Positions 1-64,000 of a stretch of DNA of 64,000 bases are shown in pieces. How positions within the stretch are numbered: the stretch's first letter is position 1; the number at the start of each line of letters is the position of its first letter. Source of the DNA: Candidatus Cryptobacteroides faecipullorum (lineage in GTDB: Bacteria > Bacteroidota > Bacteroidia > Bacteroidales > UBA932); contig JADIMH010000022.1 of NCBI GenBank assembly GCA_017694885.1, positions 1 to 64,000 of the forward strand. Reading direction: 5' to 3'. The notes below the pieces were generated by a model that saw nothing but the letters and a program-made list of their open reading frames with translations, was not told where the DNA came from and did no database searches. The position numbers and the translations under genes are program-made.

Positions 1-59
1 CCGACCTTGTGGTCCGAGCAATACTGCTCTACCTCATTGATTTCTTCCCGTGTCATCAT
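1..59 (-). CDS. Partial CDS running off the window edge (N-terminus MMTREEINEVEQYCSDHKV); resembles small ORFs associated with IS66-type elements
   Basis: Open minus-strand frame from ATG at 59 to the window edge; too short for firm assignment. Confidence 0.3.
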   Translation of the reverse strand, partial: MMTREEINEVEQYCSDHKV

Positions 60-251
60 ATCCTTTCCGTTTTTATGCAAATGTAGCCAGAAGAATTCCC
101 GGCTACAATATGCATTTTATCGGAGGCTTACGATTTTCTGAAGAGAGCGCACTTTGCGAGCCTCAAGTGACCACTTTTGAAGTGGTACATTTGAAAACGC
201 TACAGCGGGTACATTCAAAGTGATATAGTCATATCCGGACAGAACCGACGC

Positions 252-716
252 TTACTTTGGCTGATATGAACAGAAATCACAGGCATCAGTATCGCAGCCA
301 TTCAGAAAAATGAATTTTTGAGCTAACTTTTGCGCCCACCTTTCACTCCCATCTTCTCCATATTTACCGTCTTTCGCTTCGAGGATTACGCTCGGTTCGA
401 AGACTTCGACTGTGTGCCAGGCTCCGGCAGGAATCTGGCAGCCATAGCGACCTTCTGAAGGACAGAGGGTGATACGGTCAGTTTCGTTGCCGCAGGCATC
501 GTACAGCACCTCATCCAGCCTGCCGCACAGACAAACCACGCTTTCTGAGGACATCGGATGCCTATGGATATCCACCTTCGTTCCTGGAAGAAGCGCATTG
601 AGCATCCTTTGGGAGCTGTCTGAGCCGGAATTGCGCAAATCCACATTTGTCCGAAGCCGCGGATTTCCCGCAGCCTCGGCAAACAGGTTTTCTATAAAGC
701 CCTTGGTAAATTCCAT
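252..716 (-). CDS. WbuC-family cupin fold metalloprotein
   Basis: MEFTKGFIENLFAEAAGNPRLRTNVDLR...QRMLNALLPGTKVDIHRH is typical of WbuC; located in a polysaccharide locus. Confidence 0.8.
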   Translation of the reverse strand: MEFTKGFIENLFAEAAGNPRLRTNVDLRNSGSDSSQRMLNALLPGTKVDIHRHPMSSESVVCLCGRLDEVLYDACGNETDRITLCPSEGRYGCQIPAGAWHTVEVFEPSVILEAKDGKYGEDGSERWAQKLAQKFIFLNGCDTDACDFCSYQPK

Positions 717-723
717 GTAAATG

Positions 724-1983
724 CTACTTCTCTATCGCCGACTTGATAGTATCTACTATATACCTGACATCTTCATCACTTACATATGGGCCGGCAGGAA
801 GGCACATACCGACCTTGAAAATACTTTCGGATATGCCGTTGACATAAGCCGGAGCACTCTTATATACCGGCTGCTTGTGCATAGGCTTCCAGACAGGACG
901 AGACTCGATCTTATGATCAAGCATATATATCCGGAGAGCCTCTACATTTTCATTCGGCTGGCAGTCCGTAACAGGATTGTCAACCGCGTGGATAACACCC
1001 GCTGCACCGCCTACAGCAGTCTTGATGACTGTCTTATATGCATTCTCCTGTCCCTTTATTCTGACAGAAGGGTCAATAGTCATTGCACATAACCAGAAAT
1101 TGGCATCATAGTCCGGACCCGGTGCCTTGTGAATCTTTATTCCAGGAATATCTGCCAGCAATTCCTCATAAAGCTTTTGAACATGTTTATGATGCGCTAT
1201 ATGATCATTGACGACCGTCATCTGTCCGCGTCCGATACCCGCGCAGATATTACTGAGCCTGTAATTGTAACCGATTGCCGAATGCTGATAATAAGGATAA
1301 GCATCACGGGCCTGTGTCGCATACCACATGATGTTGTTCCTGCTCTCATCGTCAGCGCAGATAAGCGCTCCCCCACCGGAAGTGGTAATCATTTTATTGC
1401 CATTGAAACTGAGCACTCCGAATCTTCCGAAGGTCCCCAATACACGGCCTTTCCAGCGTGAACCGAATCCCTCTGCGGCATCTTCAATGACAGGGATATC
1501 ATACCTGTTCGCAATATCCATAATCCGGTCGCAATCATACGGCATACCATAAAGAGCGACCGGAACAATCGCCTTAGGCTTTTTCCCCGTCTTGGCAATC
1601 CTGTCCTTAATGGCCTCTTCAAGAAGATCCGGATCCATATTCCAAGAATCTTTCTCAGAATCGATAAATACCGGAGTCGCCCCAAGATATGTTATCGGAT
1701 GCGATGATGCACAGAAAGTAAAGCTTTGTACGCAGACTTCATCTCCAGGACCGACCCCGCAGGCAAGCAATGCCAAATGTACGGCAGCGGTCCCGGCAGA
1801 AAGAGCCACGACCTTCTTACCCTCTCCGACAAAGTTTTCAAGATCCTTTTCAAAGGCATTCACATTAGGGCCGAGAGGAACGACCCAGTTTGTATCAAAT
1901 GCCTCTTTCACATATTTCTGCTCAAGCCCTGCTTCTGACATATGCGCCAGACAGAGATAAATCGTTTTTCTTTCTTCTGACAT
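724..1983 (-). CDS. DegT/DnrJ/EryC1/StrS-family PLP-dependent sugar aminotransferase (PglE-like)
   Basis: GTAAVHLALLACGVGPGDEV, VIEDAAEGFGS, FNGNKMITTSGGG motifs. Confidence 0.9.
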   Translation of the reverse strand: MSEERKTIYLCLAHMSEAGLEQKYVKEAFDTNWVVPLGPNVNAFEKDLENFVGEGKKVVALSAGTAAVHLALLACGVGPGDEVCVQSFTFCASSHPITYLGATPVFIDSEKDSWNMDPDLLEEAIKDRIAKTGKKPKAIVPVALYGMPYDCDRIMDIANRYDIPVIEDAAEGFGSRWKGRVLGTFGRFGVLSFNGNKMITTSGGGALICADDESRNNIMWYATQARDAYPYYQHSAIGYNYRLSNICAGIGRGQMTVVNDHIAHHKHVQKLYEELLADIPGIKIHKAPGPDYDANFWLCAMTIDPSVRIKGQENAYKTVIKTAVGGAAGVIHAVDNPVTDCQPNENVEALRIYMLDHKIESRPVWKPMHKQPVYKSAPAYVNGISESIFKVGMCLPAGPYVSDEDVRYIVDTIKSAIEK

Positions 1984-2004
1984 AGCTTTTATGTATATTA
2001 TAGA

Positions 2005-2700
2005 TTATATTTCTTCTCCTGCATAGTGAATCTTTTTCCCGGTAACCGTAGCCAAGATCATCTGTATATCTTTAATAAAGCTATAATGATGATAGTAATA
2101 ACAGTTCAGGCGTACTTTATCAGGATAAATGACATTATCGTTGTACCAGACGGCTATTTCCTGATCGCTCATTCCGGAAAAATCCGGAACAACGGCAACC
2201 GCCTTTTTCAACTCTTCATATTTCCCGGCCCTGATATCGGCAACAAACGCCGCTATCATCTCATCTTCAAGCCGGTATTTTAAAGTAGCCGGACCGGTAA
2301 TCCCGGGACGCAGATTCAAGATATCCCTATCGGAGCCTGTAAGTCTATCAGCATACCCAGGAACATCCGGACGCGGACCGACAAAACTCATATTACCGAC
2401 AAGGACATCCCATAAACCTGGAAGTTCATCTATCTTATAGTGCCTTAACTTTGCCCCGAACGGTGTAATGCGGGAATCACCGGCAACACTAACCGTTGAT
2501 CCGCTGTGTTTTACAGTCATAGAACGGAACTTATGACAATCAAACAGTTTCCCGTCCTTGCCGACCCTTTTCTGAACAAAAAAGACCGGACCTCCCGGCA
2601 TCTTGACTTTAACCAATATCGCAGTAACCAGAATGACCGGCCACAAACAAAGCAGTCCGAAAAAGGCTACCACCCTGTCAAATAGGAATTTTATAACCAT
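2005..2700 (-). CDS. Undecaprenyl-phosphate sugar phosphotransferase (initiating sugar transferase, PglC-like)
   Basis: FVQKRVGKDGKLFDCHKFRSM...DELPGLWDVLVGNMSFVGPRPD. Confidence 0.92.
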   Translation of the reverse strand: MVIKFLFDRVVAFFGLLCLWPVILVTAILVKVKMPGGPVFFVQKRVGKDGKLFDCHKFRSMTVKHSGSTVSVAGDSRITPFGAKLRHYKIDELPGLWDVLVGNMSFVGPRPDVPGYADRLTGSDRDILNLRPGITGPATLKYRLEDEMIAAFVADIRAGKYEELKKAVAVVPDFSGMSDQEIAVWYNDNVIYPDKVRLNCYYYHHYSFIKDIQMILATVTGKKIHYAGEEI

Positions 2701-3294
2701 TTATTTCTTATTTAGATACTCGACGTAATAATAACCGTCCGGCAATTCTTTGACAATCTTAACATCATTAACGGCTTTGGATGATGCTATTGATTTTACA
2801 TTATCTTTAGAAATCGTGGCGAATAACCGGAATTCCATTTTACGGCAAATCTCAGTAGTCAGACGCCCCATTTCCTTAGCGATTCCTTGACCTTGAAACC
2901 TCGGATCGACTATTTTACCTCTGAATGCCTGCTTATTTGCAAAAAAACGCAGGAAACAGTAACCTGCCAAAACATTATCCTTATAACAGCCTATCATAAG
3001 GAAAGCCTTGTTTCTATTGATTTTACGCAACGATTCCAAATCGAATCCATGAGGATTGAAAAACTTGAAAGCTTCTTTAGGCTGCTCTGAAAAAAAAGTT
3101 TCAAGCCCTTTCAGATCATTGGCTTCTATGCTTCTGAATACCAGGTCAGGTCTATTTGACAATGTACCTATATTCTTAACTGTATTTTTCAGTCTTTTAC
3201 CATAAAGGACATAGAATAACATAGAGTTGCACCATTCAACTATACTCCATATAAATGTCAGATGATGTTTGATATAAAGTAAAAGTTTAACCAT
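2701..3294 (-). CDS. GNAT-like acetyltransferase
   Basis: Q/RxxGxA-like motif (DPRFQGQGIAKEMGRLTTEIC); location among polysaccharide genes. Confidence 0.6.
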   Translation of the reverse strand: MVKLLLYIKHHLTFIWSIVEWCNSMLFYVLYGKRLKNTVKNIGTLSNRPDLVFRSIEANDLKGLETFFSEQPKEAFKFFNPHGFDLESLRKINRNKAFLMIGCYKDNVLAGYCFLRFFANKQAFRGKIVDPRFQGQGIAKEMGRLTTEICRKMEFRLFATISKDNVKSIASSKAVNDVKIVKELPDGYYYVEYLNKK

Positions 3295-3309
3295 AATTTA
3301 AAATTTATG

Positions 3310-3445
3310 TCATTTCATATTGTTGACTATCATCTTACGCTTACCTGATGATAAAACAGGAATATTATCTACATACTCATATACGAAATTAGCATTGTTA
3401 CCTAAATAACCGCGCAAATTTTTTTCCAATTCATTAGGCAATGGT
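3310..3445 (-). pseudogene. C-terminal relic of a CapK/PaaK-like adenylate-forming enzyme
   Basis: Minus-strand reading LSIPLPNELEKNLRGYLGNNANFVYEYVDNIPVLSSGKRKMIVNNMK* resembles the C-terminal 'NIPxxxSGKxR' end of CapK-type proteins; no N-terminal part present. Confidence 0.5.
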
Positions 3446-3892
3446 ATAGATAGCATGGTCGCCCGTCAAAGGGAAATGCCGAGGAGCATCACACGGAATT
3501 ACACATCCATTGTTATGGAACTTTGCCATATCCGAAGGAGTCTGAGGGAATACAATCTTCTTGCAGCCAATACTCTTCATCCAATTCAGCACATTGAGAG
3601 TTCCGATTGTAATGCTTTCAAATAAATCTATAGGATTGAAAGCATACCTCGATGGTAGAGAACTTGCAAAGTGAGCTACTGCATAGATATTCTCTTTCGG
3701 CAAAATATCAAAGGCGTCTGGATTTTTAATATCTACAGAGTAATATCTCATACCCCTATCGGCAAAAAAATGATTGTCATCTTTTCTGTGACCGACAGCA
3801 ATCACATCATAACCTTGGTTTTTCATATGCAGGGAAATATATGCGCCAAGATTTCCTGTTGCACCAAATACAATAATTGTTTTCATACGCAA
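3434..3892 (-). pseudogene. Truncated NAD-dependent epimerase/dehydratase (SDR), ends at the YxxxK motif
   Basis: N-terminal Rossmann motif IIVFGATGNLGAYI; protein stops at GDHAIYTIA*, immediately before the expected catalytic Lys. Confidence 0.7.
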
Positions 3893-4204
3893 ATAGAAAC
3901 GGTTATAACATGCCTAATATAAGGCGATTAACATGAAATTTATCAGTTTTGACAAGCCCATAGAAGCACTCATTGCGGTAACAAGCGCAAGGGCGGATGA
4001 GGGTTATGTAGTTTTTTAATGTTAAGGATTATGAAATTACATACACTTATGTGCGTGAAGAAGATGCCCGGGAATCCATTCTTGTTGGTAAAGAAGAGAA
4101 GAATCATCGTTGCAAGGAAAACTGGAGAAAACCAATGAAGGCGATAAGGCGTTTAACAATTCTAATGTAAAACTTTTGCTTCGTTGTCAACATATTCTTC
4201 TGAA

Positions 4205-5359
4205 TTACATTATTTCATTATAGAAGTCGTATAAGCACTTTCGTACAAAACCTTGCTCAAAACGTGACACTATCATCGGCCGCGCATTTTCAGCCAATGA
4301 ATTACAAAGATACTTATTCTCAAGAAGATTGGTCATAGCTTTACATAAAGCCGAAGAGTCTTTTGATGGCACTATGATTCCATTATTTCCGTCTTCAATA
4401 ATCTCTCGGCTGCCATTTATATCCGTAACAATGCAAGGAAGTCCCATGGCCCCCGCTTCTATTGGAGTATTCGGGAATCCTTCTCTATAACTAGGTAGCA
4501 CGAAACAGTCAGCAGCGCTATAATAGTTAACCAGGTCTCGGCCAAATACTGGACCTGTCATTATAATGGAGGGTAAATGTTCTATTATTTCTTTTGATTT
4601 CTCACTGATTGGATCCAAATTATCCTCTTTAGATCCAACCAATAGGAGGCGAGATTCAGGATGAGAAGAATACAACTCATTGAAAGCTTCCACTAGCTCA
4701 TTGATTCCCTTATCTTTGACAATCCTACCCACATACAGAAATGTGAACTCATGGTCTATACCATACCTGCATCTCAACTTATGTCCTTCCTCTTTAACGG
4801 ATTCCGTTTTATCCCAATAGTTTATATCAACTCCCCTAACATTTCCATAGCCAAGGACTTTCATGGGTTTCTTCGTAATATGCGCCTGTAGATCCTGAAG
4901 AACGCCTTGCCCTTCAGGTATAATATGAGTGGCACAAAGACAAAGAATCTTATCCGTTAGCATAAGAATAGACCTCCTTACACCTGTAGTTGTAGGCCAT
5001 ACCAACCCAGTGAAAGTGTGTACCCTACGTGGTACTCGACATATCCAAGCGGCCATCATGCATAGAAGACCAGCCTTCGGTGTCATGGAATGGACCATAT
5101 ATGGCTTTTCCTTCATGAAAACTCTAATCATCCGGAATAGTGCAATGATGTCTTTTGAGAGCGAGATGTGTCGCTCCATTGGAACCGCAATAGTTCGCAC
5201 TCCATCTGTAGTATTTATTTGCTCAAGCTCCTTACCCGGAGAAGAAAGTGCAATTACTTCATATTGTTCAGAAAGCTCTTTCAGCAATCCTGTACAAAAA
5301 CTTGTTAAGGACTTCGGCACCGTTGTCGCTCGAATTATTTTTTTCTTATTTTCTGCCAT
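4205..5359 (-). CDS. Glycosyltransferase family 4
   Basis: FLYVGRIVKDKGINELVEAF...ADCFVLPSYREGFPNTPIEAGAMGLPCIVTDINGSREII. Confidence 0.9.
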   Translation of the reverse strand: MAENKKKIIRATTVPKSLTSFCTGLLKELSEQYEVIALSSPGKELEQINTTDGVRTIAVPMERHISLSKDIIALFRMIRVFMKEKPYMVHSMTPKAGLLCMMAAWICRVPRRVHTFTGLVWPTTTGVRRSILMLTDKILCLCATHIIPEGQGVLQDLQAHITKKPMKVLGYGNVRGVDINYWDKTESVKEEGHKLRCRYGIDHEFTFLYVGRIVKDKGINELVEAFNELYSSHPESRLLLVGSKEDNLDPISEKSKEIIEHLPSIIMTGPVFGRDLVNYYSAADCFVLPSYREGFPNTPIEAGAMGLPCIVTDINGSREIIEDGNNGIIVPSKDSSALCKAMTNLLENKYLCNSLAENARPMIVSRFEQGFVRKCLYDFYNEIM

Positions 5360-5378
5360 ATCTACTATCTTGATAACG

Positions 5379-6500
5379 TTATTTCAGTTCTTTTTCTCTT
5401 ATGTATCTGACTCTTCGCCATAACGAAATTCGTAAGATTCCTACTGGAGTCCATAAGACATCCGCGGGGTAATATTTAATAAGTCTGAATGTATGTTTCG
5501 CCCATTGAAACATCAGTTGAAGTTTATTCCCTTTATTTAGTTTTTTAAGCCGTGCATCGTAATGGCCAAAATTCCCTGCCTGCATTATTTCTTCCAGCAG
5601 AAATCTGCCAGCCCTCTCGTTTGGAGTCGGCAAGGGAGTGGACTCATTAACGAATATGGAATCCATTTTCTCATTATCAAATAGATGCCAAAGTACCCAT
5701 GCAGATGCCGCAGCAAAGTGTTCCAGCCTGAAATGACTGATTAATACACCGATTGTTTTTCTATCCTCTTCCTTCACATTTTGAAGAATGAAATACAAAT
5801 CCATCATCTGCCTAAGGCCAACGCCTTCATACAACAGATGCCAGAAGTTGTGGTTTAATGCAAGGATTACACTGAATACATCGTCAGGTACTCTGCAGCC
5901 CAATGTCTCATTAAATACTATATGATTTTTCCCTTCTCCCTTGAACCATTTCTGCAAACGTTTATTCCTGATTAGATTTCGGCTGATGGAAGGACGATAA
6001 TGCAGTTCTACCTCAGTATTAGGGAAAATACTTATGTCAGCATGATGATAGTCATAATAATGCATCTTCCTCGTTCTTCGTGCCCACTCTATAGCCTCTT
6101 TCGGTTCGGCTATCATCCACATGTCAATGTCTCCAGGCTGTCGATATTGATTTAGTGGGAAAGGATATCGATTCGCAAATGCCTGTCCTTTTAAAAGACA
6201 ACTCTCGTAGCCGTCTTTACCTATTGATTCAGATAATTCTTTGCAGTGGACTTCTATTGTCTTATTCTTTTGCTGAATCTGAAGCACAGATGCTATCCAT
6301 TGCATCTTCAGTGACGCAGGTATGTATATCAACTGTTTTTGTTCTTCTAAAAGTTGAATACCATGAAAGCATACACCCACTAAAGCCTGCCCTTCCGCCA
6401 AACGATAGAGTATACTCCACTCCTCTGGGAGAGGAATATGGGAGAGACAATCTCGTTTATGCAGCGAGACTTGGATAAGTTCGAAAAAAAGGCTATTCAT
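5379..6500 (-). CDS. Nucleotidyltransferase-family protein (NTP_transf_5-like)
   Basis: LLKGQAFANRYPFPLNQYRQPGDIDMWM motif; inside polysaccharide locus. Confidence 0.75.
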   Translation of the reverse strand: MNSLFFELIQVSLHKRDCLSHIPLPEEWSILYRLAEGQALVGVCFHGIQLLEEQKQLIYIPASLKMQWIASVLQIQQKNKTIEVHCKELSESIGKDGYESCLLKGQAFANRYPFPLNQYRQPGDIDMWMIAEPKEAIEWARRTRKMHYYDYHHADISIFPNTEVELHYRPSISRNLIRNKRLQKWFKGEGKNHIVFNETLGCRVPDDVFSVILALNHNFWHLLYEGVGLRQMMDLYFILQNVKEEDRKTIGVLISHFRLEHFAAASAWVLWHLFDNEKMDSIFVNESTPLPTPNERAGRFLLEEIMQAGNFGHYDARLKKLNKGNKLQLMFQWAKHTFRLIKYYPADVLWTPVGILRISLWRRVRYIREKELK

Positions 6501-6724
6501 TGAATCCTTCTATGACCATATTTGTAAACAATTTTGCTCCTTTGTCATTCTTATGAGGTGATCATTGAAAATAGTGGCGGCATTTAGGAAAACATGTCCC
6601 GATATGGAATTGCAAAAGAAAAACTCGTTTTGTTTTTGCCGATCTCTTCAGTATCGCTGAATGTGAATGAAGGAAACTACCTTTTAAGGGACAATAATGA
6701 GTAACAGGAATTCCCCCTTCCATA

Positions 6725-7699
6725 TTACTTCCGCACCTTGTCATTATAATACCTCAGCACCCATTCTGTTGCTTTGATGCCAAAGAGCTTGTTTACAAAT
6801 GCAGCCTTTCGTACTTTTGGATTATTTGTATAATCAAGCAACCATTTATACTCCAATAGATCTTGTCTCTTCTCTTTTGGCATTTTTGAAGCCAATGATA
6901 ATAAGATACAGAACTCATATGCCAGAAAAGAATACAATGCGTTCTTAGCCTCTTGTGAGAAAGAACGGTTCTCTATTTTATCTAGTTCAGATTTAATGAT
7001 ATTGAGGACATCGTTGAAGCTCTTCTCTCCACCAGATGCCGTTATGCTGCCTGCCCTGTTCTGACGATAGGCATAAACATATTGATTGACAAACATACAC
7101 TCCTTTGAACCATCCAGCAAATCAATGAACCAAGGGATGTCTTCAGATATCGTTCCTTTTATAAATCGAAGTCCTATGTCTGAAAGTGATTTCCTAGAAA
7201 TCACTTTCAGACATGCGCTCATTGGCATCGTCCCAGACGCCACCAATAAACGCATGGCTGTGTTTTTATCTACAGGCTTACCTAATGAGTTATCATACTT
7301 TACCCAAGGTTTATATGTATGTGTGTCATTAAAAAAATATGAACAATTGAACCCGACAAAATCACATTCCGGATATGACTGTACCGTATCCATTAACTCC
7401 TGTAATGCTGAGGAAGAAACCCAAAAGTCATCACTATCGACGAAAATAATATAATCGCCAGTCGCATTGTCCAACCCCACGTTTCTAGCATCTGATAAAC
7501 CTCCATTGACCTTATGGATTACTTTGACTCTCTGATCTTTATTTGCCCACTGTTCGCAAAGAGATGGACAATTATCAGGTGAACCATCATCTACCAAAAT
7601 AACTTCAATATCACGATACGTTTGCGCTACAATACTCTCAACACACTCGTCTAGATATCTCTCTACTTTATAGACAGGTAATATAAAGCTTACTTTCAT
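6725..7699 (-). CDS. Glycosyltransferase family 2
   Basis: MKVSFILPVYKVERYLDECVESI...ILVDDGSPDNCP...DYIIFVDSDDFW. Confidence 0.92.
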   Translation of the reverse strand: MKVSFILPVYKVERYLDECVESIVAQTYRDIEVILVDDGSPDNCPSLCEQWANKDQRVKVIHKVNGGLSDARNVGLDNATGDYIIFVDSDDFWVSSSALQELMDTVQSYPECDFVGFNCSYFFNDTHTYKPWVKYDNSLGKPVDKNTAMRLLVASGTMPMSACLKVISRKSLSDIGLRFIKGTISEDIPWFIDLLDGSKECMFVNQYVYAYRQNRAGSITASGGEKSFNDVLNIIKSELDKIENRSFSQEAKNALYSFLAYEFCILLSLASKMPKEKRQDLLEYKWLLDYTNNPKVRKAAFVNKLFGIKATEWVLRYYNDKVRK

Positions 7700-8874
7700 A
7701 CTCGTTTACTGTTTATCCATTGTTTTAGTATTCTCAGATAATCTCGCATATTTGCCTTAATGTCATATTTAACCACCAGTTTGTTTTGAGGCATATTCTC
7801 CATGTCCTTAATAAAAGAATCTCTACCTTTAGGGCGAGAAGAGCAATGCGACAAATTATAATTTCCTTCTATAGCTTCTTCAAGTGTACGCTCCTCATAA
7901 AACAACTCTGGGCAGTCCTGAATCATCGCCCAAGCCCTTTCGTTATTGACTAAAAGCATCGATACACCCTTGAAGGTAGGATGATTAAATGGGGCATGAG
8001 AACCGAGGCCCCAATAATCAGCCATCGTAAAGTCACTTATTCGCTGTGGTATTGCATATGGGCAGGTATAGCACGACTCGTTGAACATCAAGCTCTTGTT
8101 GAAAGCCCGCATATACCACGCATTATGAGGTAATATAGGTTTGCGTTGCACGGAAGTCGAGTTGGAATCCCCGTCCTTGGTTGGGGATACCAACTCGCGT
8201 GCGAGTTGGAATCCCCAACCTTCCGTAAAACGAAAGCTGACACTATCACAGGTCCCGCTTAAATGCGTTCTCTCGCAGAAGGCGTTGAAAGCCCTCTGCG
8301 AGGGAACGCCATGGCAAACCATATCACAAGTAATCAGATTGTCGTACTTCTTACGTAGGAAAGTAAGAAGGCCTCCCACCTGACACGGAGTTCCAGTGAA
8401 CAACACCTCACGGCCCCCCTTTAATTGTTCTTGAACGGATTTATAAGTTTCGCCTAAAAAAGACTGAACGTATTTACTTCCCTGTAACAGACGGATGTTA
8501 TCTATATTATCAACACCAATATGCTTAACTGTCAGGTCTCTGTCCATAGTGGCACCATACACAACTCCTCCTTTATTTAAGGTCTTTCGCGCCAAAACAC
8601 TGAAAGCACCGCCAGAACTACTCTTCTTTCGGTCACTATCATTCTTCGTCCAACAAGCCAATGTCTTCATGGGTTGATTATAGCCCAACTTTGGGTCTAT
8701 GCGATGGCATGCTCGCATACAGGAACCACATTCCACACATGCTTCACGACTAATCTGCGGAATATAGAAACCCTCCCCCGCATCAATCATCGAAATACAC
8801 CCCTTAGGACATGCATTCACGCAAGCCATGCATTGGGTGCAATTATATTGGTCACACAATTGTATCTTACTCAT
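7696..8874 (-). CDS. Coenzyme F420 hydrogenase/dehydrogenase beta-subunit (FrhB)-family protein with N-terminal 2x[4Fe-4S] ferredoxin domain
   Basis: CTQCMACVNACPKGC...CVECGSCMRACH; GTPCQVGGL; CDMVCHGVPS. Confidence 0.88.
   Translation of the reverse strand: MSKIQLCDQYNCTQCMACVNACPKGCISMIDAGEGFYIPQISREACVECGSCMRACHRIDPKLGYNQPMKTLACWTKNDSDRKKSSSGGAFSVLARKTLNKGGVVYGATMDRDLTVKHIGVDNIDNIRLLQGSKYVQSFLGETYKSVQEQLKGGREVLFTGTPCQVGGLLTFLRKKYDNLITCDMVCHGVPSQRAFNAFCERTHLSGTCDSVSFRFTEGWGFQLARELVSPTKDGDSNSTSVQRKPILPHNAWYMRAFNKSLMFNESCYTCPYAIPQRISDFTMADYWGLGSHAPFNHPTFKGVSMLLVNNERAWAMIQDCPELFYEERTLEEAIEGNYNLSHCSSRPKGRDSFIKDMENMPQNKLVVKYDIKANMRDYLRILKQWINSKRV
8179..8220. repeat. 42-bp near-perfect palindrome inside the FrhB-family CDS
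   Basis: ggttggggataccaactcgc-gt-gcgagttggaatccccaacc: 20-bp arms, one mismatch, 2-nt spacer; an additional direct copy cgagttggaatcccc lies at 8158-8172. Confidence 0.95.
8265..8309. repeat. Second quasipalindrome inside the same CDS
   Basis: gcgttctctcgcagaaggc (8265-8283) / gttgaaa / gccctctgcgagggaacgc (8291-8309): 19-bp arms with 2 mismatches. Confidence 0.92.
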
Positions 8875-9991
8875 TGATTATGGCTTTACGTAAATAGTCC
8901 ATTGATACTCTTCTTAGATTATTCAATCGCACCTGTTCTTCTGTTACATTATATGAGAAACGGTCGACCTCCGGCATAGCATCATTGACAGATAGCACCT
9001 GCGCACCCAGCCCTAAATTATGCATCAGACTCACCTGTCGACTATCACTTGATTCTTTATCCTTTACAACAGTAAACACAGGCTTTCCGTAGTTCACGGC
9101 AAAGGCGGTTCCGTGGAAAGATGTTGTCAATACCATCTCTGCATCTCGCACCAAAGCCAGAAAATCTTCAGGCGAAGCGCCTATTCTATAATGCGTATGC
9201 GGAATCCCTAAATATTGAGGAGGTCGTGCTACACGAACTAACTCATAACCAGTCTGCATCTGCATATATTGAGCAAGTTTATCTACATATGGAAAAGCAT
9301 TAAAGGTATAGTTCAAAAAGTAGCACAGGATGTACTTTTTCTTGAACTGACGTTTACAAGTTGCGACCGTATTCCAATGGTCTTTATTAAGAAGGAGCGT
9401 TGGATCTAGTACCACTGTTGAATCCTTTCCGGAAACAGCCTTAACAACATCCACACCAGAGTTTTCACGTACGGAGATATGCGCGTATCGTGATAGCAAT
9501 TCCTTGTATAAGGGTTTCAAATCCTCTGGTATAGCATTCGTACCAACGCTTGCCGCATAGCTAATTTTCAGCGCATCGTCCGGCGCAAAATGGAGCATAA
9601 AAGCTGGATCTCCATTGCAATAGCGAGGGTTCCACAACTGGTCGCTGCCCGTAATGTAAACATCATATCGAGAAGCATCGTTCATCAATGCTTCGGGAGA
9701 ATCATATTGCCGTTCAGACAGATGATGGAATCTTTTCACGAAAGCCTGTATGCCTTTATGCTGACGCATCAGCTCAAAAGCATACAGCAGCTTTATCCAT
9801 CGAGGCTCTGTGGGTTGGGTATCCTGATGGGTGGCATACCTATTGCCAGCATGAGCCTGATTTGGGAAGTTGTAATCAATAATCTCGACCTTATATCCCA
9901 TCTCTTCACACACCTTCTGCAAGGCGTATGCTTGTAATACAGAGCCGTAATTATTGATTTTATGAATTGTTATAATGCCTATCGTTCTCAT
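8867..9991 (-). CDS. Polysaccharide pyruvyl transferase family protein
   Basis: MRTIGIITIHKINNYGSVLQAYALQK...YITGSDQLWNP...TTSFHGTAFAVNYGKPV. Confidence 0.88.
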   Translation of the reverse strand: MRTIGIITIHKINNYGSVLQAYALQKVCEEMGYKVEIIDYNFPNQAHAGNRYATHQDTQPTEPRWIKLLYAFELMRQHKGIQAFVKRFHHLSERQYDSPEALMNDASRYDVYITGSDQLWNPRYCNGDPAFMLHFAPDDALKISYAASVGTNAIPEDLKPLYKELLSRYAHISVRENSGVDVVKAVSGKDSTVVLDPTLLLNKDHWNTVATCKRQFKKKYILCYFLNYTFNAFPYVDKLAQYMQMQTGYELVRVARPPQYLGIPHTHYRIGASPEDFLALVRDAEMVLTTSFHGTAFAVNYGKPVFTVVKDKESSDSRQVSLMHNLGLGAQVLSVNDAMPEVDRFSYNVTEEQVRLNNLRRVSMDYLRKAIINE

Positions 9992-11276
9992 TAATGTAAT
10001 ATTTATATGCAAATAATACGAGTCCAATTATAGTGGGCATCCCTACGAATCCCATTGGGAGTGCATAAGATGACAAGAAGGCTTTGCCCTTGCAACTTGT
10101 TATTTTGACTGCGGAATCATTTTTAGATTTTATAAGCTTCTCTATCTTACAGTTATTAAAACTAACATCGTTGGAGAAATGTACACACATGTCTTGAATT
10201 GTACAATCTGTAAATGAAATACCATTTGTATAAGTTACCCTACAACTATCCATGTTGCACAACTCAAAAGATATATTGTTCTTAAACTTCCTATATTCCT
10301 CACGTCCCATCTTCCAATTTGGTTCCGACTGCATATCAAAACCGACATTATTATGGAATGTACAATTCTTGAACGTCAGATAATTCATTTTGTGTCCATC
10401 TGCATTCCATTCCTCGATGTCAAGACCAGCAGCAGGCTTGGTCATAAATGGGTGGCCTGTATATGCGAATTCACTATTTGATACCTTGACATTATGGGCA
10501 GCCTCAATACTCATCCCTTGACGTCTGTTATGCAAACACTTCACGTTATCTATAGTAATCTTGTTGCACACAATAGTAGGTTGATTCATATTATCGCGAC
10601 CCTCTATCAAATCTATGCCATCTCCCCAACAATATGAACAAGTTAGGTTCTTAAGCGTGATATTAGTTGAACCACCGCATTTTATGCCATGTCCCCATTC
10701 GCCTTCTATTCCTATATGTCCATTAACGTCTCCTACAAAAGAACCACCGTCAATGGTTACATTTTTCACCCTATGAAGGAGTACAATGCTATAGTGCGTA
10801 TAACTACAAGGCAATATACGGATAGTGGATAGATTGTGCCAATACACATTTGATGGGAATAACAAAGGTGCACTATTGTATATGGCATGAACAGGATATA
10901 TTCCAGAGGAGGTATACAGGTGAGTCATATTATCACCTGTACAGAGAACCAACAGGTTTCGAAATTGCTGAGTATTGTCGGCATTCTCTTGCAATCCCAT
11001 CCATTGCCCATATACACTCTTATTATGCCATGTACCCCCGATTGTAACGTTTTCGCCAAATATCTGACGTTTGGCTGCTAAGATTTCCGAACTATCACCT
11101 ATGACCATACCGTTAACAATAATACCATCATCTGCAAATCGGACCACAGTACCTTTCTTCAACTTCAAAGTGTCACCTCGTAAATCCAAACGGTTATTAA
11201 TTGTGATGACATCTTTTGCCGATAATCCAACACAAACTGTTAGATTCAAAAACAGAACAAATATAAATCGCATCAT
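9960..11276 (-). CDS. Secreted right-handed parallel beta-helix (pectate-lyase-fold-like) protein
   Basis: N-terminal hydrophobic signal; repeated NVTIDGGSF / NITLKNLTCSYC / NNVGFD rungs. Confidence 0.75.
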   Translation of the reverse strand: MMRFIFVLFLNLTVCVGLSAKDVITINNRLDLRGDTLKLKKGTVVRFADDGIIVNGMVIGDSSEILAAKRQIFGENVTIGGTWHNKSVYGQWMGLQENADNTQQFRNLLVLCTGDNMTHLYTSSGIYPVHAIYNSAPLLFPSNVYWHNLSTIRILPCSYTHYSIVLLHRVKNVTIDGGSFVGDVNGHIGIEGEWGHGIKCGGSTNITLKNLTCSYCWGDGIDLIEGRDNMNQPTIVCNKITIDNVKCLHNRRQGMSIEAAHNVKVSNSEFAYTGHPFMTKPAAGLDIEEWNADGHKMNYLTFKNCTFHNNVGFDMQSEPNWKMGREEYRKFKNNISFELCNMDSCRVTYTNGISFTDCTIQDMCVHFSNDVSFNNCKIEKLIKSKNDSAVKITSCKGKAFLSSYALPMGFVGMPTIIGLVLFAYKYYINENDRHYNNS

Positions 11277-12091
11277 TTTGTTCTATACCCAATCTGTTTC
11301 ACAATCAGGAGGCGAATGAAGTACCAGACTGTATATTGAATCCTATGAAACCAATTCTTGCAGAACTTGGAAGTGCGAAGGTTACAATCGTGTATACACT
11401 TCTTTATTGGCAATTGGTTAGAAATCCCTCCATCTGTCATATTTGTTAAAATCAAATCTGTGAATAAGACAGGAACATTGGCATAATAGCATCGCAGACA
11501 GAAATCAACGTCAGCGGAAATATAGTATCTATCATCGAACACTCCAATTTTTTTGTATATATTACGATGAACGATGGACGCAGGATGGCATATACCCATT
11601 TTTAACTTGCTGCATGAGTTCTTATAACTTTCAAGAGAACCACCAGAAGATGTACTTTTAAGTTGTAATGTTTCCGCATCTACAAGGTTCATTCTTGACG
11701 AAATAACAGCCTCTTTGAAGCCAGTTAGTTTGCAGAAGTCGTAAAACGCCTGTAGTGCATTATCAGTAATATAGTCATCAGCATTAACCAACCAGATATA
11801 TTCTCCTTTTGCATGTGCGATACCTTTATTCATCGCATCATAGATACCCTTGTCCTTTTCTGAATATATCGTTAAGCGCCCCTCAAACTTATCCTCATAA
11901 GAACGAGCGATTGCGAGAGTATTATCTTTGGAACAACCATCTTGTATGATGTATTCGTAGTCTTTAAATCCTTGTTTTAGAACTGACTGAATCGTTCTCT
12001 CAATGGTCATAGCCCCATTGAAAACAACTGTTACTATTGATATAAACATGACTATTTTAGATTTATATATTGTTCTGCGATGCAACTCCAA
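11273..12091 (-). CDS. Glycosyltransferase family 2 (WcaA-like)
   Basis: FISIVTVVFNGAMTIERTIQSVLKQ...YEYIIQDGCSKDNT...YIWLVNADDYI. Confidence 0.9.
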   Translation of the reverse strand: MELHRRTIYKSKIVMFISIVTVVFNGAMTIERTIQSVLKQGFKDYEYIIQDGCSKDNTLAIARSYEDKFEGRLTIYSEKDKGIYDAMNKGIAHAKGEYIWLVNADDYITDNALQAFYDFCKLTGFKEAVISSRMNLVDAETLQLKSTSSGGSLESYKNSCSKLKMGICHPASIVHRNIYKKIGVFDDRYYISADVDFCLRCYYANVPVLFTDLILTNMTDGGISNQLPIKKCIHDCNLRTSKFCKNWFHRIQYTVWYFIRLLIVKQIGYRTK

Positions 12092-13236
12092 GAATATGCT
12101 GGATATTGATTTTGGAAATCGCTAACACCATTAACTAATTTTGTGTAAATATCTGGATTTAATGAATCTTCCATTGCCTTGCTCAGCTGCTCTATAGAAT
12201 TCACTTCGAATAATAGTCCATTAACCTTATTTGAAATAACTTCTCTAAACCCATCCAAGTTCGATGCAATAATTGGTTTATTGAAAACATAAGCCGTTTG
12301 AGGGATTCCACTTTGTGACATTGTAGTATAGGGACATACTATTGCATGTGAACTCCTTATCAATTTTGCTAATTCTTCATTCGTAATAAATCGGTTTAAA
12401 ATAACAAATCTATCATCATTTTTAAGCGTATAAAGAACAGGATCCTTACCGCTTCCAGCAATGACATATTTGATCTTCGGGTATTTCCTTGATATTGTTT
12501 TTGCTGCTTCAACGAATAAGGATAAACCTTTATAGGGAGTAATACGACCAAAAAACAAAAAATAGCGATTGGGTAAAGGTAATGTGTTATCAGCATTGTA
12601 TATTGAGAACGACTCAAATAGCCCAAAGTTGATATGATGAATATATGATTCATCTATACCATCGTAACAAAGAATATCCTTTAAAGATTTGATGGAGTGC
12701 ACAACGGTATCTATCCTCTTGTCAATCAATTTGCTTATGAGTTCGGGGACCTTGCTAAAATCTGGATTTGCATGGTTAAACACCTCATGTAGAGATAAGA
12801 CACATTTGTTTCCGCATATATCAAGAAAAGGAATAAGATCAACCGAGTTATGTCTTCCAACAAGATTAATCCAAGCGTAAGATTTCTGGCAAATTTTTTT
12901 TGCGCAAGACTTCATTATTATTTTACGCAATAAAGACATAAATCTTGAAACCAACCTAAATTTTGAGAATAGTCTTGGCAACGTGATGGAATAAAGAGTT
13001 ACATCACTATTAGAAAAATATGCATTTAGTTTTGGATAATTAGATGGTGGTATTATCGATACGCCTATCTTAGACGTGCAAAACTCTATATCTGTTCCTT
13101 CGGGGCTACGAACCGTACCTACTCCAATAATGTAATAATCTACCTTATATCCTTTCTTTGCTAAAGCCTTACATAATGGAATAGTGCTACCTACATGGCT
13201 ATCAACTATTATGGCAATTGTTTTCATATACTTCAC
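12052..13236 (-). CDS. Glycosyltransferase family 4-like
   Basis: FLFFGRITPYKGLSLFVEAAKTI...IPQTAYVFNKPIIASNLDGFREVI. Confidence 0.88.
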   Translation of the reverse strand: MKYMKTIAIIVDSHVGSTIPLCKALAKKGYKVDYYIIGVGTVRSPEGTDIEFCTSKIGVSIIPPSNYPKLNAYFSNSDVTLYSITLPRLFSKFRLVSRFMSLLRKIIMKSCAKKICQKSYAWINLVGRHNSVDLIPFLDICGNKCVLSLHEVFNHANPDFSKVPELISKLIDKRIDTVVHSIKSLKDILCYDGIDESYIHHINFGLFESFSIYNADNTLPLPNRYFLFFGRITPYKGLSLFVEAAKTISRKYPKIKYVIAGSGKDPVLYTLKNDDRFVILNRFITNEELAKLIRSSHAIVCPYTTMSQSGIPQTAYVFNKPIIASNLDGFREVISNKVNGLLFEVNSIEQLSKAMEDSLNPDIYTKLVNGVSDFQNQYPAYSWSCIAEQYINLK

Positions 13237-14453
13237 TTTGATATGACATTCAATATTTTTCTCATCATTTCATTATAACGAGAAAGATACTTATCTCCGA
13301 TTGACCGAACAGAATCTTTGTCAAAATTGAGTATTGCAGAAATAACCTGTTGTGCAGTTGGTGTCTTTGCGAATTTAGATCTACATGGGAAACAGTTCTT
13401 CTCGACATTGAATGTCTTCATTATATGATATATTTTACTGCTTTTTGAATTAACGAATAAACGAAATTTTACAATTCCATAATTATCAAAACTGAAACAA
13501 GGAACAGCATTATGTAAAGATACCACAATAGGATGCATGTTATGACCCACATAACCAGATGAGTATTTTATAAGTGCATACCAATCTATAGGAGACAATG
13601 GAAGTTCTATTTCCTTATCATATGGGTGTTGAAACTCTACTCCTTGTGGAAAAGGGAATGCAACACATTCAATCCCATTTCTGCAAGCCTCATTCTGTAG
13701 TTCAATTAGCCATTCCTGAGATACAGTATTAGAGTTATGGAAGCTTACTAGGACATATTTATCTGGAAGACCAAACTTTTTAAGAATATCTTCCTTTGAC
13801 GGAATGTAATTAACGTTTTGATTAAAAGCAAAAACAGGATCCGGAGTTATTTCTGGAATGATTCGTCCTTTTGTTATTCTTGAAACCATTCCTTGAGTCC
13901 ATGTATCTCTTACTGAAATGTATGAGAATCTTTGGAGGAAGCTGTCTAAGTAGGAAAGTTCTTTTAATGTATAACTTTTATAAGGTGCATTCTGTGAGGA
14001 AGCCGACATCATACATACAGGTATCCTTCTACCCAAATATGTGGTAAAAGCAGCCCAATAAGGGTTCGGACACATTTGATCCATTGGCGGGGTTGCATAC
14101 GAAATTATTTTTCGAGATGGAATAACAACTCTTGACCAAAATCCGAAATGCTGCAAAACAGCATCACTTCCAATAATCACAGCATCAATATTCTCTTTTT
14201 CAATTACTTTTGCGACCTCCTCAGAGGTACGGCAGCGAGTTGTCATAGGGAGATATGCTTTTCTGAACTCCTCGTGTTCTTTGTACTGGATTTTGGGAGT
14301 TGTTCGTCTGTATCGAGAGTCAAGTTCATCAAGGAGCCAATCAATCACAATGGGATTATGTCCTTGGTTGCGAAGATACTGAACCGTTGAAAGTACTTGA
14401 AGATTAGCTCCAAAATTACAAACCGCATGATATGTTAAGATTCCAATATTCAT
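13233..14453 (-). CDS. Polysaccharide pyruvyl transferase family protein (second copy)
   Basis: MNIGILTYHAVCNFGANLQVLSTVQYLRNQGHNPIVIDW; VIIGSDAVLQ. Confidence 0.85.
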   Translation of the reverse strand: MNIGILTYHAVCNFGANLQVLSTVQYLRNQGHNPIVIDWLLDELDSRYRRTTPKIQYKEHEEFRKAYLPMTTRCRTSEEVAKVIEKENIDAVIIGSDAVLQHFGFWSRVVIPSRKIISYATPPMDQMCPNPYWAAFTTYLGRRIPVCMMSASSQNAPYKSYTLKELSYLDSFLQRFSYISVRDTWTQGMVSRITKGRIIPEITPDPVFAFNQNVNYIPSKEDILKKFGLPDKYVLVSFHNSNTVSQEWLIELQNEACRNGIECVAFPFPQGVEFQHPYDKEIELPLSPIDWYALIKYSSGYVGHNMHPIVVSLHNAVPCFSFDNYGIVKFRLFVNSKSSKIYHIMKTFNVEKNCFPCRSKFAKTPTAQQVISAILNFDKDSVRSIGDKYLSRYNEMMRKILNVISK

Positions 14454-14456
14454 AAT

Positions 14457-15620
14457 CTAATATTTTTTATTTGAATGTATGGCAATCGACCAAAACATGG
14501 TTAAAATGCTGAAATATGTTGTATAAATCACCACATGAGCAAAGGCGCTTGTTGTTATTAGCAAAGCTATACTGGCTGCAAATGGAGCGTAGAATCGATT
14601 GTTGCGAATGGTATGAGCATATTTAATCAACCCGTATATTAACTTCATAAACAAAACAAATCCGATAATGCCAAAATCATACAGACACTCCAGATAATCA
14701 TTGTGTGCGGAAAGAGACATAGGTGAATCTCTAATTACCATATTCCAACCATGTCCAAAGAGCAATGAAGGCAAATCTGACGAAATAATCATATCCCACG
14801 TAACTTTATAAACATCAGTTCGACCACTTCCACCATCTTCACCTATATTTGCAAATCGTGACACAAGATGACTAAAGATATCATTGCTACTGTTGAGAAT
14901 GCTATATCCAGTAAAAAGAAAAAGTGCAAGAAGTAATAATAATGAGATAAATCCTCTTGTACCTCCTTTGACTTTGATATATTGAAAATAATAATAGGTT
15001 ACAAATGTGGCAACTAATGCGACTACACATCCACGTTTGAATGATGCAAAAACAGCAAAAGAAATGATGCCAACTAAAATCCATTTCAAGTATTTATTAC
15101 CCAAACACAATACTATGGGCATAAAATACAATAAAAAGTATGATGAATTATTTGATGTTGTATAATTAACCAAAAGTGCTGTTTCTTGATAGCTAACAAT
15201 ATATTGGTATATTAATATACCTAATATTATCATGCACGGATAAAGGATGTATCTGGTGTCGTTTATCTTTGAGAGAAAAACTTGTGTGAAATAGAAACAT
15301 GCTAACGGGTATATAATATAAAAATAATAACTTTTTGTATTAAATGGAACAAAGAGGGCTATAAAAACAGATATAACGTACGTATAAGAAATAAACGACG
15401 TTAACCCTAAGGAATCTGTTCTAACATTTAGATATTTTTTGTTAAATAAGATATATATAGTAATCAAGGCAATAAAGCCTATGATTATTGATGCCGGGAC
15501 AGCTTCTGTATCTCCTGCAATAGAATTGATAGACATACTTATCAAAGATAATCTTTGGTATATACAAAATACTGATAGTATTATGTACGGCAGTATAAGA
15601 TTCTTTATTTTTTTATACAT
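14457..15620 (-). CDS. Wzy-like O-antigen/capsule polymerase
   Basis: Multi-TM protein with GHGWNMV...SAHNDYLECLYDFGIIGFVLF loop typical of O-antigen polymerase/ligase family. Confidence 0.8.
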   Translation of the reverse strand: MYKKIKNLILPYIILSVFCIYQRLSLISMSINSIAGDTEAVPASIIIGFIALITIYILFNKKYLNVRTDSLGLTSFISYTYVISVFIALFVPFNTKSYYFYIIYPLACFYFTQVFLSKINDTRYILYPCMIILGILIYQYIVSYQETALLVNYTTSNNSSYFLLYFMPIVLCLGNKYLKWILVGIISFAVFASFKRGCVVALVATFVTYYYFQYIKVKGGTRGFISLLLLLALFLFTGYSILNSSNDIFSHLVSRFANIGEDGGSGRTDVYKVTWDMIISSDLPSLLFGHGWNMVIRDSPMSLSAHNDYLECLYDFGIIGFVLFMKLIYGLIKYAHTIRNNRFYAPFAASIALLITTSAFAHVVIYTTYFSILTMFWSIAIHSNKKY

Positions 15621-15734
15621 TGCAACTGATTTTGAATTTAGACTACTGCTCTCTTTTAAGTATGATCAAAACAAAATGGCCAAGTGCACTATTTGTAATA
15701 CGATTACGACACATGAGAGTCTTAAATGAAGATG

Positions 15735-15960
15735 GCACAAACCGATGTGATACCAGCAACGATTACAGAAACCAAGAGGACACTAATTGTTGGAATAAAT
15801 ACTTCTGTTAAACATAGATGAGGGATTGATTACTATAAGTTACCTTTGACTTAATAATTACAAAAATTGATTCTATTACGATAAATTCTATAATGGTGAC
15901 AAGCATCGATAACCACATCTGATATAAGATATAACTTATAGGATAGGTTGAGCAAGAATA
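15735..15960 (-). pseudogene. Possible relic of a second flippase (Wzx) C-terminus
   Basis: Minus-strand YPISYILYQMWLSMLVTIIEFIVIESIFVIIKSKV... then, one frame over, FIPTISVLLVSVIVAGITSVCAIFI*; hydrophobic pattern resembles the tail of the adjacent intact Wzx (YPIYYVTIGFIVIETISLIVRIIMAKRL). Confidence 0.35.
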
Positions 15961-16079
15961 GTATACTCATCAGAATCTGATAATTCTACGATACTACCGT
16001 TATTTTAATAGGTTCACCATTACTCTTAGTTACGCACATTTTGATTCTTCTTGTACTAATTGATGCTCATGCTCAAAAA

Positions 16080-17594
16080 TTATATTACCTTTTTGATTTT
16101 TGAAAGGATTAGTTTTCTATGTTCTTTCTCCAATGCAACTATCCACATCATTACAAGATATGTAATCACATAAGTGAGACATACTATCAATAAACGAACA
16201 TATATATTATCAATTGCATAATAAGGTATAAGGCAAGCAAGGACAGAAACAACTATAATTACGAGAACTGGATATACAACCTGAGTTATATAAACTTGTG
16301 GCATCAAGCCAGTTAGCCGTTTAGCCATAATTATTCTTACAATCAATGATATCGTTTCAATAACGATAAACCCTATTGTAACGTAATATATTGGATAATC
16401 TAACTTGAGCAAGATAAAAGCAATAGGAATATTCGATAGTATTAGTAAACCCATCGTAATCTGATAATACTTTATTTGTCCAGTTGCCTGTATCGCAGAC
16501 ATTAAACCCGTTGAAAACTGATAAACTATAGATAGTACTAATATGCAACGGGATAGTTCCAAAGTTGAAGCCGGAATATTATCTTTAAGCCAAATCTGAA
16601 GCACATCATCCATTAAAATAATAAGAGGAATAGAGATTAAGCAGAGTGCTAGAGCAGAGAACTTGGATGAAATGATTGAAATCCTTTGTAATCGTGCTCT
16701 ATTGCCCATCCCTTCACTCTTCATAAGTTGAGGATTAATGGCTCGTTGGAATGTTGATGAAAACTGTGAAAGAGCTCCGTTTATCTGATTAGCAACCCCA
16801 TAAGCAGCATTTGCTATTGTACCAAGGAATATGTTAAACACTACAGCAACCCCTTGGTTTCTTCCCATCATCGCTAAGCCTCCAAATAGATTCCATCCTG
16901 TAAATCCTAGCATTTCCTTTATAAGAGATTTATCAACCTTCACATGGCGAGAGATTCGAAATTGTTTGTATGCACGACGGCACCAAAGCCATTTCATCAA
17001 TAGAGTTAAGACTGCTATCGCAGAAACAGCCCCACCATAAAAAACAAGTTTATCTATGGGTATAAATTGGAGAGTTACTGCTATCGCAAGCATTATAAGT
17101 GAGTCAAACAGTTCTATGACGGAAAAAGCCAACATATCTTCCTGAGCATTCATAAGTGCATCAAAAGGGACTGCTATTATCCTTGAGAACATACTCAGTA
17201 CAAGGAAATGGAAAATGATATTAGCACACCATAATCTGTCTGGAGCAATATTTAACTTTCTTATCGAAGGGAATCCTATGATTTCCAATGCCACTACTAT
17301 ACCAAAAGCAAGAACTAGATGAAGTACAAAACTGGCATTATATATGCTGTTAATCTTGCAAACATTACCTTCTCCCATTGCAACAGACATATACCTTTGA
17401 GATGAAACTGTCATTGAATTGTTCAAGAAGGTAAGCATAGACACTATTCCGGCAATAAGATTATACAAACCGTAGTCGCTTGCCCCTAAGGCTTTTAATA
17501 CCAAAGGGACAGAAACTAGGGCAATTGCCATCGAAATTAAAATCTTGGCATATAAAACTGCTGTGTTAAATACAACTCTTGTTGCTGCTTGCAT
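16080..17594 (-). CDS. Wzx-like polysaccharide flippase (MATE/MVF superfamily)
   Basis: 504 aa multi-TM; SVPLVLKALGASDYGLYNLIAGIVSMLTFLNNSM. Confidence 0.88.
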   Translation of the reverse strand: MQAATRVVFNTAVLYAKILISMAIALVSVPLVLKALGASDYGLYNLIAGIVSMLTFLNNSMTVSSQRYMSVAMGEGNVCKINSIYNASFVLHLVLAFGIVVALEIIGFPSIRKLNIAPDRLWCANIIFHFLVLSMFSRIIAVPFDALMNAQEDMLAFSVIELFDSLIMLAIAVTLQFIPIDKLVFYGGAVSAIAVLTLLMKWLWCRRAYKQFRISRHVKVDKSLIKEMLGFTGWNLFGGLAMMGRNQGVAVVFNIFLGTIANAAYGVANQINGALSQFSSTFQRAINPQLMKSEGMGNRARLQRISIISSKFSALALCLISIPLIILMDDVLQIWLKDNIPASTLELSRCILVLSIVYQFSTGLMSAIQATGQIKYYQITMGLLILSNIPIAFILLKLDYPIYYVTIGFIVIETISLIVRIIMAKRLTGLMPQVYITQVVYPVLVIIVVSVLACLIPYYAIDNIYVRLLIVCLTYVITYLVMMWIVALEKEHRKLILSKIKKVI

Positions 17595-18502
17595 TTATTC
17601 AAATATTTCTATTTCCAACTTAGGGTCAACATATATTCGCTTCAAGACTTTTTGATATTGCTGGAATACTTGATCAGCCATGATATCTTTCCATATAAAT
17701 CTATTACTACTCCACAAGTAAGGTATTACTTTCCGTCCTCCTGCAAGAATAAATTCCAACTCGTATCTCTTCTTTCCTCGATATTTCGCATCTTTCCCTA
17801 ATAAAGATAAACATTTAGAGTAGATTCCGGATACAATACGCAGAGACTCTCCATACAACGTCCTCCCACCAAAACTATAATAGGTTGAGCCTAAATTGTT
17901 TTGAGGCCCTGGCTGTGTTCTTAAACGATCTTGGTGTGCTATTTCTGCTAGCTTCATTAACTCATCCGGATCTCCGTGAACGAGACGAAGAGTCACTGTT
18001 AAAATTATTCCCTTGACTTCACCTCTTTTAAGAGAAGAACTACGAAAAGTAAATGCAAGTTCCTGCGGTGATAAATAACTCACCACTCCATTCGGCTGGA
18101 GTAACTTCGCGCCCAAAAGAAGATCTGAAATTTGACACCCATAACACCCTGAATTATTCACAACAGCTCCGCCAATTGTTCCTGGCAAATCTACAAGACC
18201 TTCAAAGCCCTTATATCCCCTTTTGACCATATCTCTCGCCAATAACCTAACATGTACTCCACATTCGCATTCGACATAATCTTCCAAGATAGTATAATTT
18301 GTCAGTTTACTTGTTTGAACGAGATTCTGTATGTTGTATGAATTCTTGAAATAAATATTTGAAGTATGACCTACCACCAGATATTGAGCACCTGATTTAT
18401 TGAGGCTGGTAATTACTTCTTCTAATTCGTTTGTTGATTGCGGGAGATAATAATTAGTTATTACCCCCCCCTATGAATCCATGATAATTTACTGAGTTCC
18501 AT
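17595..18502 (-). CDS. MurB-like FAD-dependent reductase paralog, out of frame at an 8-G tract (18464-18471); the 17595-18377 part is open
   Basis: GFEGLVDLPGTIGGAVVNNSGCYG and FTFRSSS motifs of MurB; upstream ATG (18502) MELSKLSWIHRGG* terminates right after the G tract; with 9 G the frame reads WIHRGGVITNYYLPQSTNELEEVITSLNKSGAQYLVVGHTSN... Confidence 0.8.
18464..18471. repeat. Poly-C(8) (G8 in coding strand) mononucleotide tract in MurB-like gene
   Basis: Direct count: ...ttaCCCCCCCCtatg... Confidence 0.97.
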
Positions 18503-18516
18503 TGTGTTAACTATTA

Positions 18517-19091
18517 TTAATACAAATGTGTATAATCTGCGTGGGCCTTATATCCATATTTATAATCCTTTACCTCACGTTGACCAATCACTCTGGCCGG
18601 GACTCCTCCTACAATTGCGTAAGGAGGTACATCTTTTGTGACTACAGCACCTGAAGCGACAATTGCACCTTCGCCCACCTTCACTCCAGGAAGGATAATC
18701 GACCTGCTACATATCCAAGCTATGCACCAATTTCCGTATGAGCACCTTTTCCACAAAAGTTCATATCGTTATAATCATGGTTTAGGGACCATATAATTGC
18801 CTCATAGGCTATCACTGCGTTCCTATGTATTGTTAATCCCTTGCGTGCATCAAGAAGACACTTTGGTCCTATGCTCACCCCATCTTCAATTATAAGCCCT
18901 TTGGGATTACGCACCGAGAAGCCTGGCCAAAACTTAACATTTCTCGTTGCTTTAACACCAAATAACCTTATTAAACAGTTCCGTAAAGTTTTGCTCGGCA
19001 AATGAGGTATAATGAATTGGTATATGGTTGTCTTAAAACCATTTACACACCCCACTATGTGACCTCGAATTATTCTTAAAAATATTTTCAT
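18517..19091 (-). pseudogene. Left-handed beta-helix (hexapeptide) acetyltransferase with a one-base frameshift near 18720-18730
   Basis: MKIFLRIIRG...HTEIGA* continues in a second frame as [46 protein letters not shown]. Confidence 0.85.
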
Positions 19092-19145
19092 TGTAATTTC
19101 TTTACGACGTTAAGTCTTGTGTTCTATAAAAGATCTATTCACTAG

Positions 19146-20444
19146 TGTCCCATTAAGGGACCGCTAACAGTTAATAATTATTTAATTTTTAGTTAATAAC
19201 AAAGGTTTTTCATATACACGACTTGAATCGTAACTTTGGGCTGACCAATTGATCTGTCTGCCTATGTTCACAGGAAAAACCATATTTGCTCAACTTATGT
19301 CGCCAAAACCCCGTAGAGACTCCAACGCAAGCGTCGCCAGATACAAGGGTGACTATTGTTCCAGGAATCTGTCCTGCTACGATCAGCTTCTCGTGATGTG
19401 TCTTGCGCAATACGCGTCTAAAAACAGCCTTCGAGATATTGAAGCAAGCCTGATTGCAGTTGAGCATAAGCTGTATCATAGCAGCATCAGCTATGCTGTT
19501 CCAATAAACACTCTTGCAAAAGCAAACGAGCAAAGGGACTGGCGAATATATCGAAACTTTGGGCAAGCTCTCATTAAATGAGTCCGTCCCCTGTATGCAG
19601 AAGACCCGTTCAGACTTGACATTGACAACATGGTTTATGCCTTCGATAGCAGTACCATAAGTCTTTGTTTGAAACTCTGTCCATGTGCAAAGTTCAGGAC
19701 AACTAAAGCTGGTATAAAGATGCATCCTCTCTTGGATCTTAGAGGCAATCTTCCTGTCTATATCCACCTTACAGACGCCTCTGTGCATAATGCCAAGGGT
19801 CTTAACCCTCTCTGTGTTGAAATGGGAGCCATCTATCTTTTGGACAAAGGTTATGTCGATTTCTTCAGACTCTTTAACCATATCCACAAGAACAGAGCAT
19901 TCTTCGTAACTAAGGCGAAAGACAACATGCTGTACGAAGTTGTAGAATCCAAAGGATGTGATTCCGAAGCTGGTATAATCAGCGATGACGTCACCAAACT
20001 GACATGAGTCAAGCCCTCCAAGTGCTATCCCGAGACTCTCAGAATGGTCACTTATGAAGACTTTGCTACAGTTAAGGTTTATCGTTTCCTTACCAACCAT
20101 TTGGGATACGAGGCCCTGACAATCGCAGAACTTAACAGAGAGTGCTGGAACGTCGAACTGTTCTTCTAATGGATAAAGCAACATCTTCATATTAAGTCAT
20201 TCTATGGCACCTCGGAGAATGGCGTCTATACTCAAATCTGGATTGCAGTATGCTCGTTCCTTATTCTGGCTCTTGCCAAGAAAAAGTTGCGGATAGAGCA
20301 ATCGATGTATACAATTTCTCAAACGTTAGGCATTTTGCTATTTGAAAAAGTGCTTATAAATCAATTGTTTAACGAAACATGACAATGCCGTTTCAACTGA
20401 CGATTATCCTAACTTGTTCAATATGATTTATTTTAAACGGGACA
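19146..20444 (+). mobile_element. Degenerate IS4-family insertion sequence
   Basis: Transposase remnants flanked by candidate ends TGTCCCATTAA (19146) and TTAAACGGGACA (to 20444), inverted with respect to each other. Confidence 0.75.
19264..20382 (+). pseudogene. IS4-family transposase with three in-frame stop codons
   Basis: MFTGKTIFAQLMS...CYDQLLVMCLAQYASKNSLRDIEASL...YAFDSSTISLCL...LLDKGYVDFFRL...KTKLT*VKPSKCYPETLRMV...AELNRECWNVELFF*WIKQHLHIKSFYGTSENGVYTQIWIAV; all pieces are in one frame. Confidence 0.85.
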
Positions 20445-20487
20445 GCAACGATGTTTGGGATAAGTTATCATTTTACAATAATCCATC

Positions 20488-21609
20488 CTACTTTACAATC
20501 CCCTTCTCCAGGTACTCGGCCAGATTCATTTTCCTGACATCCGAGGCGGCATTGTCCGCAGCGACTTTTGCCATGTCGTGCTTGACCATAAGCTCAACGA
20601 GCTGCTCGAAGGTGGTGGTCTGAGGATTCCAGCCGAGTTTGGCCTTGGCTTTGGTCGGATCGCCCCAGAGGTTGACGACGTCGGTCGGGCGGTAGAAGTC
20701 TTCGGAAACGGCGACGACGGTGCGGCCGACAAGGTCGGAGTTAGCTGTGCCGGAAACGGAGACTACTATACCCTTCTCGTTGATGCCTTCGCCTTCCCAG
20801 CGGAGCTCGATGCCGGCGTGGTGGAAGGCCAGGGTGGCGAATTCGCGGACGGTGTGCTGGACGCCGGTGGCGATCACAAAGTCCTCAGGCTTGTCGTGCT
20901 GGAGTATGAGCCACATACACTCCACATAGTCCTTGGCATAGCCCCAGTCACGGAGAGAGTCGAGGTTGCCGAGGTAGAGGCAGTCCTGCTTGTCTTGGGC
21001 GATGCGTGCTGCAGCGAGGGTGATCTTGCGGGTCACGAAGGTCTCGCCACGGCGCTCGCTCTCGTGGTTGAAGAGAATGCCGGAGCAGCAGAACATATCG
21101 TAGGCCTCGCGATACTCCTTGACAATCCAGAAGCCGTAGAGCTTGGCCACTGCGTATGGTGAATATGGGTGGAATGGAGTGTTCTCATTCTGAGGTACTT
21201 CTTCTACCTTGCCGTAAAGCTCAGAGGTGGATGCCTGATAAATCTTGCAGGTTTTCTCAAGGTGATTGGTCCTGACGGCCTCGAGTATCCTGAGGACACC
21301 CACTGCATCAACGTCTGCTGTGAACTCAGGGGCGTCGAATGATACCTGGACGTGAGACTGGGCAGCGAGGTTGTAGATTTCCGTTGGCTGAACCTTGCCG
21401 ACGAGCTTGACGAGGGACATGGAGTCTGTCATATCTGCATAATGCAGGTGGAAGTTCGGCTGACCTTCGAGGTGGGCAATGCGCTCGCGGTAGTCAACGG
21501 ATGAGCGGCGTATGATGCCATGAACTTCATATCCTTTCTCGAGGAGGAATTCCGAGAGGTAGCTGCCGTCCTGTCCTGTGACACCGGTGATAAGGGCTAT
21601 ATTCTTCAT
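20488..21609 (-). CDS. gmd: GDP-mannose 4,6-dehydratase
   Basis: [33 protein letters not shown]; YxxxK region [10 protein letters not shown]. Confidence 0.96.
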
Positions 21610-21652
21610 AATGATTCTTTTATTTCAAATTAAGGTTAATAATCGGTTAGTA

Positions 21653-22858
21653 TTATGCTAAACTTTCTTTGTACCAGTCGAAGAGTTTCTGGACTCCGTC
21701 CTCAATTTCGACCTTGTGTGTCCAGCCGAGGGAGTGGAGCTTGCTGACGTCGATGAGCTTGCGCATCGTGCCGTCCGGCTTGCTGGCGTCGAACTCGACT
21801 GTTCCTGTGAAGCCGACCGCCTTGACTACCAGCTCTGAAAGTTCCCTGATGGTCAGTTCCTTGCCTGTACCGACGTTGATATGGCAGTTGCGGATCTCGC
21901 CAAGGGAAGGTATGGCTCCGCCGCGGCCTGTGCTGTGGTTGCGATCAACCACGCCGTCGGCCTTAACCCCATAGTGTACGGATGAGTATTTCTCAATGCC
22001 GATGATGTCCTTAAAATCGACGTTCAGCAGGACGTGAACAGATGCGTCGGCCATATCCTCGCTCCAGAGGAACTCCCTCAATGGTGTACCGGTTCCCCAA
22101 AGTGAGACGCGGTTGTCGGAGATTCCGTAGAATGCGAGCACTTTTAGTATTGTCGCCTCGTCGGAGTTCCCGTCAATGACGTAGCGGACTGTCTCCCCAT
22201 TCTCCTTGATGTTCGCTCCTACCGGTCTGATGCTCAGATCCTTGCGTATCGCAGTCCAATTGCCGTCATTGATGAGTTTGGCAAGATAGACCTTGCGCAT
22301 CATAGCCGGCATGACATGGGAGTTCTCCAGGTGAAAGTTGTCGTTCGGGCCGTAGAGGTTGGTCGGCATCACGGCTATGTAGTTGGTGCCGTACTGGAGG
22401 TTGTAGCTCTCGCACATCTTCAGGCCTGCAATCTTTGCTATGGCATATTCCTCATTGGTGTACTCCAGAGGTGAGGTCAGCAGGCAGTCCTCTTTCATAG
22501 GCTGCGGCGCGTTCTTAGGATAGATGCAGGTGGAGCCCAGGAAGAGGAGTTTCTTGACTCCGTGGGCGTAGGCCTCGCTGATGACATTGCACTGGATCTT
22601 CATATTCATCATTATGAAGTCAGCGCGGTAGAGGCTGTTTGCCATGATTCCGCCCACAAATGCGGCAGCGAGCACAACGGCATCGGGCTGCTCCTCGTCG
22701 AAGAACTTCTTCACCGCATACTGGTCGGTGAGGTCGAGCTCCTTGTGGCTGCGGCCTACGAGGTTCTCGTAGCCACGGCTCTTGAGGTTGTTCCAGATGG
22801 CGGAACCTACCAGACCGTTGTGACCGGCAATGTAAATCTTACTGTCTTTACTTAACAT
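21653..22858 (-). CDS. fcl: GDP-L-fucose synthase
   Basis: IYIAGHNGLVGSAIWNNLKSRG...LLFLGSTCIYPKNAPQPMKEDCLLTSPLEYTNEEYAIAKIAGLKMCE. Confidence 0.95.
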   Translation of the reverse strand: MLSKDSKIYIAGHNGLVGSAIWNNLKSRGYENLVGRSHKELDLTDQYAVKKFFDEEQPDAVVLAAAFVGGIMANSLYRADFIMMNMKIQCNVISEAYAHGVKKLLFLGSTCIYPKNAPQPMKEDCLLTSPLEYTNEEYAIAKIAGLKMCESYNLQYGTNYIAVMPTNLYGPNDNFHLENSHVMPAMMRKVYLAKLINDGNWTAIRKDLSIRPVGANIKENGETVRYVIDGNSDEATILKVLAFYGISDNRVSLWGTGTPLREFLWSEDMADASVHVLLNVDFKDIIGIEKYSSVHYGVKADGVVDRNHSTGRGGAIPSLGEIRNCHINVGTGKELTIRELSELVVKAVGFTGTVEFDASKPDGTMRKLIDVSKLHSLGWTHKVEIEDGVQKLFDWYKESLA

Positions 22859-22879
22859 TTTGATATTTGTTGTACTGAT

Positions 22880-24112
22880 TTATTGTCTTCTTATATGTAT
22901 TTCAATCGCTTCCTCCCTTTCCTCTGCAAAGGCCTTAGCATCCTTTACCACGAGAACGAGATAGCCGCCACCGCCTGCGCCGGGCATTTTCCAAGCAAGG
23001 ACTTCCGGCAGGGCGGAGTATCTGTCTATATATGGCTGCACGCTTGCCTCCTTGCACAGTTCGCCGTTTATAGATGGATTAACCATTCCCGGGAACATTG
23101 CCGTCTGAGCATTGAATGAGGCGAGATAGGCGGCTGCAAAGCCCTCCAAGTCGTGGCGGAGTATGGCTTCCCAGCAGTCGTCAGCCGCTTTTGCCAAGGC
23201 GCATACCTTCGCTTCGTTGATGGCCTTGCCTTCGACGACACTGCAGCCCGGGCGGCGCGGCTCCATAGGAATCATCACCAGATGTTCCTCCAGGAAGCGG
23301 AGCGTCATTTCATCTACCGTATTTTCAATCTTTGAAGGCCAGAAATTCTTGTCGTAATAGTGGCGGGCAAGTCCCGGCACGCATATTCCAATTGAGTCCT
23401 GCGCCCCGGAGATGTGGTCGTCCTCCCTTTCAGGATTGTTCTCGAAGCAGAAAACCAGGCGGGCAAGCATCTCAGGGTCCATCTTCGGGAGCTTGACTGG
23501 CCATATCTTCTGAATCATCTTCCTGGTGCTGGTGGACAGTCCGCAGCGGTCCCTTACCTCGAAGGTCGGCTCTATGGAAATGGTGATTGCCCATCCGGGG
23601 TGGTAGCAGCTGACATACGGCTGGTCTATCCAGGTGCCGGCAAGGTCGAGGCGGGTAGGTATGCCTTCATACGCAGCAACTGCTGAGTCGTCCTTTCCGA
23701 GAGCCGCCTTCAGCGAGGAGGAACTCCTTGCCTGAAGACCCTCGTGCGGGGTGCGCTCCAATTCGACGTATTGTATGCCTCTTTCTTCGCAGATACGACG
23801 CTTTTCGTCGCTGCCGCCTTCCGCATTGACGACGAATATGTCCGGCTTCACTATATCCAGTGTCGGAACGTAGTCGATGACTCCGCGTCCGGCGTTTATG
23901 TAGGCGTCCTTCACATATTTGATGCTCTTGACCATGAAGAGGCGCTCCTCCTGCGGAAACATCGGCTTGCGGTGCTTGTATTCGAGGTAGGTCTCGTCAG
24001 ATCCTATTCCTACATACAGGTCTCCGTAGTGGGAGGCCTGAATGAAGAATTCTATGTGGCCGCTGTGCAACAGGTCGTAGCAGCCGCTGACAAATACTTT
24101 CTTGTTAGGCAT
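22880..24112 (-). CDS. Fused nucleotidyltransferase (cytidylyltransferase-like, HxGH) and GHMP-kinase-like protein; candidate fucose/sugar activation enzyme
   Basis: N-term VFVSGCYDLLHSGHIEFF...YVGIGSDET; C-term PTRLDLAGTWIDQP, RRPGCSVVEGKAIN, WKMPGAGGGGYLVLVV (GHMP motifs); gene order with gmd, fcl, fucP, mutarotase. Confidence 0.8.
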   Translation of the reverse strand: MPNKKVFVSGCYDLLHSGHIEFFIQASHYGDLYVGIGSDETYLEYKHRKPMFPQEERLFMVKSIKYVKDAYINAGRGVIDYVPTLDIVKPDIFVVNAEGGSDEKRRICEERGIQYVELERTPHEGLQARSSSSLKAALGKDDSAVAAYEGIPTRLDLAGTWIDQPYVSCYHPGWAITISIEPTFEVRDRCGLSTSTRKMIQKIWPVKLPKMDPEMLARLVFCFENNPEREDDHISGAQDSIGICVPGLARHYYDKNFWPSKIENTVDEMTLRFLEEHLVMIPMEPRRPGCSVVEGKAINEAKVCALAKAADDCWEAILRHDLEGFAAAYLASFNAQTAMFPGMVNPSINGELCKEASVQPYIDRYSALPEVLAWKMPGAGGGGYLVLVVKDAKAFAEEREEAIEIHIRRQ

Positions 24113-25319
24113 ATATGCGTCTATTAGTCTTCACCGCGTAGGCGGCGAAGAGGGTAACCACTACAAAGCAGATTGCGGGTATGATGTAACTCATATATAT
24201 CGAGCTGTTGTCGGATACCAGCCCTTGGAGAGGTGTGAGCAGCGCTCCTCCGAGTATGGCCATAATCAGTCCGCTGGCACCGAGCTTAGCGTCGTCAGGG
24301 TGTTCCGACTGGGCTACTCCTCCGAGGGAGAGGCCGTAGATGGTAGGGAACATCAGGCTCATGAAGAAACTGATGAGCACAAGGGCCACTATAAGCAGCC
24401 ATCCGCTTCCGGCTCCCAATACTACCACTGCTGTCATAAGCGTGGAGAGCACTCCTCCGGCAAGCAGGAGCTTTGCCGGGCTGACCCATTTCATCAGCCA
24501 GGTGTAGATGAACCTCGACAGGCAGAAGCCGATTATCGTTATCAGATAGATGGTGCTGGCCTGGGCTTCGAGCACACCCAGTTCCTGCATCACTATTCTT
24601 ATGGTGAAGCTCCAGACTCCAATCTGCGCACCTACATAGAAGAACTGGGCCACCACTCCGTAGCGGTAGAGCCTGTTCCTGAAGAGACGTCCGAAGGAGG
24701 CAAGGATTCCGCTCCTGTTCCCGGAGTCCCGTCCCGCCGGCATCTTTACGAAGAGTATTGCCACGAGAATGGCAATGAGCACGAGGCCGAGCGAGGCGTA
24801 GGTGCCGCTGACGGAGTAAAGACTTATATCCTTGAGTATGAAATACTTGCTCATAAGGATTCCGATGATGGAACCTATCGGATTGAAGCTCTGGGCTATG
24901 TTTAGGCGTCTGGTAGCCGTCTCCGGAGAGCCCATACTGAGTATGTACGGGTTGGCTGTGGTCTCGAGCACGCTGCAGCCTCCGGCCATTATGTATATAG
25001 CAACAAGATAGAATCCGTAACTGGCTGCGTAGGCTGCCGGAAGGAAAAGTATCGCCCCTGCCGCATAGAGCAGCAGTCCGAGTATGATTCCGGACTTGAA
25101 GCTGTGACGGCTTATGAATATTGCAGCCGGCAGCGCGAAGCAGAAGTAGCTTCCGTAGAAGGCGAACTGGATGAGGCTAGTCTGGGCATCGCTCATATCC
25201 ATTATCCGCTTGAAGGCTGCCAGCAGGGTGTCCGTCATGTTGTTGGCCAGGCCCAAAAGCAAAAAGAGCGAGGTGACCAGCGCAAACGGCAGCAGGTATT
25301 TTTTCTCCAGTGCTTTCAT
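24105..25319 (-). CDS. fucP: FucP-like L-fucose:H+ symporter (MFS)
   Basis: FALVTSLFLLLGLANNMTDTLLAAFKRIMDMSDAQTSLIQFAFYGSYFCFALPAA is a FucP signature. Confidence 0.9.
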   Translation of the reverse strand: MKALEKKYLLPFALVTSLFLLLGLANNMTDTLLAAFKRIMDMSDAQTSLIQFAFYGSYFCFALPAAIFISRHSFKSGIILGLLLYAAGAILFLPAAYAASYGFYLVAIYIMAGGCSVLETTANPYILSMGSPETATRRLNIAQSFNPIGSIIGILMSKYFILKDISLYSVSGTYASLGLVLIAILVAILFVKMPAGRDSGNRSGILASFGRLFRNRLYRYGVVAQFFYVGAQIGVWSFTIRIVMQELGVLEAQASTIYLITIIGFCLSRFIYTWLMKWVSPAKLLLAGGVLSTLMTAVVVLGAGSGWLLIVALVLISFFMSLMFPTIYGLSLGGVAQSEHPDDAKLGASGLIMAILGGALLTPLQGLVSDNSSIYMSYIIPAICFVVVTLFAAYAVKTNRRIYA

Positions 25320-25651
25320 TTCTCTGAATCGAATATCTTGGTCATCAGTTGCCATTTCTCAGTCGATTTCGCCTCGGGCGAGCAGCCCTGGAAACGGCTG
25401 ACGTAAGCTTCCCACTCGGCCTGTCCCGGAAGGGTGGCGAGTCTCGCCATATCCCTTTCCCAGTCGAAGTCGTCCACTGTGTCCACTATCATGAACAGAT
25501 TGCGGCCCTTGGCGTAAATCTCCATCGAGAGTATGCCCACCTCGTGCTGGCCTTCTATAATCTCCGGCCATACGTGGGAATGAACTTCGATGTATTTCTC
25601 AACCAGCTGAGGGTCGTTGTTCAGGGTAAGTGTCTGACAGTAGCGCTTCAT
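25316..25651 (-). CDS. L-rhamnose/L-fucose mutarotase (RhaM/DUF718 family)
   Basis: YIEVHSHVWPEIIEGQHEVGILSMEIYAKGRNLFMIVD. Confidence 0.88.
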   Translation of the reverse strand: MKRYCQTLTLNNDPQLVEKYIEVHSHVWPEIIEGQHEVGILSMEIYAKGRNLFMIVDTVDDFDWERDMARLATLPGQAEWEAYVSRFQGCSPEAKSTEKWQLMTKIFDSEK

Positions 25652-25654
25652 ATA

Positions 25655-27004
25655 CTATTCACTCCAATTCCACTGCGACCTCTCTATATCCTCCTCCACC
25701 AGAGGATTACCGGTCTGCACCTCGATGAAGGTGAGGGTGGTGAGGGCCTTGAGGGCGTGATGATGGTTTACCGGGATTACCAGAGTGTCTCCGGCATTCA
25801 CTTTTCTTTCCACCCCGTCCAGGACGAAGATACCTTCGCCCTCCACGATGGTCCATGCTTCGGACCTGTGGCGGTGCACCTGGTAGGAGATGTTCTTTCC
25901 CGCATTGATGGTGATGCTCTTGGTCAGTGAGTGCCTGCCATCGGCATAGGTCGTGTCGTCGATGACCCTGTAGGAGCCCCAGCGTCTCTCCTCATACATA
26001 GGCCTCGGAGTGAGGTTGTCAACGGCCTTCTTGATGTCCTCGGAGTATTTCTTCCTGCAGACGATGATTCCGTCCGGGCTGGCTGCGATGACCGTATCCT
26101 CCATACCATCAACATAAATCGGATACTGGAGTTCATTGATGACGTGGGTATTAGTGCATCGCGGACCCATCACGGCGTTGCCTATAACAGGCCTGCGGAG
26201 CTCGTCTGTAAGGGTGTTCCAGGTACCGAGGTCCTTCCACTGCCCAGTGTAAGGCACCACGGCAACGGACTGCGCCTTCTCCGCCACCTCGTAGTCGAAG
26301 GAAATCTTCGGGAACTCGCAGTATCTGGCTCTGGTATCCTCAAATGAATCCGATTTGATGTATTTCCTCACGATATCCATCATATAACCGAGCCGGAATG
26401 CGAACACTCCGCCGTTCCACAGGGCCCCTATCGAGAGCAGCTGCTTCGCACGCTCAACATTCGGCTTCTCGGTGAACTGACGAACTATCATCGAGCCCTC
26501 CGCATTCCTGCTGGCTGTCTCAGGAACCACATAACCGTACTTCTCGCTCGGATATGTCGGGGTGATACCCATCAATACAAGGTCTGCCACATTCCTTTCA
26601 ACGCACACGGCCATCTTGCCAATAGTCTCGAAATACCCGGCCTCCGTAAACGGATCACAAGGCATTATGACCACTACCTCGTCGTCAGGGCAGTTCTTTG
26701 CCAGTTTCAGATAGCTGGCTGCCAGGGCAATAGCGGGGAAGGTATCCCTTCGCTCCGGTTCTGTCACAACTGAAACGCTTTCCCCCAACTGATTTATGAT
26801 GATGTCCAGCTGACTTGCATTTGTGGCAAGTGTAATGTTGTCAGTCAGTTCAGCTTCCCGCACCTGACGCACTACGCGCTGTACCATAGATTCCATACTC
26901 CCGTCTTCTTTATCAAGAAGGGGAAGGAACTGCTTGCTGCGGGCATTATTGGATAATGGCCACAGTCTTTTGCCGCTTCCTCCAGAAAGTAGTACTATTT
27001 GCAT
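25655..27004 (-). CDS. manC: Mannose-1-phosphate guanylyltransferase (ManC/type II PMI-GMP family)
   Basis: LLSGGSGKRLWPLSNNARSKQFLPLL; C-terminal cupin SYQVHRHRSEAWTIVEGEG. Confidence 0.92.
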   Translation of the reverse strand: MQIVLLSGGSGKRLWPLSNNARSKQFLPLLDKEDGSMESMVQRVVRQVREAELTDNITLATNASQLDIIINQLGESVSVVTEPERRDTFPAIALAASYLKLAKNCPDDEVVVIMPCDPFTEAGYFETIGKMAVCVERNVADLVLMGITPTYPSEKYGYVVPETASRNAEGSMIVRQFTEKPNVERAKQLLSIGALWNGGVFAFRLGYMMDIVRKYIKSDSFEDTRARYCEFPKISFDYEVAEKAQSVAVVPYTGQWKDLGTWNTLTDELRRPVIGNAVMGPRCTNTHVINELQYPIYVDGMEDTVIAASPDGIIVCRKKYSEDIKKAVDNLTPRPMYEERRWGSYRVIDDTTYADGRHSLTKSITINAGKNISYQVHRHRSEAWTIVEGEGIFVLDGVERKVNAGDTLVIPVNHHHALKALTTLTFIEVQTGNPLVEEDIERSQWNWSE

Positions 27005-27030
27005 GTTTCCTAAAATGTCTATTTGATTGT

Positions 27031-27441
27031 TCAGTTACAATAATTCTCATCAGGGTCCTCGTCCCCTAGATAATACATGACTATATCATCATGCCAGGCT
27101 CTATACTCATCCCTGTCGATAGTGTCTATCTTTATCAGACGGTAATCAGGTGTCTTCTTCGAAAAGGAAAAAGCAGGATGGCCAAACTCAATCTCCGCAT
27201 AATGAACACTGCACATTATAACCGGGAATGGGTAGTTCTTCATATTCAGAACGGTGATAGGCAACGAATCCTTGAATATCCTTGACAAGGCATAAGCTGA
27301 TCTCTCAAATGCTACCCAATGTTCTCCGATTGCATACAGATGAATCCTGTTCCATCCCGACATCTCCTCATTCAGAATTGTCATGATATGGTTCGTGATC
27401 AACTCATTCAATGTCTGAAAGTTCGTTTTAGTCTCAGTCAT
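27031..27441 (-). CDS. Hypothetical protein, 136 aa
   Basis: Intact ORF in operon context; no family recognised. Confidence 0.65.
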   Translation of the reverse strand: MTETKTNFQTLNELITNHIMTILNEEMSGWNRIHLYAIGEHWVAFERSAYALSRIFKDSLPITVLNMKNYPFPVIMCSVHYAEIEFGHPAFSFSKKTPDYRLIKIDTIDRDEYRAWHDDIVMYYLGDEDPDENYCN

Positions 27442-27453
27442 CGGCAGTACTTC

Positions 27454-29382
27454 TTATGATTCCTTCATATCAAGAGCTTCATACTTGCTCTGGCGGCTCC
27501 TGTACTCCGGAACTATCTCCTTCATTACCTTGACTATCGCCATGTCGTCGAAAGTTTCAGAGACAGTCATAAGCCTTTCCTCATTGGCAAGGGCCGTTGC
27601 GTAGTCGTATTCCCGGACCTGAGCTACCATGATCAAAGGATTGGAAGTAGGGAGAGTGGTTTCCTTATCGTTAAGGACTTCTTCGTACAGTTTCTCTCCG
27701 TCACGAAGGCCAGTGAACTTTATCTCTACGTCCTTCGCTCCTGAAAGGGCTATCATCCTTTTCGCCAGATCATAGATCTTTACCGGCTGCCCCATATCGA
27801 AAACGAAGATCTCGCCTCCTTTGCCCATAGTTCCCGCTTCCAGCACCAACCTGCATGCCTCCGGTATAAGCATGAAGTACCGGACTATATCGGGATGCGT
27901 GACCGTTATAGGTCCTCCCTCTCTTATCTGCTCCTTGAAAATAGGTATGACACTGCCGTTGGATCCCAAGACATTCCCGAAACGGGTGGTCACGAACTGC
28001 GTGACTCCTTTCACCTTGCCTTCACGTATCGCCTGGTTCAGGCTCTGGCAGTAAATCTCGCAGATACGCTTGCTGCAGCCCATGACATTGGTCGGATTGA
28101 CGGCCTTGTCAGTCGATATCATGACGAATTTCCCGGTACCGTACTTAACAGCCAGATCAGCGACTACACGGGTACCGTAGATATTGTTCTGGACGGCTAT
28201 GGCAGGATCATCCTCCATCATAGGCACATGCTTGTATGCCGCCGCATGGAAAATATATTCAGGACGGTAGAACGAGAAGATTTTGTCCATATGTCCGGCA
28301 TTGGTGATGCTGGTAACTATCGTCTCGTTCTTTACAGTAGAATAGTCCCTTTTCATCATCAGTCTTATGTCGTGCATAGGAGTCTCGGCCTGGTCGATGA
28401 GGATCATCTCCGCCGGATTGAACTTGGCTACCTGACGGACTATCTCCGAACCGATGGAGCCGGCCGCACCAGTAATCAATATTCTCTTGCCGCTCAGCTG
28501 CTTTCCTATGGCTTCCATATCTACCTCTATCTTGTCTCTCGGAAGCAGGTCTTCGATATCGACTTCGTGGAGCTGGCGGTGGGAGACATCAGTCTTTCCG
28601 TCCCATTCCTCTCCGTTGGTCATCATCATTATTTTGATATCTTCGCTGATGAACGCATCCACCATTTCGGAGTTGGCCCTGAACAGGTCGGTCTTTAACG
28701 GTGACACCAACAGGATCTTGACCCCTTCTTTCTTCAGTTTCTTAGCTATTCCTTTCCCGTTCAGATAGACAGGTTTGCCCATCAGATAGGCGCCCTTCAT
28801 TTCCTTTCCGTCCGAAATAAATGCATGGAGGGAATATTTCTTGTCCTTTACGGCAAGGATACTTTTCGCTATGCTTATTCCTCCGGCCTTGGTGCCGTAG
28901 ATGGCGACAGACTGTGCATTGTCGGTATGGAACGAGTCGAAAAGACGTTTGACCACTACCCTCTCGAGCCATAGCAGTAGCGTGCATATGAAAAACATTA
29001 TCAGCACTGCAGACAAATCCGGGAAAAGGACGGCCCGCTGCTCCGGCCATATGGCATTCACGGCCAGACCGAGAAAATAGTCGATCGCGGCACCGAACAG
29101 GACTGCAGTTGCGACCCTCTGCAAGTCGATGAACGAAGAATATCTGACGATACCGGAATACGTATGCAGCAGTCTGAAAGCGACAATGAACGGAATCAGT
29201 CCCAAAAGAAGACCGTAGGTCATCTGCCAGAAATTGCCTGCAAAGGCATCGCCGCCCATCTCCAAATAATATCCGAGGTACCCCGAAATGCACACCAAGG
29301 CACAGTCAAACACTAAGATGCACCAGTAAGGAAGCGCCTTCTTTGAAAAATACCACCCGGAAAGTTTCTGCAATAAATCCAT
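27454..29382 (-). CDS. Membrane-anchored nucleotide-sugar 4,6-dehydratase/epimerase (CapD/WbpM-like)
   Basis: N-term TM helices; KRILITGAAGSIGSEIVRQV; FVMISTDKAVNPTNVMGCSKRICE. Confidence 0.93.
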   Translation of the reverse strand: MDLLQKLSGWYFSKKALPYWCILVFDCALVCISGYLGYYLEMGGDAFAGNFWQMTYGLLLGLIPFIVAFRLLHTYSGIVRYSSFIDLQRVATAVLFGAAIDYFLGLAVNAIWPEQRAVLFPDLSAVLIMFFICTLLLWLERVVVKRLFDSFHTDNAQSVAIYGTKAGGISIAKSILAVKDKKYSLHAFISDGKEMKGAYLMGKPVYLNGKGIAKKLKKEGVKILLVSPLKTDLFRANSEMVDAFISEDIKIMMMTNGEEWDGKTDVSHRQLHEVDIEDLLPRDKIEVDMEAIGKQLSGKRILITGAAGSIGSEIVRQVAKFNPAEMILIDQAETPMHDIRLMMKRDYSTVKNETIVTSITNAGHMDKIFSFYRPEYIFHAAAYKHVPMMEDDPAIAVQNNIYGTRVVADLAVKYGTGKFVMISTDKAVNPTNVMGCSKRICEIYCQSLNQAIREGKVKGVTQFVTTRFGNVLGSNGSVIPIFKEQIREGGPITVTHPDIVRYFMLIPEACRLVLEAGTMGKGGEIFVFDMGQPVKIYDLAKRMIALSGAKDVEIKFTGLRDGEKLYEEVLNDKETTLPTSNPLIMVAQVREYDYATALANEERLMTVSETFDDMAIVKVMKEIVPEYRSRQSKYEALDMKES

Positions 29383-29393
29383 CAGTCAATGTT

Positions 29394-30464
29394 TTAGTCG
29401 AAATATTCTTTATACCATTTCGCGAAATTCCTCAAGCCTTCCCTCAACGGAGTGGATGGCCTGAATCCGAAATCTTCCTCAAGCGGAGCAGTATCCGCAT
29501 ATGTTACCGGTACATCACCCGGCTGCATCGGGACCAGTTCTTTATGGGCTTCGAAATCATAATTCTCCGGCAGGACACCGGCGGCTACCAGTTCTTCCTG
29601 CAGGATGGTTACGAAGTCGAGGAGATTCTCAGGGTTGCTATTGCCTATATTATAGACCTTATAAGGAGGGACAGGAAGTCCGTCTTCACCCGTTTTCCTT
29701 TCAGGAGCATGCTTCATGACTCTTACCACTCCCTCGACTATGTCGTCTATGTAGGTGAAATCACGCTTGCAGTTGCCGTAATTGAATATCCGGATTACCT
29801 TTCCCGCACGCAGTTTGTCGGTAAATCCGAAATAGGCCATATCGGGTCTGCCTGCAGGGCCATATACTGTAAAGAACCTGAGACCCGTACTCGGGATATC
29901 GTATAATTTGGAGTATGCATGGGCCATCAGTTCGTTGCTTTTCTTGGTGGCGGCATACAGACTGACAGGATTGTCCACCTTGTCATCCGTGCTGTAGGGG
30001 ACCTTCCTGTTGCTTCCATACACGCTGGACGAGCTGGCATACACTAAATGCAGGACTCCGTCCCGCCCTTCATCATAGGAGTGCCGGCAGGCTTCGAGAA
30101 TATTGTAAAAGCCGAGCAGGTTGCTTTCTATATATGCATCGGGATTCGTAATGCTGTACCTTACGCCTGCCTGTGCGGCAAGATTTACGACCACTTGCGG
30201 CCTGTACTCTTCAAACAAGCTGTCAATCAGCCGTTTATCCGCGATATTGCCTTTAATGAAGGTAAAATTCCGATGCCCTGTAAGGGCCTTCAGGCGTTCT
30301 TCTTTGATATGAACATCGTAGTAATCATTCATATTGTCGATTCCGACTACGGCAGCCTGCCCATAGTCTGCAAGAATCCTGCTGCACAGGTTGCTGCCTA
30401 TAAAACCTGTAGCACCTGTGACGAGAACAGTTTTCCCGTTAAGTTCGATATTGTCTTTAAGCAT
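29394..30464 (-). CDS. UDP-glucuronate 4-epimerase-like NAD-dependent epimerase
   Basis: TVLVTGATGFIGSNLCSRIL...SSSSVYGSNRKVPYSTDDKVDNPVSLYAATKKSNELMAHAYSKLY. Confidence 0.9.
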   Translation of the reverse strand: MLKDNIELNGKTVLVTGATGFIGSNLCSRILADYGQAAVVGIDNMNDYYDVHIKEERLKALTGHRNFTFIKGNIADKRLIDSLFEEYRPQVVVNLAAQAGVRYSITNPDAYIESNLLGFYNILEACRHSYDEGRDGVLHLVYASSSSVYGSNRKVPYSTDDKVDNPVSLYAATKKSNELMAHAYSKLYDIPSTGLRFFTVYGPAGRPDMAYFGFTDKLRAGKVIRIFNYGNCKRDFTYIDDIVEGVVRVMKHAPERKTGEDGLPVPPYKVYNIGNSNPENLLDFVTILQEELVAAGVLPENYDFEAHKELVPMQPGDVPVTYADTAPLEEDFGFRPSTPLREGLRNFAKWYKEYFD

Positions 30465-30468
30465 GGTT

Positions 30469-31725
30469 TCAGTCCCTTCTGAAAATATCCCTTGTATAAA
30501 CCTTGTTCCTGACATCGTCCAGGCATGCATCGTATCTGTTGGCTATGATGGCATTGCTCTGAGACTTGAATTTATCCAGATCGTTTACTACGACACTTCC
30601 GAAGAAAGTAGTGCCGTCCTCCAATGTAGGCTCGTATATGATGACCTGCGCGCCTTTGGCCTTTATACGTTTCATTACGCCCTGGATGCTGCTCTGACGG
30701 AAATTGTCGCTGTTGCTTTTCATGGTAAGACGGTAGACTCCGATGACGACGTTATGCTCCTGTGCGGCATCCCAGCTGCTGTTCGCACCGTATGCCCCTG
30801 CAAGGGACAGGACACGGTCGGCGATGAAATCCTTCCTTGTACGGTTGCTCTCCACTATGGCCTGGATCAGGTTTTCAGGGACATCGGCATAGTTGGCAAG
30901 AAGCTGTTTGGTGTCTTTCGGAAGGCAGTAGCCGCCGTAGCCGAAGCTCGGGTTGTTATAATGGCTTCCGATTCTCGGATCGAGGCAGACTCCATCGATG
31001 ATCGACCGGGTATCGAGACCTTTCATCTCGGCATATGTATCCAGTTCATTGAAATAGCTGACCCTCAATGCCAGGTAGGTATTTGCGAACAGTTTCACGG
31101 CCTCGGCTTCCGTCATTCCCATATACAGGGTGTCGATATTTTCTTTTATGGCCCCTTCCTGCAGAAGAGCGGCAAAAGCATGTGCCGCCTTTTCCAGCCC
31201 TTCCCTGTCCGATGCTATGTCAGAAGAAGGGATGCCGGCTATGATTCTCGAAGGATAGAGGTTATCGTACAGGGCCTTGCTTTCACGCAGGAACTCAGGG
31301 AAGAAAAGCAGCCTGAGGTCTTTTCCGTATCTTTTATACAGGCTGTCGCAGTATCCCACGGGAATCGTACTTTTGATCACCATGACGGCTCTCCGGTTGA
31401 CCGACCTGACCAAGTCGATGACTTCCTCGACATGGGAAGTATCGAAAAAGTTCTTTTTCGGATCATAGTTGGTCGGGGCCGCTATGACCACAAAGTCCGC
31501 GTCTCTATAAGCCGAAGCGCCGTCCAGCGTAGCCGTAAGGTCGAGCTGTTTCTCGGCAAGGTATTTCTCGATATATTCATCATGAATCGGAGATTTCCTG
31601 CTGTTGATCAAATCTACCTTCTCCGGTATCACATCCACTGCGACTACGCGGTTATGCAGAGACAGTAAAGTGGCTAATGACAGTCCGACATAACCTGTTC
31701 CTGCTACTGCGATTTTCGTTGTCAT
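30469..31725 (-). CDS. ugd: UDP-glucose 6-dehydrogenase
   Basis: [18 protein letters not shown]...[26 protein letters not shown]...[12 protein letters not shown]. Confidence 0.93.
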
Positions 31726-31727
31726 TT

Positions 31728-32441
31728 TTATTCTGTTATAAATTCTTTTAAAATTTTTATCTCTTTATTTTTCAGTTCTTCAGCCGCATACTGCCTGGTC
31801 AGGACCGACATCCTGTGACAGTCAGAGCCCCAGCAGCTATACATCCCTTTTTCAAGCAGGGCTTCGGCTTTCTTCTTCGCCGAAGGACCGTAAAAGCCTG
31901 TCAGGGACGGAAGGTTAAGCTGGAAACGGACTCCCATAGCAGCCCACTTTTCATAGTCTGCCATTTCCATGTAGCGGTAACGTTCCGGATGTGCGAGCAA
32001 AGGACGGTAGCCGGCAGACATGGTGGAGTGAAGGATGGCTTCCATATTATACGGAGGATTCCAGGTAGAAGTCTCTACCAGTACCGTATCCTCTTCCATG
32101 GTCAGGAGATCACGCTCTTCCAGATGCCGCTCATACAGGGTGTCCAGCATGTATTCCGAAGCGAGGTTCAGCTCTATCTTTCCCTGGTAGGCTGCCTTCA
32201 GTCCGGAAAACCTCAACTGAAGGGCTTCGGTGGTGTTGGACATGTCCTCGGCCGTATGGGGAGTCAGCCAGAGGGATTTCAGTCCGGCATCCTCTAAGAA
32301 TGAAAGTATTTCCAGCGACTCTTCCATGGTCTTCACTCCATCGTCCACTCCCGGAAGGATGTGGCTGTGCCTGTCGACGCCACCGGAGAGAAGACCGGCA
32401 GAGAGTATGGAAGTCTTGCGGGTGAACAGGTCTTTAAACAT
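31728..32441 (-). CDS. CpsB/CapC-type PHP tyrosine-protein phosphatase
   Basis: [41 protein letters not shown]. Confidence 0.92.
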
Positions 32442-32468
32442 TCAGTCCGGATCGTTTTCTTTTACCTA

Positions 32469-34898
32469 TCATTCCCCCCCCCCATAACCGTAACCGTAGC
32501 CGTATCCATAGCCATATTGTCCGTAACGGCTGTGGAAAGTCTCGACACCGTTCAGGATGAGAGACATCCTGTTGAGCTTTCCTGATGAGTACATCTGGGA
32601 GAGAAGCGGAAGTTCCCTCTTGTCGAACAGTCCTGCCCTTATCACGAACAGGGTCATGTCAACATGTCCGGATACTATATATGTATCGGCGACCATCTCT
32701 ACAGGAGGACAATCTATGAATATATATTCGTACTCTTTCCTCAGCCCAGATATCAGTTCTGCAAACCTCGGCGAGATCAGAAGCTCCGACGGGTTCGGAG
32801 GTATGCTGCCGACAGGAAGCAGGGAAAGATTTTCATCCACCTTCTTGACCAGTCCGTGGTAATCCTCGGAGCGCCCCGACAGGAAGGACGATACGCCTGT
32901 CGAATTCATGTTCAGGGCCTTGCTGAGGGTCGCTTTCCTCAGGTCAAGGTCTACCATTATGGTCTTTGCGCCTTTAAGCGCCATACTTGCCGCGATATTC
33001 ATAAGGATGAAAGTCTTTCCGGCATTCGGGTTGACCGATGTGGTCATCAGGATATGCGAAGAGGATTTTTTGTCTGTCATCATATCCAGGTTGGTACGCA
33101 TGACACGGAACGCCTCGTTTATGGAGTCGCGGCTGCCGCTCCTGACCATGATGTTCACATTGCTGTTATCGAACTTCTTGGCCTTAGTCAGACGGTTGAG
33201 TCCCTTGATACGAGGAGTGATCAGCGGGATTTCCCCGAGGAAAGGAACGTTCACTGCCGAGAGATCCGCCCGTCTGGAAATCGTGGTCTCGGACATCCTC
33301 ATTATGTACTGGACCGCGAACGGGATACCGCATCCGAAAATTACAGCGACCAGCAGCACCATCATCCTGTTAGGAGATATAGGTGCAGGAGCCCCGTTCG
33401 GGCTCATGATCAGTCTGGTGTTGGCTACGTTCACCAGACCTGCGATCTCGTTCTCTTCCCTTTTCTGAAGAAGGTAGATATACAGGGATTCCTTCACTTT
33501 CTGCTGTCTTTCGATGGAAAGGAGTTCCATCTCTGTCCCGGAGCTCGACGCGATCCGGCTCATTACCTGCTCTTCCTGCGAAGTCAGCTTGTCAGCCTGA
33601 AGGCTGAGGGTGGCGATAAGGTTGTCGATCGACCTTATGACAGTGGCCTTGAGGGCATTCAGAGAGGTGTTCATGTCCTGGATCAGAGGGTTGTTCTCGC
33701 TGCTGCCGGCCACCAGACGGTCTCTGGTGAGAAGCATGTCGTTGTAGTCCTTTATCTGGCTCTCGATATCGGTGTTGACCAGACCCGAGTTGGCAGGGAT
33801 AAGATCCTTAGAGTGTGTAGGATCCGTCATATAGCTGCGGATAAACTGTGCGATGGAAAGCTGGTTGCTCACCTCGAATGCCTGGGCGGAGTAGCCCGTG
33901 GATTCCTGAAGATAAGCCTGGGATGCCAGCTGTATGTCAGTAAGCTTGTTCTTTTCCTTGAAGTCTTTCAGGGAGGTTTCTATGCCTCCGAGTTCTTTCT
34001 CTATGACCACGAGACGCTCGTTGATGAATGCAGTGGTGTTGCGGGCCGAGCGGTTACGGTCGTGGATCCAGGTCTCGTTATAGACATCGATCAGGGTATT
34101 CAGTATGTTCTCCGCTCTGGATGGGAACACATCCTCGATGCCGAGGACTATTACGGAAGTCTGTTTTCCGGAAACTGCAGAAGTCAGCTTGGTACAGTAC
34201 GATTTTGCCCTGCTCTTGCTGTTCACCCAGGTAACCGTGAGTGGACGCTCCCACGAGTCGAAATTGACTGTAGAGCTCAGCATGAGCTTTCCTACAGGCG
34301 TCTGCAGTGTATCCCCGGTATGTCCTACTACCCTGTCCGCCTTTATCTTGTCCGGTCCTACCGTGAAATCATCGAGCACCAATATCTCTTTCGGTCCCTT
34401 TTTCAGCGAGAAACTGAAGGATGACTGTGGAATTCCTTCCAGGACGGTAAGCTCCACCGGAGTATTGTCATAAAGCTCTACTTTGCGCATGGCCTGACGC
34501 TCGACATAGCTTGTCTGGAGACGGAGCCTTTCCACGACTATCTGCATCAGGTCAGGAGAAGCGAATGCCTCTACTTCGTTGTTGACGTTCTCGCTTGCGC
34601 TTCCGCCGGTAGCGGCGCTGGCGAATGCAGCCAGATCGCGCATGGCTGCATCCTGGCCGTCTTCGCTGATAATGACCTTGGCAGTCCTCTGGTATACGGA
34701 AGGCGTCTTATACAGGTAAAAAGCCGCGAATACCAGACAGACGGCAACGCACAGCACGTACCACCACTTATATACCCATACCATTTCCCAGATATCCCGG
34801 ATGTTGAGTGAGGAACCGCTGTCCTCCTGGGCAAGAAAATCCTGATTATTTGTGTTTTCTGTCATTTCCCGATAATTTATAATAGAACTATTTTGCAA
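32469..34898 (-). CDS. Wzc-like polysaccharide co-polymerase / BY-kinase with Y-rich C-terminal tail
   Basis: Wzz domain; MTTSVNPNAGKTFILMNIAASMALKGAKTIMVDLDLRKATLS; YEYIFIDCPPVEMVAD; tail RYGQYGYGYGYGYGYGGGE. Confidence 0.94.
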   Translation of the reverse strand: MQNSSIINYREMTENTNNQDFLAQEDSGSSLNIRDIWEMVWVYKWWYVLCVAVCLVFAAFYLYKTPSVYQRTAKVIISEDGQDAAMRDLAAFASAATGGSASENVNNEVEAFASPDLMQIVVERLRLQTSYVERQAMRKVELYDNTPVELTVLEGIPQSSFSFSLKKGPKEILVLDDFTVGPDKIKADRVVGHTGDTLQTPVGKLMLSSTVNFDSWERPLTVTWVNSKSRAKSYCTKLTSAVSGKQTSVIVLGIEDVFPSRAENILNTLIDVYNETWIHDRNRSARNTTAFINERLVVIEKELGGIETSLKDFKEKNKLTDIQLASQAYLQESTGYSAQAFEVSNQLSIAQFIRSYMTDPTHSKDLIPANSGLVNTDIESQIKDYNDMLLTRDRLVAGSSENNPLIQDMNTSLNALKATVIRSIDNLIATLSLQADKLTSQEEQVMSRIASSSGTEMELLSIERQQKVKESLYIYLLQKREENEIAGLVNVANTRLIMSPNGAPAPISPNRMMVLLVAVIFGCGIPFAVQYIMRMSETTISRRADLSAVNVPFLGEIPLITPRIKGLNRLTKAKKFDNSNVNIMVRSGSRDSINEAFRVMRTNLDMMTDKKSSSHILMTTSVNPNAGKTFILMNIAASMALKGAKTIMVDLDLRKATLSKALNMNSTGVSSFLSGRSEDYHGLVKKVDENLSLLPVGSIPPNPSELLISPRFAELISGLRKEYEYIFIDCPPVEMVADTYIVSGHVDMTLFVIRAGLFDKRELPLLSQMYSSGKLNRMSLILNGVETFHSRYGQYGYGYGYGYGYGGGE
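32474..32483. repeat. Poly-C(10) (G10 in coding strand) tract at the 3' end of the wzc-like gene
   Basis: Direct count: attCCCCCCCCCCataaccg; encodes the terminal GGG(E) of the kinase tail. Confidence 0.97.
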
Positions 34899-35706
34899 GT
34901 ATGCTGACCAAAAGTGTTGCCACAGACACTAAGAGGGAGCCGGAAGATACCAGTATACTGGTGGTTCTCAGACCTTTGTCGTCTACAGTGGACTGGCGGG
35001 CCTTGACGGCGCTCGGCTCTACGTAGATGACGTCGTTCTGCTGCAGGTAATATGCAGGGGACTTGAAAAGGTCTACGGAGCAGAGGTCCATGTCATAGAA
35101 AGTCCTTTTCCCGTCGAGTTCGCGCATTACTGTCACATTTCCCCTCTTACCGAATATCGTAAGGTCTCCGGCAAGGCTTATGGCCTGAAGGACAGTAATC
35201 TTGTCGCCTTCCACAGTAAATGTACCCGGATGGTTGACCTCGCCGAGTACGGATACCTTGAAGTTCATGAACTCCACGGTGACCACCGCATCGTTAAGAA
35301 GACCTTTTTCCAAAAGACTGTCCTTGATCATCTCCGAGAGCTGCCATCTGGTCATGCCGCCTACCTGAAGCTGGCCCAGTACGGGGAAATCTATGTACCC
35401 GTCATTGTCCACCACATATCCCATCAGACGCTGCTGGCTTACATTCACGATTTCAGAACCTGCCTGATAGCTGATCACCGGAAGGTTGAACATAGGGACC
35501 AGTTCGGGATTCCTGCTCGACACCACGATCGAGATCATGTCCTTGGGCTGGATGACTATGCCGGTGTGCATGTCTATCTTTTCCGGATGGTTGTCCAAAC
35601 GGTTCTGGAAATAGGCGATATCCTTCACCTGGGCGCAGGAGACCGTCATGCCGACAGCCGCAAGAAGTATCAGCGCCTTTTTGATTTTTGATTTAAATAA
35701 ATCCAT
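34888..35706 (-). CDS. Wza-like polysaccharide export outer-membrane protein
   Basis: IQPKDMISIVVSSRNPELVPMFNLP...GYIDFPVLGQLQVGGMTRWQLSEMIKDSL; lipobox-like VSCAQ. Confidence 0.92.
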   Translation of the reverse strand: MDLFKSKIKKALILLAAVGMTVSCAQVKDIAYFQNRLDNHPEKIDMHTGIVIQPKDMISIVVSSRNPELVPMFNLPVISYQAGSEIVNVSQQRLMGYVVDNDGYIDFPVLGQLQVGGMTRWQLSEMIKDSLLEKGLLNDAVVTVEFMNFKVSVLGEVNHPGTFTVEGDKITVLQAISLAGDLTIFGKRGNVTVMRELDGKRTFYDMDLCSVDLFKSPAYYLQQNDVIYVEPSAVKARQSTVDDKGLRTTSILVSSGSLLVSVATLLVSILAK

Positions 35707-35734
35707 AATCAGCTCGTTATACTATTATTTATCA

Positions 35735-36292
35735 TTAATCGTTTTCAAGAATCTCGAGAGAGTCGGGGTTGACTGATGCCGTGGCGACGGAAAGTATTCC
35801 GCTCAGGCTCACCACCAGTTTCCTGTCTTTTGATTTTCCGCTTTTGACCAGGATGCCTTCCACTCCGTCCAGGGGACCGCCGTGGACCCTTACCTTCATC
35901 CCTTCGGTGAAGTTCCTGTCTCCTACGGGAAGGTAGTCCACGGTATCCCCGCCATCGTCCACCACACGCATGAAATCTTCCATGGCCTTGTCAGGAACGA
36001 TGATCGGGACAGCCTTACTGCCATTGCGGTCCATCATGTATTGGAGGAAAGTCACCCGCTCTTTGATTCGCTGAAGAGCTTCGCGGGCTGCATAGACGAA
36101 AATCAGATTATGCACGGCCGGAACCTGCATACGCCGGCGGCGGCCGTTTACGGTCCGCTCCCCTGTCCGCATCGGGATATAGCTCCTGATGCCGGCTTCT
36201 TTCAGCAGACTCTGCGCCTGCAGTTCCCTTCGGTAAGTGGCACGCATTGCATACCACTCTTCTGTCCGTGGTGCACTCAGTGTCTGTTCCAT
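35735..36292 (-). CDS. UpxY-like NusG-family capsule operon antiterminator
   Basis: EEWYAMRATYRRELQAQSLLKEAGIRSYIPM...VRVHGGPLDGVEGILVKSGKSKDRKLVVSL; first gene of capsule operon. Confidence 0.9.
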   Translation of the reverse strand: MEQTLSAPRTEEWYAMRATYRRELQAQSLLKEAGIRSYIPMRTGERTVNGRRRRMQVPAVHNLIFVYAAREALQRIKERVTFLQYMMDRNGSKAVPIIVPDKAMEDFMRVVDDGGDTVDYLPVGDRNFTEGMKVRVHGGPLDGVEGILVKSGKSKDRKLVVSLSGILSVATASVNPDSLEILEND

Positions 36293-36405
36293 TGGTCAGT
36301 CAGCTGCTGTCAGGGCATAGCTCTGGGGCTTTGGAGTAAGCATAAATCGCTGAGCCCCAAACACATATAACCTACACACATTTATCTCTACGCTCATGAT
36401 AATCT

Positions 36406-36427
36406 CTGTTACCCCGCAAGGGGACAG
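36406..36427 (-). promoter_or_regulatory. Hairpin at the extreme 5' end of the predicted capsule transcript
   Basis: CTGT-TA-CCCC-GCAA-GGGG-ACAG. Confidence 0.6.
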
Positions 36428-36438
36428 TAATCACGGTA

Positions 36439-36470
36439 CAAAAATATTACTTTATCCTATAATAAACAAA
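36439..36470 (-). promoter_or_regulatory. Bacteroidetes-type promoter of the capsule operon
   Basis: Minus strand TTTG (36470-36467) - N20 - TATTTTTG (36446-36439), matching TTTG/N19-21/TAnnTTTG. Confidence 0.75.
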
Positions 36471-36474
36471 TAAT

Positions 36475-36483
36475 CCCCCCCCC
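36475..36483. repeat. Poly-C(9) tract 4 bp upstream of the capsule promoter -33 box and just upstream of the divergent gene's -7 box
   Basis: Direct count: aaataatCCCCCCCCCataag. Confidence 0.97.
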
Positions 36484-36503
36484 ATAAGATGATAAATTTT
36501 TCT

Positions 36504-36511
36504 TAATTTTG
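36504..36511 (+). promoter_or_regulatory. -7 box (TAATTTTG) of the divergent DUF3467 gene
   Basis: Perfect TAnnTTTG; the region where a -33 box is expected is occupied by the poly-C tract. Confidence 0.55.
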
Positions 36512-36538
36512 CGAGGATTATCAAACAAAGGAAATATC

Positions 36539-36856
36539 ATGGCAAATGAAAAAGAACTGAGCATCGAGCTCAAACAGGAGGTAGCCAAAGGTTCATACTC
36601 GAACCTGGCCATCATAACCCATTCCCACAGTGAATTCATAATCGATTTTGCGTCTATGCTTCCAGGCCTTCCGAAACCGGAAGTAAGCAACAGGATCATA
36701 ATGACTCCCGAGCATGCCAAAAGACTGTTCATAGCCCTTCAGGACAATATCAGCAAGTACGAGTCGCAGAACGGCCCTATCACTTTCGGCGAGAGTCCGA
36801 AGGCCACTTTCCCTATGGGCGGGTTCGGAAGCAACGGCGGCAACACCAAGTCCTGA
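36539..36856 (+). CDS. DUF3467 domain-containing protein
   Basis: YSNLAIITHSHSEFIIDFASMLPGLPKPEVSNRIIMTPEHAKRL. Confidence 0.9.
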   Translation: MANEKELSIELKQEVAKGSYSNLAIITHSHSEFIIDFASMLPGLPKPEVSNRIIMTPEHAKRLFIALQDNISKYESQNGPITFGESPKATFPMGGFGSNGGNTKS

Positions 36857-36879
36857 GATGATCCTCCCAATTAATCGAT

Positions 36880-37422
36880 ATGCCGAACAATAATTTAGAT
36901 ACCGCCATTGCGGCCATCCGTGCCTTTGCATTCGATGTAGACGGAGTCCTCACTGACGGAGGGATTTTCGCCAACCTCGACGGCGAACTCTTCCGCACGT
37001 TCGATTCCAAAGACGGCTTCGCCCTCAGAATGGCTTCAATGCACGGATATCATATCGCCATCATTACGGGAGGCCGTTCGGAAAGCATCCGCAAAAGGTT
37101 CGTTACCTGCGGAGTGAAGCCGGAAGACGTGTATTTGGGATCCAGAGACAAGATAGCCGACTTCAACGACTTCTGTTCCAGACATTCGCTCCTGCCCCAT
37201 CAGGTGATGTATTTCGGGGATGATCTCCCTGATATCCCGGTAATGCAGGCATGCGGTATCGGAGTCTGCCCTTCGGATGCGGTAGCCGATGTAAAAGCCA
37301 TTGCCGATTACATATCGCCTTGCCCCGGGGGCAAAGGATGCTGCAGGTCTTCCATAGAAATGGTGATGAAATGCCATGGGAGCTGGTCGCTCGATGTATC
37401 GGAATATAAAAAGAAGTTTTAA
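36880..37422 (+). CDS. kdsC: KdsC-like HAD phosphatase (KDO-8-phosphate phosphatase family)
   Basis: AFDVDGVLTDGGIFAN...GGRSESIRKRF...YFGDDLPDIPVMQ. Confidence 0.9.
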   Translation: MPNNNLDTAIAAIRAFAFDVDGVLTDGGIFANLDGELFRTFDSKDGFALRMASMHGYHIAIITGGRSESIRKRFVTCGVKPEDVYLGSRDKIADFNDFCSRHSLLPHQVMYFGDDLPDIPVMQACGIGVCPSDAVADVKAIADYISPCPGGKGCCRSSIEMVMKCHGSWSLDVSEYKKKF

Positions 37423-37998
37423 ATGACACTTGCCGAAAAGAAAATCATCCTCGGAAGCGCTTCCCCCCGCAGAAAGGAAATTCTGGAAGGGATGGGACTG
37501 GAATTCGAGGTGGATACAGAAAACTCTTTTAAAGAAGAATACGGCCCCGACACTCCGCACGAACAGATTCCCGTGCTGATGTCCCGGGGGAAGTCGCACG
37601 GATTCCACCGTCCGCTGGAAAATGGTGAAATACTTATAACTTCAGACACTATGGTGCTTTGCAGAGGGCAGGTACTTGGAAAGCCGAAAGACAGGGAGGA
37701 TGCAGTCAGGATGCTGCGCCTTCTTTCAGGACACGTGCACAGGGTAATCACTGCGGTGACTCTGCGTGACTGCAATCGGGAAGTCACTTTCAGCGACACT
37801 TCGTATGTTCATTTCAAAGATCTGTCGGACAGCGAAATAGACTACTATACAGACACCTTCCGCCCCTATGACAAGGCAGGCGCCTATGCCATCCAGGAAT
37901 GGATAGGGTATGTAGGAATCACCAAGATCGACGGCTCCTATTACACTATAATGGGGCTTCCTGCGCACCGGGTGTATGAAGAGCTTCTGAAGTTCTGA
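37423..37998 (+). CDS. maf: Maf-like nucleotide pyrophosphatase
   Basis: IILGSASPRRKEIL...TSDTMVLCRGQVLGKPKD...DKAGAYAIQ. Confidence 0.95.
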   Translation: MTLAEKKIILGSASPRRKEILEGMGLEFEVDTENSFKEEYGPDTPHEQIPVLMSRGKSHGFHRPLENGEILITSDTMVLCRGQVLGKPKDREDAVRMLRLLSGHVHRVITAVTLRDCNREVTFSDTSYVHFKDLSDSEIDYYTDTFRPYDKAGAYAIQEWIGYVGITKIDGSYYTIMGLPAHRVYEELLKF

Positions 37999-38662
37999 CA
38001 GGGACGAGCCCCAGAGTTGAGATGATTTTCGGGACAAGCATGGAAAGGACGAATTCTTCTTCCATAAAATGCGTCCCGTCATAGACGGCGTAGCTGTCGC
38101 CGAAATACTTTCGGTATGTCCTCAGACTGACTATCCCGCTGCGCCTGTAGTGGTCGCGGGTACCGAAAAATGCGTAAAAGCTGTCCTTGCTTCCGTTCAA
38201 AGGGGAATTGGCAAGGGCGGCTTTTCTCAGTGCAGGATATTTTCTTAAGGTATTGAAAGTAAAATGCAGTTTCTGCCTGTCCCCTTCCTTGGGCCTGTAG
38301 ATCCGGTCGAAAAGCCATGTGACTCCCGGGATCAGAGCCAGCGGAGCCAAATAGCCCAAATACAGCGGTGCATTGAGGGAGGGGGAAACCAGGACATGAG
38401 GCAGCCCTTTGATCCTTATTGCGTTGAGAGAACCGAGAGACTCCCCCGCTATCAGGTCAGGACGCAGTTCTTCTATCCATGACTCTATCTGGGTCCATGC
38501 TTTCCGGGGGTCGAAACTGTATGTCCTTACGACCACATCGATCCAGAACGGGCACTCCGGTGGCAGTGCACTGTTAATGTTCTCCCTGAGTATCGACGGA
38601 ATCCGGCTGTCACCTCCGCCGCCCATTCCATGTATGTATAAAACGGTAAGTTTTCCCTGCAT
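37946..38662 (-). CDS. Alpha/beta hydrolase-like protein
   Basis: VLYIHGMGGGGDS; LIAGESLGSLNA (GxSxG nucleophile elbow). Confidence 0.75.
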   Translation of the reverse strand: MQGKLTVLYIHGMGGGGDSRIPSILRENINSALPPECPFWIDVVVRTYSFDPRKAWTQIESWIEELRPDLIAGESLGSLNAIRIKGLPHVLVSPSLNAPLYLGYLAPLALIPGVTWLFDRIYRPKEGDRQKLHFTFNTLRKYPALRKAALANSPLNGSKDSFYAFFGTRDHYRRSGIVSLRTYRKYFGDSYAVYDGTHFMEEEFVLSMLVPKIISTLGLVPVRTSEALHTPGAQEAPL

Positions 38663-38731
38663 GAGATGAAAAATTTCGGCCAATATAATGAATTCAGTCC
38701 TGATTTTTGCTGAAAGATACATATAAATCAC

Positions 38732-38739
38732 TATATTTG
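38732..38739 (+). promoter_or_regulatory. -7 box (TATATTTG) upstream of the C1 peptidase gene
   Basis: Perfect TAnnTTTG about 50 bp before the start codon. Confidence 0.5.
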
Positions 38740-38790
38740 TATGTTTTGCGTGAAAATTGATAAAACGAAACATAATTAATTATTAAAGAC

Positions 38791-39987
38791 ATGAATTCGA
38801 ACAAGTTTCTACTTGCAGCTGCCATAGCATTGGCACTGCCTGCCGTACAGGCACTTGCACAGGAAAAGGCTGAAGAGAAAAAAGCCCCTGAGTATGTTTT
38901 CACGACAGTAAAGGAAAATCCCATCTCATCCATCAAGAACCAGTACCGTTCCGGCACATGCTGGAGCTATTCCGGCATCGGGTTCATCGAGTCCGAGATC
39001 ATGAGGATCAAAGGCTACAAGGATGTGGACCTCTCAGAGATGTTCATCGTGCGCAATTCCTATCATGACCGCGCGGAAAAATATGTACGCCTCGACGGCG
39101 ACCTCAGATTCGGTCCCGGAAGTTCATGCGAGGACGTTCTTACGGTCATCAAGGAGTACGGTATTGTTCCGGACAGCGTATATTCAGGCATGAACTACGG
39201 TACGGAGCTTCCTGAGCAGTCCGAACTGGATGCAGTGCTTGCAGCATATGTGAAGGCAGTCGCCTCAAACCCTAACAGGACGCTTACCACTGCATGGCTC
39301 AACGGGTTCGACGGCATTCTGGATGCCTATCTCGGAGAGGTTCCCCAGACTTTCGAGGTAAACGGCACTAAATATACTCCGGAATCCTACAGGGATTACC
39401 TCGGCATCGTACCTGACGATTATGTATCGATCACATCCTATACGCATCATCCGTACTACAGCCAGTTCGTCCTGGAAATCGGAGACAACTGGAGATGGGA
39501 TACTTCATACAACGTCCCTCTCGATGAAATGATGGAGATCATCTACAATGCCATTGAGAACGGCTATACCATCGCCTGGGGCAGCGATGTCAGCGAGAAA
39601 GGTTTCACCCGCGAAGGCCTGGGCGTAGTAAAAGAGGCCCCTAAGAAAGCCGCAGGCTCAGACCAGGAGCGCTGGGTAGGAAAGTCCGAGGAGAAAGCCG
39701 AGGAAGAAGTCGACGAGACTATGGAGCCTGAGATTACGGCCGAGATGAGACAGGACGGCTATGACCGCAAGACCACTACCGATGATCACGGGATGCAGAT
39801 TTTCGGACTTGCAAAAGACCAGAGCGGCAAACCGTTCTTCATGGTGAAGAATTCGTGGGGAGTTACCGGAGACTATGACGGGATATGGTATGTTTCAGAC
39901 AATTTCGTAAGATACAAGACCATGAATTTCCTCGTGCACAAGGATGCCCTTCCTAAGGATATCAAAAAGAAACTCGGTATAAAGTAG
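38791..39987 (+). CDS. Secreted C1-family (bleomycin hydrolase/aminopeptidase C-like) cysteine peptidase
   Basis: Signal peptide; QYRSGTCWSYSGIGFIESEIMR; FFMVKNSWG. Confidence 0.9.
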   Translation: MNSNKFLLAAAIALALPAVQALAQEKAEEKKAPEYVFTTVKENPISSIKNQYRSGTCWSYSGIGFIESEIMRIKGYKDVDLSEMFIVRNSYHDRAEKYVRLDGDLRFGPGSSCEDVLTVIKEYGIVPDSVYSGMNYGTELPEQSELDAVLAAYVKAVASNPNRTLTTAWLNGFDGILDAYLGEVPQTFEVNGTKYTPESYRDYLGIVPDDYVSITSYTHHPYYSQFVLEIGDNWRWDTSYNVPLDEMMEIIYNAIENGYTIAWGSDVSEKGFTREGLGVVKEAPKKAAGSDQERWVGKSEEKAEEEVDETMEPEITAEMRQDGYDRKTTTDDHGMQIFGLAKDQSGKPFFMVKNSWGVTGDYDGIWYVSDNFVRYKTMNFLVHKDALPKDIKKKLGIK

Positions 39988-40009
39988 TTCGGTATACCGG
40001 GCGACGGAC

Positions 40010-40741
40010 ATGAATATAATCATAAAGAATATTCCGAATACAATAACTTCACTGAATCTGCTGAGTGGAGTCGCAGGGATAGTCTGCGCGTTTTCAGACA
40101 GGCTTGATGTTTCCTTTATCCTGATGCTTGCCGCCGCCGTCTTTGACTTTTTCGACGGTTTCGCAGCCAGGGCTTTAGGGGCATATTCCCCTATGGGAAA
40201 GGAACTCGATTCCCTGGCGGATTCAGTAAGTTTCGGCCTTCTGCCGGCTTTCATGCTGCACAGGCTGATGATATTTCTGACAGGAGCCGCGACCATATGG
40301 TGTTATATACCGTTGGTCGTCGCTCTTTTTTCTGTTCTGAGGCTTGCCAAATTCAACACCGATGAACGGCAGACCGAAAATTTCATCGGACTCGCCACTC
40401 CGGCCAGTGCCATGATCTGCGGTTCGCTGACATACTATCTGCTGCACCAGACGGACAGTATTCTGATTCCTCTGGCGCAGGGACATGTATTCATACCTGT
40501 AGTGTGTATAATACTGTCTGCACTGATGGTCAGCGAAATACCGATGTTCTCGATGAAATTCAAAAAAGGCATAAGCAAGGATTCCCCTTTATACAGGCAA
40601 AGGGTATCCTTCGCAGGAACAGTCGTGGTAGCGACCATTCTGGTTCTGACCTTGGGACTGAACTGGTCGATGATTGTCCTGCTGTCATTCGTGGCCTATA
40701 TCGTGATGAACCTGCTTTCCAGACCGCTGTTCGGGAAATAG
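40010..40741 (+). CDS. pssA: CDP-diacylglycerol--serine O-phosphatidyltransferase
   Basis: FDFFDGFAARALGAYSPMGKELDSLADSVSFGLLPA (CDP-alcohol phosphotransferase motif). Confidence 0.93.
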   Translation: MNIIIKNIPNTITSLNLLSGVAGIVCAFSDRLDVSFILMLAAAVFDFFDGFAARALGAYSPMGKELDSLADSVSFGLLPAFMLHRLMIFLTGAATIWCYIPLVVALFSVLRLAKFNTDERQTENFIGLATPASAMICGSLTYYLLHQTDSILIPLAQGHVFIPVVCIILSALMVSEIPMFSMKFKKGISKDSPLYRQRVSFAGTVVVATILVLTLGLNWSMIVLLSFVAYIVMNLLSRPLFGK

Positions 40742-40752
40742 GACAGGGCGCA

Positions 40753-42021
40753 TCACCATTTGACTTCGCGTCGGGAAAGAGGCATGGTCATACAGCGGGC
40801 ACCGCCTCCTCCGCGCGGAAGTTCGGATCCGGCTACAGTCACGGCGTACCGGCCGTCTCCGTCGACATGAACTTTTCCTGAAATCACGTCATCTGCCGAT
40901 ACTACACTGAAACCGGCTCTGTCGAGTTCTTCAAGCGTATGTATGTTACGGGCGTAGGTAATGACCTTCCCCGGAGCAAACGCAAAACAGTTGGCCCCGC
41001 TGTGCCACTGTTCCCTTTCCTGATCCCATTCGTCGGGCCCCCCGCAGACTACCGGCTCGAGATCCATGCCGAGCCGCCTGAGCACCGTAAGGATATCCGG
41101 TGCAGAAGTAATTTTTGAGACTTTCCCGTCGCTGATGGTTATGTGTACTGTCTGGTATTGGTTGTCTCCGAGGATAAGAGGCTCGAAAATCATGCATTTG
41201 TCCCTGTCAAGGAAAGTAAAGACCATATCCAGGTGTATGAACGATTCCGGCTCTGAAGGAAGCTGCTGGACTATGACGTGGTATCTTCCCTTGTCATGTT
41301 CCCTGCGGAAACGTTCGATCATGAAGTCTATCCCCTGCGAACTGGTCCTGCAGCCGTTGCCGAGCAGGAGTATATCCTCCCGGGCTACGATGATATCTCC
41401 GCCTTCCATCATTATCGGTGAATTCTGTGGCTGAAAATCATTGGCATCCACTACCCTACAGTCGAATACCCCGCTGGATCGGCAGATGGCGTCCATTATG
41501 TAGGATTCCCGCATCCTCACCTTGTTGGCCATGCGGCAGACAAGCGCACTGCCGCCGATAGTCACGGCTGCATCCCTGGTGAAATAGAAGTTGTAAAGAG
41601 GATAGAGCGCGTAATATTCGTTTTTGAGAAAAGCGGTCAGGGTATCGATCCTGGCCGGAAGACCTTCTATGAGGACTTTTGCAAGCGTCCGTGAAGGCAT
41701 ATCGAGCAGAAGCCCATAATAGTCCGTAGCATCTTCGCTTACACAGATACGCTGAAGAAGGCCTGTACGTGATTCGGGGTTGTCGAGGACCCTTACCAGC
41801 AGGTCATCCATTATGTATACGTCCGCCACTTTGGACAGGACTCCCTGAAGCTGCCTGTATTCTTCCCGAGCTATGGAAAGGTTGAGTATATCGCTGTAAA
41901 GGGCCCTCTGGACGTTTCTCGGAGTCATATTTTCCACTTCCGCTCCGGGCGGATGGAGAAGCACGGCGTCGAGCCGGCCTATCTCGGAACTGACGTTGAT
42001 CTTTATTCTGTTTTCTGTCAT
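40753..42021 (-). CDS. arcA: Arginine deiminase
   Basis: EIGRLDAVLLHPPGAEVENMTPRN...NFYFTRDAAVTIGGSALVCRM...MEGGDIIV...GGGGARCMTMPL. Confidence 0.92.
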   Translation of the reverse strand: MTENRIKINVSSEIGRLDAVLLHPPGAEVENMTPRNVQRALYSDILNLSIAREEYRQLQGVLSKVADVYIMDDLLVRVLDNPESRTGLLQRICVSEDATDYYGLLLDMPSRTLAKVLIEGLPARIDTLTAFLKNEYYALYPLYNFYFTRDAAVTIGGSALVCRMANKVRMRESYIMDAICRSSGVFDCRVVDANDFQPQNSPIMMEGGDIIVAREDILLLGNGCRTSSQGIDFMIERFRREHDKGRYHVIVQQLPSEPESFIHLDMVFTFLDRDKCMIFEPLILGDNQYQTVHITISDGKVSKITSAPDILTVLRRLGMDLEPVVCGGPDEWDQEREQWHSGANCFAFAPGKVITYARNIHTLEELDRAGFSVVSADDVISGKVHVDGDGRYAVTVAGSELPRGGGGARCMTMPLSRREVKW

Positions 42022-42135
42022 AGAGTTATTGATGGTACTTCTGACAAAATTAAGAATTTTCCTCACATTAACGCATCCTACCTCTCCGATGATAAAATAT
42101 AATTGTTAAATTAGGCGCCGAAAACATGTTGTCCA

Positions 42136-42465
42136 ATGAAAATACTTGAAAAATACAGTACGATGGACGGTACGGAAGTCTGGGAAACGATCGTGGCTTA
42201 CGTAAAGGCCCATGACTCCTTTACCTCGGTTACCGGCATCAGGTACAGCGCCACTTTTGTCGGCAGCTGCATTTTCGTCAAGGGAGGCAAGCCGGGAACC
42301 AAGAGGGCGGACGAGGGAGAATATCTTACCGGCAAGGATTTCATTGCTGCTTTTGATAAAGTGAAGAATTTTCCGGAAATCAATACTTCGGTAGTGAAGC
42401 CTTACATAAAACGCCAGCAGACTCCATTCGTGGGACTGCTCCACTGTGCCGGCATACTGCTGTAA
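42136..42465 (+). CDS. Hypothetical protein
   Basis: Intact 109 aa ORF in a gap between genes. Confidence 0.6.
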   Translation: MKILEKYSTMDGTEVWETIVAYVKAHDSFTSVTGIRYSATFVGSCIFVKGGKPGTKRADEGEYLTGKDFIAAFDKVKNFPEINTSVVKPYIKRQQTPFVGLLHCAGILL

Positions 42466-42498
42466 AGTTTTGATTTTCATACATAAATCCATATCGGC

Positions 42499-42882
42499 AT
42501 GACGACCAGAAGTAAAGTTGTAGCTATCGTAAGCCTCGTTGCTGCACTGGCGCTGGGGCTTTTCATCTATTTCAAGTTCTTTTTTGTCTTCGGCGAAGGG
42601 GTAAAGGCCGGAGAACTCAATTTCGTTGTCTATAAGGGATACGTTTTCAAGACGTATGAAGGAAAGGCAATCCAGGCGGGATTCACCAAGGGTGCAAAAA
42701 ATGCCAGCACCTCTATCCAGTCATACGAATTCGAATTTTCGATAACCGATAAGGCGCTGGCTGATTCGCTTATGCGCTGCAGCGGCAAGACTGTCGAGCT
42801 GCATTATAAGGAGTACCTCGGAGCTCTTCCTTGGCGCGGGCAGCAGAAATATATCGTGGATGACATTCTGGCGGTCCGGTAA
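42499..42882 (+). CDS. Hypothetical membrane-anchored protein
   Basis: N-terminal TM segment VVAIVSLVAALALGLFIYFKFFF. Confidence 0.65.
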   Translation: MTTRSKVVAIVSLVAALALGLFIYFKFFFVFGEGVKAGELNFVVYKGYVFKTYEGKAIQAGFTKGAKNASTSIQSYEFEFSITDKALADSLMRCSGKTVELHYKEYLGALPWRGQQKYIVDDILAVR

Positions 42883-42888
42883 ACGGGA

Positions 42889-43977
42889 CTATTTCACCTT
42901 TATCATCTCCACCGGCTGATCCTGGACCTTGTCGAGAGGGTGGACCTGATATGCCACCTTGTCGAAATTGATGGACTTCAGATCGATGCAGCGGATGGTG
43001 GAATTCCATGCGGTACGGTAATAGAACCGCAGTGCGGACTGGTCGGCCGAAGTGGTCCACTGCGTAGCGCTCGGGATATCCGAAGGAGCCTGCCCAACTT
43101 CATGTTCCACTCCTATCGGGATGTCGAAGTTGTTAAGTATCTGGAATGTCTCCTTGACTGTCTCGAACGAAGTAGCATACTGTGGCGCGGTCGCCTTGTA
43201 GAATGCGGCTCTTACGAACCGGGACGGAGGGGTGACGTCCCCGGGTATTCCCAGGAATCCCGCACCTGCGCCGAACTGGCTGAGCGTCACCTCATCCGTC
43301 AGCTTTGACGGCTTGGTCTGGCCAGGAAAAAGGTTTACATAGTTGTTGAGATTGGTCATCTGCCACTCGAATCCCGGAGCATTGGTCAGGACTCCGAGCC
43401 TGTTGTCAAAGAAGTGAGGCTCCCCGCCTGTGATCTCGAGTACGACCTGCTTGCCGGATGTATCGGCGATTCTCCAGTGCGCCGTTCCGGCCTGAGGGCT
43501 TGTCGCGACTATGCGGATATCAGATATGGCATCCTTTACCTGATCGACAGTGGAAAAGTTGGCCAGGATCCACCCTACAAGCTCCACATCCACCAGCGTG
43601 GAAGCATTCCGGGAACTGTCATAGGCTTCATACTGTCCATATCCGGGAAAGAAAAACAGTCCGGCGGAAAGTCCGGCTTCGTTAAGCCCTTCCGTAACGA
43701 AACTGTCCTGCACGACCGATATGCCGGCATAACCGAATCTGGAAGTATAGACCAGACCGTTCTGGCCGGAAGGCGTTATGGATGTGACCGTGTGGTTTCT
43801 CGGAACGATGACGTACCTGCTTTCAAGATTGCTTCCTCCCCACTCGCAGGTACGCGCAAGTACGGTGCTTCCATCCTTTGATTTCAATGTGATTCCCGTA
43901 CATGCGTCGGATGGGGATGCTGCAGCCAGAGCGGCCGCGCAGCAAAGGGCCAGAGTCCCTGTCTTTATGTTTTTCAT
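42889..43977 (-). CDS. Linear amide C-N hydrolase, choloylglycine hydrolase (bile salt hydrolase/penicillin acylase) family
   Basis: Signal peptide then DACTGITLKSKDGSTVLARTCEWG; NEAGLSAGLFFFPGYGQY. Confidence 0.9.
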   Translation of the reverse strand: MKNIKTGTLALCCAAALAAASPSDACTGITLKSKDGSTVLARTCEWGGSNLESRYVIVPRNHTVTSITPSGQNGLVYTSRFGYAGISVVQDSFVTEGLNEAGLSAGLFFFPGYGQYEAYDSSRNASTLVDVELVGWILANFSTVDQVKDAISDIRIVATSPQAGTAHWRIADTSGKQVVLEITGGEPHFFDNRLGVLTNAPGFEWQMTNLNNYVNLFPGQTKPSKLTDEVTLSQFGAGAGFLGIPGDVTPPSRFVRAAFYKATAPQYATSFETVKETFQILNNFDIPIGVEHEVGQAPSDIPSATQWTTSADQSALRFYYRTAWNSTIRCIDLKSINFDKVAYQVHPLDKVQDQPVEMIKVK

Positions 43978-44093
43978 GATTTCAAACGTATGGATTAGAC
44001 CATACATCTGTGAAAGTTAACGAATATATTCGGAAAAACCTTGAATAGAAGGAAATATTGGGATAAATTTGCCGCCGGTAAAATGAAAGATAT

Positions 44094-46148
44094 ATGAAAA
44101 GTATAATTCTATGTGCTCTTGCCTGCCTTGCTGGCTTTTCTGCCGCAGCGCAGGAGGGAATCGTAAAGTCCCGCCCGGCAAACCCTTCAGACGGAAAACT
44201 GCTGACTATGGAAGAGGCCGTCCTGCCGTCCGAAACGAAGGTCAAAAAGTGCAACTATTTCTGGAACAGCTCTTCCGACAGCCTGATTTTTTCCGATGCC
44301 AGCCATACGTTCCTTAAAGTGGCTGCGGTAAAGGACCTGTTCTCGGGGAAAGATGCGGCAGTTCCTTTCAAGGGAGGTTTCACTGAAGAAAACGCTCCCC
44401 GGCTGCCGGAGAATGCCGGGAATGCGACAGTTTCCCCAGATGGGGCCCATTATGCCTTTACTGAAGGCAACGGACTGTATATCAGCGACCTTTCAGGCAA
44501 TATAAGCACTGTAGCATCCAGCACCGACAAGAACATCACTTTCGGACAGTTCGTCAGCAGGAACGAGTTCGGGATCACCAACGGGATATTCTGGTCCGAA
44601 AGCGGCGGCAAACTGGCTTTCTACAGAAAAGACGAAACAAAAGTGGGTACTTTCCCGCTCCTGGACATCACTACCCGCACCGGTTCCCTGTTCGAGATCA
44701 AATACCCGATGGCAGGAATGGATTCGGAAAACGTGCAGGTCGGCATCTATGACCTGGCTTCCGGCAAGACTGCATATGTCCAGGCCGACGATTTCGGCCA
44801 TGACCAGTACCTCACCAACATAACATGGTCTCCTGATGACAGATACGTATTCATACAGGTACTCGACAGAAGCCAGAGACACTGCAGGCTGAACATGTAC
44901 GACTCGGCCACGGGAGAATTTGTCAGGACCCTCCTCACTGAAGACAATGACAGATTCGTCGAGCCGCAGAACCCGGTATGGTTTCTCGAAGGCAGTACCG
45001 ATGAGTTCATCTACAGGACTGACAACAGGGACGGTTACAAGAACCTCTATCTCTGCGATACCGAAGGGAATATCAGAAGGCTGACCTGCACCGATGCCGA
45101 TGTGGAATATGTCGGGAATGACGGCAGGCATGTATTCTATACATCAGCCGAGGTTTCCCCTGTCCAGAATCATCTGTTCAAAGTAAACGTAAAAAACGGA
45201 AAGTCGGCAAGACTCACTTTCGAGGAAGGCTGGCATACTGTCGCGCTGAGTCCTGACCGCAGGTATTTCCTGGATACCTACAGCAGCCTCGACACGCCTT
45301 CCGTAACATCGCTCAAATCTTCTGACGGCAAATCTGCAGTCACCCTGTACCGTGCAGCCGACCCTACCGAAGGATATGCATACTGCCGGATGGATTTCGG
45401 TACAGTAAAAAGCGCAGACGGGAAGTATGACAACTGGTACCGGCTCATCAAGCCCAAGGATTTCGACCCGTCCAAAAAATATCCTGTCATACTCTATGTC
45501 TATGGAGGCCCGCACTCGCAGCTGGTAAAGGATACATGGCTTGCGGAACTGCGGCCTTGGGAAATGTATATGGCCCAGAGGGGCTACATAGTGTATGTCC
45601 AGGACAACAGGGGGACCCTCAACCGCGGTGCAGAGTACGAAAAAGCCATTCACGGACAGTGCGGTCAGGCAGAAATGGCCGACCAGATGGAAGGCATAAA
45701 GATGCTTATGTCCCTGCCGTATGTAGACAAGGACCGAATCGGGGTTCACGGATGGAGCTATGGCGGGTTCATGACCATATCATTGATTACCAATTATCCC
45801 GATGTATTCAAGGTTGCCGTGGCCGGCGGACCTGTCATCGACTGGAAATGGTACGAGGTGATGTATGGAGAACGCTACATGGGACATCCTGACGAGAACA
45901 TGTCCGGCTATGAGAAAGTAAGCCTGATCAACAAAGCCAAAGACCTGAAAGGCAAGCTGCTCATCTGCCAGGGAGCCGTCGATAACGTAGTTGTCTGGGA
46001 GCATAGCCTGAGTTTCATCAGGGAATGCATCAAGAACAACATCCAGGTGGACTACTTCCCTTATCCTTGTGCCCAGCACAATGTCATGGGACGCGACCGC
46101 ATCCACCTTATGGATAAGGTAACGATGTATTTCGATGACTATCTTTAA
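44094..46148 (+). CDS. S9-family prolyl oligopeptidase / dipeptidyl peptidase IV
   Basis: YVYGGPHSQLV...VHGWSYGGFMTISLI...CQGAVDNVVVWEHS. Confidence 0.94.
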   Translation: MKSIILCALACLAGFSAAAQEGIVKSRPANPSDGKLLTMEEAVLPSETKVKKCNYFWNSSSDSLIFSDASHTFLKVAAVKDLFSGKDAAVPFKGGFTEENAPRLPENAGNATVSPDGAHYAFTEGNGLYISDLSGNISTVASSTDKNITFGQFVSRNEFGITNGIFWSESGGKLAFYRKDETKVGTFPLLDITTRTGSLFEIKYPMAGMDSENVQVGIYDLASGKTAYVQADDFGHDQYLTNITWSPDDRYVFIQVLDRSQRHCRLNMYDSATGEFVRTLLTEDNDRFVEPQNPVWFLEGSTDEFIYRTDNRDGYKNLYLCDTEGNIRRLTCTDADVEYVGNDGRHVFYTSAEVSPVQNHLFKVNVKNGKSARLTFEEGWHTVALSPDRRYFLDTYSSLDTPSVTSLKSSDGKSAVTLYRAADPTEGYAYCRMDFGTVKSADGKYDNWYRLIKPKDFDPSKKYPVILYVYGGPHSQLVKDTWLAELRPWEMYMAQRGYIVYVQDNRGTLNRGAEYEKAIHGQCGQAEMADQMEGIKMLMSLPYVDKDRIGVHGWSYGGFMTISLITNYPDVFKVAVAGGPVIDWKWYEVMYGERYMGHPDENMSGYEKVSLINKAKDLKGKLLICQGAVDNVVVWEHSLSFIRECIKNNIQVDYFPYPCAQHNVMGRDRIHLMDKVTMYFDDYL

Positions 46149-48160
46149 TCTTCAGGACTGTCAGCGTCTTTCATAAAGACAGCGTATGATGCATCGGTCG
46201 GCATGCGCCAGTCTCCGCGCGGAGACAGGGATACGGAGCCGACTTTAGGACAGTCTGGAAGACAGGAGCGCTTGAACTGCTGGGTAAAAAAGCGGCGTAT
46301 GAATGTCCTGAGCCATTTCACGATGGTTTCACGGTCATATCTTCCGTTGAAGGCTTTCCCGGCAAGGAACAGCAGTTTTTCAGGGGAATACCCGAAACGG
46401 AAGAAATTATACAGGAAGAAATCGTGCAGTTCATACGGCCCCACCAGGTCCTCCGTCTTCTGTGAGATATTGCCGTTCTTGTCGGCAGGAAGCAGTTCGG
46501 GGCTCACAGGCGTATCGATTATGTCCAGCAATATGTCCCTTGCTTCAGGCAGGGAATCTGCTACCCAGCGGACCAGATGCCGGACCAGTGTCTTGGGAAT
46601 GCCGGCATTTACTCCGTACATGGACATGTGGTCGCCGTTGTAGGTAGCCCATCCGAGGGCAAGCTCGGACAGGTCGCCTGTCCCGATGACTATTCCCCCG
46701 CACTGGTTGGCTATGTCCATCAGTATCTGGGTACGCTCTCTTGCCTGGGTGTTCTCATATGTTACATCATGCACGTTCCTGTCGTGGCCTATATCCAGGA
46801 AGTGCCGGTCGCAAGCGGCTGCGATAGGAATCTCACGGACCGTAACTCCGAGTATGTGCATCAGGCCGACGGCGTTGCGGTATGTCCGGTCCGTGGTCCC
46901 GTACCCCGGCATGGTCACTCCGATGACACCTTTACGGTCCAGACCGGCCTTGTCGAAGGCATGGATGGCCACCAGCAGGGCAAGCGTGCTGTCAAGACCG
47001 CCAGAAATCCCCACTACAGCATGACGGCAGCCTATATGCATCAGACGGGAAGCAAGTCCCATGACCTGGATAGAGAATATTTCTTCGCATCTGGAACCGT
47101 CCTCGTCCTCTTTCGGAACAAACGGGTGAGGTTCTACATACCTTAGAAGTTCCTTTCCGAAGTCGGTTTCAGCCGGCATGCCTATATCCACCCTCGAATA
47201 AAGGCCATAATAGGACTCTGACGGGGTACCGTCCGGAGCTACGGAACCGAAAGTGCCGGTCTTCTGCCTGAGGACCGACAGTTTCTCCATGTCCGTATCC
47301 GCAATTATCATCGAAGAAGAAGTGTCGAATCTTCCGTTTTCGGCGAGCATGGCGCCGTTCTCGCATATCATGGCGGCTCCGGAGTATACCACGTCCTGGG
47401 TCGACTCCCCGAATCCCGCAGAACAGTACACATAGGCGGACATGGTCCTTGCCGACTGCTGACGTACCAGATCCTGACGGTAGGCGTGCTTCATGAAAAT
47501 GTCGTTGCTCGCCGACAGGTTCACTATCAGCCGGGCACCTGCAACTGCATGATAAGATGACGGAGGTATCGGCGTCCACAGGTCTTCGCACAGTTCTACG
47601 GCAAATGTCGTATTGCCTATCGTGAAAAGCATGTCAGGCGAAATATTGCACCTGAAACCTGCATATTTTATCTCTGCATGGAATCCTTCCCTGACAGTGT
47701 CTTTCCCGTTGACGAGACAGCGTCCTGCCGTCGATGAAGGCCCGTTCAGAAAATCCTTTCCTGAAGAGAACCATCTGGATTCGTAGTACTCGTTATATGT
47801 CGGAAGATATACTTTCGGGACGATTCCTTTAATATTGCCGTTTCGGATGACCACTGCGCAGTTATACAGTCTATCGGCAAACCTCACAGGCGCCCCGACC
47901 ACTACGGTCACGGCCTTTCCGCGGGTGTGGTCCATTATCCTGCGGACAGCCTTCTCCGCATTCTCTATCAGAAGCTGCTGACCGAAAAGGTCTCCGCACG
48001 TATAGCCTGTCACGCACAGCTCCGGAAACACGACAAGCGAAACCTCTTTGGAAGAAGCTTCGCTTATCAGCCGGCAGATCCTTTCCGCATTTGTATCCGT
48101 GTCTGCCACTTTGACTACCGGGACAGCGGCAGCTACCCTCAGAAAACCGTAATCCTTCAT
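46145..48160 (-). CDS. nadE: Glutamine-dependent NAD+ synthetase
   Basis: N-term nitrilase domain; VGISGGLDSTLALLVAI; GTGDLSELALGWATYNGDHMSMYGVN. Confidence 0.96.
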   Translation of the reverse strand: MKDYGFLRVAAAVPVVKVADTDTNAERICRLISEASSKEVSLVVFPELCVTGYTCGDLFGQQLLIENAEKAVRRIMDHTRGKAVTVVVGAPVRFADRLYNCAVVIRNGNIKGIVPKVYLPTYNEYYESRWFSSGKDFLNGPSSTAGRCLVNGKDTVREGFHAEIKYAGFRCNISPDMLFTIGNTTFAVELCEDLWTPIPPSSYHAVAGARLIVNLSASNDIFMKHAYRQDLVRQQSARTMSAYVYCSAGFGESTQDVVYSGAAMICENGAMLAENGRFDTSSSMIIADTDMEKLSVLRQKTGTFGSVAPDGTPSESYYGLYSRVDIGMPAETDFGKELLRYVEPHPFVPKEDEDGSRCEEIFSIQVMGLASRLMHIGCRHAVVGISGGLDSTLALLVAIHAFDKAGLDRKGVIGVTMPGYGTTDRTYRNAVGLMHILGVTVREIPIAAACDRHFLDIGHDRNVHDVTYENTQARERTQILMDIANQCGGIVIGTGDLSELALGWATYNGDHMSMYGVNAGIPKTLVRHLVRWVADSLPEARDILLDIIDTPVSPELLPADKNGNISQKTEDLVGPYELHDFFLYNFFRFGYSPEKLLFLAGKAFNGRYDRETIVKWLRTFIRRFFTQQFKRSCLPDCPKVGSVSLSPRGDWRMPTDASYAVFMKDADSPED

Positions 48161-48368
48161 ATGTCAAATGTCCTGTTGCGAGGGCAAATATAGTGAAATT
48201 AATGCAGTAGTGGCGAATCCGCTTTTGTATTTCCTTCAGTTTCAAAATCAAGGATTGAAACTATAAATGTATGTTTCCTCAAATAATTTGCTTTAAACTC
48301 CCGTTTTGTCATTGTCACCAACTAAAAATGTCAATTATGCCACAAAAAAAGAGTGAGAAATAATCACA

Positions 48369-48851
48369 TCATTCAGCTGCCTCGGACAAAATCTTCTGGA
48401 GTTCCGCCATAGGCATGTTTCCGGAAATGGAGATTACGGAAGCACTCTCCGGCTCGTGGGCCAGCATCAGAAAATCTGTCACGGTATCCCCTTTGCTTAC
48501 AATGTAGATCCGCATCTTCTCGGACTCCTCTACCGCTTCCATCAGAAGCTCGAACCTTCCTTGGCTGACCATATCGCCGATTTCTTTTTCAAGGTCCGCG
48601 GCAATGGCGCTGTCCTCTACACTCAGGATATACATCCCGTCGAATGTCTTGATGATGGGACCGAAGTTCACATCCCCGCTTTCGATATGGATGTCGGGAA
48701 GTTCTTTCATGAGACCGAACATCGTAGGGGAAATATACACGGAACTTACCCCTTTCTTGCCGGAATATCTGTTATAGATTTCCTTTCCGCTTTGGGCATA
48801 TGCCGAAAGCGCCATCATCAACAATGCAGCTATTGCGACTATACGTTTCAT
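48369..48851 (-). CDS. DUF4252-family secreted protein
   Basis: Signal peptide; KEIYNRYSGKKGVSSVYISPTMFGLM. Confidence 0.8.
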   Translation of the reverse strand: MKRIVAIAALLMMALSAYAQSGKEIYNRYSGKKGVSSVYISPTMFGLMKELPDIHIESGDVNFGPIIKTFDGMYILSVEDSAIAADLEKEIGDMVSQGRFELLMEAVEESEKMRIYIVSKGDTVTDFLMLAHEPESASVISISGNMPMAELQKILSEAAE

Positions 48852-48943
48852 ATGGCTTTGATTTGAAATTTCAATGAAAATTCAGGTTAACAAAAATGTT
48901 AATCAAATAAACTTTATTGTTTTATTTACTATGATTCAATATT

Positions 48944-49318
48944 TTAATCTAAATACAGAGATTTTACCATCTCCATGTTCCTGTCTAAAGTCTGTTCTGC
49001 CTTTGCGGCTTTATCAAGACCCGGGGCTATCTTTTCAGAGATGGATGCAAGAGCTTTTTCCACCTCGGCATAGGCAGCTTGGGGATCGGTGAATGTATCC
49101 TTGGGAGTCCGGAAGGTCTCCACCGCCGTCCATATTCCTGCAATCAGTACGATACCCGCAGCAGCTCCCATTATGCAGTTCATTATCCTTCTTGCAGGAC
49201 CTTTGCCGTAAGTCAGTATCTTTTCGGCTGCATCCATCGAGTCGATCATGTCGGAAAGTTCCTGTTTCAGACCTCCCGGAACGACTGTCTTTTCCTCTAT
49301 GTCCGTTTTCGTTTTCAT
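48944..49318 (-). CDS. Single-TM protein in ECF operon (possible anti-sigma-like partner)
   Basis: One TM segment; located directly downstream of a sigma factor. Confidence 0.6.
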   Translation of the reverse strand: MKTKTDIEEKTVVPGGLKQELSDMIDSMDAAEKILTYGKGPARRIMNCIMGAAAGIVLIAGIWTAVETFRTPKDTFTDPQAAYAEVEKALASISEKIAPGLDKAAKAEQTLDRNMEMVKSLYLD

Positions 49319-49334
49319 GGCTATATGATTATTC

Positions 49335-49850
49335 TCATCTGATAAATTCTTTCATGGCGGCCAGGACTGTCTTTCTGGCCCTGCTTACAAGGACTCTCAC
49401 ATTGACCGGAGAAATTCCGGTCCGACCGACTATTTCGTCGTAGCTCATCTGTCTGAAGAATTTCATTTCCATTACTTGCTTCTGCATGAGAGGAAGCGAT
49501 TCCATGGCCCGGGACAGGCAGCGGATCATTTCCTTGTCTATGACCACGCGGTCGGCAGAAGGCGACAGAGGCCCGCCTGATGCAGTATCCCTCACTACCG
49601 TCCCTATCTCCACCGCCGGTTCTCCGTTGCGCCGGCTTCTGATCCTGTCGATACATATGTTCCGGAGGATTCTTGTCCCGTATGCCGCCGGAGACTCTAT
49701 GTTTTCCAGAGACCCGCGCTGGTTCCAGAGTCTGACGTAAAGATCCTGGAGAGCGTCCCTGGCATCCGGCTCCGACCCCAGAATGGAATATGCAACCCTG
49801 TAGAACCTGTCCGAGAGAGGCAGCCAGATATCCTTGAACTCCTGTTTTTC
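49335..49850 (-). CDS. ECF-type RNA polymerase sigma factor
   Basis: FYRVAYSILGSEPDARDALQDLYVRLW...MPLMQKQVMEMKFFRQMSYDEIVGRTGISPVNVRVLVSRARK. Confidence 0.92.
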   Translation of the reverse strand, partial: EKQEFKDIWLPLSDRFYRVAYSILGSEPDARDALQDLYVRLWNQRGSLENIESPAAYGTRILRNICIDRIRSRRNGEPAVEIGTVVRDTASGGPLSPSADRVVIDKEMIRCLSRAMESLPLMQKQVMEMKFFRQMSYDEIVGRTGISPVNVRVLVSRARKTVLAAMKEFIR

Positions 49851-49881
49851 CATAGACCTTTGTTCTATAAGATGCAGATTA

Positions 49882-50391
49882 TCAGTTTTCCGATGCTTCC
49901 CTGGCAATGTTTTCCAACTCCGACACCGGCATATCCCCGAGCATGAGGATAACCGCAGGCTCCGATCGCGAAACTATTACCATCTCCGAGACCGAATCGC
50001 CCGCAGGCATGGTGATGTATATCGTCATGTCATCCTCACCATCCTTGACCTCAACAGCCTTTTCATATCCTTCAAGAGCTTTTTCGAGATCTGAAGAGAT
50101 ATTGTTTTTCAGTCCCGGACCTGCTTCGTCCGCACTCAATATGGCCATCTTGTCTATGTATTTCAATATTTCATCACCTTCTTCCCCTGAAGAAGCGAGT
50201 CTTGCAATCCCCATAAGGAATGATCCGATGACTATGGATTCGACACCGTCGCAGCCGTCATACTTCCTTATGACCTTCATTATCTGCGAGTGTTTGCCCG
50301 ACCTTGCCTGCATCACCGGGGCGGAAACGAAGCCCAGGGCAAGTACCGCTACGGCGACTTTCATGCAGAATGACACGAAATATGTTCTCAT
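49882..50391 (-). CDS. DUF4252-family secreted protein (second copy)
   Basis: Similar architecture and C-terminal motif (DMPVSELENIAREASEN vs NMPMAELQKILSEAAE). Confidence 0.78.
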   Translation of the reverse strand: MRTYFVSFCMKVAVAVLALGFVSAPVMQARSGKHSQIMKVIRKYDGCDGVESIVIGSFLMGIARLASSGEEGDEILKYIDKMAILSADEAGPGLKNNISSDLEKALEGYEKAVEVKDGEDDMTIYITMPAGDSVSEMVIVSRSEPAVILMLGDMPVSELENIAREASEN

Positions 50392-50509
50392 TTTACTGAA
50401 TGTTAATAAGTTCTAAAAAACAATGCTATTGCGCCCAACCATGGAAAAAGCCTTTCTGCAATAAGGACGTATTTTCATGATATATGTTACAATAAATTTA
50501 TAAAAATTA

Positions 50510-50517
50510 TATCTTTG
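50510..50517 (+). promoter_or_regulatory. -7 box (TATCTTTG) upstream of the MFS gene
   Basis: Perfect TAnnTTTG, about 50 bp from start codon. Confidence 0.5.
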
Positions 50518-50564
50518 CGCCCCTCAACAATACCGGCACCCGGTGCCGTTTAAATTATAATGCA

Positions 50565-51761
50565 ATGAAAGACAGACTGGTTTCCCGCGATTATTGTTTC
50601 ATACTGCTGGCAAACTTCCTGCTGTATTTCGGTTTTTTCCTTCTGATGCCTGTCCTTCCGTTCTACCTGGTAGAGGTGTTCGGCATAACAGAGGGCAAGA
50701 TCGGGTTCATACTGTCCTGCTATACGGTAGCGGCTCTGGTCGTAAGGCCTTTTTCAGGATACCTGCTGGACACGCTTCAGCGAAAACCGCTCTATCTGGT
50801 TTCATTCCTTATCTTTACAATGATTTTCGGCGGCTACATAGTCACAGGATCGCTGCTTGTATTCATCATGCTCAGGATAGTGCACGGACTTTCTTTCGGT
50901 ACAGTCACAGTAGCGGGCAATACCATAGTAATCGATATAACCCCTTCATCCAGAAGAGGCGAAGCCTTAGGATACTACGGTCTTGCAAACAACATCGCAA
51001 TGGCACTCGGCCCTATGATAGGGCTTTTCCTGCATGATTTCTACTCGTTCACTACCATATTCTGGTGCGCACTCATATGCTGCTCACTGGGATTCTGTGC
51101 TGCCGTTGCAGTCAGGACTCCTAAAAAGCAGTTGATGCAGAAGAACATACATCTTTCTCTGGACAGGTTCATACTGGTGAAGGGACTTCCTTTGGGCGCC
51201 GACCTCCTGCTGCTTTCCATACCATACGGAATAAACACCACTTATGTAGCGATGTATGCCAAAAGCATAGGCATTGCTTCCGGCACCGGACTTTTCTTCA
51301 CCTTCATGGCGGCCGGACTTGCCATTTCAAGGCTGTTTTCCGGGAAACAGGTGGACAAAGGACGGATTACACAGGTAATAATGCTGGGAATGTATATAGC
51401 GACGGCTGCATTTTTCGGGCTGTTCGCATGTGAATTCCTTATGGGACATTTTCCTGTATTCGCCAAAGCGTTCTTCTATGCGATGGCACTCGTGCTGGGT
51501 ATCGGATTCGGCTCCATGTTCCCTGCCTTCAATACCATGTTCGTCAATATGGCGGAACATAACCAGAGAGGTACCGCAACGTCTACCTACCTGACTTCAT
51601 GGGATATAGGAATAGGCCTCGGACTTATCGTCGGAGGCCTGATCGGTGAAGTGGCGTCATTCTCGTACGCATATCTTGCAGGAACGGCACTATGCATCGT
51701 TTCGATGCTTTTCTTCCGCTTTTACAATATCCGCGATTTCGAAAGGAAGCGTGTACGGTAG
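50565..51761 (+). CDS. MFS transporter
   Basis: 12-TM pattern; RRGEALGYYGLANNIAMALGPMIG. Confidence 0.9.
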   Translation: MKDRLVSRDYCFILLANFLLYFGFFLLMPVLPFYLVEVFGITEGKIGFILSCYTVAALVVRPFSGYLLDTLQRKPLYLVSFLIFTMIFGGYIVTGSLLVFIMLRIVHGLSFGTVTVAGNTIVIDITPSSRRGEALGYYGLANNIAMALGPMIGLFLHDFYSFTTIFWCALICCSLGFCAAVAVRTPKKQLMQKNIHLSLDRFILVKGLPLGADLLLLSIPYGINTTYVAMYAKSIGIASGTGLFFTFMAAGLAISRLFSGKQVDKGRITQVIMLGMYIATAAFFGLFACEFLMGHFPVFAKAFFYAMALVLGIGFGSMFPAFNTMFVNMAEHNQRGTATSTYLTSWDIGIGLGLIVGGLIGEVASFSYAYLAGTALCIVSMLFFRFYNIRDFERKRVR

Positions 51762-51769
51762 TGTCAGGA

Positions 51770-53089
51770 TTACCTGCGGCGGCGCATCATGTTGGCAAGA
51801 TTGCCTGTCATGACATTCTTCATCACCTTCCTGGTGTCTTCGAACTGTTTGAGAAGCCTGTTTACTTCGGCAACGGATGTACCGCTTCCGTCCGCTATAC
51901 GCTTGCGGCGGCTGCCGTTTATGATTTCCGGCCTTTCACGCTCCTGGGGAGTCATCGACAGGATTATCGCTTCGATACCCTTGAACGCATCGTCCTTGAT
52001 TTCCACGTCTTTGAGGGCCTTGCCCATACCAGGTATCATTGAGGCGAGATCCTTTATGTTTCCCATCTTTTTCACCTGCTGGATCTGATCGTAGAAATCC
52101 GATATGGTGAACTGGTTCTTGGCCAGTTTCTTTTTCAGTTTGCGGGCCTGCTCTTCATCGAACTGCTCCTGTGCCTTTTCCACGAGCGTAACGACATCTC
52201 CCATTCCGAGGATACGGTCGGCTATACGCTTTGGGTGGAATACGTCAAGAGCTTCCATTTTCTCGCCCGTGCTCACGAACTTGATCGGCTTTCCTACCAC
52301 AGCCTTGATGGAAAGGGCGGCGCCACCACGGGTGTCACCGTCCATCTTGGTGAGGACTACGCCGTCGAAGTCGAGCCTGTCGTTGAACGCCTTGGCTGTC
52401 TCTACCGCATCCTGTCCCGTCATGGCATCCACTACGAAAAGGGTCTCGGTAGGCTTTACAGCCGAATGTACCGCAGCGATCTCGTCCATCAGTTCCTGAT
52501 CGACCGCAAGACGTCCGGCAGTATCTATTATTACCGCCGAGAAGCCTTCCTTCTTTGCATATGCCACGGCATTCCTTGCCACCTTTACAGGATCTTTCTC
52601 ATCCGGCTCCGAATAGACAGGTACGCCTACCTGGTCTCCGAGGACCTTCAACTGGTCGATGGCGGCAGGTCTGAATGTGTCGCAGGCGGCGAGGAGCACC
52701 TTCATTCCCCTCTTGCTCTTTATGTACAGGGCGAGCTTTCCGGAGAAAGTGGTCTTACCTGAACCGTTCAGACCGGCAACCAGCACCACTCCCGGCTGCC
52801 CCTTGACGTTGATATCGCTGGATTCGCTCCCCATCAGGGCGGCAAGTTCATCATGGACGATCTTGACCATCATCTGCTCCGGCTTCACCGCCGTAAGCAC
52901 ATTCTGCCCAAGCGCCTTGGCCTTCACGTCATCGCAGAACTGCTTCGCTATCTTATAACTGACATCGGCATCCAGAAGGGCGCGTCTGATGTCTTTCAGT
53001 GTTTCGGCTACATTGATTTCGGTGATCTTGCCTTCACCTTTAAGTATCTTGAACGAACGTTCAAGGCGGTCAACTAAGTTTTCGAACAT
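51770..53089 (-). CDS. ffh: Signal recognition particle protein Ffh
   Basis: GLNGSGKTTFSGKLALYIK...AACDTFRPAAIDQLK...DTAGRL; C-terminal M domain. Confidence 0.97.
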   Translation of the reverse strand: MFENLVDRLERSFKILKGEGKITEINVAETLKDIRRALLDADVSYKIAKQFCDDVKAKALGQNVLTAVKPEQMMVKIVHDELAALMGSESSDINVKGQPGVVLVAGLNGSGKTTFSGKLALYIKSKRGMKVLLAACDTFRPAAIDQLKVLGDQVGVPVYSEPDEKDPVKVARNAVAYAKKEGFSAVIIDTAGRLAVDQELMDEIAAVHSAVKPTETLFVVDAMTGQDAVETAKAFNDRLDFDGVVLTKMDGDTRGGAALSIKAVVGKPIKFVSTGEKMEALDVFHPKRIADRILGMGDVVTLVEKAQEQFDEEQARKLKKKLAKNQFTISDFYDQIQQVKKMGNIKDLASMIPGMGKALKDVEIKDDAFKGIEAIILSMTPQERERPEIINGSRRKRIADGSGTSVAEVNRLLKQFEDTRKVMKNVMTGNLANMMRRRR

Positions 53090-53092
53090 ATG

Positions 53093-54304
53093 TTATAATC
53101 TTTTAAAATAATCGATAAAATGCGGTGCGTTTTCCAGTTCGTCTGAAAATACAGCGGGAGCGAAATCCCTGAGGTTGTACCTGCTGGCCATCACCTGTCC
53201 GTATGCTCCGGCGCTCCTTATCGCCATCAGGTCTCCCCTGACGCTCAGCGGCAGCAGCCTTCCCTGCCCCCAGACATCGCTGGACTCGCATACAGGTCCC
53301 ACGACATCGTAAGCCTGCATTTCGGAAAAACCTTTCCTGAAACATGAAGAAAGGTTCTCGATTTTATGGTAGGCCCCGTACAGGGCAGGACGTATCAGAT
53401 CGTTCATGCCGGCATCGAGTATCAGGAAGTTCTTCGTTTCTCCGCTCTTGACGAAAAGCACGCGGGAAATCAGTGTTCCGCACTGGGCAACGACCGAGCG
53501 TCCCGGTTCCAAATGGAGACGCTGGCCCGGACGGCGCCTGTATCCTGAGATGATTGTCCTGAACCAGTCTTCAAAAGGTGCGACAGGACAGGAATCCGGG
53601 TCTTCATAGTCTATTCCGAGACCTCCGCCGAAGTCCACATTGTCCACTTTCAAGCCTTTGTCCTCGAAATAAGAGATGATTTCATCGACTCTCCGGGCTT
53701 CCAGGGAGAAAACGTCCCTGACTTCCGTGATCTGGGACCCGATATGGAAATGCAGGCCGGTAAAGTCTATGTTACCGCACCGTCCCAACAGGTCGACCAT
53801 GGCATCGAACTCATGACGGGCGATACCGAATTTGTTTTCGAACAGACCCGTAGTCACGTACTTATGGGTATGGGCATCGATATTCGGATTTATCCTCGCC
53901 GCTACCCTCGCCCTCAGTCCGAAGGCTGCGGCCATGGCATTGATCACATATATCTCATGCAGGGATTCGCAGTTGAACGCTTCGATTCCGGCATTCAGGG
54001 CTTCATGGATCTCCCTGTCGCTCTTGCCTACTCCGGCAAATACTATCCTGCCGGCAGGGAAACCGCACTCCAAAGCCCTCCGCACCTCGTTCCCGCTCAC
54101 GCAGTCCGCACCGATGCCGCTTCCCGCTATGGTCTCGAGGATGCGCCTTTCCACATTGGCCTTTACGGCATAATGGACATCTATTCCATATTTCCGGGAA
54201 AGGGATGCAAGGGTATCTACGGTATGGCCAAGCAACTCCATATCGTAATAATAGAAAGGAGTGGCGATCTGCTCGAATTTCTCTATGAATGCCGGGTCAA
54301 TCAT
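53093..54304 (-). CDS. lysA: Diaminopimelate decarboxylase
   Basis: YYYDMELLGHTVDTLASLSRKYGIDVHYAVKANVERRIL...HFHIGSQI...GGGLGIDY. Confidence 0.94.
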   Translation of the reverse strand: MIDPAFIEKFEQIATPFYYYDMELLGHTVDTLASLSRKYGIDVHYAVKANVERRILETIAGSGIGADCVSGNEVRRALECGFPAGRIVFAGVGKSDREIHEALNAGIEAFNCESLHEIYVINAMAAAFGLRARVAARINPNIDAHTHKYVTTGLFENKFGIARHEFDAMVDLLGRCGNIDFTGLHFHIGSQITEVRDVFSLEARRVDEIISYFEDKGLKVDNVDFGGGLGIDYEDPDSCPVAPFEDWFRTIISGYRRRPGQRLHLEPGRSVVAQCGTLISRVLFVKSGETKNFLILDAGMNDLIRPALYGAYHKIENLSSCFRKGFSEMQAYDVVGPVCESSDVWGQGRLLPLSVRGDLMAIRSAGAYGQVMASRYNLRDFAPAVFSDELENAPHFIDYFKRL

Positions 54305-54429
54305 AAAATTTAAGTGCAAAACGGTTGCAAAAATAGGGAAAAAATCGTTAATTCGCGCTTTGAATCTTGACTTTGTCAAAGTTCACGGGACAAATTGGAA
54401 AAAATACTAAAAATCTGATTGTTAGAACA

Positions 54430-55404
54430 ATGGAAAAAGGACCGATTTCACAGTTCATCACCCACCACTACCGTCATTTCAACTCTGCAGCCCTCGTAGA
54501 CGCTGCAAAGGCTTATGACGAACACATGAACAGGGGCGGGAAAATGATGTTGGCAATGGCCGGCGCCATGAGTACGGCCGAACTCGGACTCTCTCTCGCA
54601 GAGATGATCCGTCAGGATAAGTTCCAGATAGTTTCATGCTCGGCAAACAACCTTGAGGAAGATATCATGAACCTGGTGGCACACTCCCACTATTACAGGG
54701 TTCCAGGCTATAGGGATCTCACTCCTGCCCAGGAAAAAGAGCTCCTCGACAACCACATGAACCGTGTCACCGACACATGCATTCCCGAGGAGGAGGCATT
54801 CCGCCGTCTCGAGCACCATCTTCTCGAAGTATGGAAGGATATGCAGGCAAAAGGCGAAAGGCTCCTTCCTTATCAGGTGATGTACAGGCTTCTGCGCAGC
54901 GGTGTGCTTGAGCAGTACTACGAGATCGACCCTAAGGACAGCTGGGTGCTTGCAGCATGCGAAAAGAACATTCCTATCGTCGTTCCTGCATGGGAAGACA
55001 GCACGACAGGAAACATTTTCGCCGCACACTGCATCAAAGGCGAGCTCGATCCGCATATAATAAAGAACGGTATCGAGACCATGATGTTCCTTACCGACTG
55101 GTACAAGAACAACTCGGGCGGAGAAGGCGTAGGCTTCTTCCAGATCGGCGGCGGTACTGCAGGAGACTTCCCTATCTGCGTGGTTCCTATGATGGAACAG
55201 GATCTGGGATGGACCGGTACTCCGCTCTGGAAATACTTCTGCCAGATTTCCGACAGTACCACTTCCTACGGTTCATATTCAGGAGCAGTCCCTAACGAGA
55301 AGATCACCTGGGGCAAGCTGGATGTGGATACTCCGAGGTTCATCGTCGAGTCCGATGCAACTATCGTGGCGCCGCTGATGTTTGCCTATATTCTCGGCTG
55401 GTAA
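54430..55404 (+). CDS. Deoxyhypusine synthase-family protein
   Basis: FNSAALVDAAKAYDEHMNRGGKMMLAMAGAMSTAELGLSLAEMIR; IGGGTAGDFPICVVP. Confidence 0.85.
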   Translation: MEKGPISQFITHHYRHFNSAALVDAAKAYDEHMNRGGKMMLAMAGAMSTAELGLSLAEMIRQDKFQIVSCSANNLEEDIMNLVAHSHYYRVPGYRDLTPAQEKELLDNHMNRVTDTCIPEEEAFRRLEHHLLEVWKDMQAKGERLLPYQVMYRLLRSGVLEQYYEIDPKDSWVLAACEKNIPIVVPAWEDSTTGNIFAAHCIKGELDPHIIKNGIETMMFLTDWYKNNSGGEGVGFFQIGGGTAGDFPICVVPMMEQDLGWTGTPLWKYFCQISDSTTSYGSYSGAVPNEKITWGKLDVDTPRFIVESDATIVAPLMFAYILGW

Positions 55405-55409
55405 CCTAT

Positions 55410-55530
55410 CAGAATCAGACATAATGCTGATTTCCGCGTTATGCTTGTTCCTCATATCCTCATTACCTGCAGGTAACTCCGGTATTCGGAACGGCGCATG
55501 CCTTGAAATCGCCTATTATCTCTGATTCTG
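55410..55530. other. Structured intergenic element closed by a 16-bp terminal stem
   Basis: CAGAATCAGA-C-ATAAT (55410-55425) pairs with ATTAT-C-TCTGATTCTG (55515-55530); internal perfect palindrome TTACCTGCAGGTAA. Confidence 0.7.
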
Positions 55531-55544
55531 CCATTTCATATAGC

Positions 55545-55610
55545 ATGAGGACGACTCAAACGGGTACTTTCTTCGTTACGCTTGAAATTCCTCCTTTTGA
55601 GTCGCCTCAT
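55545..55610. other. Long hairpin immediately following the above element
   Basis: ATGAGG(A)CGACTCAAA (55545-55560) / TTTTGAGTCGCCTCAT (55595-55610). Confidence 0.75.
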
Positions 55611-55648
55611 TTAAGAAAAAGATTTTTAACCGATTTTCAGTTTTTGCT

Positions 55649-56818
55649 GTGAGTTCCTCTTACCTGCTTGACACACAAGCTTTCCATCTATACTCGCTTA
55701 TAGTGGCATCGACTCTGGCGCTGATACTTCTACTTATCAGGATTCCAAAGACAGAATATGCAAAGAAACTGGCGAGATCGAAATATACCATAGCCACCAG
55801 CTACATGATCGGAGCATTTACGTTCGGATATGCATTCTACAATGCCGATGCGCCGATGTTCGAGGAATTCTCTACCATTACGATGCTGATCGTATGCGCG
55901 TTCATTTCCATCATCGTATCGTTCTCCCTCATTAACCTGCTGATGCCGAGATTCATCGACGGAGGTAAATTCCTCGTAAGCATCTTTCTGGTTTTTGTAG
56001 CCAGTGTCATCCTGGTAGAATCTTTCTTTTCGGGAAATACCAGGCTCCATAAGATTACACTGTATGTCGGAGTAGCGCTTTTTGTCGTGCAGAACTGCTC
56101 GCTGATCGTAATTTTCGACAGGGCCTACAAGCGGTCGATCAGTCTGCTGGAAAAATACTATGATGAAGACGAGGAGCATAAGATCAAATGGATCAGATTC
56201 TGCTATATCCTTACCATGCTCACGGCAATGTTCATCCTTGTCTATGTTTTCCTGCCGGACAAGGGATTCATCAGACTGTATATGTTCTTCTATATCCTGT
56301 ATATGATCTATTTTGCAGGAAACTACATTTCATTTCTCGGAAGCCACAAGCTGCTTCTGGATGCAGTAGGGCACTATGCGCTTTCAGAGCAGAATCCCAT
56401 ATTCCAGAAAAAAAGGAAATCAAGGCAGGGTGCAGGCTCCGCTTCAGGCACGGCGAAAGAAGACGACAGTTTTTCCCGGCTGGAAAAATCCCTTGAAAAA
56501 TGGGTAAAGGAAAAGAAGTACCGCGAGTATGACAAAAGCCGGGAGGAAACCGCCCGCGAACTCGGAACGACGAAAGAGATACTGCAGATGTATTTTACGG
56601 ACAGGCTCGGAATGGATTTCCGCAGCTGGCGCACCGATCTGAGGATAAAGGAGGCCAAAGAACTGCTGCTGAAGCACAAGGACTATTCGGTCAATTTCAT
56701 CGCAGAGGCGGTAGGATTCAGCGACAGATCCAATTTCCACCGCCAGTTCACCAAGTCCGTAGGATGCTCCCCTAAAGAGTGGAGGGACACCGAAGGACAT
56801 CCTGAAACCAGAGCATAA
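55649..56818 (+). CDS. AraC-family regulator with N-terminal multi-TM sensor domain (GTG start)
   Basis: Multiple TM segments then ELLLKHKDYSVNFIAEAVGFSDRSNFHRQFTKSVGCSPKEWR. Confidence 0.88.
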   Translation: MSSSYLLDTQAFHLYSLIVASTLALILLLIRIPKTEYAKKLARSKYTIATSYMIGAFTFGYAFYNADAPMFEEFSTITMLIVCAFISIIVSFSLINLLMPRFIDGGKFLVSIFLVFVASVILVESFFSGNTRLHKITLYVGVALFVVQNCSLIVIFDRAYKRSISLLEKYYDEDEEHKIKWIRFCYILTMLTAMFILVYVFLPDKGFIRLYMFFYILYMIYFAGNYISFLGSHKLLLDAVGHYALSEQNPIFQKKRKSRQGAGSASGTAKEDDSFSRLEKSLEKWVKEKKYREYDKSREETARELGTTKEILQMYFTDRLGMDFRSWRTDLRIKEAKELLLKHKDYSVNFIAEAVGFSDRSNFHRQFTKSVGCSPKEWRDTEGHPETRA

Positions 56819-56856
56819 ATAATAAATCCTGCTCTTGAGAAGGCAGGATTTATTAT
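56819..56856. terminator. Bidirectional intrinsic terminator between convergent genes
   Basis: Perfect 14-bp arms ATAATAAATCCTGC / GCAGGATTTATTAT, 10-nt loop. Confidence 0.85.
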
Positions 56857-56897
56857 TTATAGAAAATCTCAAGCTTCCGCCAGGAGTGGCAAAAGGC

Positions 56898-58466
56898 CTA
56901 TTGATGGGCCGGACGCAACAGATCAAGGACAGTCTTCACAGGATTGAACGTCTCTGACGGCACCTCTACGAACAAAGTATTCCAGTCGCTCATGGATCCG
57001 TTCCAGAGTCCCGGAAGTTCGAGTGCCTTCAGTTCGCGGCCCTGATAACTCTTAGAGCTTATGAAACCTGCTTCATGGTCTACATGCTGCTGAAGATCGA
57101 AGCTATTCCCTTTATAGTCATGCAGACAGCATACGATATCCACAGGATTGAAATGGGTGGCTTCAGAAAGTGCTTTGCGGGCCGTTTCGTCAGCCATGTT
57201 GATCTGTACCCCCTCAAGGATCTGGAGCGATGTAGAGCCGTCTTTTTCACAAATGATGAACGGGCCGCCTCCGGGCTCGCCTTCATTCTTGACCATTCCG
57301 CAAACACGGATAGGACGGTCGAGCTTGCGGCGGATCATCATGACCCTCGACTTGCAGTCCGTGCTTTCAGGCAGGCTGATGCACAGTTCCTTCTCCAGGA
57401 ACTCCTGGATATCGTTGCACAGCAGCTGGCATTCCGGTTTCATATAGACCTCGTCCTTCCCTACAGGGTTACAGCCGGACAGATAAGGTTCCGGATACGA
57501 GACGTAGTTCTCTGTGACTGCATCGAGTTCACGCAAATACCCGAATATCCTGTCCCTCAGCTCCAGACACTTGCCCATAAGGACTTTCTTGTATTTGGCG
57601 GTTGCCGGAAGGTACCTGTCATGGGCGACATTGTCTATATTCTTGATGGAAACGAGCTCCTCTTTCAGGGCGTTGAGATTGTTCAGCAAGGCGCCATGTC
57701 CGGCAGGACGGAAAAGGAGCGAATCGGTCTCGGTACGGAACGGATTGTTGTTGACATCTACGGCAACGGTATCGGTGGCCTTGTCCTGATAGGTGAAGAC
57801 GACATTGTACCTTACGCCGAAACGTTTCTCGTACTTTTCCTTTACCGAATCAAAAACGGCGCGGAAAAGATGTTCATGTTCAGGAGAGATGGTCACCACT
57901 ACATTTGCAGTGCCGTCTGCGTTTCTCATATATTCCTGCGCCTCGACCAGATGCTCTTCAAACGCCGTACGCACTTCGTCCGCATACCTGTGGAACTTTA
58001 TGACGCCTTTCGGCTTGGATCCGTAGCCCAGCGGTTCTTCTTTCAGTGTCTTTTCAAGAACCGTCTCCATGTACCCGTCAGTAGAGGATGCCTCTCCGTA
58101 AATGGCCTTATCATAAAAAGCGAATTTCTCTATGTTCTCTACGAACCTGCGTGCAGGTGACCCTTCGGCAAGTCCTTTGCCTTCTTTCAGTGAATCGAGT
58201 CCGGCAAAAAGGTCCTTGAACATACGGGAAGCCGCTCCGGAAGCCGGCACGAACTTGCATTTCCCGTCGACATGCGCCGATTCGTAATATCTTACGGCTT
58301 CATCGGCCTCTTTTTCCGTCAGAACGGATATGCCTTTCTGAGGAGTTGCCGGTGCGCTGATCTTCATCCACGGAAAGCCTTTCTTGAATCTTTCAATCTG
58401 CTGTTCGACGACAGCTGCAGATGAACCCCTTGATTCTATCTGCTTCAAATCATCCGAATTGAACAT
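56898..58466 (-). CDS. DUF4301-family protein
   Basis: FVPASGAASRMFKDLF...LLFRPAGHGALLNNLN...CQLLCNDIQEFLEKEL. Confidence 0.85.
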   Translation of the reverse strand: MFNSDDLKQIESRGSSAAVVEQQIERFKKGFPWMKISAPATPQKGISVLTEKEADEAVRYYESAHVDGKCKFVPASGAASRMFKDLFAGLDSLKEGKGLAEGSPARRFVENIEKFAFYDKAIYGEASSTDGYMETVLEKTLKEEPLGYGSKPKGVIKFHRYADEVRTAFEEHLVEAQEYMRNADGTANVVVTISPEHEHLFRAVFDSVKEKYEKRFGVRYNVVFTYQDKATDTVAVDVNNNPFRTETDSLLFRPAGHGALLNNLNALKEELVSIKNIDNVAHDRYLPATAKYKKVLMGKCLELRDRIFGYLRELDAVTENYVSYPEPYLSGCNPVGKDEVYMKPECQLLCNDIQEFLEKELCISLPESTDCKSRVMMIRRKLDRPIRVCGMVKNEGEPGGGPFIICEKDGSTSLQILEGVQINMADETARKALSEATHFNPVDIVCCLHDYKGNSFDLQQHVDHEAGFISSKSYQGRELKALELPGLWNGSMSDWNTLFVEVPSETFNPVKTVLDLLRPAHQ

Positions 58467-58495
58467 AATCTTCGATATTATTAGTTTAGTGTAAT

Positions 58496-59542
58496 TCAAT
58501 CAATATAGATCTCACGCCTGTACTTGTACCCGGAACGCAGCTGTTCGAATCTTTCGGGCTGCATTCTGAGCATGAAATCATCTGTAAATATAGGGTAGTT
58601 GTACTGAAGCACCGATGTTATCTCGCCCTGGTTCATTCCTCGAAGGTCCAGCTTCACCGGTTCATAGTCGGATGACTCCGGCTCGGGAAAAAAATCATAC
58701 AGAGGCTCTATCCCGAAATGTCTGGCGACAGCCCTTACTGAAAAGGCCGTTCCGTTCTGCTTGCCCTGATACGAGTACCCGGCTATATGCGGAGTGGCGA
58801 TATCCGCCATCTCGAGCAGTTTCCTGTTGATGTCCGGCTCGTTGTTCCATGTATCTATAATCACAGGCCCGAGTTTCGGGATCGCCTCCATAAGGGCGTC
58901 CTCGTCTACGATCTCCCCTCTTGCAGCATTTATGAAAAAAGCCCCCGGACGCATCATCGCAAAGAATCCTGCATCGGCCATCCTGCGCGTGGTATCGTCC
59001 AGCGGAGTATGTATTGTGACTATATTTGAACTTGACAGAAGATGCTCCAGCGAAGTGAAGGCCCCAGGGCCTTCTGCCGCCTCTCTCGGAGGGTCATACC
59101 TGAGGACATCGAATCCGAGGTGCTCTGCCATATGTTCGACTTTCTTTCCGACATTGCCGACACCTATTATTCCCATCACCGGAGAATCGAGCTTGATGAA
59201 TTTACGTGAAGCGGTACCGTAAAGGGCCGAGAATACGTACTGCATCACACCTCCGGCATTGCATCCTTCCGCGTTATGGACTTCTATCCCGTGTTCGGCG
59301 CAATACCGGAAATCTATGTGGTCCGTCCCTATCGTTGCCGTCGCGATCATGCTTACACCCGTACCGTCAAGCAAATCCGCATTGCACCTGGTCCTTGTAC
59401 GTATTATCAGCGCGTCTGCCGTCAGGACATCATTCCGGGATATATCCTTGCCGTCGATATAAGTGACATCGGCATACGGCTCGAAAACACCTTTGAGAAA
59501 CGGAATGTTCCTGTCCGCTACTATTCTTATCTTCCTTTCCAT
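58496..59542 (-). CDS. pdxB: 4-phosphoerythronate dehydrogenase
   Basis: VMGIIGVGNVGKKVEHMAEHLGFDVLRYDPPR; NAARGEIVDEDAL; PHIAGYSYQGKQNGT. Confidence 0.93.
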   Translation of the reverse strand: MERKIRIVADRNIPFLKGVFEPYADVTYIDGKDISRNDVLTADALIIRTRTRCNADLLDGTGVSMIATATIGTDHIDFRYCAEHGIEVHNAEGCNAGGVMQYVFSALYGTASRKFIKLDSPVMGIIGVGNVGKKVEHMAEHLGFDVLRYDPPREAAEGPGAFTSLEHLLSSSNIVTIHTPLDDTTRRMADAGFFAMMRPGAFFINAARGEIVDEDALMEAIPKLGPVIIDTWNNEPDINRKLLEMADIATPHIAGYSYQGKQNGTAFSVRAVARHFGIEPLYDFFPEPESSDYEPVKLDLRGMNQGEITSVLQYNYPIFTDDFMLRMQPERFEQLRSGYKYRREIYID

Positions 59543-59600
59543 AACAACCTGTAAAGTTAGGAAGAATTAACGATATGGCTTTAATTTTCCAGTTAATTTT

Positions 59601-59984
59601 TTATCTCAGGACAATATCCTTGACAAAGACCGTCTTGCCTTCTTCCCTGACAAACAGTTCGTCTTTCATAAGGAAATCATTCATGAGTTCCAGTATCCTT
59701 GTCTTCTGCAGGAAAAGCCGGTTTCTGACTACGGATGAAGTGATGCTGCAATACAGCACGTTGTTCTTAAGGTATTTGCCTGAGGTGTACCGTGCGGCTC
59801 CCGAAGCCTGGTCCCAGGCATCGAAGATGCGCTGGCGGTTCAGGCCGCTTGCGAGTTTCATTTCATCGATGAACCGTCTTACAAGCTCGTCCATCGAATA
59901 TGCCTCTTTTCTGGAGAGGCGGCCTGCGGGATTTCCTCCCTTTCCGGATTTGGTTGGTCTGTCCATGTGCCCTGCCTTTGTCAT
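59601..59984 (-). CDS. DUF721-family protein
   Basis: Small basic protein next to recF; ILELMNDFLMKDELFVREE... typical context and pattern. Confidence 0.78.
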   Translation of the reverse strand: MTKAGHMDRPTKSGKGGNPAGRLSRKEAYSMDELVRRFIDEMKLASGLNRQRIFDAWDQASGAARYTSGKYLKNNVLYCSITSSVVRNRLFLQKTRILELMNDFLMKDELFVREEGKTVFVKDIVLR

Positions 59985-61114
59985 GCTTCCGGAAGATCCT
60001 CATCCTCAGGAAGTCCTCCGCTTAAACGGAACTCTCCTGCAGAAACCTCGAAATATGCCCTGTCTTCCGTAATCCGGTCGACGATGCCGGCCATGCGCAC
60101 CTTGTTGCTGTCCGTAATGAATATCTGGCCGAAATCGCTGCCGGACACCATGGACAGAAGGTTGGATATGCGATTCATGTCCAGTTTGTCGAATACGTCA
60201 TCGAGCAGCAGAAGCGGAGCGAAGCCGCAGCAGCGTTTCATGATCTCGTACTGGGCGAACTTCAATGACACCAAAAAGGATTTCTGCTGGCCCTGGGAAC
60301 CGCATTTGCGGATAGGCCAGCCGTTCATTGAAAATTCGAAATCGTCCCTCTGGATCCCCGCCGAAGTATATTTCAGTATCCTGTCCTTCTCATATGAAGA
60401 GGCAAGTAGATCAGCCAGGGCTCCCTTTTCCAGATCGGACCGATAGCAAACATCCACCTGTTCGGAACCACCGGACAGCATTCTGTAATACTCTGATATT
60501 ACAGGCCTTATATCATCGGTAAATTTTTTGCGCGCTTCATATACCGGCTCTGCATAGGCCTGCAGTCTGGAGTCGAACACGGAAAGGAGGTCCCGGTCTG
60601 TCTGAAGTTCCTTCAGCATCCTGTTCCGCTGCTGCAGAAGTCTGTTATACTGCTGCAGGGAAGCGAGGTATTCCCTGTCCATCTGTGAAAGGACGGAATT
60701 GACGAACCTGCGTCTCTCTTCTCCTGATTCGCTAATAAGGGATATGTCTTCCGGAGAAACCATGACCACGGGGAGGACGCCTATGTGCGAGGACACCTTG
60801 CCGTATGGCTTGTCGTCCCTCCGGACCTTCTTTTCTCCCGTGAGGTCCACCTGTATGGAAAACCTGCTTTCAAGAGAGTTCGGCATGAGATAGGTGCCGC
60901 AGATGGAAAATGACGATGTTCCGTATCTGAAATTATACCTGTCGGTCGAAGAAAATGCGCTTTTGGTCATCGACAGGTAATAGATTGCATCCAGAAGGTT
61001 GGTCTTCCCTTCTCCGTTATTCCCGGAAATGCAGTTGAGGTTGGGCGAAAATTCAAGCTCCTGGAGCCTGATGTTCCTGAAATCGGCTACGGTGATCTTT
61101 TCCAGTATAGGCAT
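59981..61114 (-). CDS. recF: DNA replication and repair protein RecF
   Basis: CISGNNGEGKTNLLDAIYYLSMTKSAF; SQGQQKSFLVSLKFAQ; LLLLDDVFDKLD. Confidence 0.96.
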   Translation of the reverse strand: MPILEKITVADFRNIRLQELEFSPNLNCISGNNGEGKTNLLDAIYYLSMTKSAFSSTDRYNFRYGTSSFSICGTYLMPNSLESRFSIQVDLTGEKKVRRDDKPYGKVSSHIGVLPVVMVSPEDISLISESGEERRRFVNSVLSQMDREYLASLQQYNRLLQQRNRMLKELQTDRDLLSVFDSRLQAYAEPVYEARKKFTDDIRPVISEYYRMLSGGSEQVDVCYRSDLEKGALADLLASSYEKDRILKYTSAGIQRDDFEFSMNGWPIRKCGSQGQQKSFLVSLKFAQYEIMKRCCGFAPLLLLDDVFDKLDMNRISNLLSMVSGSDFGQIFITDSNKVRMAGIVDRITEDRAYFEVSAGEFRLSGGLPEDEDLPEA

Positions 61115-61182
61115 AGACGTTAAAATTCTTGCAAATATATCAAAATACCGGTTCGGGATTGTAAATTATGACGATTTTTTTA

Positions 61183-61190
61183 TAAATTTG
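61183..61190 (+). promoter_or_regulatory. -7 box (TAAATTTG) upstream of the TPR gene
   Basis: Perfect TAnnTTTG just upstream of 61228 CDS. Confidence 0.5.
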
Positions 61191-61227
61191 CGGCTCGTTT
61201 TCAGAAAAAACAAAAAATTACAATAAA

Positions 61228-61896
61228 ATGGCAAAAGAAACTAAAAACGAAAACGCCGAAGCAGTCGTCGAGGCGGTTTCCAAGACAGACCTCTTTTTCA
61301 AAGAGAACAGGAAAACCATTCTTATCATCCTGGCAGTGCTGGTTGTAGCAGGGATCGCTTTCTTCTGCTATCACAAGTTCGTCTATGAAGTACAGAGAGC
61401 CGAAGCGCAGGAGCAGATGTATCCGGCAGAGAGCAATTTCCGCAACATGGAATACGAACTCGCCCTCAATGGGGACGGCAACGTCATGGGATTCTCCCAG
61501 ATCATCAGCGACTATGGAAAAAAGGCCGGAAAGGCTGTATATTTCTATGCCGGCGTATGCGAGCTTCAGCTCGGCAATTTCGAGCAGGCCATCAAGTATC
61601 TCAGTTCATATAACGGAAAGGACAAGATTCTCAAGGCCCGCGCTACAGCCTGCATCGGGGACGCCTATGTAGGTCTTGAAGACTATGCCGCCGCCCTCGG
61701 CTATTTCGAAAAAGCTGCCGGTACCATCGACAACATGTATGCCGCAGGCTACCTTCTGAAGGCCGGTGCAGTATGTGAAAAACTCGGCCAGAACGACAAG
61801 GCGCTGACTTTCTACAAAAGGATCAAGGACCAGTATCCCCAGTCCATGGAAGGTTACGATATCGACAAATACATTTCAAGGATAGAAGCTGAATAA
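61228..61896 (+). CDS. Tetratricopeptide-repeat membrane protein
   Basis: N-term TM; AVYFYAGVCELQLGNFEQAIKYLSSY TPR pattern. Confidence 0.85.
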   Translation: MAKETKNENAEAVVEAVSKTDLFFKENRKTILIILAVLVVAGIAFFCYHKFVYEVQRAEAQEQMYPAESNFRNMEYELALNGDGNVMGFSQIISDYGKKAGKAVYFYAGVCELQLGNFEQAIKYLSSYNGKDKILKARATACIGDAYVGLEDYAAALGYFEKAAGTIDNMYAAGYLLKAGAVCEKLGQNDKALTFYKRIKDQYPQSMEGYDIDKYISRIEAE

Positions 61897-61900
61897 TAAT

Positions 61901-62641
61901 ATGGGAAGAGCATTCGAATTCAGGAAAGAGAGGAAATTCAAGCGTTGGGGGCACATGGCCCGCACATTTACCAAGATCGGTAAGGAAATAACCATAGCCG
62001 TAAAGCAGGGCGGTCCGGACGTAACCGGAAACCCGAGGCTCAGGGCCCTGCTTCAGACCGCACGCAGCGAAAACATGCCTAAGGACAATATCGAGCGTGC
62101 CATCAAGAGAGCCAGCGACAAGGACCAGAGCGACTACAAGGAGATAGTGCTCGAAGGATACGGCCCTCACGGAATAGCTTTTCTGGTGGAAGCCGCTACT
62201 GACAACAACAACCGTACAGTGGCCAACGTCCGTTCGTACTTCACCAAAAGCGGCGGTTCGCTCGGAACATCAGGCAGCGTAGAATACATGTTCGACCATA
62301 AGAGCATGTTCCGCATAAAGAGCGACAAGCCGATAGACATCGACGAACTTGAGCTTGAACTCATCGACTACGGTGCAGACGAAGTATTCGAGGAGGAAGA
62401 TGAGGACGGAAACAAGGAAATCCTTATCTACGGTGAATATACCGCTTTCAACAACATCCAGAAATACATCGAGGACCACGGTTACGAGATGCTTTCAGGA
62501 GAGTTCACGAGGATTCCGAACGTTGACCTGAAGGATGTCGCTCCAGAAGACAGGGTCGAGCTCGACAAACTCATTGAAAGGCTCGAGGAGGATGATGACG
62601 TACAGAATGTATATCACACCATGAAGCCTCTCGATGAATAA
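61901..62641 (+). CDS. yebC: YebC/PmpR-family regulator
   Basis: KIGKEITIAVKQGGPDVTGNPRLRALLQTARSENMPKDNIERAIKRA. Confidence 0.96.
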   Translation: MGRAFEFRKERKFKRWGHMARTFTKIGKEITIAVKQGGPDVTGNPRLRALLQTARSENMPKDNIERAIKRASDKDQSDYKEIVLEGYGPHGIAFLVEAATDNNNRTVANVRSYFTKSGGSLGTSGSVEYMFDHKSMFRIKSDKPIDIDELELELIDYGADEVFEEEDEDGNKEILIYGEYTAFNNIQKYIEDHGYEMLSGEFTRIPNVDLKDVAPEDRVELDKLIERLEEDDDVQNVYHTMKPLDE

Positions 62642-62669
62642 CAGTCGGTAACATTCGGACAAATCATAT

Positions 62670-62720
62670 GGAAAAGCCTGCGGCTGCAGTTTTTGCTGAA
62701 GTCCGGGCTTTTCCCTTTTT
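62670..62720 (+). terminator. Intrinsic terminator of yebC
   Basis: GGAAAAGCC ... GGCTTTTCC followed by CTTTTT. Confidence 0.75.
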
Positions 62721-62779
62721 ATCTATTGTTATTACTGAAAGTGTTAATAAATTTGCCCCGGAATTTTACAGAAGTGTAG

Positions 62780-64000
62780 ATGAGACGTATTTCGATATTC
62801 CTGACAGCGGCCGCCACTGTATTTATAAGCCTGAAGGTTTCCGCAAAGGATTCCCTGATTCCAGAATCCGATTCTGCTGCGGTAATGGTACTTCCCGGGC
62901 ATTTTCTGCTTGACGGGGATTATGAAACCTGCAGTTTGGCAAAGCGTACCGGCTTGGTGACATGGGACGTTTCCCTCTACGGAAGCGGAGCCACTCACGG
63001 CATGCCTTTCTGGGCAGGAGCCAACAGAAGAGGACTCGTGCCGGAAAACCTTTCGACGGGAAAGAACCGTAACATTACCGGATACGGCAGCAACCGAGGC
63101 GGAATGGCAGGATTTATGACGGCCGGAGCCGGAATGGCGTACATGACCAGGCCGGAGATCGTTATCTCTGCCGGACTGTCCGTAGCGGGCTATGGAGTGG
63201 CTGACAGCTGGAAAGGAATGATAGACAGGCTGTATTTCGGTCTGAGCTGGAAAAAGCTACATCTGGATATCGGAATGAAAGACCGCAGCCAGGACTATAA
63301 CGGGCTGTCGCTGACAGGAGGGGATCTGGCCTATTCCGGCAATGCCCGCAACTTTCCGGGCTATAACCTCAGCACGGATTTCATCTACCTTCCATGGACG
63401 AAGAAAATCATCGGATTCAAAGCGAACTTCGCGGACTATATGATGATCGACAAGCGCTATACCGACAAGGCCCTGCTGCACAACGAGGCGCTTTTCCTTA
63501 AAATCGCCCCTGCTGAATGCATATCCCTCACATTAGGACTTGAAATGTGGAGCCAGTGGAGCGGAACATCCCCGAAATACGGAAAACAGCCGAGCTCTTT
63601 CAATGATTATCTGAAGATACTTTTCGGGAAAAGCGGCGGGGACGACGCTACCAAAAGCGACCAGATAAATGCATTGGGAAACCACCTCGGACGTGAACTC
63701 ATCCGGATCGACTGGAATGCCGGAAATTTCACCCTCACTTTCCAGCATGACATACCGTTCGAGGACAAGTCCGGCATGCGGTTCCTGAACTTTCCCGACG
63801 GGGTCAACACTTTGAACTTCTCTTTCCGGAACCGGGACAGGTGGGTGACCGACATTCTTCTCGAATATGTATACACCAAATGGCAGTCCGGCCCCCACCA
63901 TAATGATCCCGACAATCCGGAAATCGTCCTCGGAGGAAATGACAGTTACTTCAACAACGGGGAATACCGCTCAGGGTGGACCTACTACGGGAAAACGATA
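62780..64000 (+). CDS. Wzi-like capsule-assembly outer-membrane beta-barrel family protein (partial, runs off window)
   Basis: MRRISIFLTAAATVFISLKVSA signal; LYGSGATHGMPFWAGANRRGLVP; alternating beta-barrel pattern; frame is open to the window end. Confidence 0.7.
   Translation, partial: MRRISIFLTAAATVFISLKVSAKDSLIPESDSAAVMVLPGHFLLDGDYETCSLAKRTGLVTWDVSLYGSGATHGMPFWAGANRRGLVPENLSTGKNRNITGYGSNRGGMAGFMTAGAGMAYMTRPEIVISAGLSVAGYGVADSWKGMIDRLYFGLSWKKLHLDIGMKDRSQDYNGLSLTGGDLAYSGNARNFPGYNLSTDFIYLPWTKKIIGFKANFADYMMIDKRYTDKALLHNEALFLKIAPAECISLTLGLEMWSQWSGTSPKYGKQPSSFNDYLKILFGKSGGDDATKSDQINALGNHLGRELIRIDWNAGNFTLTFQHDIPFEDKSGMRFLNFPDGVNTLNFSFRNRDRWVTDILLEYVYTKWQSGPHHNDPDNPEIVLGGNDSYFNNGEYRSGWTYYGKTI

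Follow-up and report, generated by a model that had tools for sequence, protein, structure and literature searches.

The window analysed here is a 64-kb stretch of a metagenome-assembled Cryptobacteroides genome (2.43 Mb in 72 contigs). Its minus strand carries a capsule operon led by a gene for a UpxY-type NusG-like antiterminator of 185 aa (35735-36292; Pfam NusG, 4.6e-10), which is followed by genes for a Wza-type polysaccharide export lipoprotein (34888-35706; Pfam Poly_export and SLBB), a Wzc-type tyrosine kinase/chain-length protein with a Tyr-rich tail (32469-34898; Pfam Wzz, GNVR and AAA_31), a CpsB/CapC-type phosphatase (31728-32441; Pfam CpsB_CapC, 3.9e-36), and further capsule genes. 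By these Pfam assignments, with a NusG-like gene first and export and chain-length genes after it, the operon is of the UpxY-led capsule type. Its divergent neighbour on the plus strand is a DUF3467 gene (36539-36856; Pfam DUF3467, 2.2e-28), with genes for a HAD phosphatase (36880-37422) and Maf (37423-37998) on its 3' side, also on the plus strand.

The tract and its two promoters

Between the two divergent promoters, at 36475-36483, lies a homopolymer, C9 on the plus strand and G9 on the minus strand, the sense strand of the capsule operon. Read along the minus strand, the G9 is followed by ATTA (36474-36471), the -33 box TTTG (36470-36467), a spacer of 20 nt, and the -7 box TATTTTTG (36446-36439). 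The sigma-ABfr consensus of B. fragilis has TTTG near -33 and TAnnTTTG near -7 (PMC7366714), and the capsule promoter TTTG-N20-TATTTTTG matches it; the window contains the pattern TTTG-N19-21-TAnnTTTG three times, where shuffles predict 0.72. A preliminary description of this DNA had put the C9 tract 4 bp upstream of a perfect capsule promoter, and both the coordinates and the promoter elements bear this out. It had also put the tract in the -33 place of the DUF3467 promoter, correctly: the -7 box there is TAATTTTG (36504-36511, plus strand; TAnnTTTG precedes DUF3467 in most relatives), TTTG or TTG is absent 18-22 nt before it, and CCCC from the tract (36480-36483, plus strand) stands in place of the -33 box, 20 nt before TAATTTTG. 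About 85 bp separate the two predicted start sites.

In the nearest relative, G029, both -7 boxes are conserved (the capsule one as TACTTTTG), and the capsule -33 box is kept as CTTG. The DUF3467 -33 place reads CCACCCCCAT, with no -33 box, and the orthologous tract place reads GGGGGTGG, G-rich but interrupted. Conservation with G029 extends into the capsule leader (window 36300-36427, minus strand; about 4230-4384 in L166), as an early hairpin and an element GGGGCTCAG...AAAGCCCCAGAG, a candidate site for UpxY to act on the RNA. The palindrome CTGTCCCCTTGCGGGGTAACAG (36406-36427, minus strand) is predicted to form a hairpin where the leader begins. It is present in a single copy and was rejected as the arm pair of an invertible element; its resemblance to a CRISPR repeat (Rfam, E 0.012) is under the family cut-off and was put down to chance.

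Long C/G runs in the genome and the genus

Runs of this length are rare in the genome. Pattern counts, used as the own-genome background, give 22 C/G runs of at least 8 and only four of at least 9, all four in or beside envelope genes (SusC-like, DUF3575/OmpA, wzc, and the capsule promoter). The DUF3575/OmpA-type gene has its run in the signal peptide. At own-genome density, a run of 9 falls in a given 250-nt gap with a chance of about 4 in 10,000. Two of the four belong to the window's capsule operon, the second being a G10 run at the wzc 3' end (32474-32483, minus strand; tail ...YGYGGGE-stop). A change in its length, coming after the Tyr-rich tail, would affect no more than the final few residues of the protein or give it a short extension. 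Of the 18 eight-base runs, most are in SusC-like, HTCS, BACON or other secreted-protein genes, and C/G eight-mers in the window number 6, against 1.28 expected. A C8 also occurs in the leader of each of two lipoprotein-like paralogues that lie 2.2 kb from each other (L089 and L090; G000:C37:34917 and 37166).

Two of the genome's runs coincide with broken reading frames. A SusC-like TonB receptor gene (L068:8322-11670; G000:C9, tract 40524-40532) falls into two reading frames, with the break precisely at a G9 near its 5' end, and looks like a contingency gene in the OFF state. An outer-membrane gene (L095, minus strand, 1501-1508; G000:C61:9666), called DUF3575-like by resemblance rather than from a Pfam run of its own, goes out of frame exactly at a G8 and is followed by a FimB/Mfa2-like lipoprotein gene. 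Such breaks are the trace that slippage leaves, with assembly error possible for either single case.

Across the genus, G8-G10 is found within 400 nt upstream of upxY in 7 of 30 UpxY loci, the window being one of the seven; the other 23 have no run of at least 8 there. For runs of at least 8 in these loci, this amounts to 7 in 11.5 kb of upxY-upstream sequence versus 4 in 90.8 kb elsewhere (binomial P 5e-5), with about 0.10 upxY-upstream runs expected from own-genome density. All 11 runs have G on the sense strand. The window genome's second UpxY gene (C57) has a G8 268 nt upstream, and G358 has a G12 upstream of its UpxY operon. Flanks of the upxY runs share almost nothing, except in the near-identical pair G286 and G323, of which only G286 has a pure run (G8, where its near twin has GGGGAGGG); because the flanks are nearly unrelated, the association mostly arose, or was kept, independently. 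Position varies as well. In the window the tract adjoins the -33 box; L249, L251, L253 and L255 have it 74-77 nt before a -7 box, and L250 and L256 have it in the leader, some 60-70 nt past the -7 box. A single mechanism based on spacing therefore cannot account for all of these UpxY loci. In L253, L260 and L267 a G8-G10, again with G on the sense strand, occurs at or just past the upxY 3' end.

Loci with wza first are weakly suggested as a second enrichment: by hand count, 8 of their 14 runs are within 500 nt upstream of wza, although for three of those 8 the run is a G8 within the coding sequence of a wecA-like gene, and that of L169 is at the 3' end of this gene. A G8 is conserved in the wecA-like coding sequence before wza in three species (L201:4582, L202:4567, L236:4569).

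Fimbrial operons show a similar clustering. In 28 DUF3575 fimbrial loci, picked by protein similarity and not by tract, 5 runs occur in 9.1 kb around the start versus 5 in 99.5 kb elsewhere (P 7e-4; the tract-bearing query locus counts among the first 5). A scan of 400 genomes of the genus for runs of at least 8 located 17-46 nt before TAnnTTTG yields 104 G-run sites in 85 genomes (about 32 genomes in the reversed-pattern control, judged by eye) and 80 C-run sites in 67 genomes (about 39 in the control, likewise by eye), a modest enrichment of the promoter pattern over the reversed control. Several of the G sites head fimbrial operons with DUF3575/OmpA, DUF5119 and Mfa-like fimbrillin genes. 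Across the genus, the distances from run to -7 box are broadly distributed, with no sharp peak. At L151 (G169:C58), L152 (G217:C12) and L153 (G189:C7) a single G/C run lies between two divergent TAnnTTTG boxes, and the gene pairs sharing it are polysaccharide lyase/lipoprotein or SusC/lipoprotein.

Seven orthologous pairs keep a run, with flanks down to 51% identity. In four of the seven the length differs by one (G9/G8, G10/G9, G9/G8 and G9/G8; flanks 51-98% identical). The pairs were collected by means of the tract pattern and hence speak for persistence and length change between species, not for frequency.

It is possible, though we think it unlikely, that the tract is an ordinary homopolymer without regulatory role, a G-rich patch made pure by point change and drift. 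G029 has the interrupted GGGGGTGG at the same place, the length is only 9, eight-mers in the window are just moderately above shuffles, and most UpxY loci have no run. Against it, runs cluster upstream of upxY and DUF3575 genes and are absent from the control loci described below, every run in the UpxY loci has G on the sense strand, and orthologous runs persist while their flanks diverge.

The DUF3467 side of the tract

The preliminary description had proposed that changes in tract length would alter the composition or spacing of the DUF3467 -33 region, and hence that the capsule and DUF3467 genes could be tuned together. The first proposal fails on geometry. Because the end of the tract nearer the DUF3467 -7 box stays 20 nt from it, CCCC remains at -33 in every tract of at least 4, and slippage changes only DNA farther upstream. 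The second is unsupported, given the fixed -33, the lack of a -33 box in G029, and the absence of runs of at least 8 (0 in 93 kb) from 29 other DUF3467 loci. These 29 loci served as controls, and DUF3467 was rejected as the target of the tract on their account; in relatives the gene usually lies away from capsule operons. What stands of the earlier reading is a homopolymer beside the -33 box of a UpxY capsule promoter whose length could matter, with no invertible element; its joint tuning of DUF3467 is not supported. The tract most likely belongs to the capsule side, with DUF3467 mainly a bystander.

Joint tuning does have a precedent in the TA repeat of hifA/hifB in H. influenzae. That repeat forms part of both core promoters, whose spacing it changes, whereas the tract of the window is no part of the capsule core and leaves the DUF3467 -33 as it is at any length from 4 upwards, so it does not alter the spacing inside both cores. 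The likeness is that of one repeat between divergent promoters (van Ham 1993, as cited in PMC11868660). That one tract tunes both divergent genes here we consider improbable, despite its being abutted by both -33 regions with predicted starts so close together. Five other genomes of the genus do have a tract common to two divergent TAnnTTTG boxes, and in G169, G217 and G189 polysaccharide lyase, lipoprotein or SusC-type genes (lyase and lipoprotein by eye) are on both sides. At the window locus the unalterable DUF3467 -33, its absence in G029 too, and the tract-free DUF3467 loci elsewhere all tell against it. A weaker coupling is possible, since the tract is between both -33 regions and a length change would rotate one promoter against the other.

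Still less probable is a fixed element that does not depend on length, such as a protein-binding site, a stiff GC-rich insulator between the promoters, or a G-rich structure. G-richness kept in interrupted form (GGGGGTGG in G029, and GGGGAGGG in G323 versus G8 in G286) would suit it, but the recurring form is a pure run of 8-12 rather than a degenerate G-rich motif, and it stands at different places with respect to the promoter. An error of assembly, with the run or its length an artefact, is very improbable even for a 72-contig metagenome assembly in which homopolymers can be mis-assembled, as short-read assemblies seldom invent a C9 and independent genomes carry the same class of run at orthologous places.

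Proposed slippage and the control of surface coats

The reading we prefer, at slightly better than even chances, is that the tract is a slippage-prone contingency homopolymer that tunes transcription of the UpxY-led capsule operon and belongs to a set of G runs found before capsule and fimbrillin operons across the genus. As with known homopolymer contingency loci, the run is longer than chance at the promoter of a surface gene, and it recurs in relatives above background at UpxY and DUF3575 loci. The G9/C9 run would be lengthened or shortened by one base as it is replicated. Since the tract is directly upstream of the capsule -33 box, at about -41 to -49, each such change would rotate and shift the DNA upstream of it, which may be contacted by the RNA polymerase alpha subunits or by an activator. 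Capsule transcription would then vary stepwise among sister cells, and UpxY, as the product of the first gene, would relay the transcription level to the whole operon. For frequent slippage, a run of nine is close to the minimum length.

The closest parallel comes from H. pylori: next to the -35 box of sabA, a T-tract acts as a rheostat, output changing stepwise through the alignment of upstream DNA with the core promoter (PMC4081817). Both cases have a homopolymer immediately upstream of the -35 or -33 element of a surface-structure promoter, in the window 4 bp from the -33 TTTG. The sabA tract is a T-tract of about 13 backed by experiments; that of the window is a G/C run of 9 at a promoter of the sigma-ABfr type. 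At other UpxY loci the tract does not adjoin the core promoter, being 74-77 nt off or in the leader. Where it is in the leader, an effect at the RNA level, by analogy with the G-repeat targeting of RepG, would be as likely; RepG of H. pylori targets a G-repeat (PMC8295292). The tetranucleotide repeat of N. meningitidis nadA (PMC2791445) is, like the tract, upstream of the core promoter, where it alters the spacing to distal elements; it lies between NadR operators, in contrast to the homopolymer of the window, which has no known operator beside it.

The promoters of the capsule operon and of the Bordetella fimbrial genes differ in where the run sits. In Bordetella the fim run replaces the -35 box, downstream of activator sites; in the window the capsule -33 box is intact, although the C run does occupy the -33 place of the DUF3467 promoter. 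The C-stretch of fim2, fim3 and fimX (PMC1891110) nevertheless resembles the window tract as a C/G run in surface-gene promoters, its length changing transcription in that system, and runs of the same class are found at the fimbrial operons of the window's genus.

Invertible capsule promoters of Bacteroides have the same target, a UpxY-led operon, and phase variation as the presumed outcome. The window differs in having no inverted repeats of at least 14 nt within 36200-36900, as the preliminary description had also reported, so that any switching would be through slippage. An invertible element in the window was rejected accordingly, there being no flanking repeats and a single copy of the palindrome. 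Around the G029 capsule promoter there are likewise no repeats; a lone 17-nt imperfect pair in L166 is confined to the DUF3467 side, with the capsule promoter not enclosed by it. Other relatives do have such repeats. At L233:4061-4252 a UpxY capsule promoter lies between 23-nt inverted repeats (96%) and is likely invertible. In G358 the upxY promoter region (L163:2870-3087, G358:C56) lies between 25-nt inverted repeats (100%) with the G12 inside, possibly an invertible promoter and a homopolymer in one.

Taken genus-wide, slippage at G homopolymers may form a phasome, placed before UpxY operons and before DUF3575, DUF5119 and Mfa-like fimbrillin operons, inside SusC and HTCS genes, and beside invertible promoters (in G358 inside one, an on/off switch joined to a graded dial); we put this a little short of an even chance. 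Our searches of the open-access literature turned up no account of phase variation through homopolymer tracts in Cryptobacteroides, and where the surface coats of gut Bacteroidales vary in phase, DNA inversion is almost the only mechanism considered. If the reading is true, a second layer, of replication slippage, would act on capsule and fimbria promoters, and run-length mixtures should be visible in existing metagenome reads. What genomes say about capsule variation, phage escape and immune interaction would then have to be read differently.
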